In this document: positions 1-64,000 of the stretch, piece by piece
How positions within the stretch are numbered: position 1 is the stretch's first letter
Layout of the letters: each line of letters begins with the position of its first letter
DNA from: a virus
Virus record (IMG/VR): IMGVR_UViG_3300045911_000130
Span: 1 to 64,000 of that record
Length of the DNA stretch: 64,000 bases
Strand: one strand, 5' to 3'
The notes under the pieces: generated by a model
What the model was told of the DNA's origin: nothing
The model's database searches: none
The model's input: the letters and a program-made list of their open reading frames with translations, nothing else
Program-made: the position numbers and the translations under genes

Positions 1-600
1 GGGGGATTAGCAAAGACGGGCCGGTTGGTGGTGGCGGGGGCGGGGCGGAGTATGAAGAGGCAGGAAGAGTATTGGGAGAGGTTGAGCCGGGAGAGCAGTC
101 AGGTGGCTGGGGACATGAGGGTATTGGTGGGGGGTGTGAACGGGCTGGTGGGGGATGCGCGGCAAGAGTTGGAGAAGACGGGGAAGTTGCGAGATGAGGT
201 AGCTGGAGAGATCAGTGGGCGAGTTGTGAAGATGCTGGATTTGAGTAATACGAGTCTGGCGGGGTTGAGCAAAACAGGGGAAGAGTTGAGCGCGTCAGTA
301 TTATTGAGCGCGAAGAACGTCGAGGGGATGACAGGCAACATGGTGGGGGTGACGGGGAACCTGGAGAAGATTACCGCGTCCGGCGTGGTGATTGGGAAGG
401 ATGCGGAGGTTGTGTCAGCCGGGGTGGCTGCGTGGTTCAAGCCGCAGAAGACTCCGTTTTGGAGAAGTGTGCTGGTGGGGGTGGGCCGGGAGCTTGTGCC
501 GGTCGGCGTCCGGGCATTCTTGCCCCAGCGAGTACAGGTTGTCGGGTCTAGTACTATTCGAGTCGAAAGTAGCAGTTTGGGGGATACCAAGAAGGACTAG
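1..600 (+). CDS. Coiled-coil protein, 5'-partial
   Basis: The frame is open from base 1, so the gene probably starts upstream; internal starts are TTG at 25 and ATG at 52. At least 199 residues remain. The visible part is an alpha-helical, heptad-like region rich in Glu, Lys, Ser and Val, with repeated phrases such as MTGNMVGVTGNLEKI, then a short C-terminal tail. Composition is unusual: the coding strand is very G-rich (GGG, GAG and TTG codons dominate), unlike the genes that follow. The overall style resembles the membrane-anchored coiled-coil protein at 23972-24727, so a lost N-terminal membrane segment is possible. No catalytic motif is visible and the function is unknown. Confidence 0.6.
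   Translation, partial: GGLAKTGRLVVAGAGRSMKRQEEYWERLSRESSQVAGDMRVLVGGVNGLVGDARQELEKTGKLRDEVAGEISGRVVKMLDLSNTSLAGLSKTGEELSASVLLSAKNVEGMTGNMVGVTGNLEKITASGVVIGKDAEVVSAGVAAWFKPQKTPFWRSVLVGVGRELVPVGVRAFLPQRVQVVGSSTIRVESSSLGDTKKD
549..556. promoter_or_regulatory. TAGTACTA motif near the end of the first gene
   Basis: This perfect 8-bp palindrome lies 72 bases before the ATG at 621. It is one copy of a motif that recurs at transcription-unit boundaries in this window. Here it is inside the 3' end of the upstream coding sequence. No convincing -35/-10 pair is visible next to it. Confidence 0.4.
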
Positions 601-620
601 GCGCGTGTAAGCTGGGAGGC

Positions 621-1127
621 ATGAGTGAAGACCAGCAAGAAACTCGGCAAGAAATAAAGAGGCCGGAGATGCCGACCAACGAGCTATTCATCGTGAAATA
701 CACGGATGGAGAGATCGATGATGGTGAGGGGCATGGCAGCTTTACGGTTTACCTGGATCGCGCATCAGCACAAGAAATGCTGGATTGCGTGGAAGACGAA
801 GATGCTAAGGTTGTGCGGTTTGTGCGCGAAGATATCAGCGTTGTGCAGGCCGAGCGCCAGCGGGCCGCCGTTCGATTCTTGCGGTATAGTTCCGCCGTTC
901 CGTGCGCCGAGTGCGGGCGAATGTCTAAGCATCATTGGTCGATGATAGTCGCGTTCCAGGCGAAGATTTTTCCGAAGGGCATCGGCGGATTTATCCAGAG
1001 TCACGGCATGGTGCATTTGCCGTTGACGCCGGTTTGTCGAGACCACTTGTTGCAAGAACTGGACAAGCCGACTTACATGAGGCCGTATATCGAGCCCACC
1101 AAAACGAAGAAGCCGCGCAAGGCTTAA
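621..1127 (+). CDS. Hypothetical protein with CxxC-type metal site
   Basis: A 168-aa protein of unknown function. The N-terminal 50 residues are acidic and polar (FIVKYTDGEIDDGEGHGSF). A CAECGRMSKHH stretch near residue 93, with a later CRDHL, could form a small zinc site. ATG 621 has GGAGG only one base upstream, which is too close for normal pairing. ATG 669, preceded by AAAGAGG at a 6-base spacing, is a good alternative and would give MPTNELFIVKY. It is first in the string of small genes after the TAGTACTA motif at 549. Confidence 0.7.
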   Translation: MSEDQQETRQEIKRPEMPTNELFIVKYTDGEIDDGEGHGSFTVYLDRASAQEMLDCVEDEDAKVVRFVREDISVVQAERQRAAVRFLRYSSAVPCAECGRMSKHHWSMIVAFQAKIFPKGIGGFIQSHGMVHLPLTPVCRDHLLQELDKPTYMRPYIEPTKTKKPRKA

Positions 1128-1145
1128 ATAAAAAAGAGGTTGAGT

Positions 1146-1583
1146 ATGTTGAGAATTTTGATGGACACGCCAGCCGTGTCGAATAAGTTTCTGTGCCCAG
1201 ATTGCATGGAAGGCGAGAGCAGACAGGTGAACGGAGTGGTCGAGTGGTATTGTGAGTACGACACTTTTAAGAACCCAGAAACGCGAGGCAGGCTGAAAGG
1301 CGTTGTTACGCAGTGCAGTGCTTATACCCCTTCAAAAGATATAAAGGAGCGCGAGATTCAGGATAAGCTCATCAAGCGCTACCGGAAAGCGATCAAGGTT
1401 TTAGCCGAGGTTCGCGTTAGCCAGCATGATGCTTCGATTTTAATGTGGGTTGATGCAGAAGAGGCTGAGAATCAGAGCTATGGCAACGGCTGGAGCCACA
1501 AGACCCGCGCCGCCGCTCTTCGGAAATACGAAGAGATGAACGGGCTTGCTGTTACATCCGAAGCGGAGGATGATGAGGACTAA
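1146..1583 (+). CDS. Hypothetical protein with zinc-ribbon-like N-terminus
   Basis: A 145-aa protein. ATG 1146 is chosen because AAAAAGAGG precedes it at a good distance; the TTG at 1140 has no such site. The N-terminus carries CPDC and a later WYCEYD, suggesting one metal-binding knuckle. The middle is a charged helix (KEREIQDKLIKRYRKAIK) and the C-terminus is strongly acidic (EAEDDED). The stop overlaps the next start (TAATG), implying translational coupling. No family recognised. Confidence 0.75.
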   Translation: MLRILMDTPAVSNKFLCPDCMEGESRQVNGVVEWYCEYDTFKNPETRGRLKGVVTQCSAYTPSKDIKEREIQDKLIKRYRKAIKVLAEVRVSQHDASILMWVDAEEAENQSYGNGWSHKTRAAALRKYEEMNGLAVTSEAEDDED

Positions 1584-2281
1584 TGAGCAACCAAGAAACA
1601 ATTGCACGGCGATTCGATCCTGAAACGCTACCTGCCCGAATCCGGGCGTTGAAGGTCGATCCAAAGCGCGGCTATCCGGTTCCCTGGTTTGTTCAATGGC
1701 TGTCGGACTCCGAAGGTAAGCCATATCCAGAGTTCCGGGCGATGGACGCGAAGAAGCTTGTTCGCGCTGTCAAAGAGCGCCTTTGCTGGGTCTGTGGAGA
1801 GAAGCTGGGTGTGCGCATGACGTTTGTTGCCGGGCCGATGTGCGGCATCAATCGAACAAGCTCGGAGCCGCCGTCGCATCACGAATGCGCCGAATGGAGC
1901 GCCAAGAACTGCCCCTTTCTCACCAAGCCGCAAATGGTCCGGCGGGAAGACGACCTGATCGACAATAAAAAGCTTGTCGAAACCGCCGCCGGTGTGTGCT
2001 TGCCGCGCAATCCAGGCGTGACGATGCTGTGGACTACGAAGAGCTACAAGCTATTTCAGCCGCCCGGCGGGGGAGGTTTTCTCATTGAAATGGGCGAGCC
2101 CGAGATGGTCGAGTGGTTCCGAGAGGCGCGACCGGCGACACAAGACGAAGTGCTGGACAGCGTAGAAAGCGGCCTGCCAAGCCTGGAAGAATTAGCGGCG
2201 CAAGATGTGAACCCCAAGGCCGCATTACTCGAAGTAGAGCAAATGGTGGTTGCGTTGAAAAAGTATTTGCCGCAGGATTAG
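1583..2281 (+). CDS. Conserved phage hypothetical protein, Cys/His-rich
   Basis: A 232-aa protein. The phrases RGYPVPWFVQW, ERLCWVCGEKLG, GPMCGINR and SEPPSHHECAEW match, from memory, a hypothetical family common in phages and prophages. Cysteines and histidines at about residues 71-125 (CWVC, C, HHEC, C) look like a zinc-binding core. The C-terminal third is acidic and helical (GLPSLEELAAQ). Its function in the family is unknown to me. It is coupled to the upstream gene by TAATG, ends in TAG at 2279, and is followed by the TAGTACTA motif and a promoter. Confidence 0.8.
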   Translation: MSNQETIARRFDPETLPARIRALKVDPKRGYPVPWFVQWLSDSEGKPYPEFRAMDAKKLVRAVKERLCWVCGEKLGVRMTFVAGPMCGINRTSSEPPSHHECAEWSAKNCPFLTKPQMVRREDDLIDNKKLVETAAGVCLPRNPGVTMLWTTKSYKLFQPPGGGGFLIEMGEPEMVEWFREARPATQDEVLDSVESGLPSLEELAAQDVNPKAALLEVEQMVVALKKYLPQD

Positions 2282-2284
2282 CTC

Positions 2285-2346
2285 TAGTACTAATCGTGGC
2301 AAATATATCTTGCCATCTTTTCTTGAAATGCTATGCTTGAGTAGCA
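2285..2346 (+). promoter_or_regulatory. Sigma70-like promoter with TGCTA-N8-TAGCA operator
   Basis: TAGTACTA lies at 2285-2292. A -35-like TTGCCA at 2310-2315 and a -10 TATGCT at 2332-2337 are separated by 16 bases. The inverted repeat TGCTA-N8-TAGCA at 2329-2346 covers the -10 and the expected transcription start, and its last base is the A of the ATG at 2346. The mRNA would therefore be leaderless or nearly so, and no Shine-Dalgarno is present. Three other units carry the same repeat (4938, 12853, 21513). Confidence 0.65.
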
Positions 2347-3038
2347 TGGACGAGCAAGTACAGAAGATAGACACCAAGCTGCGCGGGTGGATCGGTGTTG
2401 ACCTGGACGGGACGCTGGCATATTACGATCACTGGCGCGGATCGCATCACATAGGCGAGCCTATTATGCCGATGGTTGAGCGCGTCAAGAAATGGCTGGC
2501 GGATGGGATTGAAGTGCGTATCTTCACCGCTCGCGTCAGCGACGGGAGGGATAGCAATGCCGCGATAATTCAGGATTGGGCTGAAAAGCATATTGGAGTG
2601 CGCTTGCCGGTTACCAACGTCAAAGATTTTGCGATGTTGGAGTTGTACGACGACCGCTGCGTTCAAGTAATCAAAAACGAAGGATTGCTGTTGAACGCAG
2701 GTCAATTTTGGGACACGATGCGGGCAATCGCCGTCGATGGTTTGGGTTTGACAGATCCTTGGGATGTTGATAAGCCGATGCCGCTTCCCGAAGATTGGGC
2801 GGCGTTTCCGACGATGAGCGCCAACGTCGCGGCTGTGCGCCGGGAGCGCGACGAGCTTCGCGAGTTGGTGGTCGAGATCGGCAATATTGCTGGAGCACAG
2901 CTTACCAACAAGGTTTCCCACGAGTTCTTGAAGCTGGTCAAGGATCAAGTGGCGGGCAGGATTGGATATCTTCAGAATCTTGTTAAAGAGCTTGAGGCCG
3001 AATCCAATATCTATAACAAGGCAAAGCCATCGTTATGA
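2346..3038 (+). CDS. HAD-fold hydrolase/phosphatase-like protein
   Basis: A 230-aa protein with an N-terminal HAD-like domain. Motif I is VDLDGTLA at about residues 16-23 (nucleophile and acid Asp). Motif II is FTARV, a Lys occurs in TNVKDF, and motif IV is YDDR followed by VQVI. This is a small cap-less type often found in phages and expected to act on phosphorylated nucleotides or nucleic-acid ends; the substrate cannot be inferred. Residues from about 155 onward form a helical extension. ATG 2346 is used because it sits directly at the promoter; an upstream in-frame codon at 2310 would lie inside it. The stop overlaps the next ATG (ATGA). Confidence 0.8.
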   Translation: MDEQVQKIDTKLRGWIGVDLDGTLAYYDHWRGSHHIGEPIMPMVERVKKWLADGIEVRIFTARVSDGRDSNAAIIQDWAEKHIGVRLPVTNVKDFAMLELYDDRCVQVIKNEGLLLNAGQFWDTMRAIAVDGLGLTDPWDVDKPMPLPEDWAAFPTMSANVAAVRRERDELRELVVEIGNIAGAQLTNKVSHEFLKLVKDQVAGRIGYLQNLVKELEAESNIYNKAKPSL

Positions 3039-3463
3039 AAGCTATCAGCATTGTTCAGCCGTGGGCGCATTTGATTCTGCATCACGGCAAGGACATCGAA
3101 AACCGGACTTGGCTAACAAGGTTTCGTGGCCGAATTGCCATTCATGCGAGCAAGTACGTCAAGAGTCAAGATATTGACGAGGCGCAAGACGTTCTCGATC
3201 AAGTTGACCCTCAGTGGAATCTGACTCGAATGGTCAATAGCGGCGAGATTGTGACGGGGGCGATTATCGGCACGGTCGAAATTGTCGATTGCGTGCAGAA
3301 ATCGGAATCGCCGTGGTTCTTTGGGCCATTTGGATGGGTTTTGCGGGAGCCGCGCATTCTTGCGAAGCCGATTCCTTGCAAGGGCTCTCTTGGGCTCTGG
3401 AATGCGCCGCAAGACATCGTGGACGAGTTGGTGAGACGAGTAGAAGCAGGAGAATTCAAGTAG
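3035..3463 (+). CDS. ASCH-domain protein
   Basis: A 142-aa protein. The opening MKAISIVQPWAHLILHHGKD followed by IENRTW and then RIAIHASK is the hallmark of the ASCH (PUA-like) fold, which binds RNA or modified nucleotides. GAIIGTVEIVDC and FGWVLREPR match the later strands. The domain fills the protein. Phages often carry stand-alone ASCH proteins, some acting on modified nucleosides; the precise role here is unknown. Its ATG overlaps the stop of the HAD gene, so the two are probably co-translated. Confidence 0.85.
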   Translation: MKAISIVQPWAHLILHHGKDIENRTWLTRFRGRIAIHASKYVKSQDIDEAQDVLDQVDPQWNLTRMVNSGEIVTGAIIGTVEIVDCVQKSESPWFFGPFGWVLREPRILAKPIPCKGSLGLWNAPQDIVDELVRRVEAGEFK

Positions 3464-3892
3464 ATGCCGACATCGAGAAGACGACCGGAAGAGCCGACAA
3501 TGTTTCCCGTGAAACATCAGGACAAGTCTGACTGGCGGGAGCCCAAGCACGGCGACATGCGGATTTGGCACAACCCGCAAATCCCTGGAAAGTCGTTCGT
3601 TTGGCCGGTGGCGAGCATCGAGGAAGCCGCCAAGATGCTCGAATTGCTAGCCCACTACGATGGTTTTTTGTTGAATGAGCGTCATCGCGTTGATTACTCC
3701 AACTGCAACGGCCTTGTCGTTTGGGATTCCAACCTGGACCCGGACGAAGATGGCGAAAGGTGGACCGATTGGGAGTCGGAAAATGGTGAGAGCATCGACG
3801 ACCTGGAACCGCACCAGTGGGCGACAGCCAAATGGTGCTGCGCGAATCACACGCCAGATCAGCCCAAGCTGCCGCTTGTGGAGAATATGTGA
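3464..3892 (+). CDS. Conserved hypothetical protein (RIWHNPQIPGK family)
   Basis: A 142-aa protein. Residues about 25-95 (RIWHNPQIPGKSF, then ASIEEAAKMLELLAHYDGFL and DYSNCNGLVVWD) match, as I recall, a small phage/bacterial family sometimes labelled superinfection exclusion; that label is weak. The protein is acidic and Trp-rich (GERWTDWESENGE). ATG 3464 has AGGAG 11 bases upstream; ATG 3500 is an alternative that would start just before the conserved part. The end overlaps the GTG of the next gene. Confidence 0.7.
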   Translation: MPTSRRRPEEPTMFPVKHQDKSDWREPKHGDMRIWHNPQIPGKSFVWPVASIEEAAKMLELLAHYDGFLLNERHRVDYSNCNGLVVWDSNLDPDEDGERWTDWESENGESIDDLEPHQWATAKWCCANHTPDQPKLPLVENM

Positions 3893-4380
3893 CCATTCGA
3901 GCACCAGGGGCGGGTTTGAAGCCGTGTCCGTATTGCGGTCCAGGGCAGAGCGTGGTCCGCTACTACGACGATCATTTTAAGGACGGAACCATGTATCATG
4001 CCGTTGCGTGTGGTCGATGTGGGGCACACTCTGGCGTCCGACCACAATCCGATCCAGACGGCAAGGAAAAGGTGATCGACTCCTGGAATAACCGTCCTGT
4101 TGAGGCCGCGAAGGACGCGCAAATTGCTGTCCTACAAAGACGCATTACCGATTTGCTGGAGTCCAACAACCGCTACGAGGCTCGCTACCGCAAGGCGAAA
4201 GAGATGTTTCGGGACATATTCTTGGCGGGCGCAAAGTGGTGGGAATGGCACAAAACCGGCTTGCCGGTCGATCAGGGCGGCATAGGCGCAAGCGCAACTA
4301 TGTGGCAGTCGGATCAGCGTTTGGTTGTTGAAGAGTTCGACAAGAGGCTTGCTGATGGGAAATACAGAATCGATTTTTAG
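3889..4380 (+). CDS. Lar-like zinc-ribbon protein with C-terminal helix
   Basis: A 163-aa protein starting at GTG 3889, which overlaps the upstream stop (GTGA) and has GGAG five bases upstream. LKPCPYCG at residues 10-17, then CGRCGAHSG and VIDSWNNRP, match the Lar (restriction alleviation) zinc-ribbon pattern, in which two CxxC pairs bind zinc and the domain ends in a W-N-R motif. The family name comes from the Rac prophage protein that moderates type I restriction; most phage members are untested. Residues 70 onward form a charged coiled helix not typical of Lar. Confidence 0.7.
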   Translation: MTIRAPGAGLKPCPYCGPGQSVVRYYDDHFKDGTMYHAVACGRCGAHSGVRPQSDPDGKEKVIDSWNNRPVEAAKDAQIAVLQRRITDLLESNNRYEARYRKAKEMFRDIFLAGAKWWEWHKTGLPVDQGGIGASATMWQSDQRLVVEEFDKRLADGKYRIDF

Positions 4381-4648
4381 CCGAGAACTGGCCGATGGCC
4401 GGTTGATCGATGTCATCCCGTTGACGTTTGGCCGAGCCCGGATCGGCATTCGAGGCCCAAATCTCAGCGACGGTTCGCCGGATATGTATACCGACGTTTG
4501 GTGATACGACAGCCCAACCGTGGCGGTCGTCGCGGCGCAAGTATGGAATCCAGATTCTCAGCCGGAGCCGCAAGGCTGGATGCGGCATCCGCAAAGCGGA
4601 CGGCGCAGGCCGGATGGCGATGCTGAACAGGAGTATGTGAATCCGTGA
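4355..4648 (+). pseudogene. Conserved small phage gene interrupted by in-frame TGA
   Basis: From ATG 4355 one frame runs to the TGA at 4646-4648, broken only by a TGA at 4502-4504 (codon 50). The first part reads MGNTESIFSRELADGRLIDV, then IPLTFGRARIGIRGP. The second part continues in the same frame with VWNPDSQPEPQGWMRHPQSG and RRRPDGDAEQEYV. I recognise the combination of PLTFGRARI and GWxRHPxTGRRRPDGD as the two ends of one widespread small phage family. The end overlaps the next GTG (GTGA), as for an intact gene. It could be a nonsense mutation, a sequencing error or stop-codon readthrough. If translation stops at 4504 the product is 49 aa. Confidence 0.6.
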
Positions 4649-4842
4649 AACCGGAATTAAGTTCGGTCAACAAGCTGCTAGCACGCAACGGTTCAGATCG
4701 GATTCTGACAGAGTATAAATGCGGTTGCACCTGGGTAGGCAGGCGCGACGAAAAGCCGGATTACTGCGAAAAGCATGGCGGTGATGTGCTCAATAACATC
4801 GCTGTGGTAGATAAGTCGTGGAAGACTGGCTGGGCGCATTAG
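4645..4842 (+). CDS. Small Cys-containing hypothetical protein
   Basis: A 65-aa protein from GTG 4645, overlapping the preceding reading frame by GTGA; AGGAG lies about 11 bases upstream. CGC at residues 27-29 and later DYCEKHGGD suggest a compact metal knuckle. It is the last gene of the first unit and is followed at once by a strong terminator. Function unknown. Confidence 0.7.
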   Translation: MKPELSSVNKLLARNGSDRILTEYKCGCTWVGRRDEKPDYCEKHGGDVLNNIAVVDKSWKTGWAH

Positions 4843-4860
4843 GTCCCCTCCAAACACTCA

Positions 4861-4898
4861 GCCCGCGCAAGGTTCGCCAAGCGCGGGCATTTTTTTTT
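4861..4898 (+). terminator. Rho-independent terminator
   Basis: A perfect 8-bp GC-rich stem GCCCGCGC/GCGCGGGC (4861-4868 and 4881-4888) with a 12-base loop is followed by A and a run of nine T residues. It ends the unit that begins at about 2346 and directly precedes the next promoter. Confidence 0.92.
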
Positions 4899-4903
4899 GG
4901 TCC

Positions 4904-4955
4904 TGGTACTATTCCGTTCAAAATATTCAGCAAGTAACGCTACACTGTTGTAGCA
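4904..4955 (+). promoter_or_regulatory. Promoter with operator-like inverted repeat
   Basis: TGGTACTAT (a one-base variant of TAGTACT) lies at 4904-4912. A -10-like TACACT at 4941-4946 has a weak TTCAAA 18 bases upstream. The inverted repeat CGCTA-N8-TAGCA at 4938-4955 covers the -10 and probable transcription start. The ATG at 4964 has no Shine-Dalgarno and would be 10-12 bases into the mRNA. The promoter follows the terminator at 4861-4898. Confidence 0.6.
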
Positions 4956-4963
4956 TTGCTTGT

Positions 4964-5233
4964 ATGGACGAACGGACGGCAACACCTATTTTCATTGAGG
5001 TTTGGGTAAAGATCATTGAGCCTCAAAGGCTTGTTACCCCATTCAAGATGAGCTTGAACATCAAGCAGATCCTTGCGGTCTACTGCCACGAAAGCCCAGA
5101 GGGATATCAAGCGTCGATTGTGACGGTGGATCTCGGGCAAATTTTCACCACGGATTCCTACGCTGAACTTACCTCGAAAATTGAGGTTGCCAAGAATGAA
5201 TGGATTGAGCGTCTGAAATTGACGCAGGTGTAG
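4964..5233 (+). CDS. Hypothetical protein, first gene of second unit
   Basis: An 89-aa acidic protein with alternating hydrophobic strands (IFIEVWVKII, YQASIVTVDLG) and a C-terminal helix. No motif recognised. It follows the repeat-containing promoter directly. The stop is one base before the next ATG. Confidence 0.7.
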   Translation: MDERTATPIFIEVWVKIIEPQRLVTPFKMSLNIKQILAVYCHESPEGYQASIVTVDLGQIFTTDSYAELTSKIEVAKNEWIERLKLTQV

Positions 5234-5234
5234 C

Positions 5235-5507
5235 ATGGCCGAGAAACCCGGTGCGTGGATTCCAGAGTTGTCGAGAATACTTCAAGCGAACAATTTGCAG
5301 ATTACGTTCTCGATTAACTGTTACAGTGGCATAGCTCATGTTTTGCCGCCGGAGGATCGTAAATGCGAATGCTGGCGTTGCCGGAAAGAGCGCGGCCTGG
5401 AGTCAAGCGAGGAAACGGAGAAGTTGGCAAAGGAGCGCTCGCAGTTGGCGCAGAAGTTGTTCCGAGAGGAGTTTTGGCGATGGCTAGACAAGAGAAATAT
5501 GAGCTAA
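5235..5507 (+). CDS. Small hypothetical protein with CxCWRC motif
   Basis: A 90-aa protein. CECWRC at about residues 49-54 may form part of a zinc site; the remainder is a charged helix (SEETEKLAKERSQLAQKL). One base separates it from the upstream gene and its last 28 bases overlap the next gene. Function unknown. Confidence 0.65.
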   Translation: MAEKPGAWIPELSRILQANNLQITFSINCYSGIAHVLPPEDRKCECWRCRKERGLESSEETEKLAKERSQLAQKLFREEFWRWLDKRNMS

Positions 5508-5923
5508 CCGACTGCGACAAGAGGCTGGCCGCAGCCGTCCGGGAGGTTCATCGCACCTATGGCAGCAACATCCAAAAATTCTTTGAGGATGCCCGCAAAG
5601 CTATAGAAAAGCAAAGGCTAGAGCGCGAAGCCATGCAGTCCGTTCAACCTGCCGGAACACGCTCTGAGGATTATCAGAAGCAGGAGCCGCTTGTTGAATT
5701 TGAGCAATATACTAAACGCGGCGCAACGGTTTGTATTCGGCGGTCTGTGGTGGCTGGCGTGTCGGCGGTGAATGTCGAGATCACGAACATACGCGATAAG
5801 TCCGGCGGCAACTTTTACGTTGCGCATCCCATCGATGAGGTCTTGCGTAGGCTTCAGATTGAAGTTGAGCGGAAACCCATAAAACAGCCCAAAAAGCCAT
5901 TAAAACGGCCAAAAAAGGCTTAA
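5480..5923 (+). CDS. Hypothetical protein with Lys/Pro-rich tail
   Basis: A 147-aa protein. ATG 5480 is chosen because GAGGAG lies 8 bases upstream. The N-terminal 50 residues are helical and charged; the centre has beta character (GATVCIRRSVVAGVSAVNVE). The C-terminus is a basic KQPKKPLKRPKKA tail that may contact nucleic acid. Function unknown. Confidence 0.65.
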   Translation: MARQEKYELTDCDKRLAAAVREVHRTYGSNIQKFFEDARKAIEKQRLEREAMQSVQPAGTRSEDYQKQEPLVEFEQYTKRGATVCIRRSVVAGVSAVNVEITNIRDKSGGNFYVAHPIDEVLRRLQIEVERKPIKQPKKPLKRPKKA

Positions 5924-5951
5924 AACAGGCATTTTTGGAGCTACAAAAGCC

Positions 5952-6356
5952 ATGCACTACAAGCGCAGACCGTTCGATTCAGTAAGCGTCTCAAGGCGAA
6001 CGGATGAGAATTTGAGGCATGTTCGAGACATTGCGGCGCGTCTTGGCCGGTACGAGGCCGATGCCGAAAAAGATGTTCGCCTGGGCGACAAGAAGCACCT
6101 TTGCCGGTATTGCTATTACTACGCCACTAGCCGCATCGGTGGCTCTGCCGTAACTAGCTCCGAGTGTTCGTTGTGCGATAACACTTTGCATTCCGGCAAT
6201 ACCTGTATCGACCTGCTTTGCCTGGAGTGCGCCAAGCGTAATAACCTGTGCCAGCATTGCGGCGCGGACACGAAAGACAGGGTAAGACGGCGGGAGCCGA
6301 TCACGAGCAATTTCAATGCAGCAAGCGACAAGCAAGACGATAATCAAGCGCGATGA
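5952..6356 (+). CDS. Cys-rich zinc-finger-like hypothetical protein
   Basis: A 134-aa protein with many cysteines between residues 52 and 103: CRYCYYY, CSLCDN, CIDLLCLECAK and CQHCGAD. Several CxxC pairs imply two zinc-binding sites in a treble-clef or RING-like arrangement. GGAG lies about 12 bases before ATG 5952. It overlaps the next zinc-finger gene by 41 bases. The role may be nucleic-acid or protein binding; the target is not evident. Confidence 0.7.
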   Translation: MHYKRRPFDSVSVSRRTDENLRHVRDIAARLGRYEADAEKDVRLGDKKHLCRYCYYYATSRIGGSAVTSSECSLCDNTLHSGNTCIDLLCLECAKRNNLCQHCGADTKDRVRRREPITSNFNAASDKQDDNQAR

Positions 6357-6498
6357 GGACCGCTTTCAAATTTTGGAAGACGAGGCTGGCCGCCCGGCGA
6401 TTTTGTGCAAGGGATGCACGCGCGTAAGTTGGCACCCTCAAGATGTCCAGCATCGCTATTGTGGCTACTGCCATGAATTTTTGGACTCGGAAATTTAG
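6316..6498 (+). CDS. Small CxxC...CxxC zinc-ribbon protein
   Basis: A 60-aa protein. CKGC at residues 31-34 and CGYCH at about 49-53 (with the intervening SWHPQDVQHRY) form a four-Cys zinc ribbon, a pattern common in small phage proteins. The N-terminal half is acidic. It overlaps the upstream gene in another frame and precedes the next gene by 8 bases. Function unknown. Confidence 0.75.
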   Translation: MQQATSKTIIKRDEDRFQILEDEAGRPAILCKGCTRVSWHPQDVQHRYCGYCHEFLDSEI

Positions 6499-6506
6499 GA
6501 GAAGAT

Positions 6507-6881
6507 ATGTCTCAGCCTGAGAATGAACAACTTGGAAGCGTCATATGGGCGCAAAGCGGGATTGCGAAACGCAAAGATGGTGTTGAGCCGTTTGTCCAGT
6601 TGATGAAGGACGATAGGGTCGTCGGCCAGTTTACGGTTGAACTGGCACGCGAGTTTGCAGGAAACCTTCTCGCCGCAGCGGAAGCCGCCGAATCGGACGC
6701 TATCTTTACCATGTTCTCGACAAACGAGCTTCGCATGGATTTGGAGACGGCTAGTAAGATTTTGGTGGCGTTCCGCAAGTATCGCGGAGCCAGCGGCAAG
6801 CCGAGTAACGCGACTTCGCGGAATGAGTTTGTTGTCACCGATCAGCATGTGAAGCCGGACGAGACGGAGGAAATCGGATAA
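6507..6881 (+). CDS. Hypothetical protein
   Basis: A 124-aa protein with AGGAG upstream of ATG 6507. It combines a beta-rich beginning (LGSVIWAQSGIAKRKDGVEP) with helices (TVELAREFAGNLLAAAEAAE). No motif recognised. Its TAA shares its last base with the ATG of the hydrolase gene at 6881. Confidence 0.7.
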   Translation: MSQPENEQLGSVIWAQSGIAKRKDGVEPFVQLMKDDRVVGQFTVELAREFAGNLLAAAEAAESDAIFTMFSTNELRMDLETASKILVAFRKYRGASGKPSNATSRNEFVVTDQHVKPDETEEIG

Positions 6882-7807
6882 TGATGAGTCCGAAGATACC
6901 GACGTTGATGATAAGCTGCCGGAGCCGATTCGTCGATCAGGTTGGGTTTGCGGACGTGAAGGCCGACGACGAGAAAGACGCAATCGGGTTTGGGATTAAC
7001 AACCTGTTCGGGCAGGGGCCTTCGCGTTCGGCCTGGAGCGGCTTTACTGAGCAATTTGCAGATATCATCCAGCCACGGCTTACCTATCTGGCCGGTGGAG
7101 AGCAGCCCGACATTTCCGTTTATTCTCCCAATCGCCGGGTGCTGTTGTGCGTGCATGGCTACAACAGCGATTGGCTCCGTGTTCAGGCTCGGTATGTGCA
7201 GTTGATAGAGCAGATTGCCTACCGGGATTACATTGGTCCATATTTGACCCAGACTCCGAAGTCTTGGCAGACCAAGCCGTCAACAACGATTCCGGGAGCC
7301 CGGTACGATTGCCTGATCGGCTATTTGTGGCCGAGTGGGCTCACGGCGGGGCCGATTGGCTGGATTACGGCGAAGGCGCAAGTGCGCGAGGCCGCCAAGC
7401 GCCTGAGGACGCTTCTGGGCTGGTTGAACGCCATCAATGTACCTGTGACGATCTCCGCGCACAGCCTGGGCTGCGCTGTGGCGCTCCGGGCGCTCGAAGG
7501 GAACACGGATAGCTCCGTGCAGAAGGTCATCCTTGCCGGTGCGGCTGTCCCATACGATGAGCTACGCAGTCAAGGTGATGGTTTTGGCTATGGGGCCGGT
7601 AGGGTGAAGGTGGCCTATTCGGGCCGGGATCGCGTTCTGAAGTATGCCTACCGCGCTCTGCATCCCTTTACCCCGGCGCTGGGTTCGAGGGGGTTAAAGC
7701 CGGGCGAGCAGTATGCGGCAAACATCGAAGCTTTCGATTTGACCAGCAGCGTGTTCGACCACGGAGGTTACAACGATTCCGACGATTTCGTGGGGTTGTT
7801 TGAATGA
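6881..7807 (+). CDS. Alpha/beta-hydrolase fold protein (esterase/lipase-like)
   Basis: A 308-aa protein. RRVLLCVHGYNSDW at about residues 85-98 is the strand and oxyanion-hole HG motif. AHSLGCAVALRAL at about 192-204 is the nucleophile elbow with the catalytic Ser, and VAYSGRDRVLKYAYRALHP fits the acid-loop region. DHGGYNDS near the C-terminus can provide the catalytic His. The arrangement resembles the alpha/beta-hydrolase group that includes DUF900-type proteins. No signal peptide is seen, so it is probably cytoplasmic. Substrate unknown; an intact hydrolase is unusual among phage early genes. Confidence 0.8.
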   Translation: MMSPKIPTLMISCRSRFVDQVGFADVKADDEKDAIGFGINNLFGQGPSRSAWSGFTEQFADIIQPRLTYLAGGEQPDISVYSPNRRVLLCVHGYNSDWLRVQARYVQLIEQIAYRDYIGPYLTQTPKSWQTKPSTTIPGARYDCLIGYLWPSGLTAGPIGWITAKAQVREAAKRLRTLLGWLNAINVPVTISAHSLGCAVALRALEGNTDSSVQKVILAGAAVPYDELRSQGDGFGYGAGRVKVAYSGRDRVLKYAYRALHPFTPALGSRGLKPGEQYAANIEAFDLTSSVFDHGGYNDSDDFVGLFE

Positions 7808-8058
7808 GCAAGGCGCTTTCTCATGACGAGTTGATTACATTGAGCAATCTTCCTGTCGGTAGCCAAATAACCGTGACGCCTGAGCTTAGAACGGCTTTCA
7901 TGTTTATGGCGTTCAGTGGCAGGAGTGACAGGATTTTTAGTAATGGTCCGGTTCGGGCGTGTAATAACTGCAAAGATTTGCACATTTGCCCAATCGCTCA
8001 AGAGTTTGTGGGCGAATCTGAGCGCGAGATATTTTGCTGTACGGGGCACTCCAAATGA
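7804..8058 (+). CDS. Small Cys-containing hypothetical protein
   Basis: An 84-aa protein. CNNCKDLHIC at about residues 53-62 and CC near the C-terminus suggest a zinc site. Its start overlaps the hydrolase stop (ATGA) and its end overlaps the following HAD gene by ATGA, so all three are likely translationally coupled. Confidence 0.7.
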   Translation: MSKALSHDELITLSNLPVGSQITVTPELRTAFMFMAFSGRSDRIFSNGPVRACNNCKDLHICPIAQEFVGESEREIFCCTGHSK

Positions 8059-8579
8059 AAGTCATCTTCCTGGACATCGACGGCGTTTTGATAACTTCCA
8101 AGTGCTTTGGGGCTTCAAGGCGCTACACCCAAAAAGAATGGCCTCTCTACCATGCCGATGAGGATGCGGTTCGCAATTTCAATCGCATCCTGGCGGAGAC
8201 CGGCGCGGTGATCGTTGTTTCGAGCACATGGCGCTATCACGGCATGTTTAAGGTCAAAAGTGCGCTGCAAGAGTGGGGTGTCGATCTTGGGCCGAATACA
8301 GAGCGTTTGCTGGACATGACGCCGGATTTGCGGGCCAAGTTGGATCTTCGCCTGAGGGAAGGGCTCGACTTGTATGCAGCCGTGACGCGGGGTGCAGAGA
8401 TCCGGGCATGGCTGGATGCTTTCGATAGGGCCGATGCCGGTGAGGACATCGAGCGATTTGTAATTCTCGATGATGACGACAACATGGGCGGTCTGTATGG
8501 AGACCTGATCCGAACTGATTTTTCGGCTGGCGTGACTCCAGAGATCGCGGATATGGTCATCAAGCGTTTGAACGGATAG
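8055..8579 (+). CDS. HAD-domain protein of the Swiss-Army-Knife type
   Basis: A 174-aa protein. MKVIFLDIDGVLITSK carries HAD motif I; VVSSTWR is motif II; FVILDDDDNM is the acidic motif IV, followed by RTDFSAGVTPEIADMVI. This is the pattern of HAD domains from Swiss-Army-Knife RNA-repair proteins (HAD_SAK_2), here standing alone. A phosphatase activity, perhaps on nucleic-acid ends, is plausible but unproven. ATG 8055 overlaps the upstream stop; in-frame TTG 8034 is not preferred. It is the second HAD protein of the region (first at 2346). Confidence 0.82.
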   Translation: MKVIFLDIDGVLITSKCFGASRRYTQKEWPLYHADEDAVRNFNRILAETGAVIVVSSTWRYHGMFKVKSALQEWGVDLGPNTERLLDMTPDLRAKLDLRLREGLDLYAAVTRGAEIRAWLDAFDRADAGEDIERFVILDDDDNMGGLYGDLIRTDFSAGVTPEIADMVIKRLNG

Positions 8580-8581
8580 CC

Positions 8582-8761
8582 ATGTTTGTTTGGATGTTGC
8601 TGGAATTCCTTGAGTCGGTCGGGCTGGTTAAGTTGCGGTGCCGGAAGTGCGGAGAGCGCCTAAAGCTGCTTCGATCTTGGGATGTTATGGTGGTGCATTT
8701 TTGCAAACGGCCAAATAGTAACGAGTACCGTGTAGTACTAAAATCTGTCTCTGGTCGGTAG
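8582..8761 (+). CDS. 59-aa zinc-knuckle hypothetical protein
   Basis: ATG 8582 lies two bases after the upstream stop and the frame runs to TAG at 8759. The product starts MFVWMLLEFLESVGLVKLRC and has CRKCGERL at residues 20-27 with another Cys near residue 43, so a small metal site is possible. The N-terminus is hydrophobic. The TAGTACTA motif at 8733-8740 lies inside its 3' end. Function unknown. Confidence 0.6.
   Translation: MFVWMLLEFLESVGLVKLRCRKCGERLKLLRSWDVMVVHFCKRPNSNEYRVVLKSVSGR
8733..8740. promoter_or_regulatory. TAGTACTA motif upstream of 8784 gene
   Basis: This perfect palindromic copy lies 51 bases before ATG 8784 and inside the end of the 59-aa gene. A clear -35/-10 pair is not obvious; the downstream TGCATGATAG is only weakly -10-like. 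It is called by similarity to the other boundary copies. Confidence 0.4.
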
Positions 8762-8783
8762 ATTGCATGATAGCCTAAGGGGC

Positions 8784-9380
8784 ATGACGATCCAATTAGA
8801 CGGGAAAGCTCTTGAAGCTCTATTGTGTGCGATGGGGCCGGATGGCAAGCTGCAATTGATTCAAGGCGTCATGGAGATTTTTGCCCAGAAATACGTGAAG
8901 GGCATCATGAAGTCTGAAGTCGCAGAAACCATCCAAGCTGTTGTAAAAGAAGAGGTAAAGGCTATAAAGCCAGAGTTGCAAGAGATGGTGCGTTCGGCTG
9001 TTTGCGGCTATCTGAATGGCGGCGTGCAAGTTCCTGTGACGAGTGGAGCCAAGCAAATAGTTTTGACCAAGGAAGCGCAGGATGCGATAAGGCAGTCAGT
9101 GCAGGTTAGGTTGGCGGCAGCTATTGTAGAAGAGGCTCGGCAGATAACCGACGCCGCTCTTAGCGATGGAGCCCGGAAGAGGGTCCAGGCAGAGATCGGT
9201 GAACTGGCAAGGAAGTTAGGGGTTGCGCTCGGTAAGGAATTCACTGATAATGTCCTCAAGACTGTTAGGCAGCAGCACGAGGTTACGCTGGAGGCCCTAA
9301 AGAATGCCTCGATGGTGGCACAGTTGAAAGGACGGATAGAAGATGCTTCTGACCAATTGCGAAAAATCGAATTTGACTGA
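8784..9380 (+). CDS. Alpha-helical hypothetical protein
   Basis: A 198-aa protein. ATG 8784 is preceded by AAGGGG; in-frame TTG 8763 lacks a ribosome site. The sequence is almost wholly helical with amphipathic repeats (IQAVVKEEVKAIKPELQEMV, VQAEIGELARKLGVALGKEF), suggesting a coiled-coil or helical-bundle protein. No catalytic motif. It overlaps the next gene by 38 bases. Confidence 0.7.
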   Translation: MTIQLDGKALEALLCAMGPDGKLQLIQGVMEIFAQKYVKGIMKSEVAETIQAVVKEEVKAIKPELQEMVRSAVCGYLNGGVQVPVTSGAKQIVLTKEAQDAIRQSVQVRLAAAIVEEARQITDAALSDGARKRVQAEIGELARKLGVALGKEFTDNVLKTVRQQHEVTLEALKNASMVAQLKGRIEDASDQLRKIEFD

Positions 9381-9681
9381 GCGCAAGCTTTACCCGCATT
9401 TGAAGCGGGTTATTCGTGTCGAGCGTTGCGCCTATCAGCAAGCGGACGGAAGCTACGCGCCGCCGGTCGAACTGGCCCGAATCAAGGAAATGCGCTTCAT
9501 TTACGTGGCTGAGGACGAGCCGGACAAGCCGTATGTCCGCATCAAGCGGACGAAGTTCTACCTTACTTCGGTGGAAGTTCCGGTGTACGAAGTCGTCTAC
9601 AAGCAGTTGCATTTGGCCGCGCCGCGTGTCGCATTGAGTGCGCGGCGCGGGAAGATGGCGCTCGAAAGAAAGGCAGCCTAA
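9343..9681 (+). CDS. Hypothetical protein, basic
   Basis: A 112-aa protein with a mixed alpha/beta pattern (MRFIYVAEDEPDKPYVRIK, KFYLTSVEVPVYEVVY) and a basic C-terminus (SARRGKMALERKAA). It begins inside the end of the upstream gene. No family recognised. Confidence 0.65.
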   Translation: MLLTNCEKSNLTERKLYPHLKRVIRVERCAYQQADGSYAPPVELARIKEMRFIYVAEDEPDKPYVRIKRTKFYLTSVEVPVYEVVYKQLHLAAPRVALSARRGKMALERKAA

Positions 9682-9685
9682 CAAG

Positions 9686-10192
9686 TTGAAAATCAAGCCG
9701 GTCGATTCCATCCCATCCGCCGATCTACAGAAAGACTTCCCAAGCGCGGGTTTCATGAAATTCCGGCTAATAGGTGTTGCTTGCGGCAATCCTCCAGAGA
9801 ACGAAGACCCGTCCGTAATCTTGAAAAAGGCAGAAGAAACCGCTAATGGCATGATGGCCTTGGCGATTGAAGCTGAGTGCATAGGCCGCTCGACGAATGC
9901 TAATCCTATCCTAGTCGAGAGGCAGGAAGAGAAGGCGCTTTTGAATGTCGTGATCGGGATGCGATATGGACTCTGGTTGATGCTGGGTTTGCTTTTGATG
10001 GAGCACGTTTGGTTTGCGCTGGTCTACCGGGATAGACCGAACGTGCATGATTCGTTCATAGTTCTATACATTGGCGTGGGCTACTTGATGTTCATTCTTA
10101 CGCGCAAGATCGGAAAAATGATCCAGAGCATCAACGATCATTCGCATGGGCTCATGGAAAACCTGATTGCTTTTCTGTTGCGGTACAGATAG
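9686..10192 (+). CDS. Two-helix integral membrane protein
   Basis: A 168-aa protein from TTG 9686 (AAAGG upstream); GTG 9638 is possible but would overlap the previous gene by 44 bases. Two transmembrane helices are visible, YGLWLMLGLLLMEHVWFALVY and, after a short loop, SFIVLYIGVGYLMFILT. A cytoplasmic-looking N-terminal domain of about 90 residues precedes them. Its TAG stop at 10190 is the first three bases of a TAGTACT motif. Placement among early genes argues against a classical late holin; the role is unknown. Confidence 0.65.
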   Translation: MKIKPVDSIPSADLQKDFPSAGFMKFRLIGVACGNPPENEDPSVILKKAEETANGMMALAIEAECIGRSTNANPILVERQEEKALLNVVIGMRYGLWLMLGLLLMEHVWFALVYRDRPNVHDSFIVLYIGVGYLMFILTRKIGKMIQSINDHSHGLMENLIAFLLRYR

Positions 10193-10285
10193 TACTTTTT
10201 TGGTTCTTTAGGGTTCTCAAAAGTAATAACTGCGTGATATTGTCAAGATGTGGCAATGATAGGTTAGCCGACCGATATTATTGAA
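10190..10285 (+). promoter_or_regulatory. TAGTACT motif and putative promoter region
   Basis: TAGTACT at 10190-10196 contains the stop of the upstream gene. An extended -10-like TGATATTGT occurs at 10236-10243, but no good -35 is seen. The region is AT-rich and noncoding up to the small gene at 10286. Confidence 0.35.
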
Positions 10286-10441
10286 ATGGATTATTTGGTT
10301 ACGATGGGGAAGGTTTTCATGGTAGATTTTGGCCTCCAGAACTGCCATGATAGGGCAATCCACTGCATGATAGAAAACGACATGGATTACGTGGAAGTCC
10401 CGCCGGAGATACTGGCAAGGATAAACGCCAAACAGGTTTAA
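10286..10441 (+). CDS. Small hypothetical protein (51 aa or 40 aa)
   Basis: ATG 10286 opens a 51-codon frame ending in TAA at 10439. ATG 10319, preceded by GGGGAAGG at 5 bases, is the better ribosome site and gives MVDFGLQNCHDRAIHCMIEN followed by a short acidic stretch and a basic end. It fills most of the otherwise empty 340-base interval between 10192 and 10532. The rest of that interval (10442-10531) holds a weak 5-bp hairpin (ACCCG/CGGGT) and nothing else recognisable. Confidence 0.5.
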   Translation: MDYLVTMGKVFMVDFGLQNCHDRAIHCMIENDMDYVEVPPEILARINAKQV

Positions 10442-10531
10442 CGATCTCCAAATGGTCCGACTATGCGCTATATGCTCGGGCCTCCCTCCTAAACCCGCTG
10501 GCCGCCGGGTGGAGAAAGCGGCCATAATCTT

Positions 10532-10957
10532 ATGTTTCATGGATTCAGTGTTGGGGATAGAGTGTTGCAAGTCGGATCGCTGGATAAAAAAACCGGCATC
10601 GGCATGGTAGGCAGCATTACGGCTTTGGGCGGAGCCAAGGCCGCAGTTCGCCTAGATGGTCAACCGGCAGTTGTTCGTTGGGTGCATTATCGATTTCTTC
10701 AGAAGTATACGGAGCCGTTTGCTTTAGATGAAGTCGAGACCTTGAAGAAACTCAAGGACCGCCTCAAAGACCTTCACCACCTCCACGTTCAATCAGTGGA
10801 AAACCGGCGATTGGTAACGGGTACTATTATAGCAAGATATAGTACTTTCCGAGGAGGGAATGATGCGGTCACCCTTCACGAATGCGATAGCATGAATGAA
10901 GAGCAAGCGGCTGAAGCGCTGGAGGCTCGAATAAGGAGTTATTGTGACGGCATCTAG
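10532..10957 (+). CDS. Hypothetical protein with KOW/Tudor-like N-terminus
   Basis: A 141-aa protein. FSVGDRVLQVGSLDKKTGIG, then MVGSITALGG, AAVRLDGQPAVVRWVHYRFL, looks like a small beta-barrel of the KOW/Tudor type; this is a pattern-level guess. A charged helix (LKKLKDRLKDLHHL) follows. No Shine-Dalgarno precedes ATG 10532, while CATAAT occurs four bases before it, so a very short leader is possible. The 3' part contains a TAGTACT inverted repeat (10821-10846). Confidence 0.65.
   Translation: MFHGFSVGDRVLQVGSLDKKTGIGMVGSITALGGAKAAVRLDGQPAVVRWVHYRFLQKYTEPFALDEVETLKKLKDRLKDLHHLHVQSVENRRLVTGTIIARYSTFRGGNDAVTLHECDSMNEEQAAEALEARIRSYCDGI
10821..10846. promoter_or_regulatory. Inverted pair of TAGTACT-type half sites
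   Basis: GTACTAT (10821-10827) and ATAGTAC (10839-10845) form a perfect 7-bp inverted repeat with an 11-base spacer, and the right copy extends to TAGTACT (10840-10846). It lies inside the 3' end of a coding sequence, about 100 bases before the GTG at 10944. It may be a regulatory site for the downstream genes. Confidence 0.4.
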
Positions 10958-11198
10958 CGAAGGCAATCAGAGTAATAACAAGCTCGCGATTGACTTTTTT
11001 CAGTTTTTGCAATCGGCGAAAATGCCGGTTACGGTGCGTCCACGCTTGCCGCGCATAGGTGGAAACGATGGCTTTGAAATTGTTATGGGCTGGGGCGCGG
11101 ACACGCGGCTGACCGTTTCCGACGACAAGACGCTGGCGGGTGCGGTGGAGAAATTGCTGGTGGCGACGGAAAAGAGCAGAGAAGATGCCGCAAGTTAG
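10944..11198 (+). CDS. Hypothetical protein
   Basis: An 84-aa protein from GTG 10944, with AAGGAG six bases upstream. It contains FFQFLQSAKMPVTVRPRLPR and a C-terminal helix. No family recognised. It overlaps both neighbours by 14 bases. Confidence 0.7.
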   Translation: MTASSEGNQSNNKLAIDFFQFLQSAKMPVTVRPRLPRIGGNDGFEIVMGWGADTRLTVSDDKTLAGAVEKLLVATEKSREDAAS

Positions 11199-11613
11199 GC
11201 TGGGAATGATTAACGAGATGTTGGCCGTGTTCGTCAGGCCGGTCGATTACCCTGCCTGCGTCGTTGTGCGCCGGTTCGCCAATCTTGTGGATGGCGTGGG
11301 GATGCTCGATGTGAAAGGTAAGTTGAGCCTGCCGCCTTCCATTGTTGAGCGCCAGCGCGGGGATACGACAAAGCCCATGCAGGTCGAAATCAAGAGCGCC
11401 GAATTCACGCTGAATCAGCAGGCGTTCTACAGCGCCGGGGAAACGTGGCTCCGGGCGGACCCGGATCTCATCATCCCCATCGAAGACGAAGTGGGCAAGC
11501 GTGAGGCCGACCGCATTGCTATGGCGCGGGCATTCTGCCGCGATTGGGGAGCCCAGGTCGCTCTTACTCCGCTGCCGAACGATCCGCCGCAATTGCTGGA
11601 GGTCTGGCTGTAA
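11185..11613 (+). CDS. Hypothetical protein
   Basis: A 142-aa protein. ATG 11185 is chosen with AGAGAAG just upstream; ATG 11206 is possible. Beta-rich segments (MLAVFVRPVDYPACVVVRRF) are followed by QVEIKSAEFTLNQQAFYSAG and an acidic/helical end. No motif recognised. Its TAA overlaps the next ATG (TAATG). Confidence 0.7.
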   Translation: MPQVRLGMINEMLAVFVRPVDYPACVVVRRFANLVDGVGMLDVKGKLSLPPSIVERQRGDTTKPMQVEIKSAEFTLNQQAFYSAGETWLRADPDLIIPIEDEVGKREADRIAMARAFCRDWGAQVALTPLPNDPPQLLEVWL

Positions 11614-12215
11614 TGATCTCCATACCGATACCAGATGCTCCTGGAGTTATCGCGAAAAAAAGCGAAGACAATACTCGCTTTGCTATTTTCTCTCATGATG
11701 AGAAGTATAGATACTGTCTAGCGGTAGCTTTTACTACAAGGGGCTGGAAGCTCGGCGATAATCGTTGGATAAACTATCTGATGTTGAATCCTTCAACCGC
11801 AGACGAATTTTCTAATGATCCAACGATTGAACGCTGCCAGCGCCGGGCGATGATGCTCGGGTTTTCCGGTTTGGTGGTCACGAATTTGTTTGCGTATCGT
11901 TCAACGGACCCTTGGGATATGAGAGGACAAGCATATCCTGTCGGAGAGAACAACGACTATTACATCGATATGATCGCTTCAGCTTGCGATGTGATAGTTT
12001 GCGGATGGGGTGAGCATGGCATGTATACGGGGCGTGGGGAGAAAGTCTTGAAGCGGTTGTCAGGGAAGTTTCATGACAAAATGTATCATCTTGGCTTGAC
12101 GGAAAAGAATGAGCAGCCGCGCCATCCATTGTATGTTAGTTACAAACAGCCGCTACTGCCGTTCTCCGAAAATTCAAAGCCAATCATGATAGAGAAATTA
12201 CCAGCTTCTCGATGA
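11613..12215 (+). CDS. DUF1643 family protein
   Basis: A 200-aa protein. NYLMLNPSTADEFSNDPTIE, RCQRRAMMLGFSGLVVTNLF with AYRSTDP, the downstream CGWGEHG and QPRHPLYVSY are the diagnostic blocks of DUF1643, a family found in bacteria and phages whose biochemistry is not established. The domain covers most of the protein. The start is ATG 11613, overlapping the upstream stop; in-frame TTG 11544 is not preferred. The end overlaps the next gene by ATGA. Confidence 0.9.
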   Translation: MISIPIPDAPGVIAKKSEDNTRFAIFSHDEKYRYCLAVAFTTRGWKLGDNRWINYLMLNPSTADEFSNDPTIERCQRRAMMLGFSGLVVTNLFAYRSTDPWDMRGQAYPVGENNDYYIDMIASACDVIVCGWGEHGMYTGRGEKVLKRLSGKFHDKMYHLGLTEKNEQPRHPLYVSYKQPLLPFSENSKPIMIEKLPASR

Positions 12216-12583
12216 CACCTATGTCCATGCCAACTACTCGATCTATTGCGTTACGGGCTAAATGGAATGGCGCTATGGCTGATCCAGGTCGCAATCCGGT
12301 CGGCGCGTTTGAGCTTGTCGGCTGGGATGTGGAAAACAATAAGTTTGGGAAAAAGTGGTGCGTATGCGTCGGGGAGCGCATTTGTTGGGCGACGGCAGAT
12401 CGAGATGAGGCTTTGGAACAAGCGCGGGCGGTGGCAATGGGGCGGCCCGGCATGTTCGAGAAATATGCCGACTCCGATCTAAAGTTTGAGATTTTTCCGC
12501 TGCAAGTTGAACTATATAAGAAAACCAATGGAAGTTCAGGATTGCGCCGCCGGATCGAGCAAGGCTCAAAGCCCGAAGTGTAA
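12212..12583 (+). CDS. Hypothetical protein
   Basis: A 123-aa protein with Trp/Cys-rich beta segments (KKWCVCVGERICWATA) and a helix (DEALEQARAVAMG). It is coupled to the DUF1643 gene by ATGA and overlapped at its end by the next gene for 56 bases. No family recognised. Confidence 0.65.
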   Translation: MTPMSMPTTRSIALRAKWNGAMADPGRNPVGAFELVGWDVENNKFGKKWCVCVGERICWATADRDEALEQARAVAMGRPGMFEKYADSDLKFEIFPLQVELYKKTNGSSGLRRRIEQGSKPEV

Positions 12584-12809
12584 TTGCGGAGAGTGCCGTG
12601 GGTGCAGAATACGGCGCTCCAGGCAAGCACAAATCGACCGGCCTCTGGGGCGTGGGGAGCTAGAGCTACAGGGCGACGAGTATTGGAAGACGGGAGATCA
12701 GTCTGCCCTTGACCTGTTCTATGCGGAAGTGCGATCAAGGACATCGGTAAGCGCAGCGTTGCGCGGGAGCCGCCGCCGGAAGCGCTTGGGTTGCGGACCA
12801 GACTTCTAG
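12528..12809 (+). CDS. Small Cys-rich hypothetical protein
   Basis: A 93-aa protein from ATG 12528. CNCGECRGCRIRRSRQAQ at about residues 17-34 holds four Cys in a short span followed by basic residues, so a zinc-dependent nucleic-acid-binding element is possible. Its TAG stop (12807-12809) is the first three bases of the TAGTACT motif that opens the next promoter. Overlap with the upstream gene lowers confidence in the exact start. Confidence 0.6.
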   Translation: MEVQDCAAGSSKAQSPKCNCGECRGCRIRRSRQAQIDRPLGRGELELQGDEYWKTGDQSALDLFYAEVRSRTSVSAALRGSRRRKRLGCGPDF

Positions 12810-12870
12810 TACTTTTTGCAAAATATAAATTGCACTTGCAGGTTCAACGTTATGCTATGCTGGCGTAGCA
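12807..12870 (+). promoter_or_regulatory. Promoter with TGCTA-N8-TAGCA operator
   Basis: TAGTACT lies at 12807-12813. A -35-like TTGCAC at 12830-12835 is followed after 15 bases by TATGCT (12851-12856), with an overlapping second TATGCT at 12856-12861. The perfect inverted repeat TGCTA-N8-TAGCA occupies 12853-12870 and abuts the ATG at 12871. No Shine-Dalgarno is present, so the AAA+ mRNA is probably leaderless. The layout is almost identical to 2285-2346. Confidence 0.68.
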
Positions 12871-14676
12871 ATGATAGTCAAGATCACAAAAGAAGACTGG
12901 CCCCCCATCAAAGAAGTTTTGCTTGAACTGGAGAAGACGGGGCGCTTCCCAACTTGCGGTACTTCCACCCTGGAAGAGACGATGGATGCGGACGATTGGG
13001 AGCGATCCGCGCTTGAATCCACTGAAGGCAAGCTGACTATTTCAGAGTTGGTATTCGAGCTTGAAAACTCGAAGCGTCGATGGGGATATGAAGAAATCAG
13101 CTTGGATCTTTCCGACTTCAGTTCCGAGTTGGTTGCGGAACTGGATTCAGCGCTGAACCAGAAAAAGTTGAGTTCGCGCAGTCTTCGCATCGCCATCAAT
13201 GGCTATCATCGCGTGAAGTCCGATCCGTCCGGCGTTGTGCCAAAGAGCCTCCCTGAGCTTGCTATGGCAATCAAGATGCTCATAGTTGAAAATTGCAATA
13301 AGGTCAACGGCGATGGCTGGCTTTATCGCGTGAAGGAATGGCCTGGGATCGGGAACATACTGGAGCCTTACTTGGTTGATGAGGTTGAGTACCATCCCGG
13401 CTTGAAGAAAAACCGTGGGGATCGAGACCCGTTTGTTGGCGTAACCCTTGAGTGTGACGGCATTTCTGTTCCGCGTGACAGCGATCATGTCTGCGATGTA
13501 AGCAGGCGCGACAGTACGAGTATCACTTTTGAAAAAGATAGCCTTGGCACTCTTACGGTGATGCAGCTTTTGGAAAGCAAGGGTTGGTTGCTTGAGAATG
13601 CCGAGATGAAACAGGAGTATCTTTTCCGTCAAGAAAGATTTCATAAGTATCTGGAAATGAAGAACCAACAGTTTTGGGTTCGTCATTTCATGTATTTGCC
13701 GGAAAATGATCGTGACCGTTCTTGGCGCAATTGGCACAGCTTGCAAATCATACAACCGGCCCGCGTTGTGCAAGATATGGGCAGAGTCACTTTTAAGTAC
13801 TCCACTCCGCGCAAGATGCACAAGTGGCAAGCGGCTGGAGCTACTCGTGGATTCACGCAAGTACCGTTTTCTCCGTGGCTTGTGTGTTTTCACTTAAGCG
13901 ATCACGAAATTGGCTTGGCGCACGTCGATTGCCTGGAGCCCTACGAGTACGACACGTCGATCCGCGAGAAGATTGTTCTGCCGGATCACCACCGCGATCT
14001 AATCGAGGCGTTGACCAGCGAATTGGCGTTGTTCGCCGACGACGTGGTGGCGGGGAAGAGCGGCGGCATCAACATTCTGTGCGTTGGGCCTGCCGGGACG
14101 GGCAAGACCCTGACGGCGGAGATTTACTCGGAAGTGACCAAGCGGCCTCTTTACCGCGTGACGGCGGCGCAACTTGGGATTAACGCCGACGAAGTGGAAG
14201 AGAACCTGCGCTTGGTCATGTCTCGGTCCCAGCGCTGGGGCGCTGTGCTCTTGCTGGATGAGGCCGACGTGTACGTTCGAGCCCGCAAGGACGATGTGTC
14301 TCACAATGCGATTGTGGCCGCGTTCCTGCGCTCGATGGAGTACTTTGACGGGCTCACGTTCATGACCAGCAACCGGGGCGGCGACATCGACGATGCGATC
14401 AAGAGCCGCTGCATCGCCACGATCCGGTATGACATCCCTGGCGCGAACGAGGCGAAGCGCATTTGGCGTATCCAGTCAGAGGCGCAAAAGGTGCCTTTGA
14501 ATGATGCCCTGATCGATTTGCTCGTCAAGACGATGCCGCGCTTGAGTGGCCGCGACATCAAGGAGCTTCTGAAGCTTACGTCGAAGTATCTGAATGCACG
14601 CGGCGAAAGCTTCAACGGGAAGGCATTCATTAACTGTGCGCGGTTCCGTGACATCGAGATCGTAACAGGCAAGTAG
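12871..14676 (+). CDS. AAA+ ATPase
   Basis: A 601-aa protein. The C-terminal AAA+ module has Walker A GPAGTGKT at about residues 406-413, Walker B VLLLDEAD near 460, a sensor-1-like MTSNR and an Arg-containing DAIKSRC, then a lid ending in RLSGRDIKELLKL. Residues 1-390 form a family-specific N-terminal region, including GFTQVPFSPWLVCFHLSDHE just before the ATPase, perhaps for substrate recognition. Such proteins remodel or unfold protein or nucleic-acid complexes. It opens the unit that ends in the broken metalloprotease gene. The start is ATG directly at the operator. Confidence 0.88.
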   Translation: MIVKITKEDWPPIKEVLLELEKTGRFPTCGTSTLEETMDADDWERSALESTEGKLTISELVFELENSKRRWGYEEISLDLSDFSSELVAELDSALNQKKLSSRSLRIAINGYHRVKSDPSGVVPKSLPELAMAIKMLIVENCNKVNGDGWLYRVKEWPGIGNILEPYLVDEVEYHPGLKKNRGDRDPFVGVTLECDGISVPRDSDHVCDVSRRDSTSITFEKDSLGTLTVMQLLESKGWLLENAEMKQEYLFRQERFHKYLEMKNQQFWVRHFMYLPENDRDRSWRNWHSLQIIQPARVVQDMGRVTFKYSTPRKMHKWQAAGATRGFTQVPFSPWLVCFHLSDHEIGLAHVDCLEPYEYDTSIREKIVLPDHHRDLIEALTSELALFADDVVAGKSGGINILCVGPAGTGKTLTAEIYSEVTKRPLYRVTAAQLGINADEVEENLRLVMSRSQRWGAVLLLDEADVYVRARKDDVSHNAIVAAFLRSMEYFDGLTFMTSNRGGDIDDAIKSRCIATIRYDIPGANEAKRIWRIQSEAQKVPLNDALIDLLVKTMPRLSGRDIKELLKLTSKYLNARGESFNGKAFINCARFRDIEIVTGK

Positions 14677-14678
14677 CC

Positions 14679-15170
14679 ATGACCCCGAAGATAAGGGTGA
14701 AGCCTATTCGTTGTTATTGTAGCAAGTGCCACAGTTTGTTTTTTGGTGAGATGCTTGAAAACATTAGTATTACTGTGTTTGTAAAGCATATCGCTACTAT
14801 TCGATGTCAAGATTGTGGCGCGTCATACAAGAAGATAGAATTGGTCACATCAAGAAAAGGCGAAGCGCTAATCCGCGAAAAGCATAACTTAGGCGACATG
14901 CCTTTGGAAGCAATCGCATTTTGGGATGAGGCAGAAAAACAGAATGAACGACATCAATTTCAACGCGCCGGGGTTAATGCGAAAGCTGCGCTTGCTGGGC
15001 GGCCAGAAGAAACGGGAGCCGAAGCCGCCGCCGCCGCCGAAGCCATTGAAGGGGCGCTGGACGCAGATCGGGCCAAGGACGTTTCAAAGGGAAGACGGGG
15101 CGCTCGTCGTCGAGTTCCCTCTGGGGTGGCGAAGGGACGAATACCCAGCGATTCCGGTAGCGGCGCTTGA
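14679..15170 (+). CDS. Zinc-ribbon protein, possibly frameshifted at the C-terminus
   Basis: ATG 14679 lies two bases after the AAA+ stop. CYCSKCHS at residues 12-19 and CQDCGASYK at about 43-51 form a four-Cys zinc ribbon. Residues 1-90 look genuine. The remaining about 73 residues (Ala/Glu-rich, then RRGARRRVPSG) are read in the shadow of the next gene and look incidental. One extra A in the run at 14935-14939 would end this frame at TGA 14945, giving the ATGA junction typical here. So the natural protein may be about 90 residues. Confidence 0.6.
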   Translation: MTPKIRVKPIRCYCSKCHSLFFGEMLENISITVFVKHIATIRCQDCGASYKKIELVTSRKGEALIREKHNLGDMPLEAIAFWDEAEKQNERHQFQRAGVNAKAALAGRPEETGAEAAAAAEAIEGALDADRAKDVSKGRRGARRRVPSGVAKGRIPSDSGSGA

Positions 15171-15507
15171 CGCCATCGAGCGTTCAGACCGCGTGAATCA
15201 ATGCGCCTGGACGCTCATATCGCCGAAGGGCGTGGTTCCGATGAAGCGTGGGCCGGTCGGGAACACTCCGGGCTCGATGCGCAACGGCGTGGGCGGTCCC
15301 CTTGCCCGGCGGACGGTAAAGAGCCGCGCCGTATACTTCGCGTCTGAGCAACGGGCGATGAAGTATTGCGACGAGTTGTACCCGCCTGCGATTGGCTATC
15401 GAGGGCATGGGTTCGAGTATCCTTTCCGTGACATGACAGAAGAGCAGATTCAAAGCCGCAAGAAGGTTCTGGAGAAATTGAAATATGGAAGATATAACCG
15501 TTTTTGA
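14944..15507 (+). CDS. Hypothetical protein with Pro-rich N-terminus
   Basis: A 187-aa protein from ATG 14944; in-frame ATG 14926 is possible. A short basic segment and a poly-Pro stretch (KPPPPPKPLKGRWTQIG) precede a globular part with EFPLGWRRDEYPAIPVAALD and AVYFASEQRAMKYCDELYPP. No family recognised. It overlaps the previous open frame by 227 bases, but this frame has the better protein-like composition. Confidence 0.7.
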   Translation: MNDINFNAPGLMRKLRLLGGQKKREPKPPPPPKPLKGRWTQIGPRTFQREDGALVVEFPLGWRRDEYPAIPVAALDAIERSDRVNQCAWTLISPKGVVPMKRGPVGNTPGSMRNGVGGPLARRTVKSRAVYFASEQRAMKYCDELYPPAIGYRGHGFEYPFRDMTEEQIQSRKKVLEKLKYGRYNRF

Positions 15508-16492
15508 AGAGCGAACCGGAGACGATAACATCGACGCCACGCTCGAAGATGAAATTCGCGCATATTGGAATCAAACCCGTCGCCCTGCGCGGACCAAGGT
15601 TTATATGTGCGAGGATTGCGGCCAAATACAGGTTTGGGCAACCTACGAAGCGCCGGACTTCATCAAGAAAATGTTGATGCGCGAAATTGAGCAGCGTGCG
15701 CTGATGCAGGCTCCGGTTGGTAAGCCAATGAAAAAAGGAAAGCCAGCCATCGCCTTCATGACCATTGATGAAAGTCGGGAGTTTCAGCAGCGCTTGGCGG
15801 ATGAGGCACGCGAGAAGGTCATCAAGTTTATGAATGCTTGCCATTTGTCGCTGATGCCGGAAACCATCGTAAAGCTCGATGGGAAGGTGATATCGGGGCA
15901 CGATGCGACACAGACTCCGCTTGAAGAAGTCAGTAGCGGAAGCCTGATTAAGTGTGGCTGGGGCCGCCTGTTGATGGCGTTTGACAATCCCACGGAAGCG
16001 TTTAACTTGGCAAACGATATCAACGAAACGGTGTATGCCTACGCGATTCTCGGGCACGTCCGCGTGGTGGCGGCTAAGTTGGTTGGAGATATGTTCGACT
16101 TCGCGACAAGAGCCGGAGAATCTTACCCAGAGGAAATCGCCAAGCTAGTTACGGAGCGTTTCCGTGGAAGGTTTAGCCCGGATGCGTTTGCGCAGCGAGC
16201 GGCAGAGGGTAACATTACAGTTGATGAAGAGCGAAAGCTGAATCGGCTGTACCAAGAAATCATGGAGGATGGAAACTATCCAGACGAACAGAAGTTGAGT
16301 ACCATCGTCCAATCACATGCCGCAGTACTTGCTGTTGACATGATGCAGAATTCCCTGCACGCCGCAATTGCCCTAAAGCGTGGTCCATCGATCAACCAGG
16401 GCAATGTCTCAGAAATTATTCGAGAGGCCATGAAGGATTACTTGGAGGGTATGCAAGATCAGCAGAAAGAGAAGAAAGAATGGAACCAGTAG
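15485..16492 (+). CDS. Hypothetical protein, 335 aa
   Basis: An acidic N-terminus is followed by YMCEDCGQIQVWATYEAPDF (one CxxC), then a largely helical body (AFNLANDINETVYAYAILGH, VAAKLVGDMFDFATRAGESY) ending in a charged coiled-coil tail (GMQDQQKEKKEWNQ). No motif recognised. It overlaps both neighbours slightly and belongs to the unit starting with the AAA+ ATPase. Confidence 0.75.
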   Translation: MEDITVFEERTGDDNIDATLEDEIRAYWNQTRRPARTKVYMCEDCGQIQVWATYEAPDFIKKMLMREIEQRALMQAPVGKPMKKGKPAIAFMTIDESREFQQRLADEAREKVIKFMNACHLSLMPETIVKLDGKVISGHDATQTPLEEVSSGSLIKCGWGRLLMAFDNPTEAFNLANDINETVYAYAILGHVRVVAAKLVGDMFDFATRAGESYPEEIAKLVTERFRGRFSPDAFAQRAAEGNITVDEERKLNRLYQEIMEDGNYPDEQKLSTIVQSHAAVLAVDMMQNSLHAAIALKRGPSINQGNVSEIIREAMKDYLEGMQDQQKEKKEWNQ

Positions 16493-17109
16493 AAGACATC
16501 ATCATCACCGCGCTCAATCCGTGGCGGCCAGAAGAAGGGAACATCTCTCTTACTCCAAGGGAAGCCTTTCAGCATTACCTAAACTCGTTCCATGATGCTT
16601 TGTTCCGCTTGGACGAAATGAAGGCGTGGGCCGAAAAGGTAATGGTCGGCATGAGCGAAGAGCAGCGCGTCGAGGCTCAAGCTTCGATGCCGGAATGGCT
16701 GAACGGCGAGAACCCGGTCGCGATTGGTGGTAACATGCTTGTCGATCCAATTCTGGTGGATTGGATCGAGCGCCTGGAAGCTTTGACGGCAGAACACGAT
16801 CACGGCGATGAAGGGACTTACGTTTCCCAAGTGCGCAATTTGCTGGACGAGTTACCAGAAGATGCACGAGGCAGGCTTGTAATCGAGCGTGATTTTGCCC
16901 AGAACGCATTGCGCTACTTGTCGGCGCTGGACGAGTTTACGTGCGAAGGGCTAATTAAGCCAAATGCGGATCGATCTGGATTGGTCGTGGATGGCGTCAT
17001 TTTTACCATCGGCGCTCCGGGGGAACCGGATTATCGAAGGATCAAGGCCGCTGATTTTGTGCGAGCCATTCAGGAAGCGATGATAAGGGCAAATGGAACC
17101 CAAGGCTAG
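16480..17109 (+). CDS. Hypothetical protein, 209 aa
   Basis: An acidic, mainly helical protein (FRLDEMKAWAEKVMVGMSEE) with a beta-containing C-terminal part (RSGLVVDGVIFTIGAPGEPD). It overlaps its neighbours by 13 and 17 bases. No family recognised. Confidence 0.72.
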   Translation: MEPVEDIIITALNPWRPEEGNISLTPREAFQHYLNSFHDALFRLDEMKAWAEKVMVGMSEEQRVEAQASMPEWLNGENPVAIGGNMLVDPILVDWIERLEALTAEHDHGDEGTYVSQVRNLLDELPEDARGRLVIERDFAQNALRYLSALDEFTCEGLIKPNADRSGLVVDGVIFTIGAPGEPDYRRIKAADFVRAIQEAMIRANGTQG

Positions 17110-17389
17110 CCACCAGCCGACCCTCCAGGCAGTTCCACCGCAGCCGACCTTGGCGGAGCTTAAGCGGGCCTGCCGGGAGGCCATTGAAGCCGAGCAGAAG
17201 CTTCAGGAGGCGCTGTTGAATGTGCAGCGCTTCCTTGTCGAATACGGCAAGCATCGGTCCCTTGCTTCGATGGCGAAATTCGTCGGCAGCACGCGGAGCT
17301 ATGTCTGTGGCTTGCTGGGATACCGGCGGCCAATCAGCCTGGAAATGGTGAAGCGAATCTATGACGCAACACCGCCGACAAACCGTTGA
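17093..17389 (+). CDS. Putative helix-turn-helix DNA-binding protein
   Basis: A 98-aa protein. The C-terminal half (HRSLASMAKFVGSTRSYVCG, then LLGYRRPISLEMVKRIYDAT) resembles a Cro/CI-type HTH: a helix, a turn at G, a recognition helix and the supporting PISLEMVKRI helix. The N-terminal half is a charged helix (LKRACREAIEAEQKLQEALL) that may dimerise. It is a candidate regulator, possibly of the inverted-repeat promoters in this window, but that link is inference. Confidence 0.6.
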   Translation: MEPKASHQPTLQAVPPQPTLAELKRACREAIEAEQKLQEALLNVQRFLVEYGKHRSLASMAKFVGSTRSYVCGLLGYRRPISLEMVKRIYDATPPTNR

Positions 17390-18419
17390 CGATAAATCGG
17401 CGCTTGGGATCATCGTTTCATCGCGGGCACTCAAGCCGATCAAAGATGAGCCCCCACCGCCACCAAAGTTCGGTCAACTAGAATTCGACCTTAAGCTTGC
17501 GCAGGCTCACCAACAATATTGCCCTGGGGGGAAGCCTCTCAAAAAATATAGATGGATAGAGCTTGAACGGTATTTTGGTAAGATTTGCATGAAAATTAGC
17601 TACTCACGTCCGGTTTTCGGTAATCCTGAAGAAATGCAATCTCTTGCGCATGAAATTACAAGTATGGCCTTGTATGATGTCGCGGGGATGAAGTTTCTTC
17701 GGGACAAGGCGCATCTTGCAATTCTCGATGGTTCAAGTAACTACTATCTTGGGTCTGTCAAAAGCTGGGATGGTGGGAATCGTGACAATGGTAGCCGGGA
17801 GATTGCTTTAGCCTTTCAGCAAAGGATTGAGCAAGCATTGGAAGATTTGGCGGCGCTGACTGGCGTAGATGCCATCAAGTCTTCTTTCCTGGTGAATTCT
17901 AAGTCCATAGTGGATATGTGGCCTTTCGTCGATGTCAATACCGCGCACGCTGTTGGCGAAGGCATGGGGAAGCTTCTATGTCCTGAGTTTTGCGGGCACG
18001 CTTCCTATCAGGAAGCCGCCGGTTACGTTGACCAACGCTTTGGCGAAATGGTCACGGAAAGCATAATGATGCAGGTTGACCGGGAAACTATCAGGACGGA
18101 CATGCTAGCATGGACCGCCTATGTTTCCGGGCGCATCCGTGGGTATCTTGACGCGACAATGGCTCTAAATTGGAAAACTAAATACAATCAAGCCACTGCT
18201 GAACTTAATAAGGTAAAAATAGAACTAATGCGCGAGCAAGGAGATATCAAAGACCTGATTCGTGAAGTAGAACAATTGAGAGGTTCTGTTTCAAGCGTAG
18301 TTCGGCAGCGCGACATCCTGGATGACCAATTGCGAGAAGTTGAAGCAGCAAAGAGGTTGCTGGAATCCAAACTGGAACCCGGCAAAACTGGCGTGCGTTT
18401 GATCGAGTTCCATGAGTAA
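17361..18419 (+). CDS. Hypothetical protein with C-terminal coiled coil
   Basis: A 352-aa protein. A Pro-rich N-terminal linker (KDEPPPPPKFGQLEFDL) leads into an alpha/beta body, and residues from about 270 form a clear coiled coil (ELNKVKIELMREQGDIKDLI, EVEQLRGSVSSVVRQRDIL). No catalytic motif is evident. It overlaps the upstream gene by 29 bases and the next by 8. Confidence 0.72.
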   Translation: MTQHRRQTVDDKSALGIIVSSRALKPIKDEPPPPPKFGQLEFDLKLAQAHQQYCPGGKPLKKYRWIELERYFGKICMKISYSRPVFGNPEEMQSLAHEITSMALYDVAGMKFLRDKAHLAILDGSSNYYLGSVKSWDGGNRDNGSREIALAFQQRIEQALEDLAALTGVDAIKSSFLVNSKSIVDMWPFVDVNTAHAVGEGMGKLLCPEFCGHASYQEAAGYVDQRFGEMVTESIMMQVDRETIRTDMLAWTAYVSGRIRGYLDATMALNWKTKYNQATAELNKVKIELMREQGDIKDLIREVEQLRGSVSSVVRQRDILDDQLREVEAAKRLLESKLEPGKTGVRLIEFHE

Positions 18420-18744
18420 GAATGTTGTCTATGCTCCGCCGCAACCGCCTGCCCGAAAGTGTATTTGCGGCGGCCAGACTTATCGCAAGGACCGCATGGA
18501 TCACTTTTGGTATTGCGTGGCGTGTGGCCGGTGTACCGGGCGATCTGGCGCGGACAGGTGGGGATTTTGGCCGGTTTTCCAGTGCTATAACTGCAAGCAG
18601 TATCTCTGTTTTAAGAGAGATCCGACAAGACAAAGCTGGACGTGGTTTTGCACGCATTGTAACGCCTATCAGTTCGATGAGCATTGGATGGTGGACGGCT
18701 TTATGAATCTGGACCTTGAGGGATTGGAGAATTTCGACTTATGA
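18412..18744 (+). CDS. Multi-CxxC zinc-ribbon protein
   Basis: A 110-aa protein with four Cys pairs: KCICGG at 16-21, YCVACGRC at about 34-41, CYNC at about 58-61 and FCTHC at about 79-83. This suggests two zinc ribbons. The protein is aromatic-rich (FWPVFQCYNCKQYLCF) with an acidic C-terminus. It may bind nucleic acid or act as an adaptor. It overlaps the metalloprotease gene by 4 bases (ATGA). Confidence 0.72.
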   Translation: MSKNVVYAPPQPPARKCICGGQTYRKDRMDHFWYCVACGRCTGRSGADRWGFWPVFQCYNCKQYLCFKRDPTRQSWTWFCTHCNAYQFDEHWMVDGFMNLDLEGLENFDL

Positions 18745-19121
18745 GAAGAAAAGTGTCTCAGGGAGAGACGTTGGATCAGAGAGTTTTTCGGGCTGAAGCC
18801 GAAGCGCACTCCGGCGAATTGACACTGAAGGAATACATTGAATGCCGTGACTTCGTGGAAGCACGCATTCGGCATTGGATACACTTATTGGGCTTGCGCT
18901 GGTGGGAGGTAGTTACTAATTACTACAATACCGAGAAGAGCGCCGACGGGGAAGATTCTATCGTTATGGCGCGGTGCTGGACGGAGTGGGAGTATCGCAA
19001 GATTATTACTTCCTGGTACATGCCGACGATTAACAGGACTATTGGCCGGGATCAAGTGAAGCTGGATAGGCTCATTATCCATGAGTTCATGCACGCCATG
19101 TTGACATCCTCCCCGGCCTGA
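18741..19121 (+). pseudogene. Zinc metalloprotease gene disrupted by IS insertion
   Basis: ATG 18741 overlaps the upstream stop. The phage part (18741-19100, 120 residues) contains RHWIHLLGLRWWEVVTNYYN, a beta-region and LDRLIIHEFMHAM, in which His114, Glu115 and His118 form an HExxH zinc site of the SprT/gluzincin-like kind. After 19100 the frame enters the IS end and stops after a few foreign residues (LTSSPA). Removing the IS joins HEFMHAM to VNRL encoded at 21491-21502, matching the HxLVNxM pattern I recall for phage metalloproteases. The C-terminus with any further zinc ligand is missing, so activity is doubtful. Confidence 0.75.
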
Positions 19122-19300
19122 AGGCCGGAGATTCCTACGGCGCTCAGGCGCGGCATTGAGCCGCCCCTGAGTCGCTTCGGTGGGTTCCTGCTGCTGGCGG
19201 CATTACCGCACCGCTCACTTCACAGGCTAACCGGGCGTGCCCCGCCCTTAGAACGTTGATCGCGCCGACCACATCGGCGTTTTCCTCGAAGCCGCATTCC
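19101..19300 (-). ncRNA. Putative omega-RNA (reRNA) of TnpB at IS right end
   Basis: In TnpB systems the guide RNA derives from the 3' end of tnpB and the adjacent IS right end, with the guide copied from the flank just outside the element. By that rule the scaffold here lies in about 19101-19300 on the minus strand and includes the 19113-19128 hairpin; the guide would read 19100 downward into the metalloprotease gene. The limits are inferred by analogy, not from a promoter or processing site. Confidence 0.45.
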
Positions 19301-20364
19301 ACACACTCAAAACGGGCTTGTGTCCGGCGATTCTGTGCCGACACATGGCCGCAACAGGGACACGTGCGGCTCGTGTTCTGCGGCGGCACGGCAATGAGAT
19401 GACCGCCGTTCCACGCCAACTTGTAGTCCAATTGGCGGCGAAACTCGAACCAGCCCTGATCGAGGATGGACTTGTTCAGGCCAGACTTGGCCCGAACGTT
19501 TCTTCCTGGCGCATCTGCTGTGCCTGCCGCTGACCTGGACATGTTCCGCACCTGCAAGTCCTCGATGACCACCATCGCGTGGTTTTGGCTGATCGTGGTC
19601 GTGACTTTGTGCAGGTAGTCGCGGCGGGCATTCTTGACGCGGGAATGAATCTTCTGGACGTGGGCTTTGGCCTTTTTCCAGTTGTTGCTGAACTTGACCT
19701 TGCGGCTCATCGCCTGCTGCGCACGGCGCAAGCGCGTTTCATGCCGCTTGAAGCTGTTCAGCGGCGCATAGAAGCGCCCGTCCGAGAGCGTAGCAAAGCG
19801 TGCCACACCCATATCGATGCCAACCGCGCCGCCCTTCGGGATGGGTTGTTCAACCTCGCGCTCGGTCTGGATGCTCACATACCACTTGCCGCAGGCCTGG
19901 CTGACGGTGACGTTCTTCACCGTGCCCAGCACGTCCCGGCTATTGCGGTAGCGCAGCCAGCCCAGCTTGGGCAGAAACAGGCGGCTGTTCGCTTGGTCAA
20001 GCTTGATCTGTTTCGGGTCGGGATAGCGAAAGCTGTCGTGTTGGCCTTTCTTCTTGAAGCGCGGGAAGTCGGCCCGCTTGGCGAAGAAGTTGCTGTAGGC
20101 CCGCTCCAAATCCTTGAGCGCCTGTTGCAAGGGATGGACAGGCGACTCGGCCAGCCATGCCGTTTCCGCGCCGTTGCGCCACGCGGTAAGCAGCTTGCAC
20201 AACCCGGCATAGCCGAGCTTCTTTTCGCCTTGCTCGTAACGCGCCTTCTGCAAAGCCAGCGCCTTGTTGAATACGAAGCGGCATGAACCAGCAAAGCGGC
20301 GCATTTGCCGCTCTTGCTGGCCGTTTGGCCGCAGTTCGTACTTGTAGGCTGACTGGATAATCAT
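19144..20364 (-). CDS. tnpB: TnpB RNA-guided endonuclease
   Basis: A 406-aa protein of normal length. It has an N-terminal helix-turn-helix-like region (QQERQMRRFAGSCRFVFNKA), an OB-like beta part and a split RuvC nuclease: Asp in AVGIDMGV, Glu in MVVIEDLQV and Asp in ENADVVGAINVL. A zinc ribbon CPCC...CVEC lies between the last two. All catalytic residues appear intact. Its ATG overlaps the stop of the GIY-YIG gene (ATGA on the minus strand), so the two are probably co-translated. TnpB cuts targets next to a TAM equal to the IS target site (here TTGAC) and so favours retention and homing of the element. Confidence 0.93.
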   Translation of the reverse strand: MIIQSAYKYELRPNGQQERQMRRFAGSCRFVFNKALALQKARYEQGEKKLGYAGLCKLLTAWRNGAETAWLAESPVHPLQQALKDLERAYSNFFAKRADFPRFKKKGQHDSFRYPDPKQIKLDQANSRLFLPKLGWLRYRNSRDVLGTVKNVTVSQACGKWYVSIQTEREVEQPIPKGGAVGIDMGVARFATLSDGRFYAPLNSFKRHETRLRRAQQAMSRKVKFSNNWKKAKAHVQKIHSRVKNARRDYLHKVTTTISQNHAMVVIEDLQVRNMSRSAAGTADAPGRNVRAKSGLNKSILDQGWFEFRRQLDYKLAWNGGHLIAVPPQNTSRTCPCCGHVSAQNRRTQARFECVECGFEENADVVGAINVLRAGHARLACEVSGAVMPPAAGTHRSDSGAAQCRA

Positions 20365-20960
20365 GCCGTACCAGCCGCTCGCCTTCGTTCGTGGTAGGCG
20401 CGCTTGCTGGACGCGATCTTGGCTCTTGTCTCCGGCGACAAAGTACGCCGTCTATTAGCTTCAGATCGTTTGCGCCTGGTTTCTTCGGATAGATTTTCGC
20501 GCTTCTTGGATTCCGATATTTTTCGCTTCGTTTCATCGTCCCATTTGCGAACCTTGGCATTCTCAGAGCGTAGCTTTCTGACGTGATTTGGCGTTGGCCT
20601 GCCTTTGTTCTTCTCAGACATCTTCCTGCGCGTTTCTTCAGAAGGGTTTTCAAGCCCTTCCCCGCCGTCTGTGCTGTTCACCAGTGTCTCTCGGTACTCG
20701 GCAATAAAGCGTTTCTCGTGCGCCTGCCATCCATTAGCAGGCACTTCAGCAAGCAGCCTAACGACTGGGATTACCCCATCTGCCAAAAGCGCCCTAATCC
20801 AGTATCCACGGTGATTTTTCAATCCTCGGCGTGCTTCACCGACATGGCGCATTCTGCGCGTTTCGATCTTCATGTACGTCTTACCGACGTAACGTACTAC
20901 ATCCGGCCTTTGTGGGTCGAACAAGGCGTAAATGTAAACGGTTTCTTGAAGTCGTTGCAT
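20361..20960 (-). CDS. GIY-YIG homing endonuclease with NUMOD3 repeats
   Basis: A 199-aa protein. YIYALFDPQRPDVVRYVGKT at residues 9-28 is the GIY-YIG signature; a conserved Arg follows in ETRRMRHVGEA and a metal-binding Glu in AHEKRFIAEYRE. NSTDGGEGLENPSEETRRKM starts a DNA-binding tail of NUMOD3-type repeats (SEETRRKMSEKNKG, DDETKRKISESKK, SEETRRKRSEANRR, SPETRAKIASSKR). Such enzymes cut specific DNA sites to spread their own locus. It sits inside the IS, upstream of and overlapping tnpB, and diverges from tnpA with only 22 bases between the starts. This arrangement is not standard for IS605. Confidence 0.88.
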   Translation of the reverse strand: MQRLQETVYIYALFDPQRPDVVRYVGKTYMKIETRRMRHVGEARRGLKNHRGYWIRALLADGVIPVVRLLAEVPANGWQAHEKRFIAEYRETLVNSTDGGEGLENPSEETRRKMSEKNKGRPTPNHVRKLRSENAKVRKWDDETKRKISESKKRENLSEETRRKRSEANRRRTLSPETRAKIASSKRAYHERRRAAGTA

Positions 20961-20982
20961 AGCTCAATCATACTCTTGGTAT

Positions 20983-21396
20983 ATGAGCGATGACAACGAT
21001 ATTAGGCACGGACGACACTGCGTTTTCAAGATGCACGTCCATTTGGTCTTTGTGGCGAAATATCGCCGTAGGGTGTTCGACGGCGACGCCATCAACCGGC
21101 TGCGTACCATCTTCGCCAAGGTCTGCGCCGACTTTGAGACGCAACTGGTCGAGATGGACGGTGAGGACGATCACGTTCACCTGTTGGTTGAGTACCCGCC
21201 CAAGGTGGCCGTCTCGAATCCGGTGAACAGCCTCAAAGGCGTGTCCAGCCGCTTGCTGCGCAAGGAGCGGCCCGACATCCAGAAACGCTACTGGAAGGGC
21301 GTGCTGTGGTCGCCGTCCTACTTCGCCTCCTCCTGTGGCGGTGCGCCGATTTCCATCGTGCGCCAGTACATTGAACAGCAGCAGACACCCTACTGA
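20983..21396 (+). CDS. tnpA: Y1 HUH transposase TnpA (IS200/IS605)
   Basis: A 137-aa protein of full family length. DDHVHLLVEYPP carries the HUH metal site (His-Val-His), and IVRQYIEQQQ near the C-terminus has the catalytic Tyr. HVHLVFVAKYRRRVF is the conserved first strand. TnpA moves the element as single-stranded circles by recognising the subterminal hairpins and short target sequence. It is divergent from the GIY-YIG/tnpB pair. A 7-bp hairpin (TTTGCTT/AAGCAAA, 21402-21421) follows its stop. Confidence 0.93.
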   Translation: MSDDNDIRHGRHCVFKMHVHLVFVAKYRRRVFDGDAINRLRTIFAKVCADFETQLVEMDGEDDHVHLLVEYPPKVAVSNPVNSLKGVSSRLLRKERPDIQKRYWKGVLWSPSYFASSCGGAPISIVRQYIEQQQTPY

Positions 21397-21455
21397 AAAG
21401 CTTTGCTTTCTGCGAAGCAAAAACCAAGGACGGCAACAAAGTCCGCGCTATCCTT

Positions 21456-21475
21456 CCCCGCCCTGAACGGCGGGG
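21456..21475 (-). repeat. IS left-end subterminal hairpin
   Basis: CCCCGCC-N6-GGCGGGG is a perfect 7-bp stem. It lies 15 bases inside the element boundary, next to the TTGAC target on the minus strand, as expected of the structure bound by TnpA. Confidence 0.75.
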
Positions 21476-21500
21476 CTTGTCGCGCACCGGGTCAATCGAC

Positions 21501-21530
21501 TAGTACTCTTTATGCTACGACTGCGTAGCG
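21501..21530 (+). promoter_or_regulatory. TAGTACT motif plus TGCTA-N8-TAGCG operator
   Basis: TAGTACT at 21501-21507 is followed by the inverted repeat TGCTA-N8-TAGCG at 21513-21530, with -10-like TATGCT at 21511-21516. The gene start at 21566 is 65 bases after TAGTACT, similar to the 60-64 bases at the other three repeat promoters. The site begins only 6 bases beyond the IS target sequence, so the insertion has removed or displaced anything that normally lay upstream. Confidence 0.55.
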
Positions 21531-21565
21531 CTTTTGGGAAATTACTGATACTATTGGAAACGCGA

Positions 21566-21769
21566 ATGACTTACGAAGGGGAAGTGACGATTGAAGGGGT
21601 GCGGTACTTGCCGCTGAAGCAAGCGGCGACGTTGCTTGGTGTGCATGAGGTTACAGTTCGCAAGTGGTTGAGCAGCCGTTCTGACATTGAATCCATAAAA
21701 TATCTCGACCGGCAGTTTTTGGCGGTCGAGTGGATTGAGAGGGAGATGGAGGATCGCTGTGACGGCTGA
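21566..21769 (+). CDS. Excisionase/MerR-like HTH protein
   Basis: A 67-aa protein from ATG 21566. VRYLPLKQAATLLGVHEVTV followed by RKWLSS is a winged-helix excisionase-type HTH (a helix, LGV turn and recognition helix), and YLDRQFLAVEWIEREM completes the small fold. It likely binds DNA as a regulator. ATG 21512 upstream in frame lies within the operator and is not preferred. It overlaps the next gene by 11 bases. Confidence 0.72.
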   Translation: MTYEGEVTIEGVRYLPLKQAATLLGVHEVTVRKWLSSRSDIESIKYLDRQFLAVEWIEREMEDRCDG

Positions 21770-23408
21770 GGAACTAGATTCATGGATCGCGAACAAGACC
21801 GGAAACCCGATGAGCAGTGTTTTTCAGGAATACGGTATCAGCGATGTCAGCTTTCAGATTGTCAATTCCAGGCGGCAAAAAATTCACCGCCATCCATTGT
21901 TTCAATGTGTGAGCTTGTTGCAGCAACAGAATGATGTGGCCGGAAAAAGTCCCGCCGAGGTTGGGGTGATGTTGATGGGGAGCATTCCGGTTGCCTGTCA
22001 GTATGTCACGCTCCAAGCGTTACGGAATGTTGCCAGATTCCCTATACCCATGGCAAACGCAGCGGAACGCAAGCGCTTGTATTTAGAGTTTATGGACTCC
22101 GTGCAGGCTGATATTCCTAGCAAAGATGTGTTCATCCCAAGCATTGTATGGACGGCGATGGTACAAATGCTCGGCGGCGGCAATACGGACACTGAGTTTG
22201 GAGAATTTGCGGTAATACTAACTGCAATGGCAAAAGGCTCTACGGAACGGATGAATCCGCAAATCGTGGCGCAGTTGGCGAATTACTTCGAGTTTGACTC
22301 TAAGCGCTCCGATGTCGTCAATCGATACTATGCGGAATGGTATGGGTATGGGTATGGGTTGAACAAGCAGGTTGTTTTGGCTGCTTACTGTATCGGCGCG
22401 GAATGCGCAGCATATGACTCATTGATGCAATCTGGATCTACTCCATCAATAGATGGCATATGTGCCTACATGGACGAGATTGCCAAGGTCATCGAATACT
22501 GGATGCGTCCCAGCCCCGGACAAAGATGGATGAAACAGCAAGAGGGTGTTGTGCGGGCGATGGTGATGAGCGACGAATACTTCGGGAAGGTGCTTTCATA
22601 TAATGAACGCGGTCCTTTTATCGAAGCTATCATTCGGCGATACCCAGAGGGCTCAACGATAACACGGCAAAATGTTATAGACGAACTGTTCTACGAAAAG
22701 ATTCTCAGGCAGGCAAATGCCGGTATGCTGGAAGGCTTCAATTTGAGCACGTTCATCCAGGAGTACAAAGGCATGAAAGGATCACCCAAAAAGTATTCGG
22801 ATTATTATGCCGAGATGACGGAGTTGGCTAATAGGTATGGCATCCCTGTTAAGATCGGTGCGCCTGGGTGGTGGGATTTATTGCTGAAGAAGGCTTGGGA
22901 TGCCGCAGCAAAGGACATGAAAGATGGCATCGCGGCAGTTTACAATCTTGCCGTTGCTCGCGCCAGCTTCCAGGCGGGTAGGGTGGCCGCGCTGTTAAGA
23001 GAGACACAGCTAGAGAGCGACAAGGCCATAATGACAGCAGCTATATTCAATGTGATGTTGTCTGGTGAGTATGTTTTAGGCGAGCGGGAAACCGACGACC
23101 AGATACGCCTTGAGTTCAATAATATTCGCGCAAAGAATGCCGCAGCAGCGGAAATAGAGCGAGTCCGAAGCAACCAGAGGCGCAATAACGAGATGCGGCA
23201 GCCGCCGCGCCAGCAGCCAACCCAGCTTGAAAATGTAGCTTGGAAGTCAGGTGTAGCTGTAACCTTTGCTCCTGGGTTTATCTTGCCGCAACGGCAGGAA
23301 TCGAAGCCGCGAGCGAAGAAGGGCAAGCCTGATCCGACTCCAAGCGAGCCCATCGAACTGCAAGTCGATCCGTTGACGAGCCCCAGAAAATTCAACTTTG
23401 AGGAATAG
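21759..23408 (+). CDS. Hypothetical protein, 549 aa
   Basis: GTG 21759 is preceded by GGAGG at 7 bases. The protein is mostly helical; notable segments are YYAEWYGYGYGLNKQVVLAAYC and RRYPEGSTITRQNVIDELFY. The C-terminus is low-complexity (MRQPPRQQPTQLENV) and basic (KPRAKKGKPDPTPS). It lies three bases before the SSB gene, so a role in DNA metabolism is plausible, but no motif supports a specific function. Confidence 0.72.
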   Translation: MTAEELDSWIANKTGNPMSSVFQEYGISDVSFQIVNSRRQKIHRHPLFQCVSLLQQQNDVAGKSPAEVGVMLMGSIPVACQYVTLQALRNVARFPIPMANAAERKRLYLEFMDSVQADIPSKDVFIPSIVWTAMVQMLGGGNTDTEFGEFAVILTAMAKGSTERMNPQIVAQLANYFEFDSKRSDVVNRYYAEWYGYGYGLNKQVVLAAYCIGAECAAYDSLMQSGSTPSIDGICAYMDEIAKVIEYWMRPSPGQRWMKQQEGVVRAMVMSDEYFGKVLSYNERGPFIEAIIRRYPEGSTITRQNVIDELFYEKILRQANAGMLEGFNLSTFIQEYKGMKGSPKKYSDYYAEMTELANRYGIPVKIGAPGWWDLLLKKAWDAAAKDMKDGIAAVYNLAVARASFQAGRVAALLRETQLESDKAIMTAAIFNVMLSGEYVLGERETDDQIRLEFNNIRAKNAAAAEIERVRSNQRRNNEMRQPPRQQPTQLENVAWKSGVAVTFAPGFILPQRQESKPRAKKGKPDPTPSEPIELQVDPLTSPRKFNFEE

Positions 23409-23411
23409 GAA

Positions 23412-23912
23412 ATGAAAATTGGAAGCCTGAACCGGCATCAGATTATGGGATTTTTGGGGCGTGACGCCGAGGCGCGTTTCACCCCTAACGGTGTAGCCGT
23501 CGCTACCTTTAGCGTGGCGACCACGCAAAGCTGGAAGGACAGGGATAGTGGCGAGTGGAAAGACAAGTCCACTTGGCATAATGTCGTCTTGTGGCGCAAG
23601 GAAAACCTTCACGAAAAGCTCGTGAAGGGGGCGCTTGTCTACGTCGAGGGGCGCTCGGAAACACGCAAATACACGGACAAGAACGGACAAGAACGCTACG
23701 TCACAGAGCTTATTGCCGACGATGTTGCCGTGATTCCGTATTCTAAATCAGAGTGGGGGCAGGGCGGCGGAGACCGCTCGATGGCGTCAGAACCGCGTAG
23801 GAATCAGCAGCAAGGAATGAGGAAAGGGCAGCCGGTGGGCAGTGACAACGGATTCCCGGATTTCGACGGGCCGCTGGATTTTAACGATGACGACATGGAC
23901 GTTCCGTTTTGA
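23412..23912 (+). CDS. ssb: Single-stranded DNA-binding protein
   Basis: A 166-aa protein. The N-terminal OB fold (residues 1-110) has the bacterial SSB blocks MGFLGRDAEARFTPNGVAVA, FSVATTQSW, STWHNVVLWRKE and GALVYVEGRSETRKY. A Gly/Gln-rich linker leads to an acidic tip DDDMDVPF, equivalent to the DDDIPF tail that recruits partner proteins. It protects single-stranded DNA during replication and recombination. It follows the 549-aa gene by three bases with AGGAA upstream. Confidence 0.95.
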   Translation: MKIGSLNRHQIMGFLGRDAEARFTPNGVAVATFSVATTQSWKDRDSGEWKDKSTWHNVVLWRKENLHEKLVKGALVYVEGRSETRKYTDKNGQERYVTELIADDVAVIPYSKSEWGQGGGDRSMASEPRRNQQQGMRKGQPVGSDNGFPDFDGPLDFNDDDMDVPF

Positions 23913-23971
23913 GTCATCAAGCGCGAATGCAAATATAAGCATCGAAAATGACAACGATAAGGATAATTGAT

Positions 23972-24727
23972 ATGACAAACCTTGAGATTTTTCTGGTCTG
24001 TATTGTACTAGTACTATTGGTGGGTCTTGCCTTGTTTGGCGCGATCCTGATGATGACAAAATGGGTGTCGGGTCGAATTGGGGCAATCCACGCAATCCTG
24101 GACTCTCATTCTGCCAGCATCCGAGAAACAGGAAAGAAGTTCGGAGACGCCGTGGAAGCAATCGAGAGGTCGTCGAGCGGCTTGCAGGGGGCCGTCTCGG
24201 AAATGAGCAAACAGGTGGCTGGGTTGATAAATTCGGTTGCGGAGGCGCGTAGTTTCCATGAGCGCGTATTGTCCGGCATGACTGAAGAGTTTGCGGCGGC
24301 GTACTCTAAGCAGTACGAACGGGGCACCAGGGAGATCAAAGAGGCGATGGATCAGGTGGCGGCAAATGGAAAAGCGCTGGAGGCCGCCGTCTTGGAATTG
24401 CCAAAGTATGAGCAGGGCATGGTCAGGATCGTGGACAAGCTTGTCTTGCAAGTCCAGGAATTGACCTATGCCGTGGAATCGTTCCGGCGCATGATGTTCC
24501 CTGGGGATAGTTCTCCCCGCGAAAGGCAGCGCGACCGGGATGCTCTCATTCCATACCAACCAGACGAAGCGTTCATCAAGGCTGAAAAAGACGAGCTTAT
24601 CCGTTCCGGCCTTCTACCGTCTGAAGCTGAAGCTCAAGTGCGCGATGCGGCTGCAAATGCTTCGCGATTCATTGAGGAAGCGCTGGGGGAGCAAAACGAC
24701 GTTTTCGGAAAGATGGAGCTAAGATAA
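23972..24727 (+). CDS. Membrane-anchored coiled-coil protein
   Basis: A 251-aa protein. ATG 23972 has AAGG nine bases upstream; ATG 23948 has no ribosome site. An N-terminal TM helix (IFLVCIVLVLLVGLALFGAI) is followed by a long coiled coil (HSASIRETGKKFGDAVEAIE and onward) and a C-terminal helix. A TAGTACTA sequence (24009-24016) falls in the TM codons. The architecture matches inner-membrane coiled-coil proteins such as RmuC-like or methyl-accepting-like ones, but no specific domain is recognised. Confidence 0.7.
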   Translation: MTNLEIFLVCIVLVLLVGLALFGAILMMTKWVSGRIGAIHAILDSHSASIRETGKKFGDAVEAIERSSSGLQGAVSEMSKQVAGLINSVAEARSFHERVLSGMTEEFAAAYSKQYERGTREIKEAMDQVAANGKALEAAVLELPKYEQGMVRIVDKLVLQVQELTYAVESFRRMMFPGDSSPRERQRDRDALIPYQPDEAFIKAEKDELIRSGLLPSEAEAQVRDAAANASRFIEEALGEQNDVFGKMELR

Positions 24728-25452
24728 TGCGCGAAATCATCATCCGGGCTCTGTTGGACTGCAAAAACAAGGGCGTTGGCGACATTTCGCAGATCGCCGA
24801 CCGCGTGGTGGATTTTCTTGAGATCGCCGGTCAACTCCAGGGGACTGGCGGCTTGGTGCAGGCGCAAGGAGCCATTTCTCCATCAATTCAAGCGCCTGCA
24901 CCAAAAATCGAATTCGGTACGCTCGTGGGCGGCCTTGGTGGTGGCCTTGTCGCTGCTTCGCCGGATGATATCGTGATGGCGCAGAGAAGCGCAATCGATA
25001 CGGCGGTAGATCGCAGCCGGGCGATTCCAGCGCCCGCCATGAACTTCGATGCGCCGATGCCCAAGCCGGGGCAGGAGCGCGAGTATTGGGGCGACGTTTC
25101 GGATCTTGCGGGCTATTTGTCGCCGATGTTGCCGCCGTCGATAGTCATTCGGGCGACCGGCATGAGCGAAGACTTGACGCTGATACGCCAAGTTCAGATG
25201 CTTCCAGGCTCCCAAGAGGTACTTGGCGGTGGAAGCGTCAAGATCAGCTACCTGCCGCCGGGCATGACGATTGGCCCATCAATGTCGTTCAACACTTACC
25301 AGAAACCGCCAACATCCGCTGAAATCCAGGCGGAATTGAACGGCTTGAAGCAGTTGGCCGCGCAGACCTATGGGCGCAAAACGGTCAACGTGCAGGCTCC
25401 GCCGATCTCCAGCTATTCGCAAAGCACAGCAATGGAAGGTGGAGACGTATAG
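24727..25452 (+). CDS. Hypothetical protein, 241 aa
   Basis: A helical N-terminus (MREIIIRALLDCKNKGVGDI) leads into a Gly/Pro/Ala-rich middle (VGGLGGGLVAASPDDIVMAQ) and a beta-containing C-terminal part (GSVKISYLPPGMTIGP). No motif recognised. The ATG overlaps the upstream TAA. It is the last gene before the structural region. Confidence 0.7.
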   Translation: MREIIIRALLDCKNKGVGDISQIADRVVDFLEIAGQLQGTGGLVQAQGAISPSIQAPAPKIEFGTLVGGLGGGLVAASPDDIVMAQRSAIDTAVDRSRAIPAPAMNFDAPMPKPGQEREYWGDVSDLAGYLSPMLPPSIVIRATGMSEDLTLIRQVQMLPGSQEVLGGGSVKISYLPPGMTIGPSMSFNTYQKPPTSAEIQAELNGLKQLAAQTYGRKTVNVQAPPISSYSQSTAMEGGDV

Positions 25453-25504
25453 CTGATTTTGCACGAATACAGTATGCTGAGTGGAGACTGGACTTCGCTC
25501 GGCC

Positions 25505-25529
25505 TTGAGCCCGGCTTGTCCGGGCTCAA
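25505..25529 (+). terminator. Strong hairpin without U-tract (possible terminator)
   Basis: TTGAGCCCGG/CCGGGCTCAA forms a perfect 10-bp stem with a 5-base loop between the early and structural gene blocks. No run of T follows, so it may be a factor-dependent terminator, processing site or attenuator rather than a classical one. The 110-base gap also holds a -10-like TATGCT (25473-25478) without a good -35. Confidence 0.5.
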
Positions 25530-25561
25530 TTGCGTCTGGATGCAGAAAAGAAAGGGGCCGC

Positions 25562-25912
25562 ATGGCGACCTATATTGAATCCACAATTTCACGCCTCTTG
25601 ACGCTTGCAAGTTCTGCAACCGTGTATAACCTTCACACGTTGCTGCAAGCGATCAATCCTAACTATCCAAAGATGGTGAAAAGTCTGCGTATCATGATGC
25701 AGGCAAATGGTTCCGATGGCACGGTCTATATTGGCGATGCCACTATGACCGGAGGTAGCGACACTGGCTATGCTGTTACCCGTAACGCTACAGATAACTT
25801 CCTTAACGAGTTTTCTCTTGATGGAAGTTTTATGAACATTGATCTTTCGGCTTTTAACCTACGTCCGGCGGCAAATAACTTGACGATTCAGGTTTTCGCA
25901 AAGGTGGAGTAA
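25562..25912 (+). CDS. Putative small structural protein
   Basis: A 116-aa protein from ATG 25562, with AAGGGG upstream. It is rich in Asn, Thr and Gly with predicted beta strands (GSDGTVYIGDATMTGGSDTG), consistent with a virion surface or appendage component. It is first in the structural unit, two bases before the repeat fibre gene. No family recognised. Confidence 0.65.
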   Translation: MATYIESTISRLLTLASSATVYNLHTLLQAINPNYPKMVKSLRIMMQANGSDGTVYIGDATMTGGSDTGYAVTRNATDNFLNEFSLDGSFMNIDLSAFNLRPAANNLTIQVFAKVE

Positions 25913-25913
25913 T

Positions 25914-28900
25914 ATGAAATTTTTTGCGCTGTTTCTTGCGGCGGGGTGCCTGTTTTCGCAAACCCCGACTTCTACTATCCGCGTCGTAGGCCCTGCAAGC
26001 AACGGCGCGACTCCAGGCGGCAATCCTGTTCAGGTTGCCGGTTGGGATGGGACTTTGGTGCGCTCCATTCGCACCGATTCATCCGGCAATCTGCTCGTCA
26101 CGCTTTCTTCTGGATCGCTCGCAAGCAACATCCAGGGAACGCAGGCGGAAGGCGCAGCGGCGACGGCAAATCCCGTTCGCGTTGGTGGCTGGGATGGCAC
26201 CAATTTGCTGACGCTCAGGACAAATTCATCCGGTGTCGTCGTGAATTCCGTGACGAATACCGGCGCGGATGGGGTGGCAAATACGGCGCTTGCGCGTCTG
26301 GTAACTGCTTCCGGCGACGGCGTTTTGGGCGTGGCTCCCATCGTTTTTAATGGTGCGACCTGGGATCGCCTTCGAGGAACGCCTACCGGGCTCTTTGTCC
26401 AAGGCAACGTCACGGCAGGCACTTTGACGACGGCAAATCCGTTGCTGGCCGGTGGCGTGGATGTTGGGGGCGCGGCGAGGGCGCTTTTGACTAGCACCGC
26501 CGGGCGCTTGTCGGTCGAGGTCAATTCGGGAACAATTGCTGTGACGCAGGCCGTTGCGGCGGATCTGAATGCTACGGTCGTCGGAACCGTCACGGCAAAC
26601 GCTGGAACGGGTAACTTCACGGTGGTTCAGGGGACTGCCGCCAATTTGAATGCGCAGGTGGTGGGCACGGCGGCCAACGGCGCGGCTGCATCCGGTAATC
26701 CGGTTTTGGTGGCTGGCTCGGATGGAACGAATGCGCGTTCGCTTTTGACAAGCTCTGCCGGGCGCTTGTCGGTCGAAGTCAACTCTGGGAACGTGACGGC
26801 CACGGTGTCCGGCAATGTAACCGTGATTCAGCCTACCGCCGGAAACCTCAATGCCACGGTCGTAGGTACTGTCACGGCGAACGCTGGGACGGGTAACTTC
26901 ACAGTGGTTCAGGGGACCGCTTCTAACTTGTTGTCTCAAGTGAGTCAACCCACCGCTTCCAACTTGAATGCTCAGGTCCAAGGCGCTGGGGCCTCCGGGG
27001 CGGCTGTGACCGGAAACCCGGTGCTGACGGCTGGCTCCGATGGCACCAACGCCAGAACTGTTTTGACTGACACTTCTGGCCGGATAATTTCGGTCGGCGC
27101 GGCGGCCTCCGGGGCGGCGGTGGCCGGGAATCCAGTGTTGACCGGCGCATCGGACGGCACCAACGCTCGCTCTTTGCGGGCAACGACCGATGGCGTCTTG
27201 GCGACTACGAACGGCATCGCAAGCGCGGATGGCGTGGCGAATGTTGTCGGCTACGCGGCGCATCTTACCGGATACGCTCCCCAGACGACGTTGCCCATGC
27301 TGTTCAATGGGACCACGCTTGACCGGCTCAGGGGCTCGACGACCGGCCTCTTTGCGCAAGGCCCGGCGGCGGCTGGCTCAGCCGTGGCTGGCAATCCCCT
27401 TTTGATGGGCGGTTCGGACGGCACAAATGTTCGCGCTCTGGCGGTGAGTACCGCCGGGCGCTTATCCGTGGATGTGAACGGTGGCACCCTTACGGTTGTC
27501 GGCTCCGGGAACTTCACGGTCGTTCAGCCAACAGCCGCAAACCTGAATGCGACCGTTCAGGGTACGGTGACAGCCAACGCCGGGACTGGCAACTTCACGG
27601 TCGTTCAAAGCACCGCTTCCGGCCTCAATGCTCAGGTGTTCGGCGGCGCGGCCAATGGCGCGGCGGTTTCCGGCAACCCGGTGCTTGTCGCTGGCTCCGA
27701 TGGCACCAACGCAAGAAGCTTGGCGACGGATGCCAGTGGCAGGCCGGTCGTCGTCGGGGCGGCGGCCTCGGGCGCGGCGGTGGCCGGGAATCCGGTACTC
27801 ATGGGCGGCTCTGATGGCGTCAATGCCCGTTCACTGCTCACCAGTTCGGCTGGCCGGTTGTCGGTCGAAGTCAATTCCGGCACAATCACAGCCAACGCGG
27901 GGTCAGGCACTTTCACGGTTGGACAGGCTACGGCCTCTAACTTGAACGCTCAGGTGTTCGGCGGCGCGGCGTCTGGCGCGGCTGTGTCGGGGAATCCGGT
28001 ACTGATCGGCGGTACGGATGGCACCAATGCTCGAAGCATCTTGACCACGGCGGCTGGCCGGTTGTCGGTCGATATCAATTCAGGGTCGGTCACTGCCACG
28101 GTTTCGGGGAACGTGACGGTAGTCCAGCCGACAGGAAGCAACTTGAACGCAGTCGTGACGGGCACGGTAACCGCCAACGCCGGAACGGGCAATTTCTCCA
28201 GTAACTTGACTCAAGTTGCCGGGAACCCCGTTGTGACGGGCGGCATTTCTGGGGCGCTTGGCGTGGGTGGCTTGGCGGCCAACGCGGCGGCAATTTCTGG
28301 GAATCCGGTTCTTATGGGGGGCTCTGATGGCACCAATGCTCGCAACCTGCTCACCGATACGGCTGGCAGGCCAAATGTTGTCGGCGCGGCGGCCTCCGGC
28401 GCGGCGGTGGCAGGAAATCCAGTATTTGTTGCCGGGCGAGACTCTTCCGGTAACGTGCGGGCTCCGTTGTTCACGACCGGTGGAGCGCTCGCTACGGTGA
28501 TCGCCGCAACTCCGGCGGATGCAGCATCAAACTCAGCCGCGAATCCTTACACTGACACGGCAACGAATGTGCCCCTTCAGGTGTTTCCATCGGTCTTTAA
28601 CGGCACAACCTGGGATCGCTTGCGCGGTACGACCAACGGTGTTTTTGCACAGGGCGCGGCGGCGGCTGGATCAGCCGTGGCCGGAAACCCAGTCATGATG
28701 GGCTTGAGCGATGGCACTAACGCTCGCCGGGTGTTCGGTAACTCTGGAGGCGTACTAGCGACTCTGCAAAATGATGGGGGCCTGTCGGATGGAATGGCAT
28801 TTAACCGTGCGGCTAGGCTGGTGGACAGTAACGGAAATGGCTCTATCGTTGGCGTGGCTCCCACGTTGTTTAATGGCTCAACTTGGGACTTGCAGCCTGG

Positions 28901-29297
28901 ATCTGCTGCTTCTGGTATGAGAGTTGGCGGCAGGGGCTCCGACTCGGTAGGCGTGAATGCGCCGATGCCGGTATGCGACCAAGTGGCAGTCTTTTCCGTT
29001 GGTGCGTCGTCTACTTCGGCAATTGTAGCGGCCTCCGGCTCAAGGCGTGTGCGGGTATGTCAAGTGACTTTTGGTGCATCCGCTGCCGGGACGTTCCGGT
29101 TTATATCCGGCACTGGAACAAATTGCAATACCGGTACAACGAACATTACTGGACAGATACCAATTGCAATAAATACTATCTACCAAGGTGGTTCAGGAGT
29201 TGGTATGATAATGCAATCTGTCGGCGGAGATGCTTTGTGTATACAAACAGCTTCGTCGGCGGCTGGCGAAGGTTATCTGACTTTCGCCCAGTACTAG
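25914..29297 (+). CDS. Repeat-rich fibre-like protein with signal peptide
   Basis: A 1127-aa protein. MKFFALFLAAGCLFSQ looks like a signal peptide, with AAGC a weak lipobox. Thirteen units of the type GNPVLxxGSDGTNARxLxTxxxGRLxV fill residues about 30-950, interspersed with TVTANAGTGNFTVVQ modules. The C-terminal domain (CDQVAVFSVGASSTSAIVAA, then RVRVCQVTFG and GEGYLTFAQY) resembles heads of phage fibres. The GSDGTN repeats are typical of phage surface proteins. It is probably an elongated fibre or decoration protein; the secretory signal is unexpected for a virion part. Confidence 0.78.
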   Translation: MKFFALFLAAGCLFSQTPTSTIRVVGPASNGATPGGNPVQVAGWDGTLVRSIRTDSSGNLLVTLSSGSLASNIQGTQAEGAAATANPVRVGGWDGTNLLTLRTNSSGVVVNSVTNTGADGVANTALARLVTASGDGVLGVAPIVFNGATWDRLRGTPTGLFVQGNVTAGTLTTANPLLAGGVDVGGAARALLTSTAGRLSVEVNSGTIAVTQAVAADLNATVVGTVTANAGTGNFTVVQGTAANLNAQVVGTAANGAAASGNPVLVAGSDGTNARSLLTSSAGRLSVEVNSGNVTATVSGNVTVIQPTAGNLNATVVGTVTANAGTGNFTVVQGTASNLLSQVSQPTASNLNAQVQGAGASGAAVTGNPVLTAGSDGTNARTVLTDTSGRIISVGAAASGAAVAGNPVLTGASDGTNARSLRATTDGVLATTNGIASADGVANVVGYAAHLTGYAPQTTLPMLFNGTTLDRLRGSTTGLFAQGPAAAGSAVAGNPLLMGGSDGTNVRALAVSTAGRLSVDVNGGTLTVVGSGNFTVVQPTAANLNATVQGTVTANAGTGNFTVVQSTASGLNAQVFGGAANGAAVSGNPVLVAGSDGTNARSLATDASGRPVVVGAAASGAAVAGNPVLMGGSDGVNARSLLTSSAGRLSVEVNSGTITANAGSGTFTVGQATASNLNAQVFGGAASGAAVSGNPVLIGGTDGTNARSILTTAAGRLSVDINSGSVTATVSGNVTVVQPTGSNLNAVVTGTVTANAGTGNFSSNLTQVAGNPVVTGGISGALGVGGLAANAAAISGNPVLMGGSDGTNARNLLTDTAGRPNVVGAAASGAAVAGNPVFVAGRDSSGNVRAPLFTTGGALATVIAATPADAASNSAANPYTDTATNVPLQVFPSVFNGTTWDRLRGTTNGVFAQGAAAAGSAVAGNPVMMGLSDGTNARRVFGNSGGVLATLQNDGGLSDGMAFNRAARLVDSNGNGSIVGVAPTLFNGSTWDLQPGSAASGMRVGGRGSDSVGVNAPMPVCDQVAVFSVGASSTSAIVAASGSRRVRVCQVTFGASAAGTFRFISGTGTNCNTGTTNITGQIPIAINTIYQGGSGVGMIMQSVGGDALCIQTASSAAGEGYLTFAQY
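25990..28770 (+). repeat. Thirteen degenerate tandem coding repeats
   Basis: Units recur irregularly (about 110-530 bases apart) as NPV-x(4,5)-DGTN-x(8,12)-G-R-L/V. DNA identity between units is high in places (GGCACCAATGC-type cores), which favours recombination and length variation. Units 1, 2, 6, 12 and 13 are the most divergent. Confidence 0.8.
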
Positions 29298-29316
29298 TTG
29301 AGTAAGGAGAAAGTTT

Positions 29317-29751
29317 ATGTATTGCATTGATTGGAAAATAACGATGCGCTCGGCGCTGTCGTTCATTCTGCCAATTGTCATGGTTGTGGTTGTGGTTGCG
29401 CTGATCATCTGGGACAACCATAACTTGCAGGCTCAGACGACCAACCCTAATGCCACCGTCACCACTCAGGCTGGACCGGCGGCTCCGGTGGCGTTGACCA
29501 TTGAGGATCAGGCGCGGGTGCGTTCGCTCCAGGCGGAAGCTTTGAGCGCCGAGAGCGCGGCTAAGCAGTTGTTCAATAATTGGTTGCTTACCGAAGATGG
29601 CCGCAAGTTCAGTGAGATCAATCAACGTGCCGTTCAATTCAACGGCGCTTTGGAAATGACCATCAAGAATTTGCAGACGAAGTACGGAGCGAATGGCTAT
29701 GAACTTCGTTCGAGCCCAGACGGCAGTTCTTTGGTCTGGGTGAAGCAGTAG
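29317..29751 (+). CDS. Signal-anchored small protein
   Basis: A 144-aa protein; AAGGAG precedes ATG 29317. One hydrophobic segment (SALSFILPIVMVVVVVALII) near the N-terminus leads to a Thr/Pro-rich linker and a helical region (RVRSLQAEALSAESAAKQLF). It could be a membrane-anchored periplasmic protein of the lysis or host-surface type, or a virion component. It lies between fibre genes. Confidence 0.68.
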   Translation: MYCIDWKITMRSALSFILPIVMVVVVVALIIWDNHNLQAQTTNPNATVTTQAGPAAPVALTIEDQARVRSLQAEALSAESAAKQLFNNWLLTEDGRKFSEINQRAVQFNGALEMTIKNLQTKYGANGYELRSSPDGSSLVWVKQ

Positions 29752-29777
29752 TCTCAAGTTGAGATAAGGAGCGTCGT

Positions 29778-30428
29778 ATGACACCAACAGCCGGAACCGC
29801 ATACATGCGGCCAATGGCCTTGCAGGATCTTGCATTGACTACCAATCCCAATGGGGAAACATTTGTTGATGAAGTTTGGGGCGCTGGTCCTCAAACACTG
29901 GACAAAATACCGGCGCTTCTTCTGACCAGCCTGATCCAATCGGCCAACGATGGCACGGCTGAGGCGTCTGGAGTTCAGCCGTCTCAGCTTTACTACAATA
30001 CGACCTTCAAGGCTCCGGCGGCTTTGGCGGCTCCGCGCCAAGAAATACCAACCGGCTTCGTCAATGGCGCGAATGTAATTTTCTCGCTGCTATTAAATCC
30101 GATCCGATTGCTTCTCTATCGGAACGGCATGATTTTGCGTGCCGGTGTGGATTACAGTGTGGCGGCTAACGTCATTACCCTGCGTGGGTTTAGCGGGCTT
30201 TGCAACACGAACGGGACCGCTGTAACTTTGGTGAGTGGAAGCAACTTCCGTTACTCTATGCAGGGCCTCAACATCGTGATCAATAGCGTTACGTACACTA
30301 TTGTTAACGTGCTGGGTGGAAATACATTGATTTTGAACGCGGCGGCTCCTGTGGCGACCAATGTGAACTGGTCAACCACTGGTGCGCCAATTCTGGGAGA
30401 CGAACTGAATGCTTACTACTGGCGTTAA
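29778..30428 (+). CDS. Putative tail appendage protein
   Basis: A 216-aa protein; AAGGAG precedes ATG 29778. FVNGANVIFSLLLNPIRLLL, YRNGMILRAGVDYSVAANVI then TLRGF match the N-G-x-N...RNG...DY...I-T-L pattern seen in phage fibre and tail-appendage domains. The N-terminal half is less defined. It overlaps the downstream spike gene by 20 bases, supporting a shared appendage role. Confidence 0.68.
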   Translation: MTPTAGTAYMRPMALQDLALTTNPNGETFVDEVWGAGPQTLDKIPALLLTSLIQSANDGTAEASGVQPSQLYYNTTFKAPAALAAPRQEIPTGFVNGANVIFSLLLNPIRLLLYRNGMILRAGVDYSVAANVITLRGFSGLCNTNGTAVTLVSGSNFRYSMQGLNIVINSVTYTIVNVLGGNTLILNAAAPVATNVNWSTTGAPILGDELNAYYWR

Positions 30429-32580
30429 GATCGGCTTGTTGCTTGTGGCTGCTCTGGCGTTTGCCCAGCAGCCGACGCCGCTGCAATACACGGCGATCAA
30501 TGGAATTACAAGCAGTACCGCAATCGACAATCGAAGCGAGACGACGCGGAGGAACGACTATCACGGATTTTGCGTAACTGGATTTTCTCCTACATACTCC
30601 GTTCAGATTCAGTATTCGGATAGTTCCAATACTGGGCCTTGGACCAATTTTTCGGATCTTGCCAGCCTTGTGCAGAACGGCGCGGCGACTTGTTACGGGT
30701 ATGGGATTGGTTATCATCCTTGGATTCGGTTCAACATAACCGGCTCAGCGTCAATAGCCTACACCGGGACTCGTGGTTTCAATTATCCGTATGGTGCTGG
30801 GACGCTTACAACGATTGCGGCGCAAAACGTCACCTATACTTCTTCGGCTTCGGGAGCAATCGCAACAAATGTTAGAGCAAAACTCGATCAAATTTTTAGT
30901 CCTCGTGATTTTGGCGCTGTTTGTGATGGGGTTACAAACGACACCGCCGCAATCCAAGCGGCGATCAATGCGCTTCCGGCCTACGGAGTCTTGGACGGTT
31001 ATGGGTGCTATTCGGCGGTTACTTCGGTCAATCTCAAGTCAAAAATGACTATTCGTAATTACCGGCTGACAGTTCTTTCGGCGGGTGATACTGCGTTTTT
31101 GACGGCTCTATTGATAAACGGCCTACAAACTTCTTCTGGGGCTCGGCCTCAGGGCACGATAGGAGGATTAGAGCAAATTCGCGTTGAAAATGTCCATATC
31201 AATGGAAACCGGGCGCTGACAACCAACATCGTTACGCCTTCGCAGGAAGATGGGGGCAACCATTGCATCGCCGCGCTTGGGTGGGTGAGGGATTTGTGGA
31301 TTGAGAATTCCAGCTTCACTTATTGCGGCGCGGATGGCATCGAACTTGCAGGGTATGAGCAGCCCCGGACTACGCCAAATACGATATGCCCCAGCGATGA
31401 AGCGACTTGTCTTCCGATTCAACATGTGACGATAATCAACACGGATACGAGTTATAATCGGCGTCATGGCGTTACGCTGAACGGCGTATTTGATTACAGT
31501 TTCATATCTTCGACCGCCACTAATAACGGGCGCACGCTCAACGGCGAGACGGTCAATACCAACGGCAATTTTTGCGCTACTCTGGGTGCCCCGGACTTCC
31601 GGTGTTACGCTACTGGTACTTGGTATGAAAACGACGGCCTCAGCCCGTCCGGCGGTGGCTTAAATAGCGTTAACATTATCAGTTCAACGTTCAGGGACAA
31701 TGAGGCGCGGTCCTTGTATTTCTATAGCATCGGGGCACCAACAAATCCTCTCTTCCGTCCAAGGTGTAATGTTCGCGTCACTGATTCATACTTGGATCGT
31801 GGCCGCACGCTAGGATTCGTCAATCCTGCCGCCTTAGCGGTGCAGTTGCTTTATAACACTGTGCATGACGGCACAGGCACCATTTATTGCAATTTTGAAT
31901 TTACAAATAATTACATTGAGGGGCGCTTTGCCGTGCGCGGCGTCGATGGGTTTAAGGTCTTCGGTGGCGAGATAAAGACTTTGGGTGCTGAGATAGGATA
32001 TCGTGAGTTCTCGACTAATGTCGGCTTGACTAACGTTCGAGTAACGCCAACCAGCAATCAAGTTTTTGCTACAGGAGGCAACCGCACGCCAACAAATACT
32101 ACTCCAGCAATTTACACAGAATCTGTTGATAAATCCTGGAAGCAGCAAACCGTCGATCATTTTGATGTTCCGTTAGGACGCTCGTATGCATATTTCCCAA
32201 ACGATTTCTTCACTGACCCAACCATATCTACCAACTCGGGACAGATGAGAAGTTACGGATTACAGTGGAGTTCGGTGGCAGGATTCCTAAATGGACCGGC
32301 TGCGCTGTTGAGCGGGTACGGCGGTCTGCGGTTTTATGCGCAAAATACGCCATCTATGGAAATCAAATTCCAGCTTGGCATGACGTTGCCAAGGACAATT
32401 ACCCCATCGCTTCAACTGGGATTAGGAACGACGGTTCATGGCGGCCAAGTGTGCTCGTCCGACCATGAGGGGCTGTTCTTTTTCGATAGGCGCACTGTTT
32501 CGTTGAATAGTTCCCTTTGGATTTGCGGAGCTACTTCTGCCGGTGTATATTCCTGGAAGCAGGTGCTAACGTGGCCGTAG
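30409..32580 (+). CDS. Beta-helix tailspike-like protein with signal peptide
   Basis: A 723-aa protein. MLTTGVKIGLLLVAALAFAQ is a typical signal peptide with predicted cleavage near AFAQ. SPRDFGAVCDGVTNDTAAIQ and AINALPAYGVLDGYG form the entry motif of the pectate-lyase/GH28-like superfamily common in phage tailspikes. The middle is a right-handed beta-helix with stacked Asn/Gly turns. The C-terminal domain (LGLGTTVHGGQVCSSDHEGL) looks like a spike head. Likely role: polysaccharide binding or depolymerisation at the host surface. The catalytic residues cannot be assigned by eye. Confidence 0.78.
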   Translation: MLTTGVKIGLLLVAALAFAQQPTPLQYTAINGITSSTAIDNRSETTRRNDYHGFCVTGFSPTYSVQIQYSDSSNTGPWTNFSDLASLVQNGAATCYGYGIGYHPWIRFNITGSASIAYTGTRGFNYPYGAGTLTTIAAQNVTYTSSASGAIATNVRAKLDQIFSPRDFGAVCDGVTNDTAAIQAAINALPAYGVLDGYGCYSAVTSVNLKSKMTIRNYRLTVLSAGDTAFLTALLINGLQTSSGARPQGTIGGLEQIRVENVHINGNRALTTNIVTPSQEDGGNHCIAALGWVRDLWIENSSFTYCGADGIELAGYEQPRTTPNTICPSDEATCLPIQHVTIINTDTSYNRRHGVTLNGVFDYSFISSTATNNGRTLNGETVNTNGNFCATLGAPDFRCYATGTWYENDGLSPSGGGLNSVNIISSTFRDNEARSLYFYSIGAPTNPLFRPRCNVRVTDSYLDRGRTLGFVNPAALAVQLLYNTVHDGTGTIYCNFEFTNNYIEGRFAVRGVDGFKVFGGEIKTLGAEIGYREFSTNVGLTNVRVTPTSNQVFATGGNRTPTNTTPAIYTESVDKSWKQQTVDHFDVPLGRSYAYFPNDFFTDPTISTNSGQMRSYGLQWSSVAGFLNGPAALLSGYGGLRFYAQNTPSMEIKFQLGMTLPRTITPSLQLGLGTTVHGGQVCSSDHEGLFFFDRRTVSLNSSLWICGATSAGVYSWKQVLTWP

Positions 32581-32966
32581 ACTTCTCTGGCGACTTTATC
32601 GAACAGGACGCGAGCAGCAAAAGCTGGAACGAATACCGGTTGATGATCCTGAATGAGCTTCGGCGCGTCTCAAACGGGCTAAAGGATTTGGCTACGGAAG
32701 TACGCGAGATGAAGACTGCGCTGGAGCTTCAAAAGAAGGAAAACGAAGCGATTAGCGATATCCAGCATTCCGTCGAGGCCGAAAAGATTCGGGTGACCGC
32801 CATAGATGCTCGCGTGCAAATGCTGGAGATCGCTGAAAAGGCCAATGGCAAAACGCGAGAAGCCGTCCATGATCTCAGCAAAAAAGCCTATGCGGCTGTT
32901 TTGCTCATCGGCGTATTCGGCCCAAAACTTTTGGACTACCTCTGGAGCCTCATAACGGCAAAGTAA
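32571..32966 (+). CDS. Coiled-coil/TM protein (XhlA-like, lysis candidate)
   Basis: A 131-aa protein from GTG 32571. A long charged coiled coil (VREMKTALELQKKENEAISD and onward) is followed by one C-terminal TM helix (AYAAVLLIGVFGPKLLDYLW) with a short polar tail. This layout is that of XhlA-type and related holin-associated proteins that act with a holin in lysis; the identity is inferred from topology only. It overlaps the spike gene by 10 bases. Confidence 0.6.
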   Translation: MAVDFSGDFIEQDASSKSWNEYRLMILNELRRVSNGLKDLATEVREMKTALELQKKENEAISDIQHSVEAEKIRVTAIDARVQMLEIAEKANGKTREAVHDLSKKAYAAVLLIGVFGPKLLDYLWSLITAK

Positions 32967-32967
32967 A

Positions 32968-32997
32968 TTGAAGACCACATAGTACTCATGGTATTCT
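32968..32997 (+). promoter_or_regulatory. Promoter with TAGTACT upstream of terminase
   Basis: TTGAAG (32968-32973) and TATTCT (32992-32997) are separated by 18 bases, with TAGTACT at 32980-32986 in the spacer. ATG 33004 lies six bases after the -10 and has no Shine-Dalgarno, so the transcript is likely leaderless. No TGCTA-N8-TAGCA repeat is present. Confidence 0.5.
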
Positions 32998-33003
32998 TGC
33001 AAC

Positions 33004-33558
33004 ATGAACGCGGAAGATGCAGTAATCGCATCGGAGCCGGTTCAGCCAGCCTTGCGGATAGTAACAGTCTCTCCGCCGTCCGCCGACTCTGAACTCTCCC
33101 CTCCGGTAACGCAAGAACAACAAACTCGCGCCGTAACAGCGAAAAAAGCGCGAAGGGTTACGCCTCGAAACGTTGCCAAGATTCGACAACAGCAGATTCT
33201 TGACAATTTTCATGAACTGTCGGGCATGTTCCTGGACTTTCTTCGCAAGGGAGCGCGAAACGGCGATCCGCGAGCGGGCAAGATGCTCGGGGAAGTATTG
33301 GGCTACCTGGAGACTGCTTCCCCCAGCGGCAGCACCATCAACATCACGCAGACCAACAAGGTCGATGCCAGCCAAGACAATCGAACGATAGTCGCAACGG
33401 ATTCGCGTGGCTTTGAGAACATTGTGCGCCGCCTGGAAAAGCGCACTTCATCGGTACAGCTATCGAACGCTGACGCCGAAATCATCGAAGTCAAAGCGTT
33501 GCCATCCGCCGAACCGGCTGAGGACATCGACAAGATTCTCGATGAATTCACCCTATGA
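33004..33558 (+). CDS. Putative terminase small subunit
   Basis: A 184-aa protein immediately upstream of, and overlapping by ATGA, the large terminase. The central part has a basic helical segment (KKARRVTPRNVAKIRQQQIL) that may bind DNA, then GMFLDFLRKGARNGDPRAGK and an acidic C-terminal tail (AEDIDKILDEFTL) that could contact TerL. Assignment rests on position and layout, not on a recognised TerS family. Confidence 0.6.
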   Translation: MNAEDAVIASEPVQPALRIVTVSPPSADSELSPPVTQEQQTRAVTAKKARRVTPRNVAKIRQQQILDNFHELSGMFLDFLRKGARNGDPRAGKMLGEVLGYLETASPSGSTINITQTNKVDASQDNRTIVATDSRGFENIVRRLEKRTSSVQLSNADAEIIEVKALPSAEPAEDIDKILDEFTL

Positions 33559-36500
33559 GGTTTCTGGAGCCTAAGAGAATTTCAGGGCGCGATGCCGGGA
33601 TCGCGGAACTGATCGAGTACTTTGACGCCGATGAGCGCGTCGGGCGCTGGGATCTGTTGACCGACAAGGAACTGGAGATCATCGAAGGGGAAGCTACGCG
33701 CTGCAAGGAGCATTTTTCCTATGCGGCGCGTAACTATTTCAGCATGGTCAACAAGCGCCGTGAAGAGAAGATATTTGAGTTTTGGGAATCCCAAATGCTC
33801 ATTCTCGACCGGCTGCAACAACTTCAAGACCGCAGGCGTCCGGGGAAAATACTAGTCGTCAAGGCTCGACAACTTGGAGCCAGCTTGCTTCTGGAAATGC
33901 TAGTGGCCTGGAAGAGCATGTTTTTCCAGAACACGAACAGCGCCGTCGTAAGTTACGACCCGGACCATTCAGCCTACTTGTTTTCGCTCATGCAGTATGT
34001 GTATGACCGGATGCCCTGGTGGCTTCGCCCGATGTGCTCCAGCCGCGAATTCAAGAACGGTCTGGTATTTGAGAATCCCAGCTACGAAGATCGCCGGAAG
34101 AATCCTGGATTGAATAGCCGGATCACGGTGCAGAGCGCCAACAAGCTCACTGGCGTCGGCCAAGGCATCAAGATCAACGTCTTTCACGGATGCCTTGTTC
34201 CTTCTACGGCAATCCATCTCGCCGATGGAACGGTCAAGCCGATTTGTGACGTTGAGCCGGGCGATCTGGTTGTGACCTCAGAGGCTCGGGTGGCTTCAGT
34301 GAAGCACCGATTCCTCAGCGGCAAGTCGAACGAGGAAACTGCCAAGATTCGACTGTGGGGCAACAATTCATGGCTGGAGACAACGCTGGATCACAAAATC
34401 CTGACTCCGGGCGGCTGGGTGGAAGCTCAGCACATCCAGCCAAACGATAAGGTTCGATTCTCTGTTCGGCCAATTGAAGAGAATCAACGCGCTTTGGAAG
34501 TTTGGCAGTATGCAATTGGGGGCGATTGGAAAAAGCCAAAGCCGGTTCAGAGTGAATTGGTGCCTGTTGATTACGCATTAGGTCAGTATCTTGGATGGTA
34601 TCTAGCCGAAGGCAGCTTAAAGAAAACCAAACGCGGCGGCAAGGATTATGGATATCAATCTGTGTATTTCAGCGTTCATCGGAATGAAGTTGATTATATA
34701 AAGAGCATCATCCTAGCAATCGACAAAAATGCTAACATCAGAATTGAAAATGCAAAAGGTTCTCTAACTTCAAATGTTATTCATAACTCTCGCAGATTCG
34801 CTCGCTTGGTAAGCGAGGTTTGTTCTGTGACCGATACAAAGCACTTCCCAGCGTTTGCCTGGTCGTCTGGTCGAGACTTTTTGGCTGGGCTTGTGGATGG
34901 AATGTGGGATGGAGACGGCAACATTGGATCGACCGCTGAGAGAAGGGTGAAGTTCACAACTGTCCGTCACGCGATGGCTTTGGATATGCGGATGGCGATG
35001 GCGAGCCTAGGTTATGGTTGGTGCGCCATGAAATCGCGAGAGGCTGGTCGTCGCTACGGGCGGAATTGCAAAAAGGTGTGGATTGTTGAAGCGCTTGGCC
35101 GCACTTTCGACAGTTACATGAAAGTTCGCGGGATTCCCACTTGGTTGAAGCGTCAGGCCGGTCAAGATGCAGTTCAGCGTTGGGAATGGGCCGAAAACGG
35201 CAAATTCATCGACATCAAAGTCAAAGAGGTGGGCCGGGGCTTCAGCGCTACCTTCTGGGATCTTGAAATAGATGCGGCGGAGCATAGTTTCCAGACAGAG
35301 CACTGCGTTGTTAAAAACTCGGAAGTCGGCGATTGGGCGAACGCCGCCGAAGTCATCGACGGCGACTTGGTGAACGCGCTCGTGGAAGATTGGGATACCA
35401 TCGCGGCGCTCGAATCCACCGCCAAGGGCTCCGGCAACTACTTCCACCGCCTCTGGCTCCGCAACGTGGAGCTTGGCGAATCCGCCGAATGGCATCCGAT
35501 CTTCATGCCGTGGTTCTTTGAGGCTACGCGCGTTCTTGCGCCGCCGGGCGGATGGCGGCCAAAGCCGGAAGAACTTCAGATGCAGCAGCAGGTGGAGATG
35601 GAATGGCTGCGATGCAGCAACCCCACTTGCAAGCAATACCACGAGCGTTTGTTCCGGGATCGAGACCGTTCGGGTAGCGTGTGCCCGACCTGCACCAATG
35701 GTTTCCTGGTGGCGTACAAGCTGAGCCCGGACCAAATGTTCTGGCGCGAGGTCAAGCGCCTGAATTCGGATCGCGACGAGGTAAGCGCCAAGCTGCTCAA
35801 GCAGGAAATGGCGACGACCGCCACGGATGCGTTCCAGTCAAGCGGCTATACCCTCTTCCCTGAGGTCTGTCAGAGCTTCGTGCAGCAAACAGTGCGCGAG
35901 CCCCGGCTGAAGGGCCACTTTGACGGCAAGGATCAATTCCACGCGATTCACCCTGTCACGCTCCAATGCGTCCTCAATGGATGCGGCGCGGATCACTACG
36001 CGGACGGCAGGGATGTTTGGATCTGGGAATTGCCCGATCCAAATTCCGAATATGTGATGGGTGCCGACGTTGCGGAAGGTCTGGGCGGCCCGGACTCCGA
36101 CTTCTCGGTGGCTGTGGTTTTGCGCCTGGGCAAGAACGGCGCACCAGACCGGCAAGTCGCCAAATTCAGAAGTAACACCACAAGCCCGATTGAATTCGCC
36201 TACATGATGAAAAGCTTGGGCAAGTGGTATAACACTGCAATGATAGCGGTCGAACTCAACAAGTATGATATTGCGGCGGGTACGCTGCGATTCAACTTGC
36301 AGTATCCGAATCTGTACCGCTGGAAGGCTTTGGACGCAACGAACATCCTGACGAATAAGTTCGGCTGGGTGACGAACCAAGTAACGAAGCCAAGGCTCTA
36401 TCAGACCTTCATTCGCTACCTGAAGGCTAACATGGTCATCATTCGCAGCAAGAATTGCAGCGAAGAAATGAAGACTTTCCAGAAGGAAGATATGCAAAGC

Positions 36501-36848
36501 CGGGCGGCAGAAGCGGCGCTTGGAGCGTTCGACGACGAATTGATGGCGACCATGATTGCGTTGTATTGCGGCCATGAAGCGGAATATGACGACAATCTGG
36601 GATACCAACCTTTTTCAAAAAGGGTTACACTTGATAACGCGCCGTGGATTATGTCCTGTGGCGCATGTGGGGAGAAGTGGGGGCAAGAGGCTCCAAACGA
36701 GCGCGTGAACTGTCCGAAGTGCAATTCCATTCGCATCTATGGGCAGAAAAACAGCGACTTCGTAAAGGATGAAATGAAGGAGACTATAACCGACGAGTTA
36801 TTCGACCCGCCGGAATCGTCGTTTGCCAAGGAATACGAATTACTCTAG
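33555..36848 (+). CDS. Terminase large subunit with intein
   Basis: A 1097-aa precursor; without the 376-aa intein the mature protein is 721 aa. The N-extein has a Walker A variant KARQLGAS (residues 103-110). The C-extein resumes with SEVGDWAN, the conserved acidic SE motif. The nuclease domain has the Asp in VMGADVAEG and a later Asp pair in FDDELMATMIA. Two zinc fingers occur, CSNPTC...CPTC and CGAC...CPKC. TerL is the ATP-driven motor and nuclease that packages phage DNA. Translation is coupled to the upstream gene (ATGA). Confidence 0.9.
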   Translation: MRFLEPKRISGRDAGIAELIEYFDADERVGRWDLLTDKELEIIEGEATRCKEHFSYAARNYFSMVNKRREEKIFEFWESQMLILDRLQQLQDRRRPGKILVVKARQLGASLLLEMLVAWKSMFFQNTNSAVVSYDPDHSAYLFSLMQYVYDRMPWWLRPMCSSREFKNGLVFENPSYEDRRKNPGLNSRITVQSANKLTGVGQGIKINVFHGCLVPSTAIHLADGTVKPICDVEPGDLVVTSEARVASVKHRFLSGKSNEETAKIRLWGNNSWLETTLDHKILTPGGWVEAQHIQPNDKVRFSVRPIEENQRALEVWQYAIGGDWKKPKPVQSELVPVDYALGQYLGWYLAEGSLKKTKRGGKDYGYQSVYFSVHRNEVDYIKSIILAIDKNANIRIENAKGSLTSNVIHNSRRFARLVSEVCSVTDTKHFPAFAWSSGRDFLAGLVDGMWDGDGNIGSTAERRVKFTTVRHAMALDMRMAMASLGYGWCAMKSREAGRRYGRNCKKVWIVEALGRTFDSYMKVRGIPTWLKRQAGQDAVQRWEWAENGKFIDIKVKEVGRGFSATFWDLEIDAAEHSFQTEHCVVKNSEVGDWANAAEVIDGDLVNALVEDWDTIAALESTAKGSGNYFHRLWLRNVELGESAEWHPIFMPWFFEATRVLAPPGGWRPKPEELQMQQQVEMEWLRCSNPTCKQYHERLFRDRDRSGSVCPTCTNGFLVAYKLSPDQMFWREVKRLNSDRDEVSAKLLKQEMATTATDAFQSSGYTLFPEVCQSFVQQTVREPRLKGHFDGKDQFHAIHPVTLQCVLNGCGADHYADGRDVWIWELPDPNSEYVMGADVAEGLGGPDSDFSVAVVLRLGKNGAPDRQVAKFRSNTTSPIEFAYMMKSLGKWYNTAMIAVELNKYDIAAGTLRFNLQYPNLYRWKALDATNILTNKFGWVTNQVTKPRLYQTFIRYLKANMVIIRSKNCSEEMKTFQKEDMQSRAAEAALGAFDDELMATMIALYCGHEAEYDDNLGYQPFSKRVTLDNAPWIMSCGACGEKWGQEAPNERVNCPKCNSIRIYGQKNSDFVKDEMKETITDELFDPPESSFAKEYELL
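34191..35318 (+). mobile_element. LAGLIDADG intein in terminase
   Basis: Residues 213-588 of the precursor (376 aa). Block A starts at Cys213 (CLVPSTAIHLADGTVK); block B has WLETTLDHKILTPGGW with the conserved TxxH. The two LAGLIDADG helices are LGQYLGWYLAEG (about 341-352) and FLAGLVDGMWDGDGNI (about 442-457). Block F is FWDLEIDAAEHSF, ending VVKN588. The splice junctions are HG|C and N|S; the +1 residue is Ser. The usual penultimate His is Lys. It inserts at the conserved SE of the ATPase, a typical choice of an essential site. Confidence 0.92.
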
Positions 36849-36856
36849 GAGAGTTT

Positions 36857-37468
36857 ATGTCGAAGAAACAAAATCAAGTTCAGCTTGTGCTGAATGTTTT
36901 CATGGGAGAATCGGACGCCGCCAAGCTGGCCGAAGTCTATAAAGATACTCCCGACCAAGTTCCCGCGCTCGCCGGTTATCTCTTGACGCAGTATGCGCAA
37001 GGCGGCCTGATGTTCAAGGCTGAAGAGATGGAAAACCTTCAGCGATTGACCGGCGGCAAGATTGCCAACAGCGCAAGTATCACGCAGTTGGTGGAGAAAG
37101 CCCTGGAGCGCCGCGAGGGAGGCTTTACCGTGCAGGCCAACATCGACCCGTCTCTGTTTGAGCCGATCAAGGAAACGGCCAAAATGATGGGCATGGATGT
37201 CAACATGCTGATGACTGATGCCTTCAACACGATGCTGCAAAATGGCTGGCTATATTCATTTACGCCGTCCGGCGGCCAGTTGCTTTTAACCAAAGAGCAA
37301 AATGAAGCACTGGTCGAACGATTTGGTGGCTTCCCTAGCACGGAGCAATTGTTCAACGCTTTGAAGATCAAAGTGAAGTCGCCTGCCGGGGTTCAGACGT
37401 TTGAAGAGGATGCGCCTGTTACGTCGCCGTCTCGGGTGGAAGTGGACGCAGTTCCAGCGGAGGTCTAA
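36857..37468 (+). CDS. Hypothetical protein downstream of TerL
   Basis: A 203-aa helical protein; AGGAGAG precedes ATG 36857. It contains the helices ESDAAKLAEVYKDTPDQVPA and MGMDVNMLMTDAFNTMLQNG, an acidic mid-region and an acidic tail (EEDAPVTSPSRVEVDAVPAE). No family recognised; the location between terminase and portal suggests a packaging or head role. Confidence 0.7.
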   Translation: MSKKQNQVQLVLNVFMGESDAAKLAEVYKDTPDQVPALAGYLLTQYAQGGLMFKAEEMENLQRLTGGKIANSASITQLVEKALERREGGFTVQANIDPSLFEPIKETAKMMGMDVNMLMTDAFNTMLQNGWLYSFTPSGGQLLLTKEQNEALVERFGGFPSTEQLFNALKIKVKSPAGVQTFEEDAPVTSPSRVEVDAVPAEV

Positions 37469-37478
37469 TCGAGGCCTA

Positions 37479-37886
37479 ATGCCAATCTACGAATACACCT
37501 GCCATGACGCCGCGTGCTCGGAGCGCGGCGTCACCAAAGACCACTACCAAAAGCGCTCGGATTCTCCGGCCCCGGCGTGTCCTCAGTGTGCCAATGAGAT
37601 GCAGAGGGAGCCGGTCAGCCAGTTTCAAGTGTGCTGGGCGCGACCCTTGAGCTTCTACGACAGCAAAGCCGCACAGCAGCGCGGTATGGATAGCCACGTT
37701 GCGTATCGTATTCATTCAAGCACTAGTGGAAAACCTGAGCCGGTCGTCATAGACTCGATACAGAAGCAGCGCGACTTCTGCCGAGAGGAAGGTTTGCGGA
37801 ATCCCAGCGATTTGAACCCGCACGCCGAAATCAATGAAAGCGGAACCAAGCTGCAAACCGCCGGGACGAAAGGCCAATGGGTGTAA
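37479..37886 (+). CDS. FmdB-type zinc-ribbon protein
   Basis: A 135-aa protein. ATG 37479 gives MPIYEYTCHDAAC, the FmdB-like opening, followed by CPQCANEM, making a four-Cys ribbon with a short insert; in-frame 37401 would start inside the previous gene. The rest (WARPLSFYDSKAAQQRGMDS, VVIDSIQKQRDFCREEGLRN) is typical of phage proteins next to terminase or portal genes. The role is unknown. Confidence 0.75.
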   Translation: MPIYEYTCHDAACSERGVTKDHYQKRSDSPAPACPQCANEMQREPVSQFQVCWARPLSFYDSKAAQQRGMDSHVAYRIHSSTSGKPEPVVIDSIQKQRDFCREEGLRNPSDLNPHAEINESGTKLQTAGTKGQWV

Positions 37887-37895
37887 CCCTGCATC

Positions 37896-39890
37896 ATGAT
37901 TCCTCGTGGACCAATATATCTTGAAGCGACCCGCGATACTCCTGAAGTGCCGGGCACCTATCTGGAAGAGATGCTGGCGTGGCGGGAAGCCGCACGCCTG
38001 GAAGCGGTTAGGACAGCGAAGCTGAATCCTGAAGCCGGGCGCGTTGCAAGTTATATTGATTGGATACAGGGCAATCAGTGGGACTTGCGCCGGGCTCGCT
38101 ATCGGTCGAAATTATTCGACAATCGGGTAGATTTAGCGCGTACCGATACTATATCCATTCTTACTTCTGGCAAGCCAACGATTGCAGTAACTACAACCGT
38201 TCCTGAGTTTACGCAGCAAGCCAATATCTCAGAGATGGTGATTCAGGCGGAATGGCAGCGCAATTCGTCGGATCTCCAGTTGGCAACCGCCATCGACTTG
38301 GGCATGTTATGGGGAACATCATTCTGGAAACTCGGTGCAGCGATGCCCGGCATGATGCGGGCAATTCCGTGCGGCCCAGACAATGTTCTACCCATTCAGC
38401 CTGGGTGGCATATTCAAGAAAGTAGCGCTGTTCTGTACAGGACGTGGAAACCGGTATCCTGGTATAAGCGCGTCTACCCCTACCGTGCCGCCGGGATCGA
38501 GCGCGAGGCGCAGAGTTACGACGTCCGCACGGCAAGCCCTTGGCAACGACCGTCAAACATCGACGAATACACTTGGAACTCGATGAGCCCGCAAATGCGC
38601 CGCCTGATGGGAACGCGCGTTTCACCGCAGGAAATTCCCAGCCGTGGCATGTATCAGGCGGTTGAACATCAGGAGTTTTACATCGACGACCAAAGCATCA
38701 ACCAGAGCAACCGAGATGTTCTGGTCAAAGATCCGTATCTGCCCACCGATCAGCACAACTATTGGTATTGGGTGAAACCGGGCCAGCGCCTTTATCCGCG
38801 CAAGCGACTTGTGGTTTTCGGTGGTCGGCGCTTGCTCTATGATGGTCCGAGCCCGTATTGGCACGGCCTGTATCCATTTGCCTGTTTGCGCCTCGATCCG
38901 GTGCCATGGAGTTTTTGGGGCAAAAGCTTCTATCGCAATCTGATGCCGCTGAACATGGCGATTAACGAGACGGCGGCGGGCGTAATGGACATGATTAAGC
39001 GGGCGCTCAACCCTGTTGCCATTACGAAGGAAGGCGCGGTGCCTCTGACGGCATGGAAAGAATTCTTCACCGACATGCCCGGTGCCAAAATGCGCATGGG
39101 GCCGCTGGGTGACCCCAGTCGCGACATCCGTTACATGGAGCAGCCCCCAATTCCGCCTTGGGTATTCCAATTCTTGCAACAGTATCTTATCCCTGAATTT
39201 GACCGGTTGTCTGGGCTAGTCGATATGACGCAGCTTGCAGGCAAGAATCAAGCTCCGGGCGGCGACACGATTCAGGCAATGAAAGATTCATTCCAGACCA
39301 GTGTGCAATTAAAGGGACGCAGGATCGAAGATTTCTTACGGGATGCGGGCGTGCAATGCCTGTCCAACGTGTTTCAGTTCTACACCGCCAAGCAGCGCAT
39401 GATGATACTTGGATCTGACGGCATTACTCCGCAGGATTTTGACTTTGATCCGGGCTCGCTGGTGCCAAATAGTTCGATGGAGCGCTCTGCCCATTGGCGC
39501 AATTTCAGCATGACGGTCATCCCAGGCTCCCTGCACAGCGGCGCAAAGGATCGAGACAAGCAGACGGCGATGGCCCTGTACAAGATGCAGGCAATCAGCC
39601 GTAAGAAGCTTCTCGAAACGCTGGACATCAACGACGTTGAAGGCGTGGAGCGTGAGATTTACGAGGAAGTTGCGCAGATGAAAGCTGCAATGGCTCCGCC
39701 GCCGCCGGAACAAGCGATGTCGGGCGCGGGCGCTATCCCGCCTGAAGTCGCTCAACTCCTGCAAGCCATGCAAGCCGGAGGCGGTGCGCCGTCTCCGGGA
39801 GGCGGAGCGGGAGGGCCAGCGCCAGCCGGAGCGCCTCCGGGCGAAAGCGAGCGTATGACTCGCGGACAGCGTAACGGGCGGCCGATCTAA
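37896..39890 (+). CDS. Portal protein
   Basis: A 664-aa protein. RTDTISILTSGKPTIAVT near residue 85, ANISEMVIQAEW, the long central core with MPLNMAINETAAGVMDMIKR and QYLIPEFDRLSGLVDMTQLA match podovirus-type portal proteins. The C-terminal about 80 residues are Ala/Gly/Pro-rich low complexity (MAPPPPEQAMSGAGAIPPEV). Portals form the dodecameric DNA channel at one capsid vertex and bind the terminase. Size and position between terminase and scaffold fit. ATG 37896 has no strong Shine-Dalgarno. Confidence 0.82.
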   Translation: MIPRGPIYLEATRDTPEVPGTYLEEMLAWREAARLEAVRTAKLNPEAGRVASYIDWIQGNQWDLRRARYRSKLFDNRVDLARTDTISILTSGKPTIAVTTTVPEFTQQANISEMVIQAEWQRNSSDLQLATAIDLGMLWGTSFWKLGAAMPGMMRAIPCGPDNVLPIQPGWHIQESSAVLYRTWKPVSWYKRVYPYRAAGIEREAQSYDVRTASPWQRPSNIDEYTWNSMSPQMRRLMGTRVSPQEIPSRGMYQAVEHQEFYIDDQSINQSNRDVLVKDPYLPTDQHNYWYWVKPGQRLYPRKRLVVFGGRRLLYDGPSPYWHGLYPFACLRLDPVPWSFWGKSFYRNLMPLNMAINETAAGVMDMIKRALNPVAITKEGAVPLTAWKEFFTDMPGAKMRMGPLGDPSRDIRYMEQPPIPPWVFQFLQQYLIPEFDRLSGLVDMTQLAGKNQAPGGDTIQAMKDSFQTSVQLKGRRIEDFLRDAGVQCLSNVFQFYTAKQRMMILGSDGITPQDFDFDPGSLVPNSSMERSAHWRNFSMTVIPGSLHSGAKDRDKQTAMALYKMQAISRKKLLETLDINDVEGVEREIYEEVAQMKAAMAPPPPEQAMSGAGAIPPEVAQLLQAMQAGGGAPSPGGGAGGPAPAGAPPGESERMTRGQRNGRPI

Positions 39891-39912
39891 AGTCAATAGG
39901 CCAATTCACAAT

Positions 39913-39976
39913 CAGTACTGTTTTGCATCTTGACTTGTACTGATGGGTTGACAGATACTTGTGACGGAACTATATG
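39913..39976 (+). promoter_or_regulatory. Strong sigma70 promoter before head genes
   Basis: TTGACA (39948-39953) and TATATG (39971-39976) are separated by 17 bases. Upstream are CAGTACTG (39913-39920) and TTGTACTG (39935-39942), related to TAGTACT and arranged as a direct repeat. The mRNA would start near 39983 and serve the scaffold/capsid genes, which need high expression. Confidence 0.72.
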
Positions 39977-40023
39977 GCGTACACCCATTACAGGGTAGAG
40001 CCGTAACGAAAGAAAGGCGAAGC

Positions 40024-40140
40024 ATGAAACGGAATTCCAAACATGCCGATGCCGCTCAGGACCGAAAGCTGATTCGGGAAATGATGAATGAGCGCGGAAC
40101 CAAACGCCCCGCAAAGGGCAAGCGAGTTCCGAAGCGCTAA
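40024..40140 (+). CDS. Small basic protein (38 aa)
   Basis: ATG 40024 is preceded by AAAGAAAGGCG. The product MKRNSKHADAAQDRKLIREM ends in a basic GTKRPAKGKRVPKR, so nucleic-acid or capsid binding is possible. It is the first gene after the sigma70 promoter. Its function is unknown. Confidence 0.6.
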   Translation: MKRNSKHADAAQDRKLIREMMNERGTKRPAKGKRVPKR

Positions 40141-40167
40141 TCATCGATCAAGACCAAGGAGGTCCAT

Positions 40168-40446
40168 GTGGCTGACAACAATATGCAAGTCATCGGTGAC
40201 AAGGAAAAGTTGAAAAACGAACCGCGCACCGTAACCCCGACGCCGTTCAGCGGCGGCAAAATGCAGGCGGTTGGTGACACGATCTCGCAGATGAAGGATA
40301 CGCCGGTGAGTATGGCTCCAAAGGCGTTTGCCGGTGGGACCATTCAGAAGGTCGGCAGCGACGTTGCGTTGAAAGACACTCCTCGTCACGGCTGGCAAAG
40401 CTTTGACACGCCAATGTCTCAGCGAGCAATCAAACAGAGCAAGTAA
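40168..40446 (+). CDS. Hypothetical small head-region protein
   Basis: A 92-aa protein from GTG 40168, with AAGGAGG at ideal distance. It contains two internal repeats, VTPTPFSGGKMQAVGDTISQ and MAPKAFAGGTIQKVGSDVAL, of the type P-x-x-F-x-G-G-x-x-Q-x-V-G. A repeated short motif suggests a small oligomeric head or decoration component. Confidence 0.65.
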   Translation: MADNNMQVIGDKEKLKNEPRTVTPTPFSGGKMQAVGDTISQMKDTPVSMAPKAFAGGTIQKVGSDVALKDTPRHGWQSFDTPMSQRAIKQSK

Positions 40447-40462
40447 GCCTCAGGGGTGATTT

Positions 40463-40852
40463 ATGGCGATGAATGATTTTGGCGCAACCGGCCCAAACCC
40501 TCCCCAGCCTCCGAATCTGCGTCAGGGCATGAGCGCAATGGGACAATTTGCGGCTGGGATGCCCGCCGCCGGTAGTGGCATTGCTGGAGCGGCCCCCGCA
40601 GAGACGCTGCAATTTGCAATGGCCTCCCTTGCCAATGTCGAAAGCGAACTAAGCAAGGTAGCTCAAATTTTGGTAGTAGAAAAACCGGAAGTAATTCCGT
40701 TGCTGAAGATGATGGCGCAAGCGGGCCAGCAGCTTAAGCAAGCGTTGGGTGGTCAACAAACACAAGGCGGCATTGGGCAAGGCGCGTCGGCTCCGGCGGG
40801 ATCTCCAGGTGAGGCTCCGGCGGGCGCGGCTTCTTCCATGCAAATGGCGTAG
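40463..40852 (+). CDS. Hypothetical head-region protein
   Basis: A 129-aa protein; AGGGGTGA precedes ATG 40463. Pro/Gly/Ala-rich N- and C-termini flank a helical centre (LANVESELSKVAQILVVEKP, LLKMMAQAGQQLKQALGG). It probably belongs to head assembly by position. Confidence 0.65.
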   Translation: MAMNDFGATGPNPPQPPNLRQGMSAMGQFAAGMPAAGSGIAGAAPAETLQFAMASLANVESELSKVAQILVVEKPEVIPLLKMMAQAGQQLKQALGGQQTQGGIGQGASAPAGSPGEAPAGAASSMQMA

Positions 40853-40897
40853 GCGCAAGAGCGTTTGCCTTAGCCGTGTCCGCCGGAGGTGGAGACG

Positions 40898-41746
40898 TTG
40901 GCAGGAAATGGATTCGCAGACATCCTAGGTTTGATTGCAGACGAAAGCGAAAGGGTTCAATTCGAGCAAATCGTAAGCAAGTATCCGCAGGTCAAGGAAG
41001 GTTTTCTACGGCAAGAAGATTACAGCCGTAAGTTGGCCGAAACCGAAGAGCAGCGGAAATACGCTGAGGCGTGGGACATCTGGAAGCAGAACAACTGGCT
41101 TGCAGATCATAACATGACAAAGCAGCAATACGAAGCATTGCTGGAGAATGAGGCCCTGAGGCAACAATTACAGAAAGCGGGAGAACCAATGGATTTTGCA
41201 CAACTTGACAAGTACCTTGGCGAGAAAGGGTACGTTGCGAAGAAAGACGTAGAAGAGTTACTGGCGACTAAGGAGCCTGAGGTGGAGCAACTGGTGGACG
41301 GTCGATATGCGGCGCTGAGCGCGGTCATGTCGAAAACGATGCCTCTCGTTGTGAAGCATTTGAAGGAATTCGACGAAGCGCTCGATGTGGACGCGATGTA
41401 CGCAAATGCGGTGAAGCTGGGTATCAATGATCCTGACGCAGCCTACAATGCGTATGTGTCCGACCGCCGTGCTGAACGCATGAAGCAGGATCACGAGAAA
41501 GCCGTCAACGAAGCATTTGAGCGCGGTAAGCAGACCGTGCAGCAGCAGATCGCAATGGGCGCGGAAGGCCGGATGCCTGTCGATCTCAATGGTCCCGAAA
41601 TGGGCCACTTGCAGAACTCCTTAAGTCAGACCCCGACCGACGCTGAAAAAGCGGCGAACGTGGTTCCTGAGAACGTCGAGCTTGGCAAAGGCGTGTCGCG
41701 TTTTGTGGCCGCTCATTTCCGCCAAAAAGAAGCCGGAGCCAGCTAA
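40898..41746 (+). CDS. Putative scaffolding protein
   Basis: A 282-aa protein; TTG 40898 with GGAGG eight bases upstream is preferred to GTG 40889, which lies inside that site. It is highly charged and helical (QIVSKYPQVKEGFLRQEDYS, RAERMKQDHEKAVNEAFERG). The gene sits directly before the capsid gene. These are the classic features of an internal scaffold, which guides capsid assembly and is then lost. Confidence 0.75.
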   Translation: MAGNGFADILGLIADESERVQFEQIVSKYPQVKEGFLRQEDYSRKLAETEEQRKYAEAWDIWKQNNWLADHNMTKQQYEALLENEALRQQLQKAGEPMDFAQLDKYLGEKGYVAKKDVEELLATKEPEVEQLVDGRYAALSAVMSKTMPLVVKHLKEFDEALDVDAMYANAVKLGINDPDAAYNAYVSDRRAERMKQDHEKAVNEAFERGKQTVQQQIAMGAEGRMPVDLNGPEMGHLQNSLSQTPTDAEKAANVVPENVELGKGVSRFVAAHFRQKEAGAS

Positions 41747-41791
41747 GCTTACGCAAGGCGTAGCTTCGGTCTTCACCGCCGTAATTGGCGG
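41745..41791 (+). repeat. Two hairpins in the capsid leader
   Basis: AAGCTTACGC-aag-GCGTAGCTT (41745-41766, one bulge) and CCGCC-N6-GGCGG (41776-41791) can fold in the 68-base gap before the capsid gene, just upstream of AGGAG. They could stabilise the capsid mRNA or act as an RNase processing site; there is no T-run for termination. Confidence 0.5.
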
Positions 41792-41814
41792 AATTGAACA
41801 AATAGGAGAATACG

Positions 41815-42882
41815 ATGCCTCTGGCTATCACCGAAGTGAACGCCTTGACAAATCTGTATATTGTCCCCCGGACAACGGATTTGATTTTCAAGAACGATCC
41901 TCTCCTGACTCGCTTGATGAACCGCCGTATGGTGCGCTTCGATGGCGGTCAGTTGATCCAACGCCCACTGATCTACGCCGAACTCAACGGCGATTTCTTT
42001 CTCCGCGGCGACACCTTCAATATCGCCTACGTGCCCACCGACACGGCACTGCAAGTGCCGATGAAGTATGCGTATGTCAACATTACGCTGTACGGCACCG
42101 ATGACGTGTTGAATCGTGGCCCCGAAGCGGTCTTTTCTCAGGTTGAGACGAAGATGCTCAATGCCTCCTTGCGGATGGCGAAGGTGCTCTCGACTAACCT
42201 GTACAAAGACGGTCAATCCGATGCTGCCGCTGTGACCGCCTCCGGCGGTGTGCTCAGCACCTCCAATGCCTTCGCCGGGCTCTTGGCCTGGGTCGATGAC
42301 GGTAACTCCGGTTCGGGCTACCCGACCGCTACCGGCGTCACCAAGTCCTTCCCCTCTGTGGGTGGCATTACCCGCAACGACATTACGGCGACACCCTCAT
42401 CCGGCACTGCCACTCCGAACGCCAACATTGGCGGTCTTAATGCATATACCAACCGTGCGTTTACGACCTTCCAGCTTTCGGAAGTGCAAAACGCCTACGG
42501 GAAAGCATGGTTTGGCAACGACTTCCCCGACTTGCTGATCGGGCAGCAAAATGGTTGGGACAAGTTCTGGCAGAGCACTCAGCCACTCCAGCGCTACATG
42601 GACGACAAATCCGACGTGGCGAAGGTGGGTTTCCAGACGCTCCGATTCAACAGCAGCGAAGTGGTCATCTCCAAGTACGCTCCTGAGCAGGTCATGTTTG
42701 GCCTGAACACGAATTACCTGGAGTTTTACGTCACCACGAATCCGAAGTTCCAGTTCGGCTTCACCGGCTTCAAGGAAGCGCAGAACTCGGTTGACGTGTC
42801 GGGCCAGTTCTTGTTCTCGGGCAACCTTGTTGTCCCCAACCCGCGCACCTGCTTCAAGCTAATCGGGAGTGCGCTCGCCTAA
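41815..42882 (+). CDS. Major capsid protein
   Basis: A 355-aa protein; AGGAG precedes ATG 41815. MPLAITEVNALTNLYIVPRT and FKNDPLLTRLMNRRMVRFDG, with a long mid-domain rich in Gly/Asn/Thr (ITATPSSGTATPNANIGG) and a C-terminal VISKYAPEQVMFGLNTNYLE, match phage capsid proteins of the HK97-like fold. Position after scaffold and portal supports it. No clear prohead protease gene is adjacent. Confidence 0.88.
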   Translation: MPLAITEVNALTNLYIVPRTTDLIFKNDPLLTRLMNRRMVRFDGGQLIQRPLIYAELNGDFFLRGDTFNIAYVPTDTALQVPMKYAYVNITLYGTDDVLNRGPEAVFSQVETKMLNASLRMAKVLSTNLYKDGQSDAAAVTASGGVLSTSNAFAGLLAWVDDGNSGSGYPTATGVTKSFPSVGGITRNDITATPSSGTATPNANIGGLNAYTNRAFTTFQLSEVQNAYGKAWFGNDFPDLLIGQQNGWDKFWQSTQPLQRYMDDKSDVAKVGFQTLRFNSSEVVISKYAPEQVMFGLNTNYLEFYVTTNPKFQFGFTGFKEAQNSVDVSGQFLFSGNLVVPNPRTCFKLIGSALA

Positions 42883-42922
42883 GGGCGGCAGCTAACCAAG
42901 CAAGGAAAGAGAGAAAACAGAA

Positions 42923-43390
42923 ATGGCACTTCCCACCAATCCCCCACTCCCGGCAATCAACTATGGCAGCGGCGTGCCGACAGAGGGTTACTGGGCGCAG
43001 GGGCAAATCATCATCAATGTTCAAGCCGAAGCGGGCGATGCAATTGGATGGGTCTGCACGGCAGCCGGTACTCCCGGCTCCTGGGTAGCTCTCGGATTTG
43101 CTCAGCCCACGACGCTCACTACGGTTTCCAGTTCGGGCTCGACGCTGGCGTCCGGTTCGCGCTACAACTTGCTGACATCCACCACGGCATCTTCGTACAC
43201 GCTCCCGGCGGCTGGCTCGCAGGGCGCAGGCACAGTGCTTACTGTGCTGAACGCCGGTGGCGCATCGGCAGTCACGTTGGCGGCTCCATCCGGCAACACG
43301 ATTGTTGGTGGCCCTGTGTTGACGACCGTTGCGAATGCTCGCTTGAGCGTTCTCAGTGACGGCAACACGACTTGGTACAACGTCAGCTAA
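42923..43390 (+). CDS. Capsid decoration-like protein
   Basis: A 155-aa protein with a strong purine-rich ribosome site. GYWAQGQIIINVQAEAGDAI, GWVCTAAGTPGSWV and the beta-rich C-terminal part (TLPAAGSQGAGTVLTVLNAG) resemble head-fibre or decoration proteins. A paralog follows at 43450. A strong hairpin separates them. Confidence 0.68.
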   Translation: MALPTNPPLPAINYGSGVPTEGYWAQGQIIINVQAEAGDAIGWVCTAAGTPGSWVALGFAQPTTLTTVSSSGSTLASGSRYNLLTSTTASSYTLPAAGSQGAGTVLTVLNAGGASAVTLAAPSGNTIVGGPVLTTVANARLSVLSDGNTTWYNVS

Positions 43391-43405
43391 CAAAGGAGTT
43401 GAGCG

Positions 43406-43435
43406 CCTGAGGTGGGGCTTAGGCCCCGCCTCAGG
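43406..43435 (+). terminator. 13-bp hairpin between paralogs (no U-tract)
   Basis: CCTGAGGTGGGGC-ttag-GCCCCGCCTCAGG forms a 13-bp stem with one G-U pair and a tetraloop, but no T-run follows. It may reduce read-through after the capsid and first decoration gene or protect their mRNA 3' end. Confidence 0.55.
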
Positions 43436-43449
43436 TCTCGCAAAGAAAC

Positions 43450-43926
43450 ATGGCACTCAACGTCTTTAATCTTCCACTCACTCCGAATCAGCCGACGCCG
43501 GTAATCCGGTTCGCTGATTCGACGCCAACCGAGACTGGGCTGAACCTTGGCGACATCATCATCAATACGGCTTGCGGTCCTGGTGAAGCAATCGGCTGGA
43601 TTTGCACCGATCCCGCTTCCCCTAGTTTCACGCCTATCGCCGTAGGTGGACTTACCGGTCCAGTGCAAGCAAAAACGGCGGCGGGAACGATAACGGATTT
43701 TCCGGGCATCGTTACCGTGTCGGGTTTTGCGGGGAACCTAACCTTGGCTTCTCCGACTGTTTTTTCTGGTGGCTTTCAGCAGGCCATCTTGGCTTTAACG
43801 ACGCATTCGGTTACGTTGGTGGCACCATCCGGCGCTTCTATTGTTGGCCTGAATGCGGCCATAACAAGCAACACGGCTGCCGCAAAGGTTGTTCCGGTCG
43901 GCACCATTTGGTATCGGCTTCAGTAA
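43450..43926 (+). CDS. Capsid decoration-like protein, paralog
   Basis: A 158-aa protein. GLNLGDIIINTACGPGEAIG, WICTDPASPSF and the repeated beta C-terminal part align by eye with the 42923 product (QIIIN, GDAIGWVCT), showing duplication. Asn/Thr-rich, no other motif. The start ATG 43450 lies 60 bases after the upstream stop. Confidence 0.65.
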   Translation: MALNVFNLPLTPNQPTPVIRFADSTPTETGLNLGDIIINTACGPGEAIGWICTDPASPSFTPIAVGGLTGPVQAKTAAGTITDFPGIVTVSGFAGNLTLASPTVFSGGFQQAILALTTHSVTLVAPSGASIVGLNAAITSNTAAAKVVPVGTIWYRLQ

Positions 43927-43953
43927 TCAGCAGTAAGGATATGGGAGGCGCAT

Positions 43954-45102
43954 TTGCAATACCAGGAAACATTGGCAAGCATGGTCGGACACGTCCGGCG
44001 TTTCAAGCCAAATGCGCCTCCTGATCTAACCCGCGATTGGCTAAATTACAGCCAGCGAACCATTATCAACCGCCGCCCGCAATGGGCTGGTCTTTTCAAG
44101 CACGCAACAATTTACCTGCCAAACGTCTACGACACCGGGCAAGTCGAACTTATCACGAACTCGAACTTGATGCTCGGCACCAATACGGATTGGCCGGTAA
44201 CAGACTACATTTCCACGTCTATTCCGGCTGGTGTAGCGCAGCCCGGCGGCCAGTGGGTGACACCGGCTTCGATGGACAACATCGACGATAATTCATGCCT
44301 GTATGTTGGTGACGGCGAGACGTACCCGGAAATCGTTCCGGTCCGCAAAGTCAACCAAACTCAGTTCTACGCTGTTTTTAAGTATCCGAAAAATCAAAAC
44401 ACTCTTGTTTGGCAAAGCAGCTTGGTTCATCGCCAACTTCGCATGACTGAGCGCAATCCGATTTACAACATTATTGCGGTAACATCGGATTCTATCGCCG
44501 TTTTGGATAAGCCCTGGAGTGGCGCATCCGGTGCTGCAATGTCTTACCAAATCGTGAAAATGTATATCACGATTGCGAGCGATTGCAAGTCGGTTATGTC
44601 TTGCATTGATCCCATTCGTGGTATCCAGATGGAAGTCAACGTCCCTCAGGCTCGCGTCAATGCGGCGGACCCTTGGCGGCAAAGCGTCAACACGCCTATC
44701 TGGCTGTGCAATAACTACCCCAATATCAACGGCAACGAAACCCAAGAAGTCTATCCTCCGCCGACGACTTCACGCCAACTGAACATCATGTACCAGCAGG
44801 AATGGCCGGACATGAGGGCGCAGAGCGATATCCCGTTGCCTTTTGTCGCGCCAAATGTTTTGGTTTGGGGTGCACTTTCGCACGCCTTACGGCACAAGGC
44901 TGAAGTCAACGACCCCTACTATGATCCGCGCATGGCAGCGGAATATGAGCGCCAATTTGAAAACGGCATCAAGGATGCCATGTACGCCGATGATTACAAG
45001 GCGCAAATGGCCTATTCCTGGCAGTATGAATCGCTGTATGGATTTGGAGGCGCTGATTGGTGGCGAGCCCATGATGCCGATGTCTATTACGGAAACGTCT
45101 AA
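43954..45102 (+). CDS. Putative head-tail connector/structural protein
   Basis: A 382-aa protein from TTG 43954, with GGGAGG at 5 bases. RDWLNYSQRTIINRRPQWAG near the start, then IWLCNNYPNINGNETQEVYP and a C-terminal GGADWWRAHDADVYYGNV. It is structurally plausible as an adaptor between portal and tail; the family is not recognised. It ends before a triple GAGGTAAC repeat. Confidence 0.68.
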   Translation: MQYQETLASMVGHVRRFKPNAPPDLTRDWLNYSQRTIINRRPQWAGLFKHATIYLPNVYDTGQVELITNSNLMLGTNTDWPVTDYISTSIPAGVAQPGGQWVTPASMDNIDDNSCLYVGDGETYPEIVPVRKVNQTQFYAVFKYPKNQNTLVWQSSLVHRQLRMTERNPIYNIIAVTSDSIAVLDKPWSGASGAAMSYQIVKMYITIASDCKSVMSCIDPIRGIQMEVNVPQARVNAADPWRQSVNTPIWLCNNYPNINGNETQEVYPPPTTSRQLNIMYQQEWPDMRAQSDIPLPFVAPNVLVWGALSHALRHKAEVNDPYYDPRMAAEYERQFENGIKDAMYADDYKAQMAYSWQYESLYGFGGADWWRAHDADVYYGNV

Positions 45103-45128
45103 GAGGTAACCAGAGGTAACGAGGTAAC
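45103..45128 (+). repeat. Three GAGGTAAC repeats at a ribosome site
   Basis: GAGGTAAC occurs at 45103-45110, 45113-45120 and 45121-45128, just before ATG 45130. The last copy supplies the Shine-Dalgarno; the others probably arose by slippage and could act as stand-by sites. Confidence 0.7.
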
Positions 45129-45129
45129 A

Positions 45130-45393
45130 ATGCGAAAAGCCGAAAAACCATGTCCTGATGATCTTCGCTCGAAGGCGATGACGCCGATTTTTACACCTGA
45201 CAATGCGTTGAATGACGCGGCCAAGATTCCTCAGATGCGGGAGGCAAGGCGCAACGAAATGGATTTGTGCGAGCCTATTCCCAATTCCATTTGGGAAAAC
45301 CGGTGTGACTTCAATCGCCGATTTGGCGGGGATGGGGGGGGTATGACGTTGGCGAAAGACAAGGATGACCCGAATGACCCCGGCTGTTGGTAA
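45130..45393 (+). CDS. Small hypothetical protein
   Basis: An 87-aa protein with charged residues (KIPQMREARRNEMDLCEPIP) and a Gly-rich stretch (RRFGGDGGGMTLAKDKDDPN). No family recognised. It overlaps the next gene by 20 bases. Confidence 0.6.
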   Translation: MRKAEKPCPDDLRSKAMTPIFTPDNALNDAAKIPQMREARRNEMDLCEPIPNSIWENRCDFNRRFGGDGGGMTLAKDKDDPNDPGCW

Positions 45394-45709
45394 GCTGTTC
45401 GCAGCAATTATCGAGGAAGTTCTAAAAAACAATTACAAGCCAGAGGATCTTCGGGCTTGGTCGAAGGCATTGGCTTTTGCCATGCTGGGCGGTTTCATTT
45501 CTGCTTTCATCACTGGCTTGAGTGATTATTCTGCTATTATCATGGGCGATTCGCACGCTTGGCAGCGACTTTTCCATATCGGGGTGGGTGGCGCGGTTGG
45601 AAGCGGCTGGGCATACTTAAAGAATCCAGTGCCAAGGCAACCCATAAAGGAGCAGGACGAGCCCGAAGATAAGGACGCGCAATGCCCCAAGTTACCCTTG
45701 AAGAACTGA
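45374..45709 (+). CDS. Two-TM small protein, holin candidate
   Basis: A 111-aa protein; ATG 45374 with AAGG nine bases upstream is preferred to 45365. Two hydrophobic segments, ALAFAMLGGFISAFITGL and FHIGVGGAVGSGWAYL, are separated by a short polar loop, and the C-terminus is charged (KEQDEPEDKDAQC). The AYLKN-P pattern resembles small phage membrane proteins annotated as holin-like. If a holin, it would permeabilise the inner membrane; evidence is topological only. Confidence 0.6.
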   Translation: MTPAVGKLFAAIIEEVLKNNYKPEDLRAWSKALAFAMLGGFISAFITGLSDYSAIIMGDSHAWQRLFHIGVGGAVGSGWAYLKNPVPRQPIKEQDEPEDKDAQCPKLPLKN

Positions 45710-46329
45710 TAGAAGAAGTATATGACCGCGTTGAAAATAATCGAATCTTTTATCCTCGCGATGAAGTTGTCGATGTTATCAATGAGGGCATTTGCATTTT
45801 CAATTTGTTCATCGGGTTTCTTCAGGCCACAGTCGATCTTCCAGGATTGACCGTCGCCGGTCGCGTCATCTACGACGTTCCGGCTCCCATCATCATTCCC
45901 ATCCGCATCCAATACGAAGGGCGCATGTTGGAGCCATGGGCTACTGGCAATATCGGATATACCATCCCGGACTGGATGCAAAAAACCTCGGCAATGGAAG
46001 GGTATCCGCCTCAGCATTGGGTTCCAATCGGCATCAATAAGTTTGGGTTGCATCCCGCAGATTCGGAGGGCGGGCGAGTAGTCAGCATTACTGGCATCAT
46101 CGAGCCCACTCCGCTTGTCGATGATGATGACGTGATTCAGTTCCCGATAGAAGTAGGTAATAGCTTCTCGGACTATTGCGCTCATGTGCTGCAATTGGAC
46201 GAAGGCGGAATGACATTCAAAACATCGGAGGCTATTTACGATTCTTTCCTGGCTGATGTTTCGGCGCAGAGCTATCTTGCGACTTTGCGGCAACCTTACA
46301 AGAATTCTGTGATAAGGAATCCTAAGTGA
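45682..46329 (+). CDS. Putative adaptor/connector protein
   Basis: A 215-aa protein. MPQVTLEELIEEVYDRVENN, DEVVDVINEGICIFNLFIGF and later IGINKFGLHPADSEGG fit head-tail adaptor proteins that pack under the portal. It overlaps the membrane-protein gene by 28 bases and abuts the next gene. Confidence 0.65.
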   Translation: MPQVTLEELIEEVYDRVENNRIFYPRDEVVDVINEGICIFNLFIGFLQATVDLPGLTVAGRVIYDVPAPIIIPIRIQYEGRMLEPWATGNIGYTIPDWMQKTSAMEGYPPQHWVPIGINKFGLHPADSEGGRVVSITGIIEPTPLVDDDDVIQFPIEVGNSFSDYCAHVLQLDEGGMTFKTSEAIYDSFLADVSAQSYLATLRQPYKNSVIRNPK

Positions 46330-47144
46330 TGGCAACGCGAATTCGGTCTATCTATGTTTCAGTAATCCGGCCATTGCTTGAGCCCGATGGTTTGAATCTT
46401 GGCCTAATCTCCGAATCCAATATCATCAATCAAATTGGAATCGTTATCCAGGACTTTGTAGAAAAGGCTGGCCTCGTTAAGGGAATAGCGTGCCAGCAGG
46501 CGCGTTTGAATCAGGGGGTTTACACCGGTCCCAACAAGCTGAGTAACGTTGATGAAGTGTTCTACGACCAAAGCCAGTTGTTTGAAGATAACACGTTCCA
46601 AATCAGCAATGCGGATTACGATTGGGACCAAATGCTACCATCCAATCCTGAAAAGTACAGGGAGGATGAATTACTTCCAAAGCGGTTCGGCATTTATCCA
46701 AAGCCGCAAATGACAGGCCCGCAGTTCGCCACGAATCTCGGCAATCCCTTCTATGGGACTGTTGCAAATTTTGTTGCGGGATCTGAATTAACCTTGACGC
46801 CGCCTACGTCTGGATATGGCGTTATATCTAGAATCGCCGGTCCTTGTTACTTCGACACGCTTGGCGGAGGGTTTGGCACGTTGAGCGGCCTCAGCCTCAA
46901 TCGTCAAAACATCATGCAAGTTGGTACTGTGCAACCAACTTTTCAGGTGGCTCAACTTGAAGACATCATCACACAGATACCGGATTCGTTTTTGAAATAC
47001 ATACGGTACGGTGTGCTCCAACGTATCTTTGAGAATGACGCGGAACTCAAGGATACGATGCGGGCGAAGTATTGCGCTCGCCGCTACCGCGAAGGGATTG
47101 CGATTGCCTCGGCGGTTAATCGCGAGATCGTTGGCAACCAATGA
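46329..47144 (+). CDS. Putative connector/structural protein
   Basis: A 271-aa protein from ATG 46329; GTG 46326 is also in frame. MATRIRSIYVSVIRPLLEPD, DEVFYDQSQLFEDNTFQISN and IITQIPDSFLKYIRYGVLQR indicate a globular structural protein. It overlaps the giant gene by 4 bases (ATGA). Family not recognised. Confidence 0.65.
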   Translation: MATRIRSIYVSVIRPLLEPDGLNLGLISESNIINQIGIVIQDFVEKAGLVKGIACQQARLNQGVYTGPNKLSNVDEVFYDQSQLFEDNTFQISNADYDWDQMLPSNPEKYREDELLPKRFGIYPKPQMTGPQFATNLGNPFYGTVANFVAGSELTLTPPTSGYGVISRIAGPCYFDTLGGGFGTLSGLSLNRQNIMQVGTVQPTFQVAQLEDIITQIPDSFLKYIRYGVLQRIFENDAELKDTMRAKYCARRYREGIAIASAVNREIVGNQ

Positions 47145-50100
47145 AACCGCAAAGCACTGTAACCAGTAAATTTCTTAATCGTGGTCTCATTCTGAGAAAG
47201 GACCAGGATTCCCTAGAGCCCGGAGAGTATTACGAACTGCTGAACATGCAGAGCGTGCAAGAGGGCGCAATGACTTTGCGTCTGGGCAATGCCGATCTTG
47301 CTCCGACGCTTGCTGCTTCTCTGTGGCCTAACACGTCTGGCAACCGCCTGCACACGATCACCAAGCTCACGCTTTCTCCTGACAATACGCAAAATCCAAG
47401 GTACATCGGATATGGGAACCTAATTTACAGAACCACGCCACAGGCAAATGGGGAATACACCAGCGCCACTTCTATTGCCCTAGACGGCTCTGAAGTGGCG
47501 GGTGCGCCCCCGGTCCCGAATCCGCAGCCGTACTTGCAGAAAAATGAGCGATGGGGAAGCGCTGTCTACAATACCGGAACGCAAGGACAGAGCAGCCAGT
47601 ATTTTGCGACTTCCAAAGGATTGGCGCGGCATGACGGTGGCACCGGCAAGCTGCAATTGTGGGGTGTTCCGGCTCCACTTGCGCCCGCCGTAGCGGTCGT
47701 TGGCGCGGCATCCATCGTCAATGTCCTGACTCCAAATAGTGGTCCATTCCGCATCCAGATACAGATTACCGGATCGACGCCGATCAGCGTCATTGGCACG
47801 GCTGGATACTACCGCTACAGCTACAACGTTGTAAGCGGGCAGCCTCCGGCGGAGAACATGATTCTCTACAATGGCTCGGAAACGATCCAAGTAGCAGCAA
47901 TCGATCCCGCAAGCAACTCATTCTTCGCTTACACCAACACAGCCAAAACCGGTGTCTGGTATGATCGCGGAACGTCGCTGCAACCTTCGACGGCTGGCGT
48001 TGTGCAGGCAACCGTATCTTTTTTCGCGGCGAAAAATCTCAGCCTAAATGGAGATCCAAAAGACCAATTTGATACGGTCGATCCGGTTTATATCTCGATC
48101 TATGTTGACCAGCCGCAGGTGATTCAGGATCTTCGTATACGGCTCGGAGTGGGAGAAACAGCAGATCCGGGGGGCAATCCGACTAATTTTTACGAAACGG
48201 TTGTTACTCCGTCTACCATTGCGCCGGTCGTCACGGCAGCGACGGACCCAGCCAATCAGGCGAACGTTTACGACTATGCACGGCAACGCGCCGATTTGGT
48301 GAATCAGGGTATTGTAGGCGATTTCATCAATGAGAACGACTATCTCTTGCAGCAGACGCGCCCGCAGGAATTTCCTCCAACGATCTTTGGTGAACCAGTC
48401 TGGGTGCAAATCGGGCCGCAGAAGCGCGAATTTGTGACTGTGGGCAAAGCTGGACAGCCCGGTTTTGACTGGCGCTCAATTACGTCCGTCACGATCATCG
48501 CCCGGTCGCAGAATTCGGCCATAACAACGCCGTTCAATGTCGCCTTGGGCAACGTGGCGGCGGTCGGTGGCGGTGGCCCAGATGCCGCGCAGCCGGGCTA
48601 TTTCCCGTACAACTACCTGTACCGTTATCGCAACGCCAAGTCGAATGCGCCGGGCAATCCATGCGTAGATCAGCCGGATAACAGCGGCGTGATCCCCAAG
48701 CGCCAGTCGGTTATTGTCCGGGTGCGCGGGACGGAAACCGCCGTGGCGGGGCAGCCGCAACGCGACGACTTGTATGGCGCTGGAACTCTCCAGGTGTTCC
48801 GGCGGGGAGGTCTATTTTCGGACGGCCTCTATCGATTGGTCAAGAACCATTTCAACCCTTTGACCATCACCGGAACGATTTCGGGAACGACCCTGACGAA
48901 GACGAGCAACGCCAATTGGCAATTTGCATCGTTTTTGGTCGGCGCAAGCGTGACGTACACCAACGGCAGCGTGCCGCGCTCGACCACGATTACGGCCATC
49001 TTGTCCGGCCAACAGGTGCAACTTGCAGACGCAGACGCCTTTACCGGTGTAATTCAGATTGGCACCATTGTCATTGACAACACAGCCGACGAAGATATCC
49101 TTGGCGCTGAAGTCATGGAATTCGACAATGACCAGCCAGTCACCAGCACGCTCAAGCAAGCGGTGTCCGGCGTTATTGGTGCATTCCTATTCGGAGGCGG
49201 CGGCATTGGCATCAACCGGATTACGGTGGGCTCACAGCGTGGGGATGCTCCCGCTGTTAGAATCGGCTCAATCATTAATATCGGAAGCGGCTCAAGTTAT
49301 GAGCAAGCTCGAATTATTTTCATCTACGGCAACAATCCGCTCAACATCGAAGTGTACTTCCAGAAAACTCATACCGTGGGAGAGCAGATCGAAGTCAATG
49401 CGGCAGCCGGTCAACCTTGCACGCTTACGTGCGTAGTGGGCGATGCAGCTTTCATCGCGGGCGACCCAAATAATGAAGGCCTGTTATACAAAAGCAAACA
49501 GGGCAATCCTGAAGCGTTCCCAGTCGTCAATCAGGTAACTCGCAACTTAAATATAGTGCAGGTTACCGCGCCGTCGCAAAGACTTGTCGAGATCACCGAA
49601 TGGAATGGCGAGGTTTGCGCTCTTACGTCCGTCGGGATTAAAACCATTCGCATCTGGAATGGGGATCTTACTCCGCCACAAGAAACTCCAGCCAACCGTG
49701 GCTTGATGGATCGCAGATGTTACGCCAAGGGCGACAATCGCCTCTGGTATCTCTCTTATGATGGTATCTATGCGTGGACTGGCGGCCAAAGCCTAAAGAT
49801 TTCTGAGGCAGTAAACTGGATCTTCCAAGGGCGAACAGTCAACGGGATTCCTCCTCTCGATTACAATAATCTGACTTTTGCCTGCATGGAGTACGCGCAG
49901 AACACGCTGTATTTCAGTTATCTTGCACAGAATGGATTGTTCTACCGGCTGCGTTATGAAACGATGTTCGACCGGTGGCATTTGGACATCACCAACAGCA
50001 CGGCTGGGAATACGGATGTTGTCACTGCGTACTATCGAGAACTTGATACTGGACACTTGCTGGGCGCTCGATTAAATTCTGATGCGCCATCGCGATTTCA

Positions 50101-53100
50101 GTTCATTCAGGAACTCGCCTCCGGCACGGTGGGAAGTTCTGACACATTCCCGATCACCGATGCTACCGGCCTGGGTGGCAACGCGATTAAGTTCAGCATG
50201 GCGACTCCGGCATTTACTGGTGGCTCGCCGGAAACGCAGAAGCTCTTCACGCAAGTAATCCTAGAGCTTTCCAACCCGGATAGCGACGTTGCGGTTGTAC
50301 CGTATTACGATTTCGCCAGTATCCCAGGCGGGGACAGCTTTATCATTCCGGCTCAGCGTGGGACCTGTACGGTTACGGGGACGGCGTGTGCTCGTAATAC
50401 TGGCGTGCTATTCACTGCCGACATGGTGGGATCAGCAATTCGGTTTTCCAATGGCACGCTGAACGTCATAGCGGCTTTCGTCAATGCGAACGCAGTGACG
50501 CTACAAACTGCGCAAACTTTTAGCGGTACATTCTATCTTCTCAGGCGTCGGCGTGTTCCGTTGCCTTTGAATCAGACTCAAATAGTCGGACAAACCCTAG
50601 GGCGTGAAGCCTACGCGATATCTTACCAGATCAGCGGCGAAGGCCGCATCGCTCCGACTTTTAACAGTCTCACGTTCGACTTTGCTCCGCTTGCTGAGAT
50701 ACAGCGCGGCAAGAATGTTGACTGGGATGATCTTGGATATCCCTATGATAAGTGGCTGAAAACCTTAAGCATCGAATACAACATGAACGGGCAAGACGTT
50801 CTAATGTATCTCGACACGATCAGCGGGATTGAAGGCGAAACGCAGACGCTCGGAGTAATGCAGTTTTCTTTAGGAGGCACTGGAACTGGACGCTCCAAGG
50901 CGAATATCCCCGTTGTTTCGCAAGCCACGGATCGCGTTATCTGCAAGATGATGCGGCTTCGGCCAGCGGTTCAAGGTTCTAACATTCAGATTTTTGATTA
51001 CAATTTAGACTTTGAGCAATACCCGGCTGATATTACGCGCTTCACCGACCCCAGCGACTACGGCAAGCCATGGGAAAAGTATTTCAATCAGTTGGTCATG
51101 GAGGTTGATACTGGCGGCGTGGCTGCGCAGGTTTTCATCTTCATTGACGGTTCGGGCACTCCAGCGCAAGGTCTGACGGTGACATCCACCAACACCGACC
51201 GAATGCGGCTTCTCACGTTGAGAAACGGAATTCGGGGCCGCATGGCGCGGCTTGCTGTGATTCCAGGTGTGGGCGGGAAGTTCCAGTTATTTAAGCACGA
51301 CTTCGTGACGACTCCGGCTGACAAAGGGCCAGTTACTCATACCTACGATTGGAGCAATCTTGGGCATCCAGACGACAAGCGCATGTACCATATGTCGTTT
51401 GAGTACGAAGTAACCAATACGATGGAAGTGCAGTTGAGCGGAACTGTCGGTATTGGTAATTCGCAGGTTCCACAAAACATCACGACGTTTACGCTGACTC
51501 CTGGGGGCCGCAAAGAAGTAACGTATCAATTCCCGATTAATTCGGTGTACAAGCTGATCCGCTTGCAGCCGACGCTGACTAATCCACTTACGGACGCCAA
51601 GATCTACGTTCCTCAGTGGCAATTTGAAAAGTATCCACCGGACATTGTGCCTTACACGGAGCCTTCCAATTGGGGCTCACCATACCGGAAATACTTTCAG
51701 CAATTAAATTTGGATGTGGATACTGGCGGCGTCAATGCGACTGTGCAAATCGAAATTGACGGCAATATAGTGCAATCGCTTACCGTCAACACAACAGCGC
51801 TGAATCGTCTAGTCAATCTGACGTTGCTTGGTAACTTACTCGGGAGGCAAGCCCGCATTATCAATACTGCGGGGCCGGGCGGCAAGTTCCAACTTTTTAA
51901 CCACGAATTTATTACGCTTGCAGCCGACAAGGGGCCGGTTCTTCATACCTATGACTGGACCAACAACGGCCATCCCTATGACAAACGGTTTTATGAAATA
52001 GCATTTGAATATGAAGTTCCAGTGCCGATGAATATGGTACTGGAGGGCCGTTCTGGAATCGGCGGGAACCAGACGACGACCGTGATTACAACGCTGGCTT
52101 TGACGCCGGGCGGTCGCAATATGCAGAATTACGCTTTCCCGAACAATAGCGTATACAAGCAAGTCCGTCTGAGGCCGGAAGCCGGAGTACCGCCGGAAGG
52201 CGCTCGCATCTATCAGCCGGTATTTCAGGCAGAGAACTATCCGCCTGATGTAGTGCCATTCACCGAACCATTAGACTACGGCACTCCATACGACAAGTAC
52301 TTTAATCAATTGGACTTGGACGTGGATACTGGCGGAGTGACCGCTACGGTCCAAGTGGAAATTGATGGCGCGGTTGTCCAAACCTTGCAGGTGACGACCA
52401 CTCAATACGACCGTAAGCGTAACTTAACCCTATTGCCGCAGTTGAAAGGCAAGCTTGGCCGCATTGTCAACACAGCAGGGCCGGGCGGCAAATTCCAACT
52501 ATTCAATCAAACTTTTATTGTGGTCCCGGCTGATCCGGGGCCTGTGGTTCATAGTTTCGATTGGGACAATTTAGGACATCCTTACGATAAGCGCTTAAAG
52601 AGTGTAACTCTTGAGTACGACCCAGACGGTGTAAGCGGTGTCAACATGTTGATGGACACTATCACCGGCAACGATGGGACCATCCTTACGTTGGACGCAT
52701 TGACGTTCCCGCTCGCTGGGAGTGACCGCAGCCTACAGACATTTCCGATCCCAGATGGGACCGTAGTCAAGATGATTCGCTTTCATCCTCAGACTACTGG
52801 CGTCAATTGGAAGCATTGGAAGTATACCTTTGACTTTGAGCGGATGCCGCAAGATACGCTTCTGTTTACGGAGTTCGACGATCTTGGCTATCCATGCGAA
52901 AAGATACTTCGCAGCATTAACATTGATGCGGATACGGGCGGAGTGACAGCAGATTTGCACCTTGAGGTAGACGGACAAATCTCACACACTTTCCAGGTGC
53001 AGACGACTGAATTCGACCGAACCAGAGTTTTGACGCCTCCCAGCGACATCATCGGATTCCGGTTCCGCATGAAACTTGTACCAGGGCTGGGCGGGAAATT

Positions 53101-53542
53101 CCAGTTATTCAAGTACCAATACGACCGGCTCTTGGAACCGTGCCGGGTAAACCGATGGGACAGCTATGAGCAAAGTTTTGGCAGTAATGGGTACAAGTTC
53201 ATGAAGCAAGTTTGGTTGGAATACACCAGTACTTGCTCATTGGCAATGTTCATCTATCGGGATGACGGCGAATTGTTTCACGTGGAACCTCTTCCGGCGC
53301 ATGACACGCGGTCCGTTTATCGCTTTTTCGTGCCCAAGGTTGGCGACCCTTCTGTCGTTGGTGCCGAAAAACGTTACAATAAGAGCAAAATTTATAGGTT
53401 TGTGATGGTGGCCGACAATACAGACGGCTGGTTTAAGTTCTACCGGGATGCGTCTCGCGTTGAGACGCTGAACACTGGACAGGATCAGCGGGCTGGATAT
53501 CAGCAGCACTATCTGTTTACGCAAATGCCAATTCCGGTGTAA
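47141..53542 (+). CDS. Giant tail protein with four 203-aa repeats
   Basis: A 2133-aa protein. The N-terminus (FLNRGLILRKDQDSLEPGEY, YELLNMQSVQEGAMTLRLGN) matches phage tail proteins whose starts read GL-x(n)-L-x-P-G-E-Y-x-x-L-N-M-x(n)-G. A beta-rich domain follows. From about residue 1300 there are four copies of a unit with the core YFNQL-x-x-D-V-D-T-G-G-V, a following EIDG, then GGKFQLF, at a period of about 203 aa (GTT/GTG of VDTGG at 51104, 51716, 52322, 52928). Likely tail tube/nozzle or fibre-hub protein of the short tail. Confidence 0.78.
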   Translation: MKPQSTVTSKFLNRGLILRKDQDSLEPGEYYELLNMQSVQEGAMTLRLGNADLAPTLAASLWPNTSGNRLHTITKLTLSPDNTQNPRYIGYGNLIYRTTPQANGEYTSATSIALDGSEVAGAPPVPNPQPYLQKNERWGSAVYNTGTQGQSSQYFATSKGLARHDGGTGKLQLWGVPAPLAPAVAVVGAASIVNVLTPNSGPFRIQIQITGSTPISVIGTAGYYRYSYNVVSGQPPAENMILYNGSETIQVAAIDPASNSFFAYTNTAKTGVWYDRGTSLQPSTAGVVQATVSFFAAKNLSLNGDPKDQFDTVDPVYISIYVDQPQVIQDLRIRLGVGETADPGGNPTNFYETVVTPSTIAPVVTAATDPANQANVYDYARQRADLVNQGIVGDFINENDYLLQQTRPQEFPPTIFGEPVWVQIGPQKREFVTVGKAGQPGFDWRSITSVTIIARSQNSAITTPFNVALGNVAAVGGGGPDAAQPGYFPYNYLYRYRNAKSNAPGNPCVDQPDNSGVIPKRQSVIVRVRGTETAVAGQPQRDDLYGAGTLQVFRRGGLFSDGLYRLVKNHFNPLTITGTISGTTLTKTSNANWQFASFLVGASVTYTNGSVPRSTTITAILSGQQVQLADADAFTGVIQIGTIVIDNTADEDILGAEVMEFDNDQPVTSTLKQAVSGVIGAFLFGGGGIGINRITVGSQRGDAPAVRIGSIINIGSGSSYEQARIIFIYGNNPLNIEVYFQKTHTVGEQIEVNAAAGQPCTLTCVVGDAAFIAGDPNNEGLLYKSKQGNPEAFPVVNQVTRNLNIVQVTAPSQRLVEITEWNGEVCALTSVGIKTIRIWNGDLTPPQETPANRGLMDRRCYAKGDNRLWYLSYDGIYAWTGGQSLKISEAVNWIFQGRTVNGIPPLDYNNLTFACMEYAQNTLYFSYLAQNGLFYRLRYETMFDRWHLDITNSTAGNTDVVTAYYRELDTGHLLGARLNSDAPSRFQFIQELASGTVGSSDTFPITDATGLGGNAIKFSMATPAFTGGSPETQKLFTQVILELSNPDSDVAVVPYYDFASIPGGDSFIIPAQRGTCTVTGTACARNTGVLFTADMVGSAIRFSNGTLNVIAAFVNANAVTLQTAQTFSGTFYLLRRRRVPLPLNQTQIVGQTLGREAYAISYQISGEGRIAPTFNSLTFDFAPLAEIQRGKNVDWDDLGYPYDKWLKTLSIEYNMNGQDVLMYLDTISGIEGETQTLGVMQFSLGGTGTGRSKANIPVVSQATDRVICKMMRLRPAVQGSNIQIFDYNLDFEQYPADITRFTDPSDYGKPWEKYFNQLVMEVDTGGVAAQVFIFIDGSGTPAQGLTVTSTNTDRMRLLTLRNGIRGRMARLAVIPGVGGKFQLFKHDFVTTPADKGPVTHTYDWSNLGHPDDKRMYHMSFEYEVTNTMEVQLSGTVGIGNSQVPQNITTFTLTPGGRKEVTYQFPINSVYKLIRLQPTLTNPLTDAKIYVPQWQFEKYPPDIVPYTEPSNWGSPYRKYFQQLNLDVDTGGVNATVQIEIDGNIVQSLTVNTTALNRLVNLTLLGNLLGRQARIINTAGPGGKFQLFNHEFITLAADKGPVLHTYDWTNNGHPYDKRFYEIAFEYEVPVPMNMVLEGRSGIGGNQTTTVITTLALTPGGRNMQNYAFPNNSVYKQVRLRPEAGVPPEGARIYQPVFQAENYPPDVVPFTEPLDYGTPYDKYFNQLDLDVDTGGVTATVQVEIDGAVVQTLQVTTTQYDRKRNLTLLPQLKGKLGRIVNTAGPGGKFQLFNQTFIVVPADPGPVVHSFDWDNLGHPYDKRLKSVTLEYDPDGVSGVNMLMDTITGNDGTILTLDALTFPLAGSDRSLQTFPIPDGTVVKMIRFHPQTTGVNWKHWKYTFDFERMPQDTLLFTEFDDLGYPCEKILRSINIDADTGGVTADLHLEVDGQISHTFQVQTTEFDRTRVLTPPSDIIGFRFRMKLVPGLGGKFQLFKYQYDRLLEPCRVNRWDSYEQSFGSNGYKFMKQVWLEYTSTCSLAMFIYRDDGELFHVEPLPAHDTRSVYRFFVPKVGDPSVVGAEKRYNKSKIYRFVMVADNTDGWFKFYRDASRVETLNTGQDQRAGYQQHYLFTQMPIPV
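51000..53150 (+). repeat. Four approximately 606-bp coding repeats
   Basis: Spacing of the VDTGGV codons is 612, 606 and 606 bases. Shared blocks include a P-x-x-D/E-KY/KYF entry, DTGGV, an EIDG, GGKFQLF and an ADKGPV...TYDWxNxGHP linker. Repeat four is the most diverged (DADTGG, SYDRLLEP-like linker replaced). Confidence 0.85.
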
Positions 53543-53544
53543 GC

Positions 53545-56500
53545 ATGGCTAAAAACACCATAAGCGATTTGACGATTTCGGACCTGCAAGATCCAACACT
53601 GTTTCGTCTGAATTCGGTTTTGCGTTTTCTTGCGCAGCAAGTGACAGCCGTTCAAACTGGCAGTGGACCCTATCGCTTTGTAGACCGCATTACGGCTCCA
53701 GCTATGTTTCTGGATACGGATGCCATTCCAACCGATCCGTTGGCTGTGCTGACAAAGGGCGCGGCGGACAAGCTGTACAGCCCGGAAGCGCTCGGAGCGG
53801 CTCTGAGCACTGGTCGCTTTGAGGGCCAACCAATCGGAGGCGGCGGTGTTGGCGGCGGTAGTGGAACCGGCGGCGGAAGCGGCAGCACTACGCAAGTACA
53901 AGTTTCCTACGGCGTGTTTTACGCCAATTCCATACAGCGCCAACTCAATCAGAAGCTTGGCGATCAGGTCTCGGTTCTCGACTTTGGCGCGGTCGGAGAC
54001 GATACCACTGACAGCACAATGGCATTTCAGAATGCGCTGGACGCGGTGCAGGCCGCCGGGCGCTCGACGGAAATCTTGGTGCCAGCCGGAACGTATCGTC
54101 TGCGGCAAGTCAAGATCAATCCAAACACACCGCCGGTGCGCTTTGTGGGGCAGGGGGAAGGTTCAGTACTGAAGTTCTGGACACGCTACAATACGGCGTC
54201 GGAAACCTGGGATGTGCCAGCCGGGGAAGGGCGCATATTCATTCAAAGCTCTAATGTCGCATTCAAGGATCTTGTATTGGACGGCAATCAAACGGTGCCA
54301 GTGCAGTTTAGCTACGATGCTATCCCGAATAGAGACATGCTCTCCAATGTGGTGACGGATCGCTCGATGATCTGGGTAAAACCCACTTCTGGAAATCCAG
54401 TATCCGGTATCAACTTAAGCGGCGTTATCATGCGCCATGTGCTAGGGCATGGTTTGATTCTCGATACCTCCTCTGCGGCTATCCGCGATGTATGCGTGGT
54501 CAATGTCAGGTGGGAGCAAACACGCTCTGGTCTGTTCGGCGTAACTACCGTCTCAGCGGTGGTGAATCGGACGGGCGCTTCCGTGGCGCGGGTGTCCGGT
54601 GGCGTATTCGTCGGCGGCATGGCTGGGCAGTACGTGGTCATTGGATCGCGAGCCTATCGCGTGCAGTCTGTTGTGGATGGCAACACGTTGACGCTCGCCA
54701 ACGACGAGGCCGGGAATCCCCCATTTGGCTCAGAGACCGGGGTGAGCTTCTGGTGGGGCTCAGACATGCAGTATGGTGGGCCGATGGCCTGCGTCTACTA
54801 TCGCGGCAACGGGCAGGCGCAAGGCGACCCGATGCTAAGCAATCTGGTCATCGTGGGCAACACTTTCCGGCGCTTCAACGGCGAGTGCGTGAAGGGAGAC
54901 GCCTTGGGCATCGAGGCGCTTCATTCCGGGATCAGCATATCTGGCAACGTGTTCTGGGAAATCGGTTACGGAACGGCGTGTCCGGGCTTTAGCGATGGCG
55001 TGACGGTAAGCGGCAACGGTGGCCGCCGGATCGGTTACGTGACCACTTCGGACGCGGCGGCGGCAATTCCCAAGTATCTTGCCAACAACAATGCGTCCGT
55101 AATGCGAACTTACGGGCTGGTTCGCTCGTTCTCTGTCACCTGCAATTCTTTCTTGAATTTCAACGGCAACGGCATCTGGCTTAGTGGCGCTTCCAATGGT
55201 TCTTGCACAGGCAACGCGCTTGCGATTGCCAATCCAGGCACGTCGCTGTTCAATGAAGATAGCGTCGGAGGATACGGCACCGTTGGAAATAACCTCAGCA
55301 CTGGAATCTATGTTGATAACTACTTTCAGGAACAAGGCGCGGACCGTGTGGTAGTAGCGGCCAACTCTATCACGAATACGGGATTGGGGGGCATACTTCT
55401 CCGAAATGCACGTCGGTGCGCAATCAAGACTAATAGCATTTCGTTGAATTCGACTGCCTTGGAAATTCCTATATTCATCACTAACTTTAAGGGGATTGTC
55501 GGCGGCGCACTGCAAACCTATGCGCAGTGGCAAGCGAGCAGCAATCATCGAAGCTACGACAATGACATCTGCGACAACGTTCTTTACATGGAAAATGGCG
55601 TCAAGGTGGGAATTCAAGAAGTTACGCTAAATGATCCTACAACTAACAATCCTTTTCTGTGGCAATCGACTGATGTAAACCGCATCTTCGACAACCGGAT
55701 GCTGGGCACCAACAGGGGAGAGTTTATCAAGGCTGCGCAATCCGGCAGTTATGTTGGCGCAAGTTGGTCTTCCCCGGACCCGGCGGCTACCGGCATCAGC
55801 CGTCTGGATCTCATTCGGGATGGGTTTGCCAGCACAGCGCGAACCACATGGCGCGTCAATGAAAGTGGCACGGTAAGCGAGATCATGCGGCTGTTGGATG
55901 CCAAGCCGCAATTGCAGATAGGTGCGGATACGGCGGCCAAAGGCATGGTGCTGACAGGCAACCGATCCGGGCTGCAATTCAACGATCTTGTCGGCACCGG
56001 CAAAGTGTACCTGGACGGATTTTTGTGGGTGCGGGCAGACACGTATAGCGCCGCTGAAGCCGACAGCCTTGACGACACGCAAGGTCTCATTGCATGGGAT
56101 GCCGCGAACAAAAAGCTTGTGGCAAGCGAAACGACCAACAGCGGCGCTCGCGTTTGGCAGAATCTCTTGGGCCAGGATACGGACCCCGGTGGCCCGGATC
56201 AGGCGATTCAGTTCAATAACTCTGGAAGCTTTGCGGGCTCTGCAAATTTGCTTTTCGACTCAGCGACACGCCTAGTTTCTCTCCTGGGGACTATGCACAT
56301 CGTGGCAGACGCGGCAAACAACGCCGACATCGTGTTAATAGTCCGGGCAGCGGCTGGTCAGACTGGCAACTTGCAGGAATGGCGCGATGGCAATGGCAAT
56401 TCTCTTGTGGCTATCGCTCCGAACGGTGGCTTGTATTTTAGGACGGCGGCGCTTGTTCCAGCCGGTGGCGTAGGAGTTATTGGTTATAACACGGCTACCG

Positions 56501-57099
56501 GGAAAATGCAGGTTTCTAATAATGGGGGTGCCTTTGAAGATATTGTGATCGGACCGGTCATTAAAAGCATTAACGGCCTGACCAATTCGGCTATCAGCAT
56601 TGTTCAGGGAGACGGTATCATTGTCAGCAATTCTCCGCCCGGCACAATCTCCATCGCAAACAACGGCGTATTATCTTTCAATGGTTCTGTCGGCCCAATT
56701 TCGTTAGCGTCGGCTGGACTTCCAAATGGGATAGTTATAAGTCCGGTTGGACCATCTAGTTTTGTAATATCGTTGCCTCAGCCTCTTGGGACGACCGCTG
56801 GGCCTCAATTCGATACACTCCTGCTTGTGAATCAATCCCAATCCATACAGGCGTTTGGTAGTATCGTAATCCTTCCATTTGACCCAAATGTAGGGTATTT
56901 TATGGGAGGCACCAAAGTCATCGACAACGCAGGAAGATTTGTTGGTAGCGCGATTCTGACGCCGGGGCAGGCGCAGGCCGGCTCGTTCGTAGCTCCTCAA
57001 TACTTCAGCAGTGCATCCGGTACGCCGATTCCGGGAAGAACAGGCAACATTGTTATAAGTGGAACGACTATTACTTGTTCCGGCGGCTTGATTATATGA
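53545..57099 (+). CDS. Beta-helix tailspike-like protein
   Basis: A 1184-aa protein without a signal peptide. Residues 1-95 form an attachment domain; a Gly/Ser linker (GGGGVGGGSGTGGGSGS) follows; VSVLDFGAVGDDTTDSTMAF is the pectate-lyase/GH28-like entry to a right-handed beta-helix extending to about residue 700. The rest is fibre-like (GGGVGVIGYNTATGKMQV, SVGPISLASAGLPNGIVIS). Expected role: host polysaccharide binding/cleavage. It differs from the 30409 spike in lacking a signal peptide and having an attachment domain. Confidence 0.8.
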   Translation: MAKNTISDLTISDLQDPTLFRLNSVLRFLAQQVTAVQTGSGPYRFVDRITAPAMFLDTDAIPTDPLAVLTKGAADKLYSPEALGAALSTGRFEGQPIGGGGVGGGSGTGGGSGSTTQVQVSYGVFYANSIQRQLNQKLGDQVSVLDFGAVGDDTTDSTMAFQNALDAVQAAGRSTEILVPAGTYRLRQVKINPNTPPVRFVGQGEGSVLKFWTRYNTASETWDVPAGEGRIFIQSSNVAFKDLVLDGNQTVPVQFSYDAIPNRDMLSNVVTDRSMIWVKPTSGNPVSGINLSGVIMRHVLGHGLILDTSSAAIRDVCVVNVRWEQTRSGLFGVTTVSAVVNRTGASVARVSGGVFVGGMAGQYVVIGSRAYRVQSVVDGNTLTLANDEAGNPPFGSETGVSFWWGSDMQYGGPMACVYYRGNGQAQGDPMLSNLVIVGNTFRRFNGECVKGDALGIEALHSGISISGNVFWEIGYGTACPGFSDGVTVSGNGGRRIGYVTTSDAAAAIPKYLANNNASVMRTYGLVRSFSVTCNSFLNFNGNGIWLSGASNGSCTGNALAIANPGTSLFNEDSVGGYGTVGNNLSTGIYVDNYFQEQGADRVVVAANSITNTGLGGILLRNARRCAIKTNSISLNSTALEIPIFITNFKGIVGGALQTYAQWQASSNHRSYDNDICDNVLYMENGVKVGIQEVTLNDPTTNNPFLWQSTDVNRIFDNRMLGTNRGEFIKAAQSGSYVGASWSSPDPAATGISRLDLIRDGFASTARTTWRVNESGTVSEIMRLLDAKPQLQIGADTAAKGMVLTGNRSGLQFNDLVGTGKVYLDGFLWVRADTYSAAEADSLDDTQGLIAWDAANKKLVASETTNSGARVWQNLLGQDTDPGGPDQAIQFNNSGSFAGSANLLFDSATRLVSLLGTMHIVADAANNADIVLIVRAAAGQTGNLQEWRDGNGNSLVAIAPNGGLYFRTAALVPAGGVGVIGYNTATGKMQVSNNGGAFEDIVIGPVIKSINGLTNSAISIVQGDGIIVSNSPPGTISIANNGVLSFNGSVGPISLASAGLPNGIVISPVGPSSFVISLPQPLGTTAGPQFDTLLLVNQSQSIQAFGSIVILPFDPNVGYFMGGTKVIDNAGRFVGSAILTPGQAQAGSFVAPQYFSSASGTPIPGRTGNIVISGTTITCSGGLII

Positions 57100-57422
57100 A
57101 ACTACAACTATTCATGAACACGCGAATATCCTTGCATTACATGCTGAGGATGGCAAGCGGAACGCTCGCAGAAATGTTAGTTTTGGGGGACATCAATAAT
57201 AAGATTGCTCCATCCAAGGAAGAGATATCGCAGTACAGCGCGATCACGAACGACGGTCGAATAGTTATCAAGAATTCCGCCAAAGAATGCGAGCCTCTGA
57301 TTGTCGAATTGGCCGCAGAGGAAGGCAGGCGATTGGTTAAATTTTTGCAGAACTATCCAACTTACAGCATGGAGGATGCCGTATGGGCAAACGAAATAAT
57401 TCGATTACTCGACCGCCAGTAA
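57096..57422 (+). CDS. Small hypothetical protein
   Basis: A 108-aa protein. ATG 57096 overlaps the upstream stop (ATGA). Helical (NTRISLHYMLRMASGTLAEM) with a beta segment. No motif. It overlaps the GNAT-like gene by 40 bases. Confidence 0.6.
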   Translation: MKLQLFMNTRISLHYMLRMASGTLAEMLVLGDINNKIAPSKEEISQYSAITNDGRIVIKNSAKECEPLIVELAAEEGRRLVKFLQNYPTYSMEDAVWANEIIRLLDRQ

Positions 57423-58057
57423 TTCAATACGAACGGATGAGCAAGGATGAATTTGCTTATGCGTATCGTTACAACGATCTGTATTGTGTTGGTTGCATAC
57501 CGGATAATGTTGCCCAATATCTTGCTGACAACTTTCATGCGCAGATGGCCGAAAAGCTTTATCCGGCAACGCAAGATTGGGCTGATTGGGTAAAGCAGCG
57601 AACGGCCGATTCATTGATGCGTCCGGCGGTGATGTTTGTGATAAATGGGGCGGATGGGAAAGCCGAAATAGCCGGTGCATCCTGGATCGAAGATTCCAGA
57701 ATGATCTCGGATGACAAGTGGGCTGGAGAAATGGCGTTTGCAATTCTACCTGGCTACCGCGAGTATTCATTCTTGTTCGCACGCATGGCGATTGAATGGG
57801 CGTTTCGGGAAACGATTGGCTTGAGCACGCTGTATTCGTTCATCCACGTCGATAATCGCCGGAGCGTGTGGTTTGCGGGTCAACTCGGCTTTGAAGTGAG
57901 CGCACCGATGCCCGGCTTCTTTGGGCGGCGTGGCAGCAGCCATCGGGGTCATTTGGTGAGTCTCACGCAGAGACATTGGAATCGGCTTGGGACCATTGAA
58001 GAGAAAGTGGAACAAGTTGCAGATATGGTGCAGAATGTAAAAGTGGCAGGTGAATAA
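57383..58057 (+). CDS. GNAT-fold acetyltransferase-like protein
   Basis: A 224-aa protein; GGAGG precedes ATG 57383. GASWIEDSRMISDDKWAGEM, AFAILPGYREYSFLFARMAI and EWAFRETIGLSTLYSFIHVD followed by NRRSVWFAGQLGFEV form the strand-helix pattern of the GNAT fold, including the acetyl-CoA region and the characteristic GF after the last helix. GNATs transfer an acyl group to amines; phages carrying such proteins among virion genes are known but targets are rarely established. The stop overlaps the next ATG (TAATG). Confidence 0.75.
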   Translation: MGKRNNSITRPPVIQYERMSKDEFAYAYRYNDLYCVGCIPDNVAQYLADNFHAQMAEKLYPATQDWADWVKQRTADSLMRPAVMFVINGADGKAEIAGASWIEDSRMISDDKWAGEMAFAILPGYREYSFLFARMAIEWAFRETIGLSTLYSFIHVDNRRSVWFAGQLGFEVSAPMPGFFGRRGSSHRGHLVSLTQRHWNRLGTIEEKVEQVADMVQNVKVAGE

Positions 58058-58617
58058 TGAGCGGCAAGAGCAATCGTCAAAAGCAACTCGAACAGCAACA
58101 AGACAAAACAACGTCGGACCTTTTGAGCATTGCGAAAACCCAGCAAACACAGGGCACACAAGAACTGGCTCAGCGCAACGAACTTCGCCAGCCGTTCATC
58201 GATCAGCAAAAGGCGCTCGCCAGTGGTAACATGAACGCCATCCGAACCGCCGCTTCGCCAGTGTTCGGCCAAATCGAAGCCGAAGCTCAGGCGCAGGCCA
58301 ACCAAGTTCGCAATACGCTTACGGGCGCGAGTCGCGACTTTGCACTGGCCGAAGTCAATCGTGGCAAGACGAGTTCCATTTACGATTTCATTCGCAAAGC
58401 GTATCTTCAGGCTCCTGCTAACTTGGCGGCCTTGGGGACTGAAAATGCTGGAGTTGGACAGGGTTTGTTACAAGGCGCAACCGGCGCGTTGTCCGGCGGC
58501 ATAAATGCGATGAGCAATCAGCAGCAATTAGAGGCGCAACGCCGCGCTCAATCGCTTGGTTTGGTTAGCAACTTATTCAACTTTGCCGGAATGGCGGCAG
58601 GAGGGTTTGGTAAATAA
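58057..58617 (+). CDS. Putative internal virion protein (small)
   Basis: A 186-aa protein rich in Gln/Ala (NRQKQLEQQQDKTTSDLLSI). Helical with an amphipathic C-terminal part (LLQGATGALSGGINAMSNQQ, LVSNLFNFAGMAAGGFGK). It is the first of four genes joined by TAATG junctions and resembles podovirus internal/ejection proteins in composition; assignment by context. Confidence 0.62.
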   Translation: MSGKSNRQKQLEQQQDKTTSDLLSIAKTQQTQGTQELAQRNELRQPFIDQQKALASGNMNAIRTAASPVFGQIEAEAQAQANQVRNTLTGASRDFALAEVNRGKTSSIYDFIRKAYLQAPANLAALGTENAGVGQGLLQGATGALSGGINAMSNQQQLEAQRRAQSLGLVSNLFNFAGMAAGGFGK

Positions 58618-60806
58618 TGGGAAACATGTTCACACCCCCACGCAGCCAAGATATTCTTGGCCCTTTTGCATCGCCGTATGAACAGCCTACCGTTCAACGC
58701 CTTCAACCGACCGGCAATGAAGGCGAAGGGACGGCCCTGGGGATGTTTGCTACGTCATTTCTGGAGGGATTCCGGCAGTCCAAATTGCAAAAGATGCAGC
58801 AGCAGGAAAACGCACTGATCCGCAATGTCAAACTGGCGGAAGCGGACCTGAATGCCATCATGGCAGACGAGAACATTGCTCCCGAAGCGAAGGAGCAAGC
58901 TCGTCGCGCTTATCAGCAGTACATCGGCAATGCGCTTGCGACAAACACAGCTAAAGGCGCAAAGAAGAATCCCATTGTGGGATTTATCAATCAATTTGCT
59001 CAGGGCCTCACTGGCGGCCAAGTACAAGACAAGGCCGCGCAGAGCGATCCGAATGAATTTTTCCGGCTAACTTCAGAGCTTCGTACAAATCCCGAATACA
59101 GCATCAAGAATCGTCGCGAAATGGCGCGTAAGCAACTTGGCGATGCTTACAGCCAGATCATGAAGATGGGCGAGGCGGGCCCCTACACCACGCTCAACGA
59201 TGCGCTGCAAGACGCAAATTTCCGGCAAGCCTACGAGGCCGCGCAAAATGCCGGGCTCGATCCCACGCAAGACGCTCGATTGGTGTTCGCCGGGCAGCCT
59301 CGCACGACAGAAGAGCAAATTCTTCGGCTTCGCGCCATCGACAACTTCAAGCAGATGCGCCAGTCTCAGCAGCAGGCCGAGCAGCAAGCGCAGCAGCAGC
59401 AATTCCAGCAGGGGATGGCGCAGTTGGACCCAGTATCTGCTTCGGCGACTATGATCGGGGCTGGACCCATGATTGCCGCTGCGCGGGCGGCTACGCAACC
59501 GCCTCCGACTCCGCCAAGCATGGCAGCGACTACTCCACCGTCTCCGGCAGCCGGACAGCTGTTTCGTTCCGGTGGCGTAACACTTCGACCGCTGGCGGCT
59601 CCGCAGCCCACCAAACAACAGCTTGAGCAGGCGAAAATGACGGGCCGCTCAACGTTTGAAACCTTCTATGACCCGACTACCAAGCAGCCGGTTACGCTCA
59701 TGGTGGTGCAAGACAAACTGGGCCAGTGGGACGGCATCTACGACCCGCAGTCCGGGCAGCGTGTTGATCCGTCCAATCTCAGCAAGGACGTGCCTAAGGG
59801 CGGCGGTCCCCCCGACCCGGAAGATATCGCGTCCAACAAGCAACTTGTGCGAACCATTTTGCAGGGGGCTCGTGACGCAGGCGTCATTAAGCAATTGGAT
59901 GCCGACCGCTTGCTGGGGACGGCGGACTCGCAGATTGATCGCGGGCAATTCGACAAGGCTCTTGGGTTTATCAATCAATTCATCTCGATGCAAGAGGCCG
60001 CCGCAAGCCGGAAGGCCGACCGTGAAAGCGCAGCATCGAACGCCAACGCCATGCGTCAATTTGGACAGCAGATGCAGAGGCTCAATTTTGGCCTTAGCCT
60101 AGACAAGGCGTTCGATTCTTCGCCAACGGGCAAAGGCTTCATTGCGGTTGCCGATTCGCTCGGGCGGGCGAAAAATATGATTGAAATGGCGCTAACGAAT
60201 CCTAGCCAATATGATACGGCTCAAGTCCATTCGGCCATTTTGACAGCGTTTGCCAAAATGCAAGACCCTAACTCGGTTGTTCGTCCATCGGAATTCGATG
60301 AAGCAGCAAAGACTCTAGGCTACGTCAACTATAACTTTAACCGTCTGAAAGGGGAGCTTGCGGGGCGTGGGAATACGCGCATGACCCCTCAGGATATGCA
60401 GAAGTTTTTGCATGTTATGGAAGTCGCCGCCAAGATCGGTTATAAGAACGCCGAGAAGAAAGCCGAATCCTACGTCAAGATGGGCCAAGCCGCTGGTTTG
60501 CCTACTACACTGGACAGTTTCCCGGCCATTCAAGTTTTCCGTGAGCAGTTCCCTGAAGTTGTGCAGCAGGTTGAGGCGGAACGTCGCGTCAAATCCGCAA
60601 CGCCGCCGTCGAGGCCAAACCCGCGCCCGGCTCCAGCAAACAACGCAACTCCGCCAATAGATCCGAATTCGCCTCAGGCCAAGCAGCGCGTCAATCCTTG
60701 GGTGATTCGCGTTCCGCAGCCCACCCCTGACGGTGCAGGCGCGGCTCCGGCTCAACCCACGGCTCCAGCGCCCGCTCAGCCTGGGAGACAGTTGAGGGCC
60801 TTCTAA
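58617..60806 (+). CDS. Putative internal virion protein (729 aa)
   Basis: A long helical, Gln/Ala-rich body (KLQKMQQQENALIRNVKLAE, QMRQSQQQAEQQAQQQQFQQ) flanked by Pro-rich linkers (AATQPPPTPPSMAATTPPSP and the C-terminal PAPAQPTAPAPAQPG-like tail). This is the style of phage ejection proteins that leave the capsid with the DNA. No catalytic motif is visible. Joined to both neighbours by TAATG. Confidence 0.62.
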   Translation: MGNMFTPPRSQDILGPFASPYEQPTVQRLQPTGNEGEGTALGMFATSFLEGFRQSKLQKMQQQENALIRNVKLAEADLNAIMADENIAPEAKEQARRAYQQYIGNALATNTAKGAKKNPIVGFINQFAQGLTGGQVQDKAAQSDPNEFFRLTSELRTNPEYSIKNRREMARKQLGDAYSQIMKMGEAGPYTTLNDALQDANFRQAYEAAQNAGLDPTQDARLVFAGQPRTTEEQILRLRAIDNFKQMRQSQQQAEQQAQQQQFQQGMAQLDPVSASATMIGAGPMIAAARAATQPPPTPPSMAATTPPSPAAGQLFRSGGVTLRPLAAPQPTKQQLEQAKMTGRSTFETFYDPTTKQPVTLMVVQDKLGQWDGIYDPQSGQRVDPSNLSKDVPKGGGPPDPEDIASNKQLVRTILQGARDAGVIKQLDADRLLGTADSQIDRGQFDKALGFINQFISMQEAAASRKADRESAASNANAMRQFGQQMQRLNFGLSLDKAFDSSPTGKGFIAVADSLGRAKNMIEMALTNPSQYDTAQVHSAILTAFAKMQDPNSVVRPSEFDEAAKTLGYVNYNFNRLKGELAGRGNTRMTPQDMQKFLHVMEVAAKIGYKNAEKKAESYVKMGQAAGLPTTLDSFPAIQVFREQFPEVVQQVEAERRVKSATPPSRPNPRPAPANNATPPIDPNSPQAKQRVNPWVIRVPQPTPDGAGAAPAQPTAPAPAQPGRQLRAF

Positions 60807-62683
60807 TGCCCAAAGTCAAAAGCCTCACGACTGGCAATGTATTGACTGAATTTGAAGCGGCAAAGAAGTTCCGCGAATCTCCAGATTTGCCGGATACTTA
60901 CAAGGCGATGTCGAACGCCAATATGCTGCGTGCGATTACTAGGGATTATGGCGACCAATATGAGATGGTCCCAGATGATCCTCCGGCGCGGCAGACGAAT
61001 CCGGCGGCATTTACGCGGGAAAGTATTGGTCAAGACATTGCCGAAGGCGGCTGGGGCTATCTTCGAGCGCCCGCCAAACTTGGCGCAAACATCGTTTCCA
61101 GTGTGGGCAATCAGGTGTATCAGGTCGTAAGCGCACTGCCCGATCTTGCCAAATTGCCCATCGACAAGAGCCAAGCCCGGATGCGGCATCAATTCCTTAC
61201 GCAAACGCGCCAAGGTTTGGACCGCAACGATCCGAACTATCAAGCTGTTTTAGCCGAAGAGGCGCAAGCTCGCAAGGATGCGGCGTTCCCGACCATCGGC
61301 GAAATTTGGGATGCACTCTCCGCTGACTACAAGCAAAGATACGGTAGCCTGGATGGCTTCAGCCGGGCAATCATCGAAGATCCAGCCTCTGTGGCGGCAG
61401 ACATCGCGACTGTAGCGACCGGCGTGGGCGCGGCAGCCCGAGGCGTGCAATTGGCATCGAAGGGCGCTGCTGGAATGAAAGCGGCGCAAGTCGCAACTCA
61501 GGCCAACCGTATGGCAAGCGCCGTTGATCCGTTCAATGCCGTAGCGGCGGCGGGGAAGTCAGTGATTCCGTTTCGCAAAGACATAGCGCGTGCTGCGTAC
61601 AAAACGGCGCTTGACGTTGGATTCCGCGATCCTAGCCGACTCGCTTCGGTGGCCGATACCGGCCTGGAGCACGGCATTGTCGTCGCCAAACAGGATGAAA
61701 GCACGAAGATGAATCCGTTGCGCAGGCTGGTAGGAGATGCTGAAGTGGTTCCGAGCCGGGCACGCGCCGAAGGGCGAATCAAAGAACTCACTAAGCAAGT
61801 TGACGACATCGTGGCGAACGCTCAACAGGGCGGCGCGTCTATCAATACGCAAGATATGGTTAATCGCATCGAAAACGAGCTTGTATCTATGCGTAGAACA
61901 ATGTCTGGGAGGCAGCAAAGTGATGTTATTTTCAAAAATATCGATAGGTGGCTAGAGGATAACAATCTTGTTGGCAGGGATGCGGCTGGAAATGTTGTTC
62001 GGGATGCTCAAGGCAGGCCCTTGCAGTATCTTCCTATGTCGCCAGAGCAAGCACTTGATTTGCGCAGGGCATTGACGGCTGATTTACAGCAGCCCTTGAA
62101 TCGCGTGGCGCAGAGCAGCCCGATGTCTCCATATGAGATTCGTAGTACGCTTCGCGGCGACGAAATGGCCCGCCGCGAACTTGTAGGAGAATTGAATAAG
62201 ATCGATCCGTCTTTGGCTGAAATCGGCATGGAGCAGCGCGATCTTATCGACATCATGAATTCCATCGATACGCTGCGTGGCAAGAAGTCGGGCGTCGTAG
62301 ACTCGCGTGACGTGTATGCCGCTCGTGGTGCGGTTAGTGGTGCCAACACGGTCTACAACACGATCACACTGGCAACACGTCTATTACAGCTTCCTGGGGT
62401 GCTTAGCACGCTGGCGATTAAGCTGCATCAACGTGGGATTAAGCCAAATACGCGCTTGCAGAATATCGTCCGGCAGGCTGGCTTTAACTTGGCGCGATTT
62501 AATCAGGCGGCGGAGACGGGTGAAGCAAAGAACCTGGAAGCACTGGAATCCGGGCAAACTTTGCCTGCCGGTAAAGTCAAAATCGACCTTCTGAAAGCCC
62601 GCGAAAATCCGTATGGGGCAGTTACTCAAGTGCCTCCTACGCAAGCGCCTCCAGAAAAACCAGAGAGGAATCCGTATCGGTAA
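60806..62683 (+). CDS. Putative internal virion/polyvalent protein (625 aa)
   Basis: A 625-aa helical, Ala-rich protein (VATGVGAAARGVQLASKGAA, MKAAQVATQANRMASAVDPF) with DVVEDP-like segments replaced by IIEDPASVAADIATVATGVG. Such GxGAAxG amphipathic helices often insert into or cross membranes in ejection proteins. No enzyme motif. Joined to the next gene by TAATG. Confidence 0.6.
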   Translation: MPKVKSLTTGNVLTEFEAAKKFRESPDLPDTYKAMSNANMLRAITRDYGDQYEMVPDDPPARQTNPAAFTRESIGQDIAEGGWGYLRAPAKLGANIVSSVGNQVYQVVSALPDLAKLPIDKSQARMRHQFLTQTRQGLDRNDPNYQAVLAEEAQARKDAAFPTIGEIWDALSADYKQRYGSLDGFSRAIIEDPASVAADIATVATGVGAAARGVQLASKGAAGMKAAQVATQANRMASAVDPFNAVAAAGKSVIPFRKDIARAAYKTALDVGFRDPSRLASVADTGLEHGIVVAKQDESTKMNPLRRLVGDAEVVPSRARAEGRIKELTKQVDDIVANAQQGGASINTQDMVNRIENELVSMRRTMSGRQQSDVIFKNIDRWLEDNNLVGRDAAGNVVRDAQGRPLQYLPMSPEQALDLRRALTADLQQPLNRVAQSSPMSPYEIRSTLRGDEMARRELVGELNKIDPSLAEIGMEQRDLIDIMNSIDTLRGKKSGVVDSRDVYAARGAVSGANTVYNTITLATRLLQLPGVLSTLAIKLHQRGIKPNTRLQNIVRQAGFNLARFNQAAETGEAKNLEALESGQTLPAGKVKIDLLKARENPYGAVTQVPPTQAPPEKPERNPYR

Positions 62684-64000
62684 TGGCTGACACTACTGCA
62701 CTGATAAAGGGAACGCCTCTCGATGATACAGGCAAAGCAACCTTATACGATAAGTTCTATGCGTCTAAAAGTTCGCAGGAATTGACATCGTATCTGGATA
62801 GCACGCCTCTGCCCAAAGAGGTTAAGGCACAGCTATGGGATCAATGGAATACGGAAGTCAAGCCGTATTATGCCAAGCAGTCTGCCGGTGGTGCGGCTCC
62901 TGTAGCTCCAGTAAATCCGCCTGAAAAGCCGGGCGTATTGTCTTCATTGGCGCGTGGCGCGGTGTCCGGTGTCGTTCAGGGCACGATGGGCACTATTGGC
63001 GGTCTTGCGCAACTTGCGGGCGATGTTACCGGCATCGAAGGCTTGCAGAAGCTTGGGCAAGAATATACCGGAACGGCGGAAACCCTGGGGCGTGAAATCT
63101 ACGGCCAGCAGGGGGAAAACCGCGTCGGCGGATTTGCCCAGCGTGGCGCGGAAGTGTTCACCGATCCTTCCTGGTGGGCTCAGACCGCCGGGGAAGGCAT
63201 GGGCAACTTGCTGACTATGATCGCCTCCGGTGGCGTCACAAAAGCCGCTATCGATCAGGCCATCAAGCGCGGTTTGGTGACAGGGACCGCCGCCAAATTC
63301 GCTCAGAGCAATGCGCCTGCCATCGTTGCCGGTGGCGTGGGCGGCGTGCAGGCGGCGGCCAACACGTATGCGCAAGCCAAGGCGTCTGGTGCCGATGATG
63401 CAACGGCGCTTAAGGCCGCCGGGATGGACTTTGTGCAGAATGCCGCTTTGGGTGCAGCCGGGGCGAAAATGGGCATGTTCGGCGGCGGATCGCGTGGAGC
63501 CACGGTTGCTCGTACCGCTGTGGCGGAGCCCGCTACCAACGTGGCGCAGGCTGGCTTGTCCAATTTGATTGCACAGCAGACGTTCGACCCAAATCGCAGC
63601 CTTCAGGAAGGCGTGGTCGAAGGTGTCGTCCAAGGCGCGGCGGCGGCTGTGCCTGGAGGGGTGGCGGGATCGAAGATTCAAGCCCGCAGGCCGCAGGCGG
63701 ACGCAATAGTCCAAGAGCTTGCGCCAATTGTCCAGAACGCGGCGACGATGGATGTCGCGGCGGCTGAAGGTGTCATTGCCAAGGCAATCGACACGCTCGA
63801 TACACTCGTTCCGGGAACGCCGGAATATCAGGCCGTGGTCGATGCCGCGACTCAGGCTGAGACGGCGCTGACCCAACGTGTCCAGACTGAAACCCGCCGG
63901 GCGGATCAAGACCGGCTGAAGCAAAGCCTGCAAGCTCGACAGGCGCTTCGCAATGCGAAAGTACCCGATGCGCCGCCGGAGCGACCTTCGACCGCATTGG
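62683..64000 (+). CDS. Large Ala-rich virion/polyvalent protein, 3'-partial
   Basis: ATG 62683 overlaps the upstream stop (TAATG) and the frame stays open to the window end (439 codons). The product begins MADTTALIKGTPLDDTGKAT, then has helices GVVQGTMGTIGGLAQLAGDV and AALGAAGAKMGMFGGGSRGA of possible membrane-active type. Ala/Gly-rich segments dominate. It may be the N-terminal end of a very large multidomain internal protein carrying an enzyme downstream, a pattern seen in polyvalent phage proteins; the enzyme part is not visible here. Confidence 0.7.
   Translation, partial: MADTTALIKGTPLDDTGKATLYDKFYASKSSQELTSYLDSTPLPKEVKAQLWDQWNTEVKPYYAKQSAGGAAPVAPVNPPEKPGVLSSLARGAVSGVVQGTMGTIGGLAQLAGDVTGIEGLQKLGQEYTGTAETLGREIYGQQGENRVGGFAQRGAEVFTDPSWWAQTAGEGMGNLLTMIASGGVTKAAIDQAIKRGLVTGTAAKFAQSNAPAIVAGGVGGVQAAANTYAQAKASGADDATALKAAGMDFVQNAALGAAGAKMGMFGGGSRGATVARTAVAEPATNVAQAGLSNLIAQQTFDPNRSLQEGVVEGVVQGAAAAVPGGVAGSKIQARRPQADAIVQELAPIVQNAATMDVAAAEGVIAKAIDTLDTLVPGTPEYQAVVDAATQAETALTQRVQTETRRADQDRLKQSLQARQALRNAKVPDAPPERPSTAL

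Follow-up and report, generated by a model that had tools for sequence, protein, structure and literature searches.

The window analysed here, a stretch of DNA of 64,000 nucleotides, covers the initial 64 kb of a virus record with a length of 103,463 bp (IMGVR_UViG_3300045911_000130), a tailed phage in which genes for a portal protein (P22/SU10-like), a major head protein and a terminase are recognisable. Near its beginning lies a small gene with one in-frame UGA, for which the following features can be described.

4342-4347, plus strand: Shine-Dalgarno-like AAGAGG, 7 nt 5' of the ATG at 4355 (putative, from the sequence)
4355-4648, plus strand: whole predicted selenoprotein gene, from ATG to a TGA stop, 97 residues with selenocysteine (Sec) as residue 50; in 41 members, a single frame is conserved before as well as after the UGA
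4502-4504, plus strand: in-frame UGA as putative Sec codon, residue 50, with TGG and TAC on either side (W-U-Y)
4518-4524, plus strand: CCGUGGC, predicted 5' half of the upper bSECIS stem (hairpin comparison)
4525-4528, plus strand: predicted bSECIS apical loop, GGUC; the loop starts 20 nt past the UGA
4529-4535, plus strand: GUCGCGG, predicted 3' half of the upper bSECIS stem (hairpin comparison)
4646-4648, plus strand: actual stop codon TGA, shared in part with the GTG start codon of the following ORF (4645-4842)

The gene, its relatives and the codon at the site

The translation of 4355-4648 (plus strand) is MGNTESIFSRELADGRLIDVIPLTFGRARIGIRGPNLSDGSPDMYTDVW*YDSPTVAVVAAQVWNPDSQPEPQGWMRHPQSGRRRPDGDAEQEYVNP*, and the sole internal TGA is that at 4502-4504. 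The preliminary description of this locus was therefore correct in reporting a single frame that is interrupted only by this TGA, and also a GTGA overlap at the gene end, where the terminal TGA overlaps the ORF that starts at 4645.

A scan of IMG/VR with the single sequence of the window protein retrieved nothing, and profiles were needed to reach the relatives. The first relatives are encoded by jumbo phages of Caulobacter, Brevundimonas and Sinorhizobium and by plasmids of Skermanella, Sphingosinicella and Pseudomonas, and Cys occupies the TGA column in all of them. When IMG/VR and GTDB genomes were scanned with a profile, 52 relatives were added; two of these show 49 and 51% identity to the window protein and likewise have a TGA at exactly this codon. 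A profile built from these two and the window protein retrieved further members, and it was followed by a profile of six together with a DNA pattern (W-UGA-Y and then the hairpin loop). The final set comprises 40 distinct TGA members (the window included), mostly at 40-60% identity and from separate contigs and samples, one TAG member, and 59 members with Cys, which are encoded by phages and plasmids. The site is occupied by Cys, TGA or TAG, and by no other residue in any member; the stop codons are TGA in 40 cases, TAG in one and TAA in none. When the whole frame is aligned with the homologs, the residue opposite the TGA is Cys in 59 of the 59 Cys-type homologs, in agreement with what had been stated about this family when the locus was first described.

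Further searches did not enlarge the family: a loose DNA pattern (W-UGA-[Y/F/N/I] plus GWxxH) gave no new relative among the matches listed, and a scan of 392 Planctomycetota genomes returned only an already-known metagenome-assembled genome (MAG). One uncultured phage (L010) was rejected as a chance match outside the family. Five viral contigs (L254, L255, L266, L268 and L270) match the DNA pattern of W-UGA-Y plus SECIS loop and do not encode this family; they represent either chance matches or other selenoprotein genes. Of 65 family members scanned, 24 are matched by PHROG 24748, a group of unknown function whose annotation does not note the Sec form; the window protein itself has no PHROG match, PHROG 24748 included.

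The sequence past the UGA is conserved up to the C-terminus. The frame remains open for at least 40 codons after the UGA or UAG in 41 of 41 members, whereas stops interrupt the other two frames in 21 and 28 members, respectively. Post-UGA mismatches amount to 32% at the first, 31% at the second and 62% at the third codon position, so that the third varies about twice as much as the other two. In the tree of the family, the UGA/UAG members fall within one set of 44 members, which includes only three Cys members, and three changes of codon state are needed, compared to 32.6 with shuffled labels. The terminal branches are long (median of 0.51 changes per column); the UGA has thus been retained over a long time, which rules out a recent mutation or a sequencing error.

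A conserved hairpin downstream of the UGA

The published model of the bSECIS element demands a loop of 3-9 nt with G in the first two loop positions, a stem of 4-16 bp, a spacing of 16-37 nt after the UGA and a minimum free energy of at most -7.5 (PMC13188914). The hairpin of the window, CCGUGGC-GGUC-GUCGCGG (4518-4535), satisfies this model with a stem of 7 bp, the loop GGUC, a distance of 20 nt and -12.2 kcal/mol for the 44-nt fold. By itself, this hairpin is not unusually stable (RNAfold z of 0.36), and a competing fold wins when 40 nt only of the window sequence are folded. Since the region is GC-rich, individual members reach only weak RNAfold z-scores, and thus the case is carried by the comparison with the Cys members and by synonymous controls.

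For this comparison, 17 members found by the DNA pattern alone were left out of the statistics, because the pattern had selected for the loop. The 24 UGA/UAG members from the protein search have a mean contiguous stem of 5.54 pairs, in contrast to 1.20 pairs in the Cys members. Shuffling of synonymous codons (2000 sets, protein unchanged) resulted in only 2.88±0.37 contiguous pairs, with a maximum of 4.25. Likewise, 81.4% of the cells are paired, compared to 65.9% after shuffling, and changes on both sides of a pair number 27 versus 12.3, a value that was reached in none of 500 shuffles. The true register was the best of seven in pair counting, and RNAalifold, unprompted, chose pairs from the same helix.

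The loop is GGUC in 16 of the 24 members from the protein search, and the remaining loops also start with N(0-1)G[G/U]. Shape and place of the hairpin are constant, while the stems differ between the window and, for example, GUGCGGC-GGUC-GCUGCAC (L063), GGGCUGC-GGUC-GUAGCCC (L204), GGGCGGC-GGUC-GUCGCCC (L207), GGAAAGC-GGUCU-GCUUUCC (L221) and GUGAUAGC-GUU-GCUGUCAC (L012). The loop GGUCU of L221 resembles that of E. coli fdhF. The hairpin is kept by compensatory changes and is absent from the Cys homologs.

Selenocysteine as the probable reading of the UGA

The gene is very probably intact and encodes a phage selenoprotein of about 97 amino acids, with the UGA at 4502-4504 read as Sec via the bSECIS hairpin. 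The earlier label of a split gene has therefore been abandoned, and of the three explanations that accompanied it (nonsense mutation, sequencing error or readthrough), only readthrough stands, and specifically in the form of Sec recoding.

The phage would contribute only the cis signal. During infection, the SelB of the host would bind the hairpin at 4518-4535 and bring Sec-tRNA-Sec, a product of the host's SelA and SelD, to the UGA, where the ribosome would insert Sec and complete the protein. Without selenium or a Sec system, translation would stop at the UGA and leave a stub of 49 amino acids. ARAGORN found no tRNA in the window phage record, and the virus records of UGA members (those of the window and L012 and 38 others) gave no tRNA-Sec above the Rfam cut-off. 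Searches for SelA and SelB in the window and L012 records were likewise negative. Decoding would thus be host-dependent, and the best reading is that of a phage-borne selenoprotein family that would be decoded by the Sec machinery of the host.

One UGA member, L063, belongs to a Planctomycetota MAG (G001), where its contig of 81 kb also carries a gene for a tail tape measure protein. This MAG contains SelA (488 bits), SelB (325 bits) and a tRNA-Sec with the anticodon UCA (71 bits), all of them over the cut-off, as well as matches to SelD (L305) and to the formate dehydrogenase FdhA (L297) with one in-frame TGA each, so that SelD itself appears to be a selenoprotein in this organism. Provided that the metagenomic binning is correct, the sole UGA member that is linked to a host genome is thus found alongside a bacterium in which UGA is read as Sec.

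It is very improbable that the UGA is instead passed by near-cognate or regulated readthrough with a standard amino acid (Trp, Arg or Cys), yielding products of 49 and 97 amino acids. UGA is the leakiest stop codon, and a hairpin 3' of a stop can stimulate readthrough. However, the hairpin found here has the loop identity and the spacing of a SECIS, Cys is the residue aligned in every case, the swap of one invariant Cys would not be expected from simple readthrough, and a Sec-decoding host is linked to one member. A nonsense mutation or a sequencing error in a gene whose normal residue at this site is Cys has practically no probability left, even though TGA is only one base away from TGC and TGT, the codons of the Cys homologs. 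The TGA at the same codon in 39 further distinct homologs, from separate contigs and samples, the downstream frame that is conserved in all of them and the covarying hairpin together exclude both, and decayed genes would not be expected to retain mostly UGA (40 TGA, one TAG, no TAA) along with the frame and the hairpin. Genome-wide reassignment of UGA (code 4-like) or a phage-encoded UGA suppressor tRNA can be dismissed as extremely unlikely, since, although stop reassignment is known in phages for TAG (PMC9523058), TGA ends 35 of the 106 ORFs of at least 100 amino acids in the 103-kb record (it had rightly been regarded as a normal stop elsewhere), no tRNA was found in these 103 kb, and among the frames of the record that read through a TGA, only that at 4355-4648 has many loci (103, compared to one or two for each other frame) in which conservation extends past the TGA. 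None of the other candidate Sec genes in this phage shows such conservation in more than two loci.

The portal protein of the window phage is closest to phages of Tunturiibacter, an acidobacterium. Another acidobacterium, Occallatibacter riparius, has been listed with three selenoprotein genes (PMC12013277), and the two observations give a weak hint to the host of the window phage.

The one member with a different stop codon (L228, IMGVR_UViG_3300031939_000001) has TAG at the Sec site (L228:5106-5108), followed by the hairpin AGGCCGC-GGUC-GUGGCCU at the same distance as in the UGA members. Its contig has a GC content of 72%, and its terminase is nearest to those of Gordonia and Mycobacterium phages. 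In Geodermatophilaceae, high-GC actinobacteria, Sec is encoded by UAG and decoded with tRNA-Sec(CUA) (PMC5330540). L228 resembles this system in its UAG, followed by the bSECIS hairpin, and in its GC-rich contig with an actinophage-like terminase, with the difference that its putative UAG-Sec gene is located on a phage contig. This one sequence suggests a candidate UAG-selenocysteine gene in a phage, with a Sec codon that follows that of UAG-using hosts, and the simplest reading is that the phage would infect a Geodermatophilaceae-like host with UAG-Sec. The L228 record contains no tRNA-Sec above the cut-off, and a UAR version of the SECIS pattern revealed no UAG or UAA family member beyond the contig of L228. 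On the whole, chances are somewhat better than even that a widespread phage family depends on host Sec machinery, with a selenium-dependent step of infection and a Sec codon that follows that of the host, including a switch from UGA to UAG in a phage of actinobacteria with UAG-encoded Sec.

The protein and its place among known selenoproteins

AlphaFold2, with 65 members, produced a confident model (pLDDT 90.7, pTM 0.81) with predicted strands at 8-11, 17-22, 28-33 and 45-51 and a helix at 54-63, which places residue 50 in the fourth strand. Four positions are invariant across the family alignment: C/U50, P72, W75 and R83. Foldseek gave no structural match of the model in PDB or BFVD that reached an E of 0.001, and neither a Pfam match nor a hit in a PDB sequence search was obtained with the window protein or its model. 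A disulfide centre of the CxxC type was excluded because the family has no second conserved Cys. Sec is mostly found at redox or nucleophilic sites, and its presence would thus be a strong functional clue for this family. The best guess, with about an even chance of being right, is a lone selenol or thiol nucleophile or a peroxidatic-like centre; within a small protein of four strands and one helix, a lone selenol located in one of the beta strands might act as a redox or nucleophilic centre. The genomic context gives no function, since no neighbour gene of the UGA members is conserved (the two large clusters consist of antisense mirrors of this very gene), and such varied neighbourhoods are as expected for an accessory gene.

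The phage family resembles bacterial SelB/bSECIS selenoproteins such as the formate dehydrogenase H of E. coli (fdhF) in having an in-frame UGA at a Cys/Sec site and, directly downstream within the coding sequence, a hairpin with a small G-containing apical loop. Unlike these, it is encoded by tailed phages without Sec genes of their own and has no Pfam or structural relative. Viral selenoproteins are known from poxviruses, namely the glutathione peroxidases of molluscum contagiosum and fowlpox viruses, and these are likewise encoded by the virus and decoded by the host machinery (PMC8310308). However, they represent a captured host enzyme with a eukaryotic SECIS in eukaryotic viruses, whereas the phage family combines a bacterial SECIS with a small protein and is, in addition, widespread in the Cys form in phages and plasmids. 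A search of the literature on phage and viral selenoproteins yielded only eukaryotic viruses and unrelated work, with mostly open-access coverage, so that absence is not proof, and the words phage and virus are absent from the prokaryotic selenoproteome reviews of 2022 and 2026. The mechanism of Sec insertion is thus known, while the protein family and its presence in phages were not found described in the literature covered.

Prokaryotic selenoproteins have so far been catalogued from cellular genomes. If confirmed, tailed phages would own a selenoprotein family with a conserved SECIS that uses the SelA, SelB, SelD and tRNA-Sec of the host, and infection would be tied to the selenium use of the host. 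This would also account for the truncated appearance of such genes in annotated phages, and it would offer a direct test of host identity: Sec-decoding bacteria should be the only hosts of UGA members, and bacteria with tRNA-Sec(CUA) the only hosts of UAG members.

Three further observations were made in these phages. The record of another UGA-member phage (IMGVR_UViG_3300021475_000052) encodes a tRNA with a CUA anticodon that ARAGORN classified as tRNA-Pyl (L285, G397:C1:4862-4934), possibly an amber suppressor. In the window, the ORF of the terminase large subunit (33555-36845, 1097 amino acids) contains a LAGLIDADG-like domain between two terminase-matching ends, probably an intein, and an alpha/beta hydrolase (DUF900) is encoded at 6881-7807 among small early phage genes.
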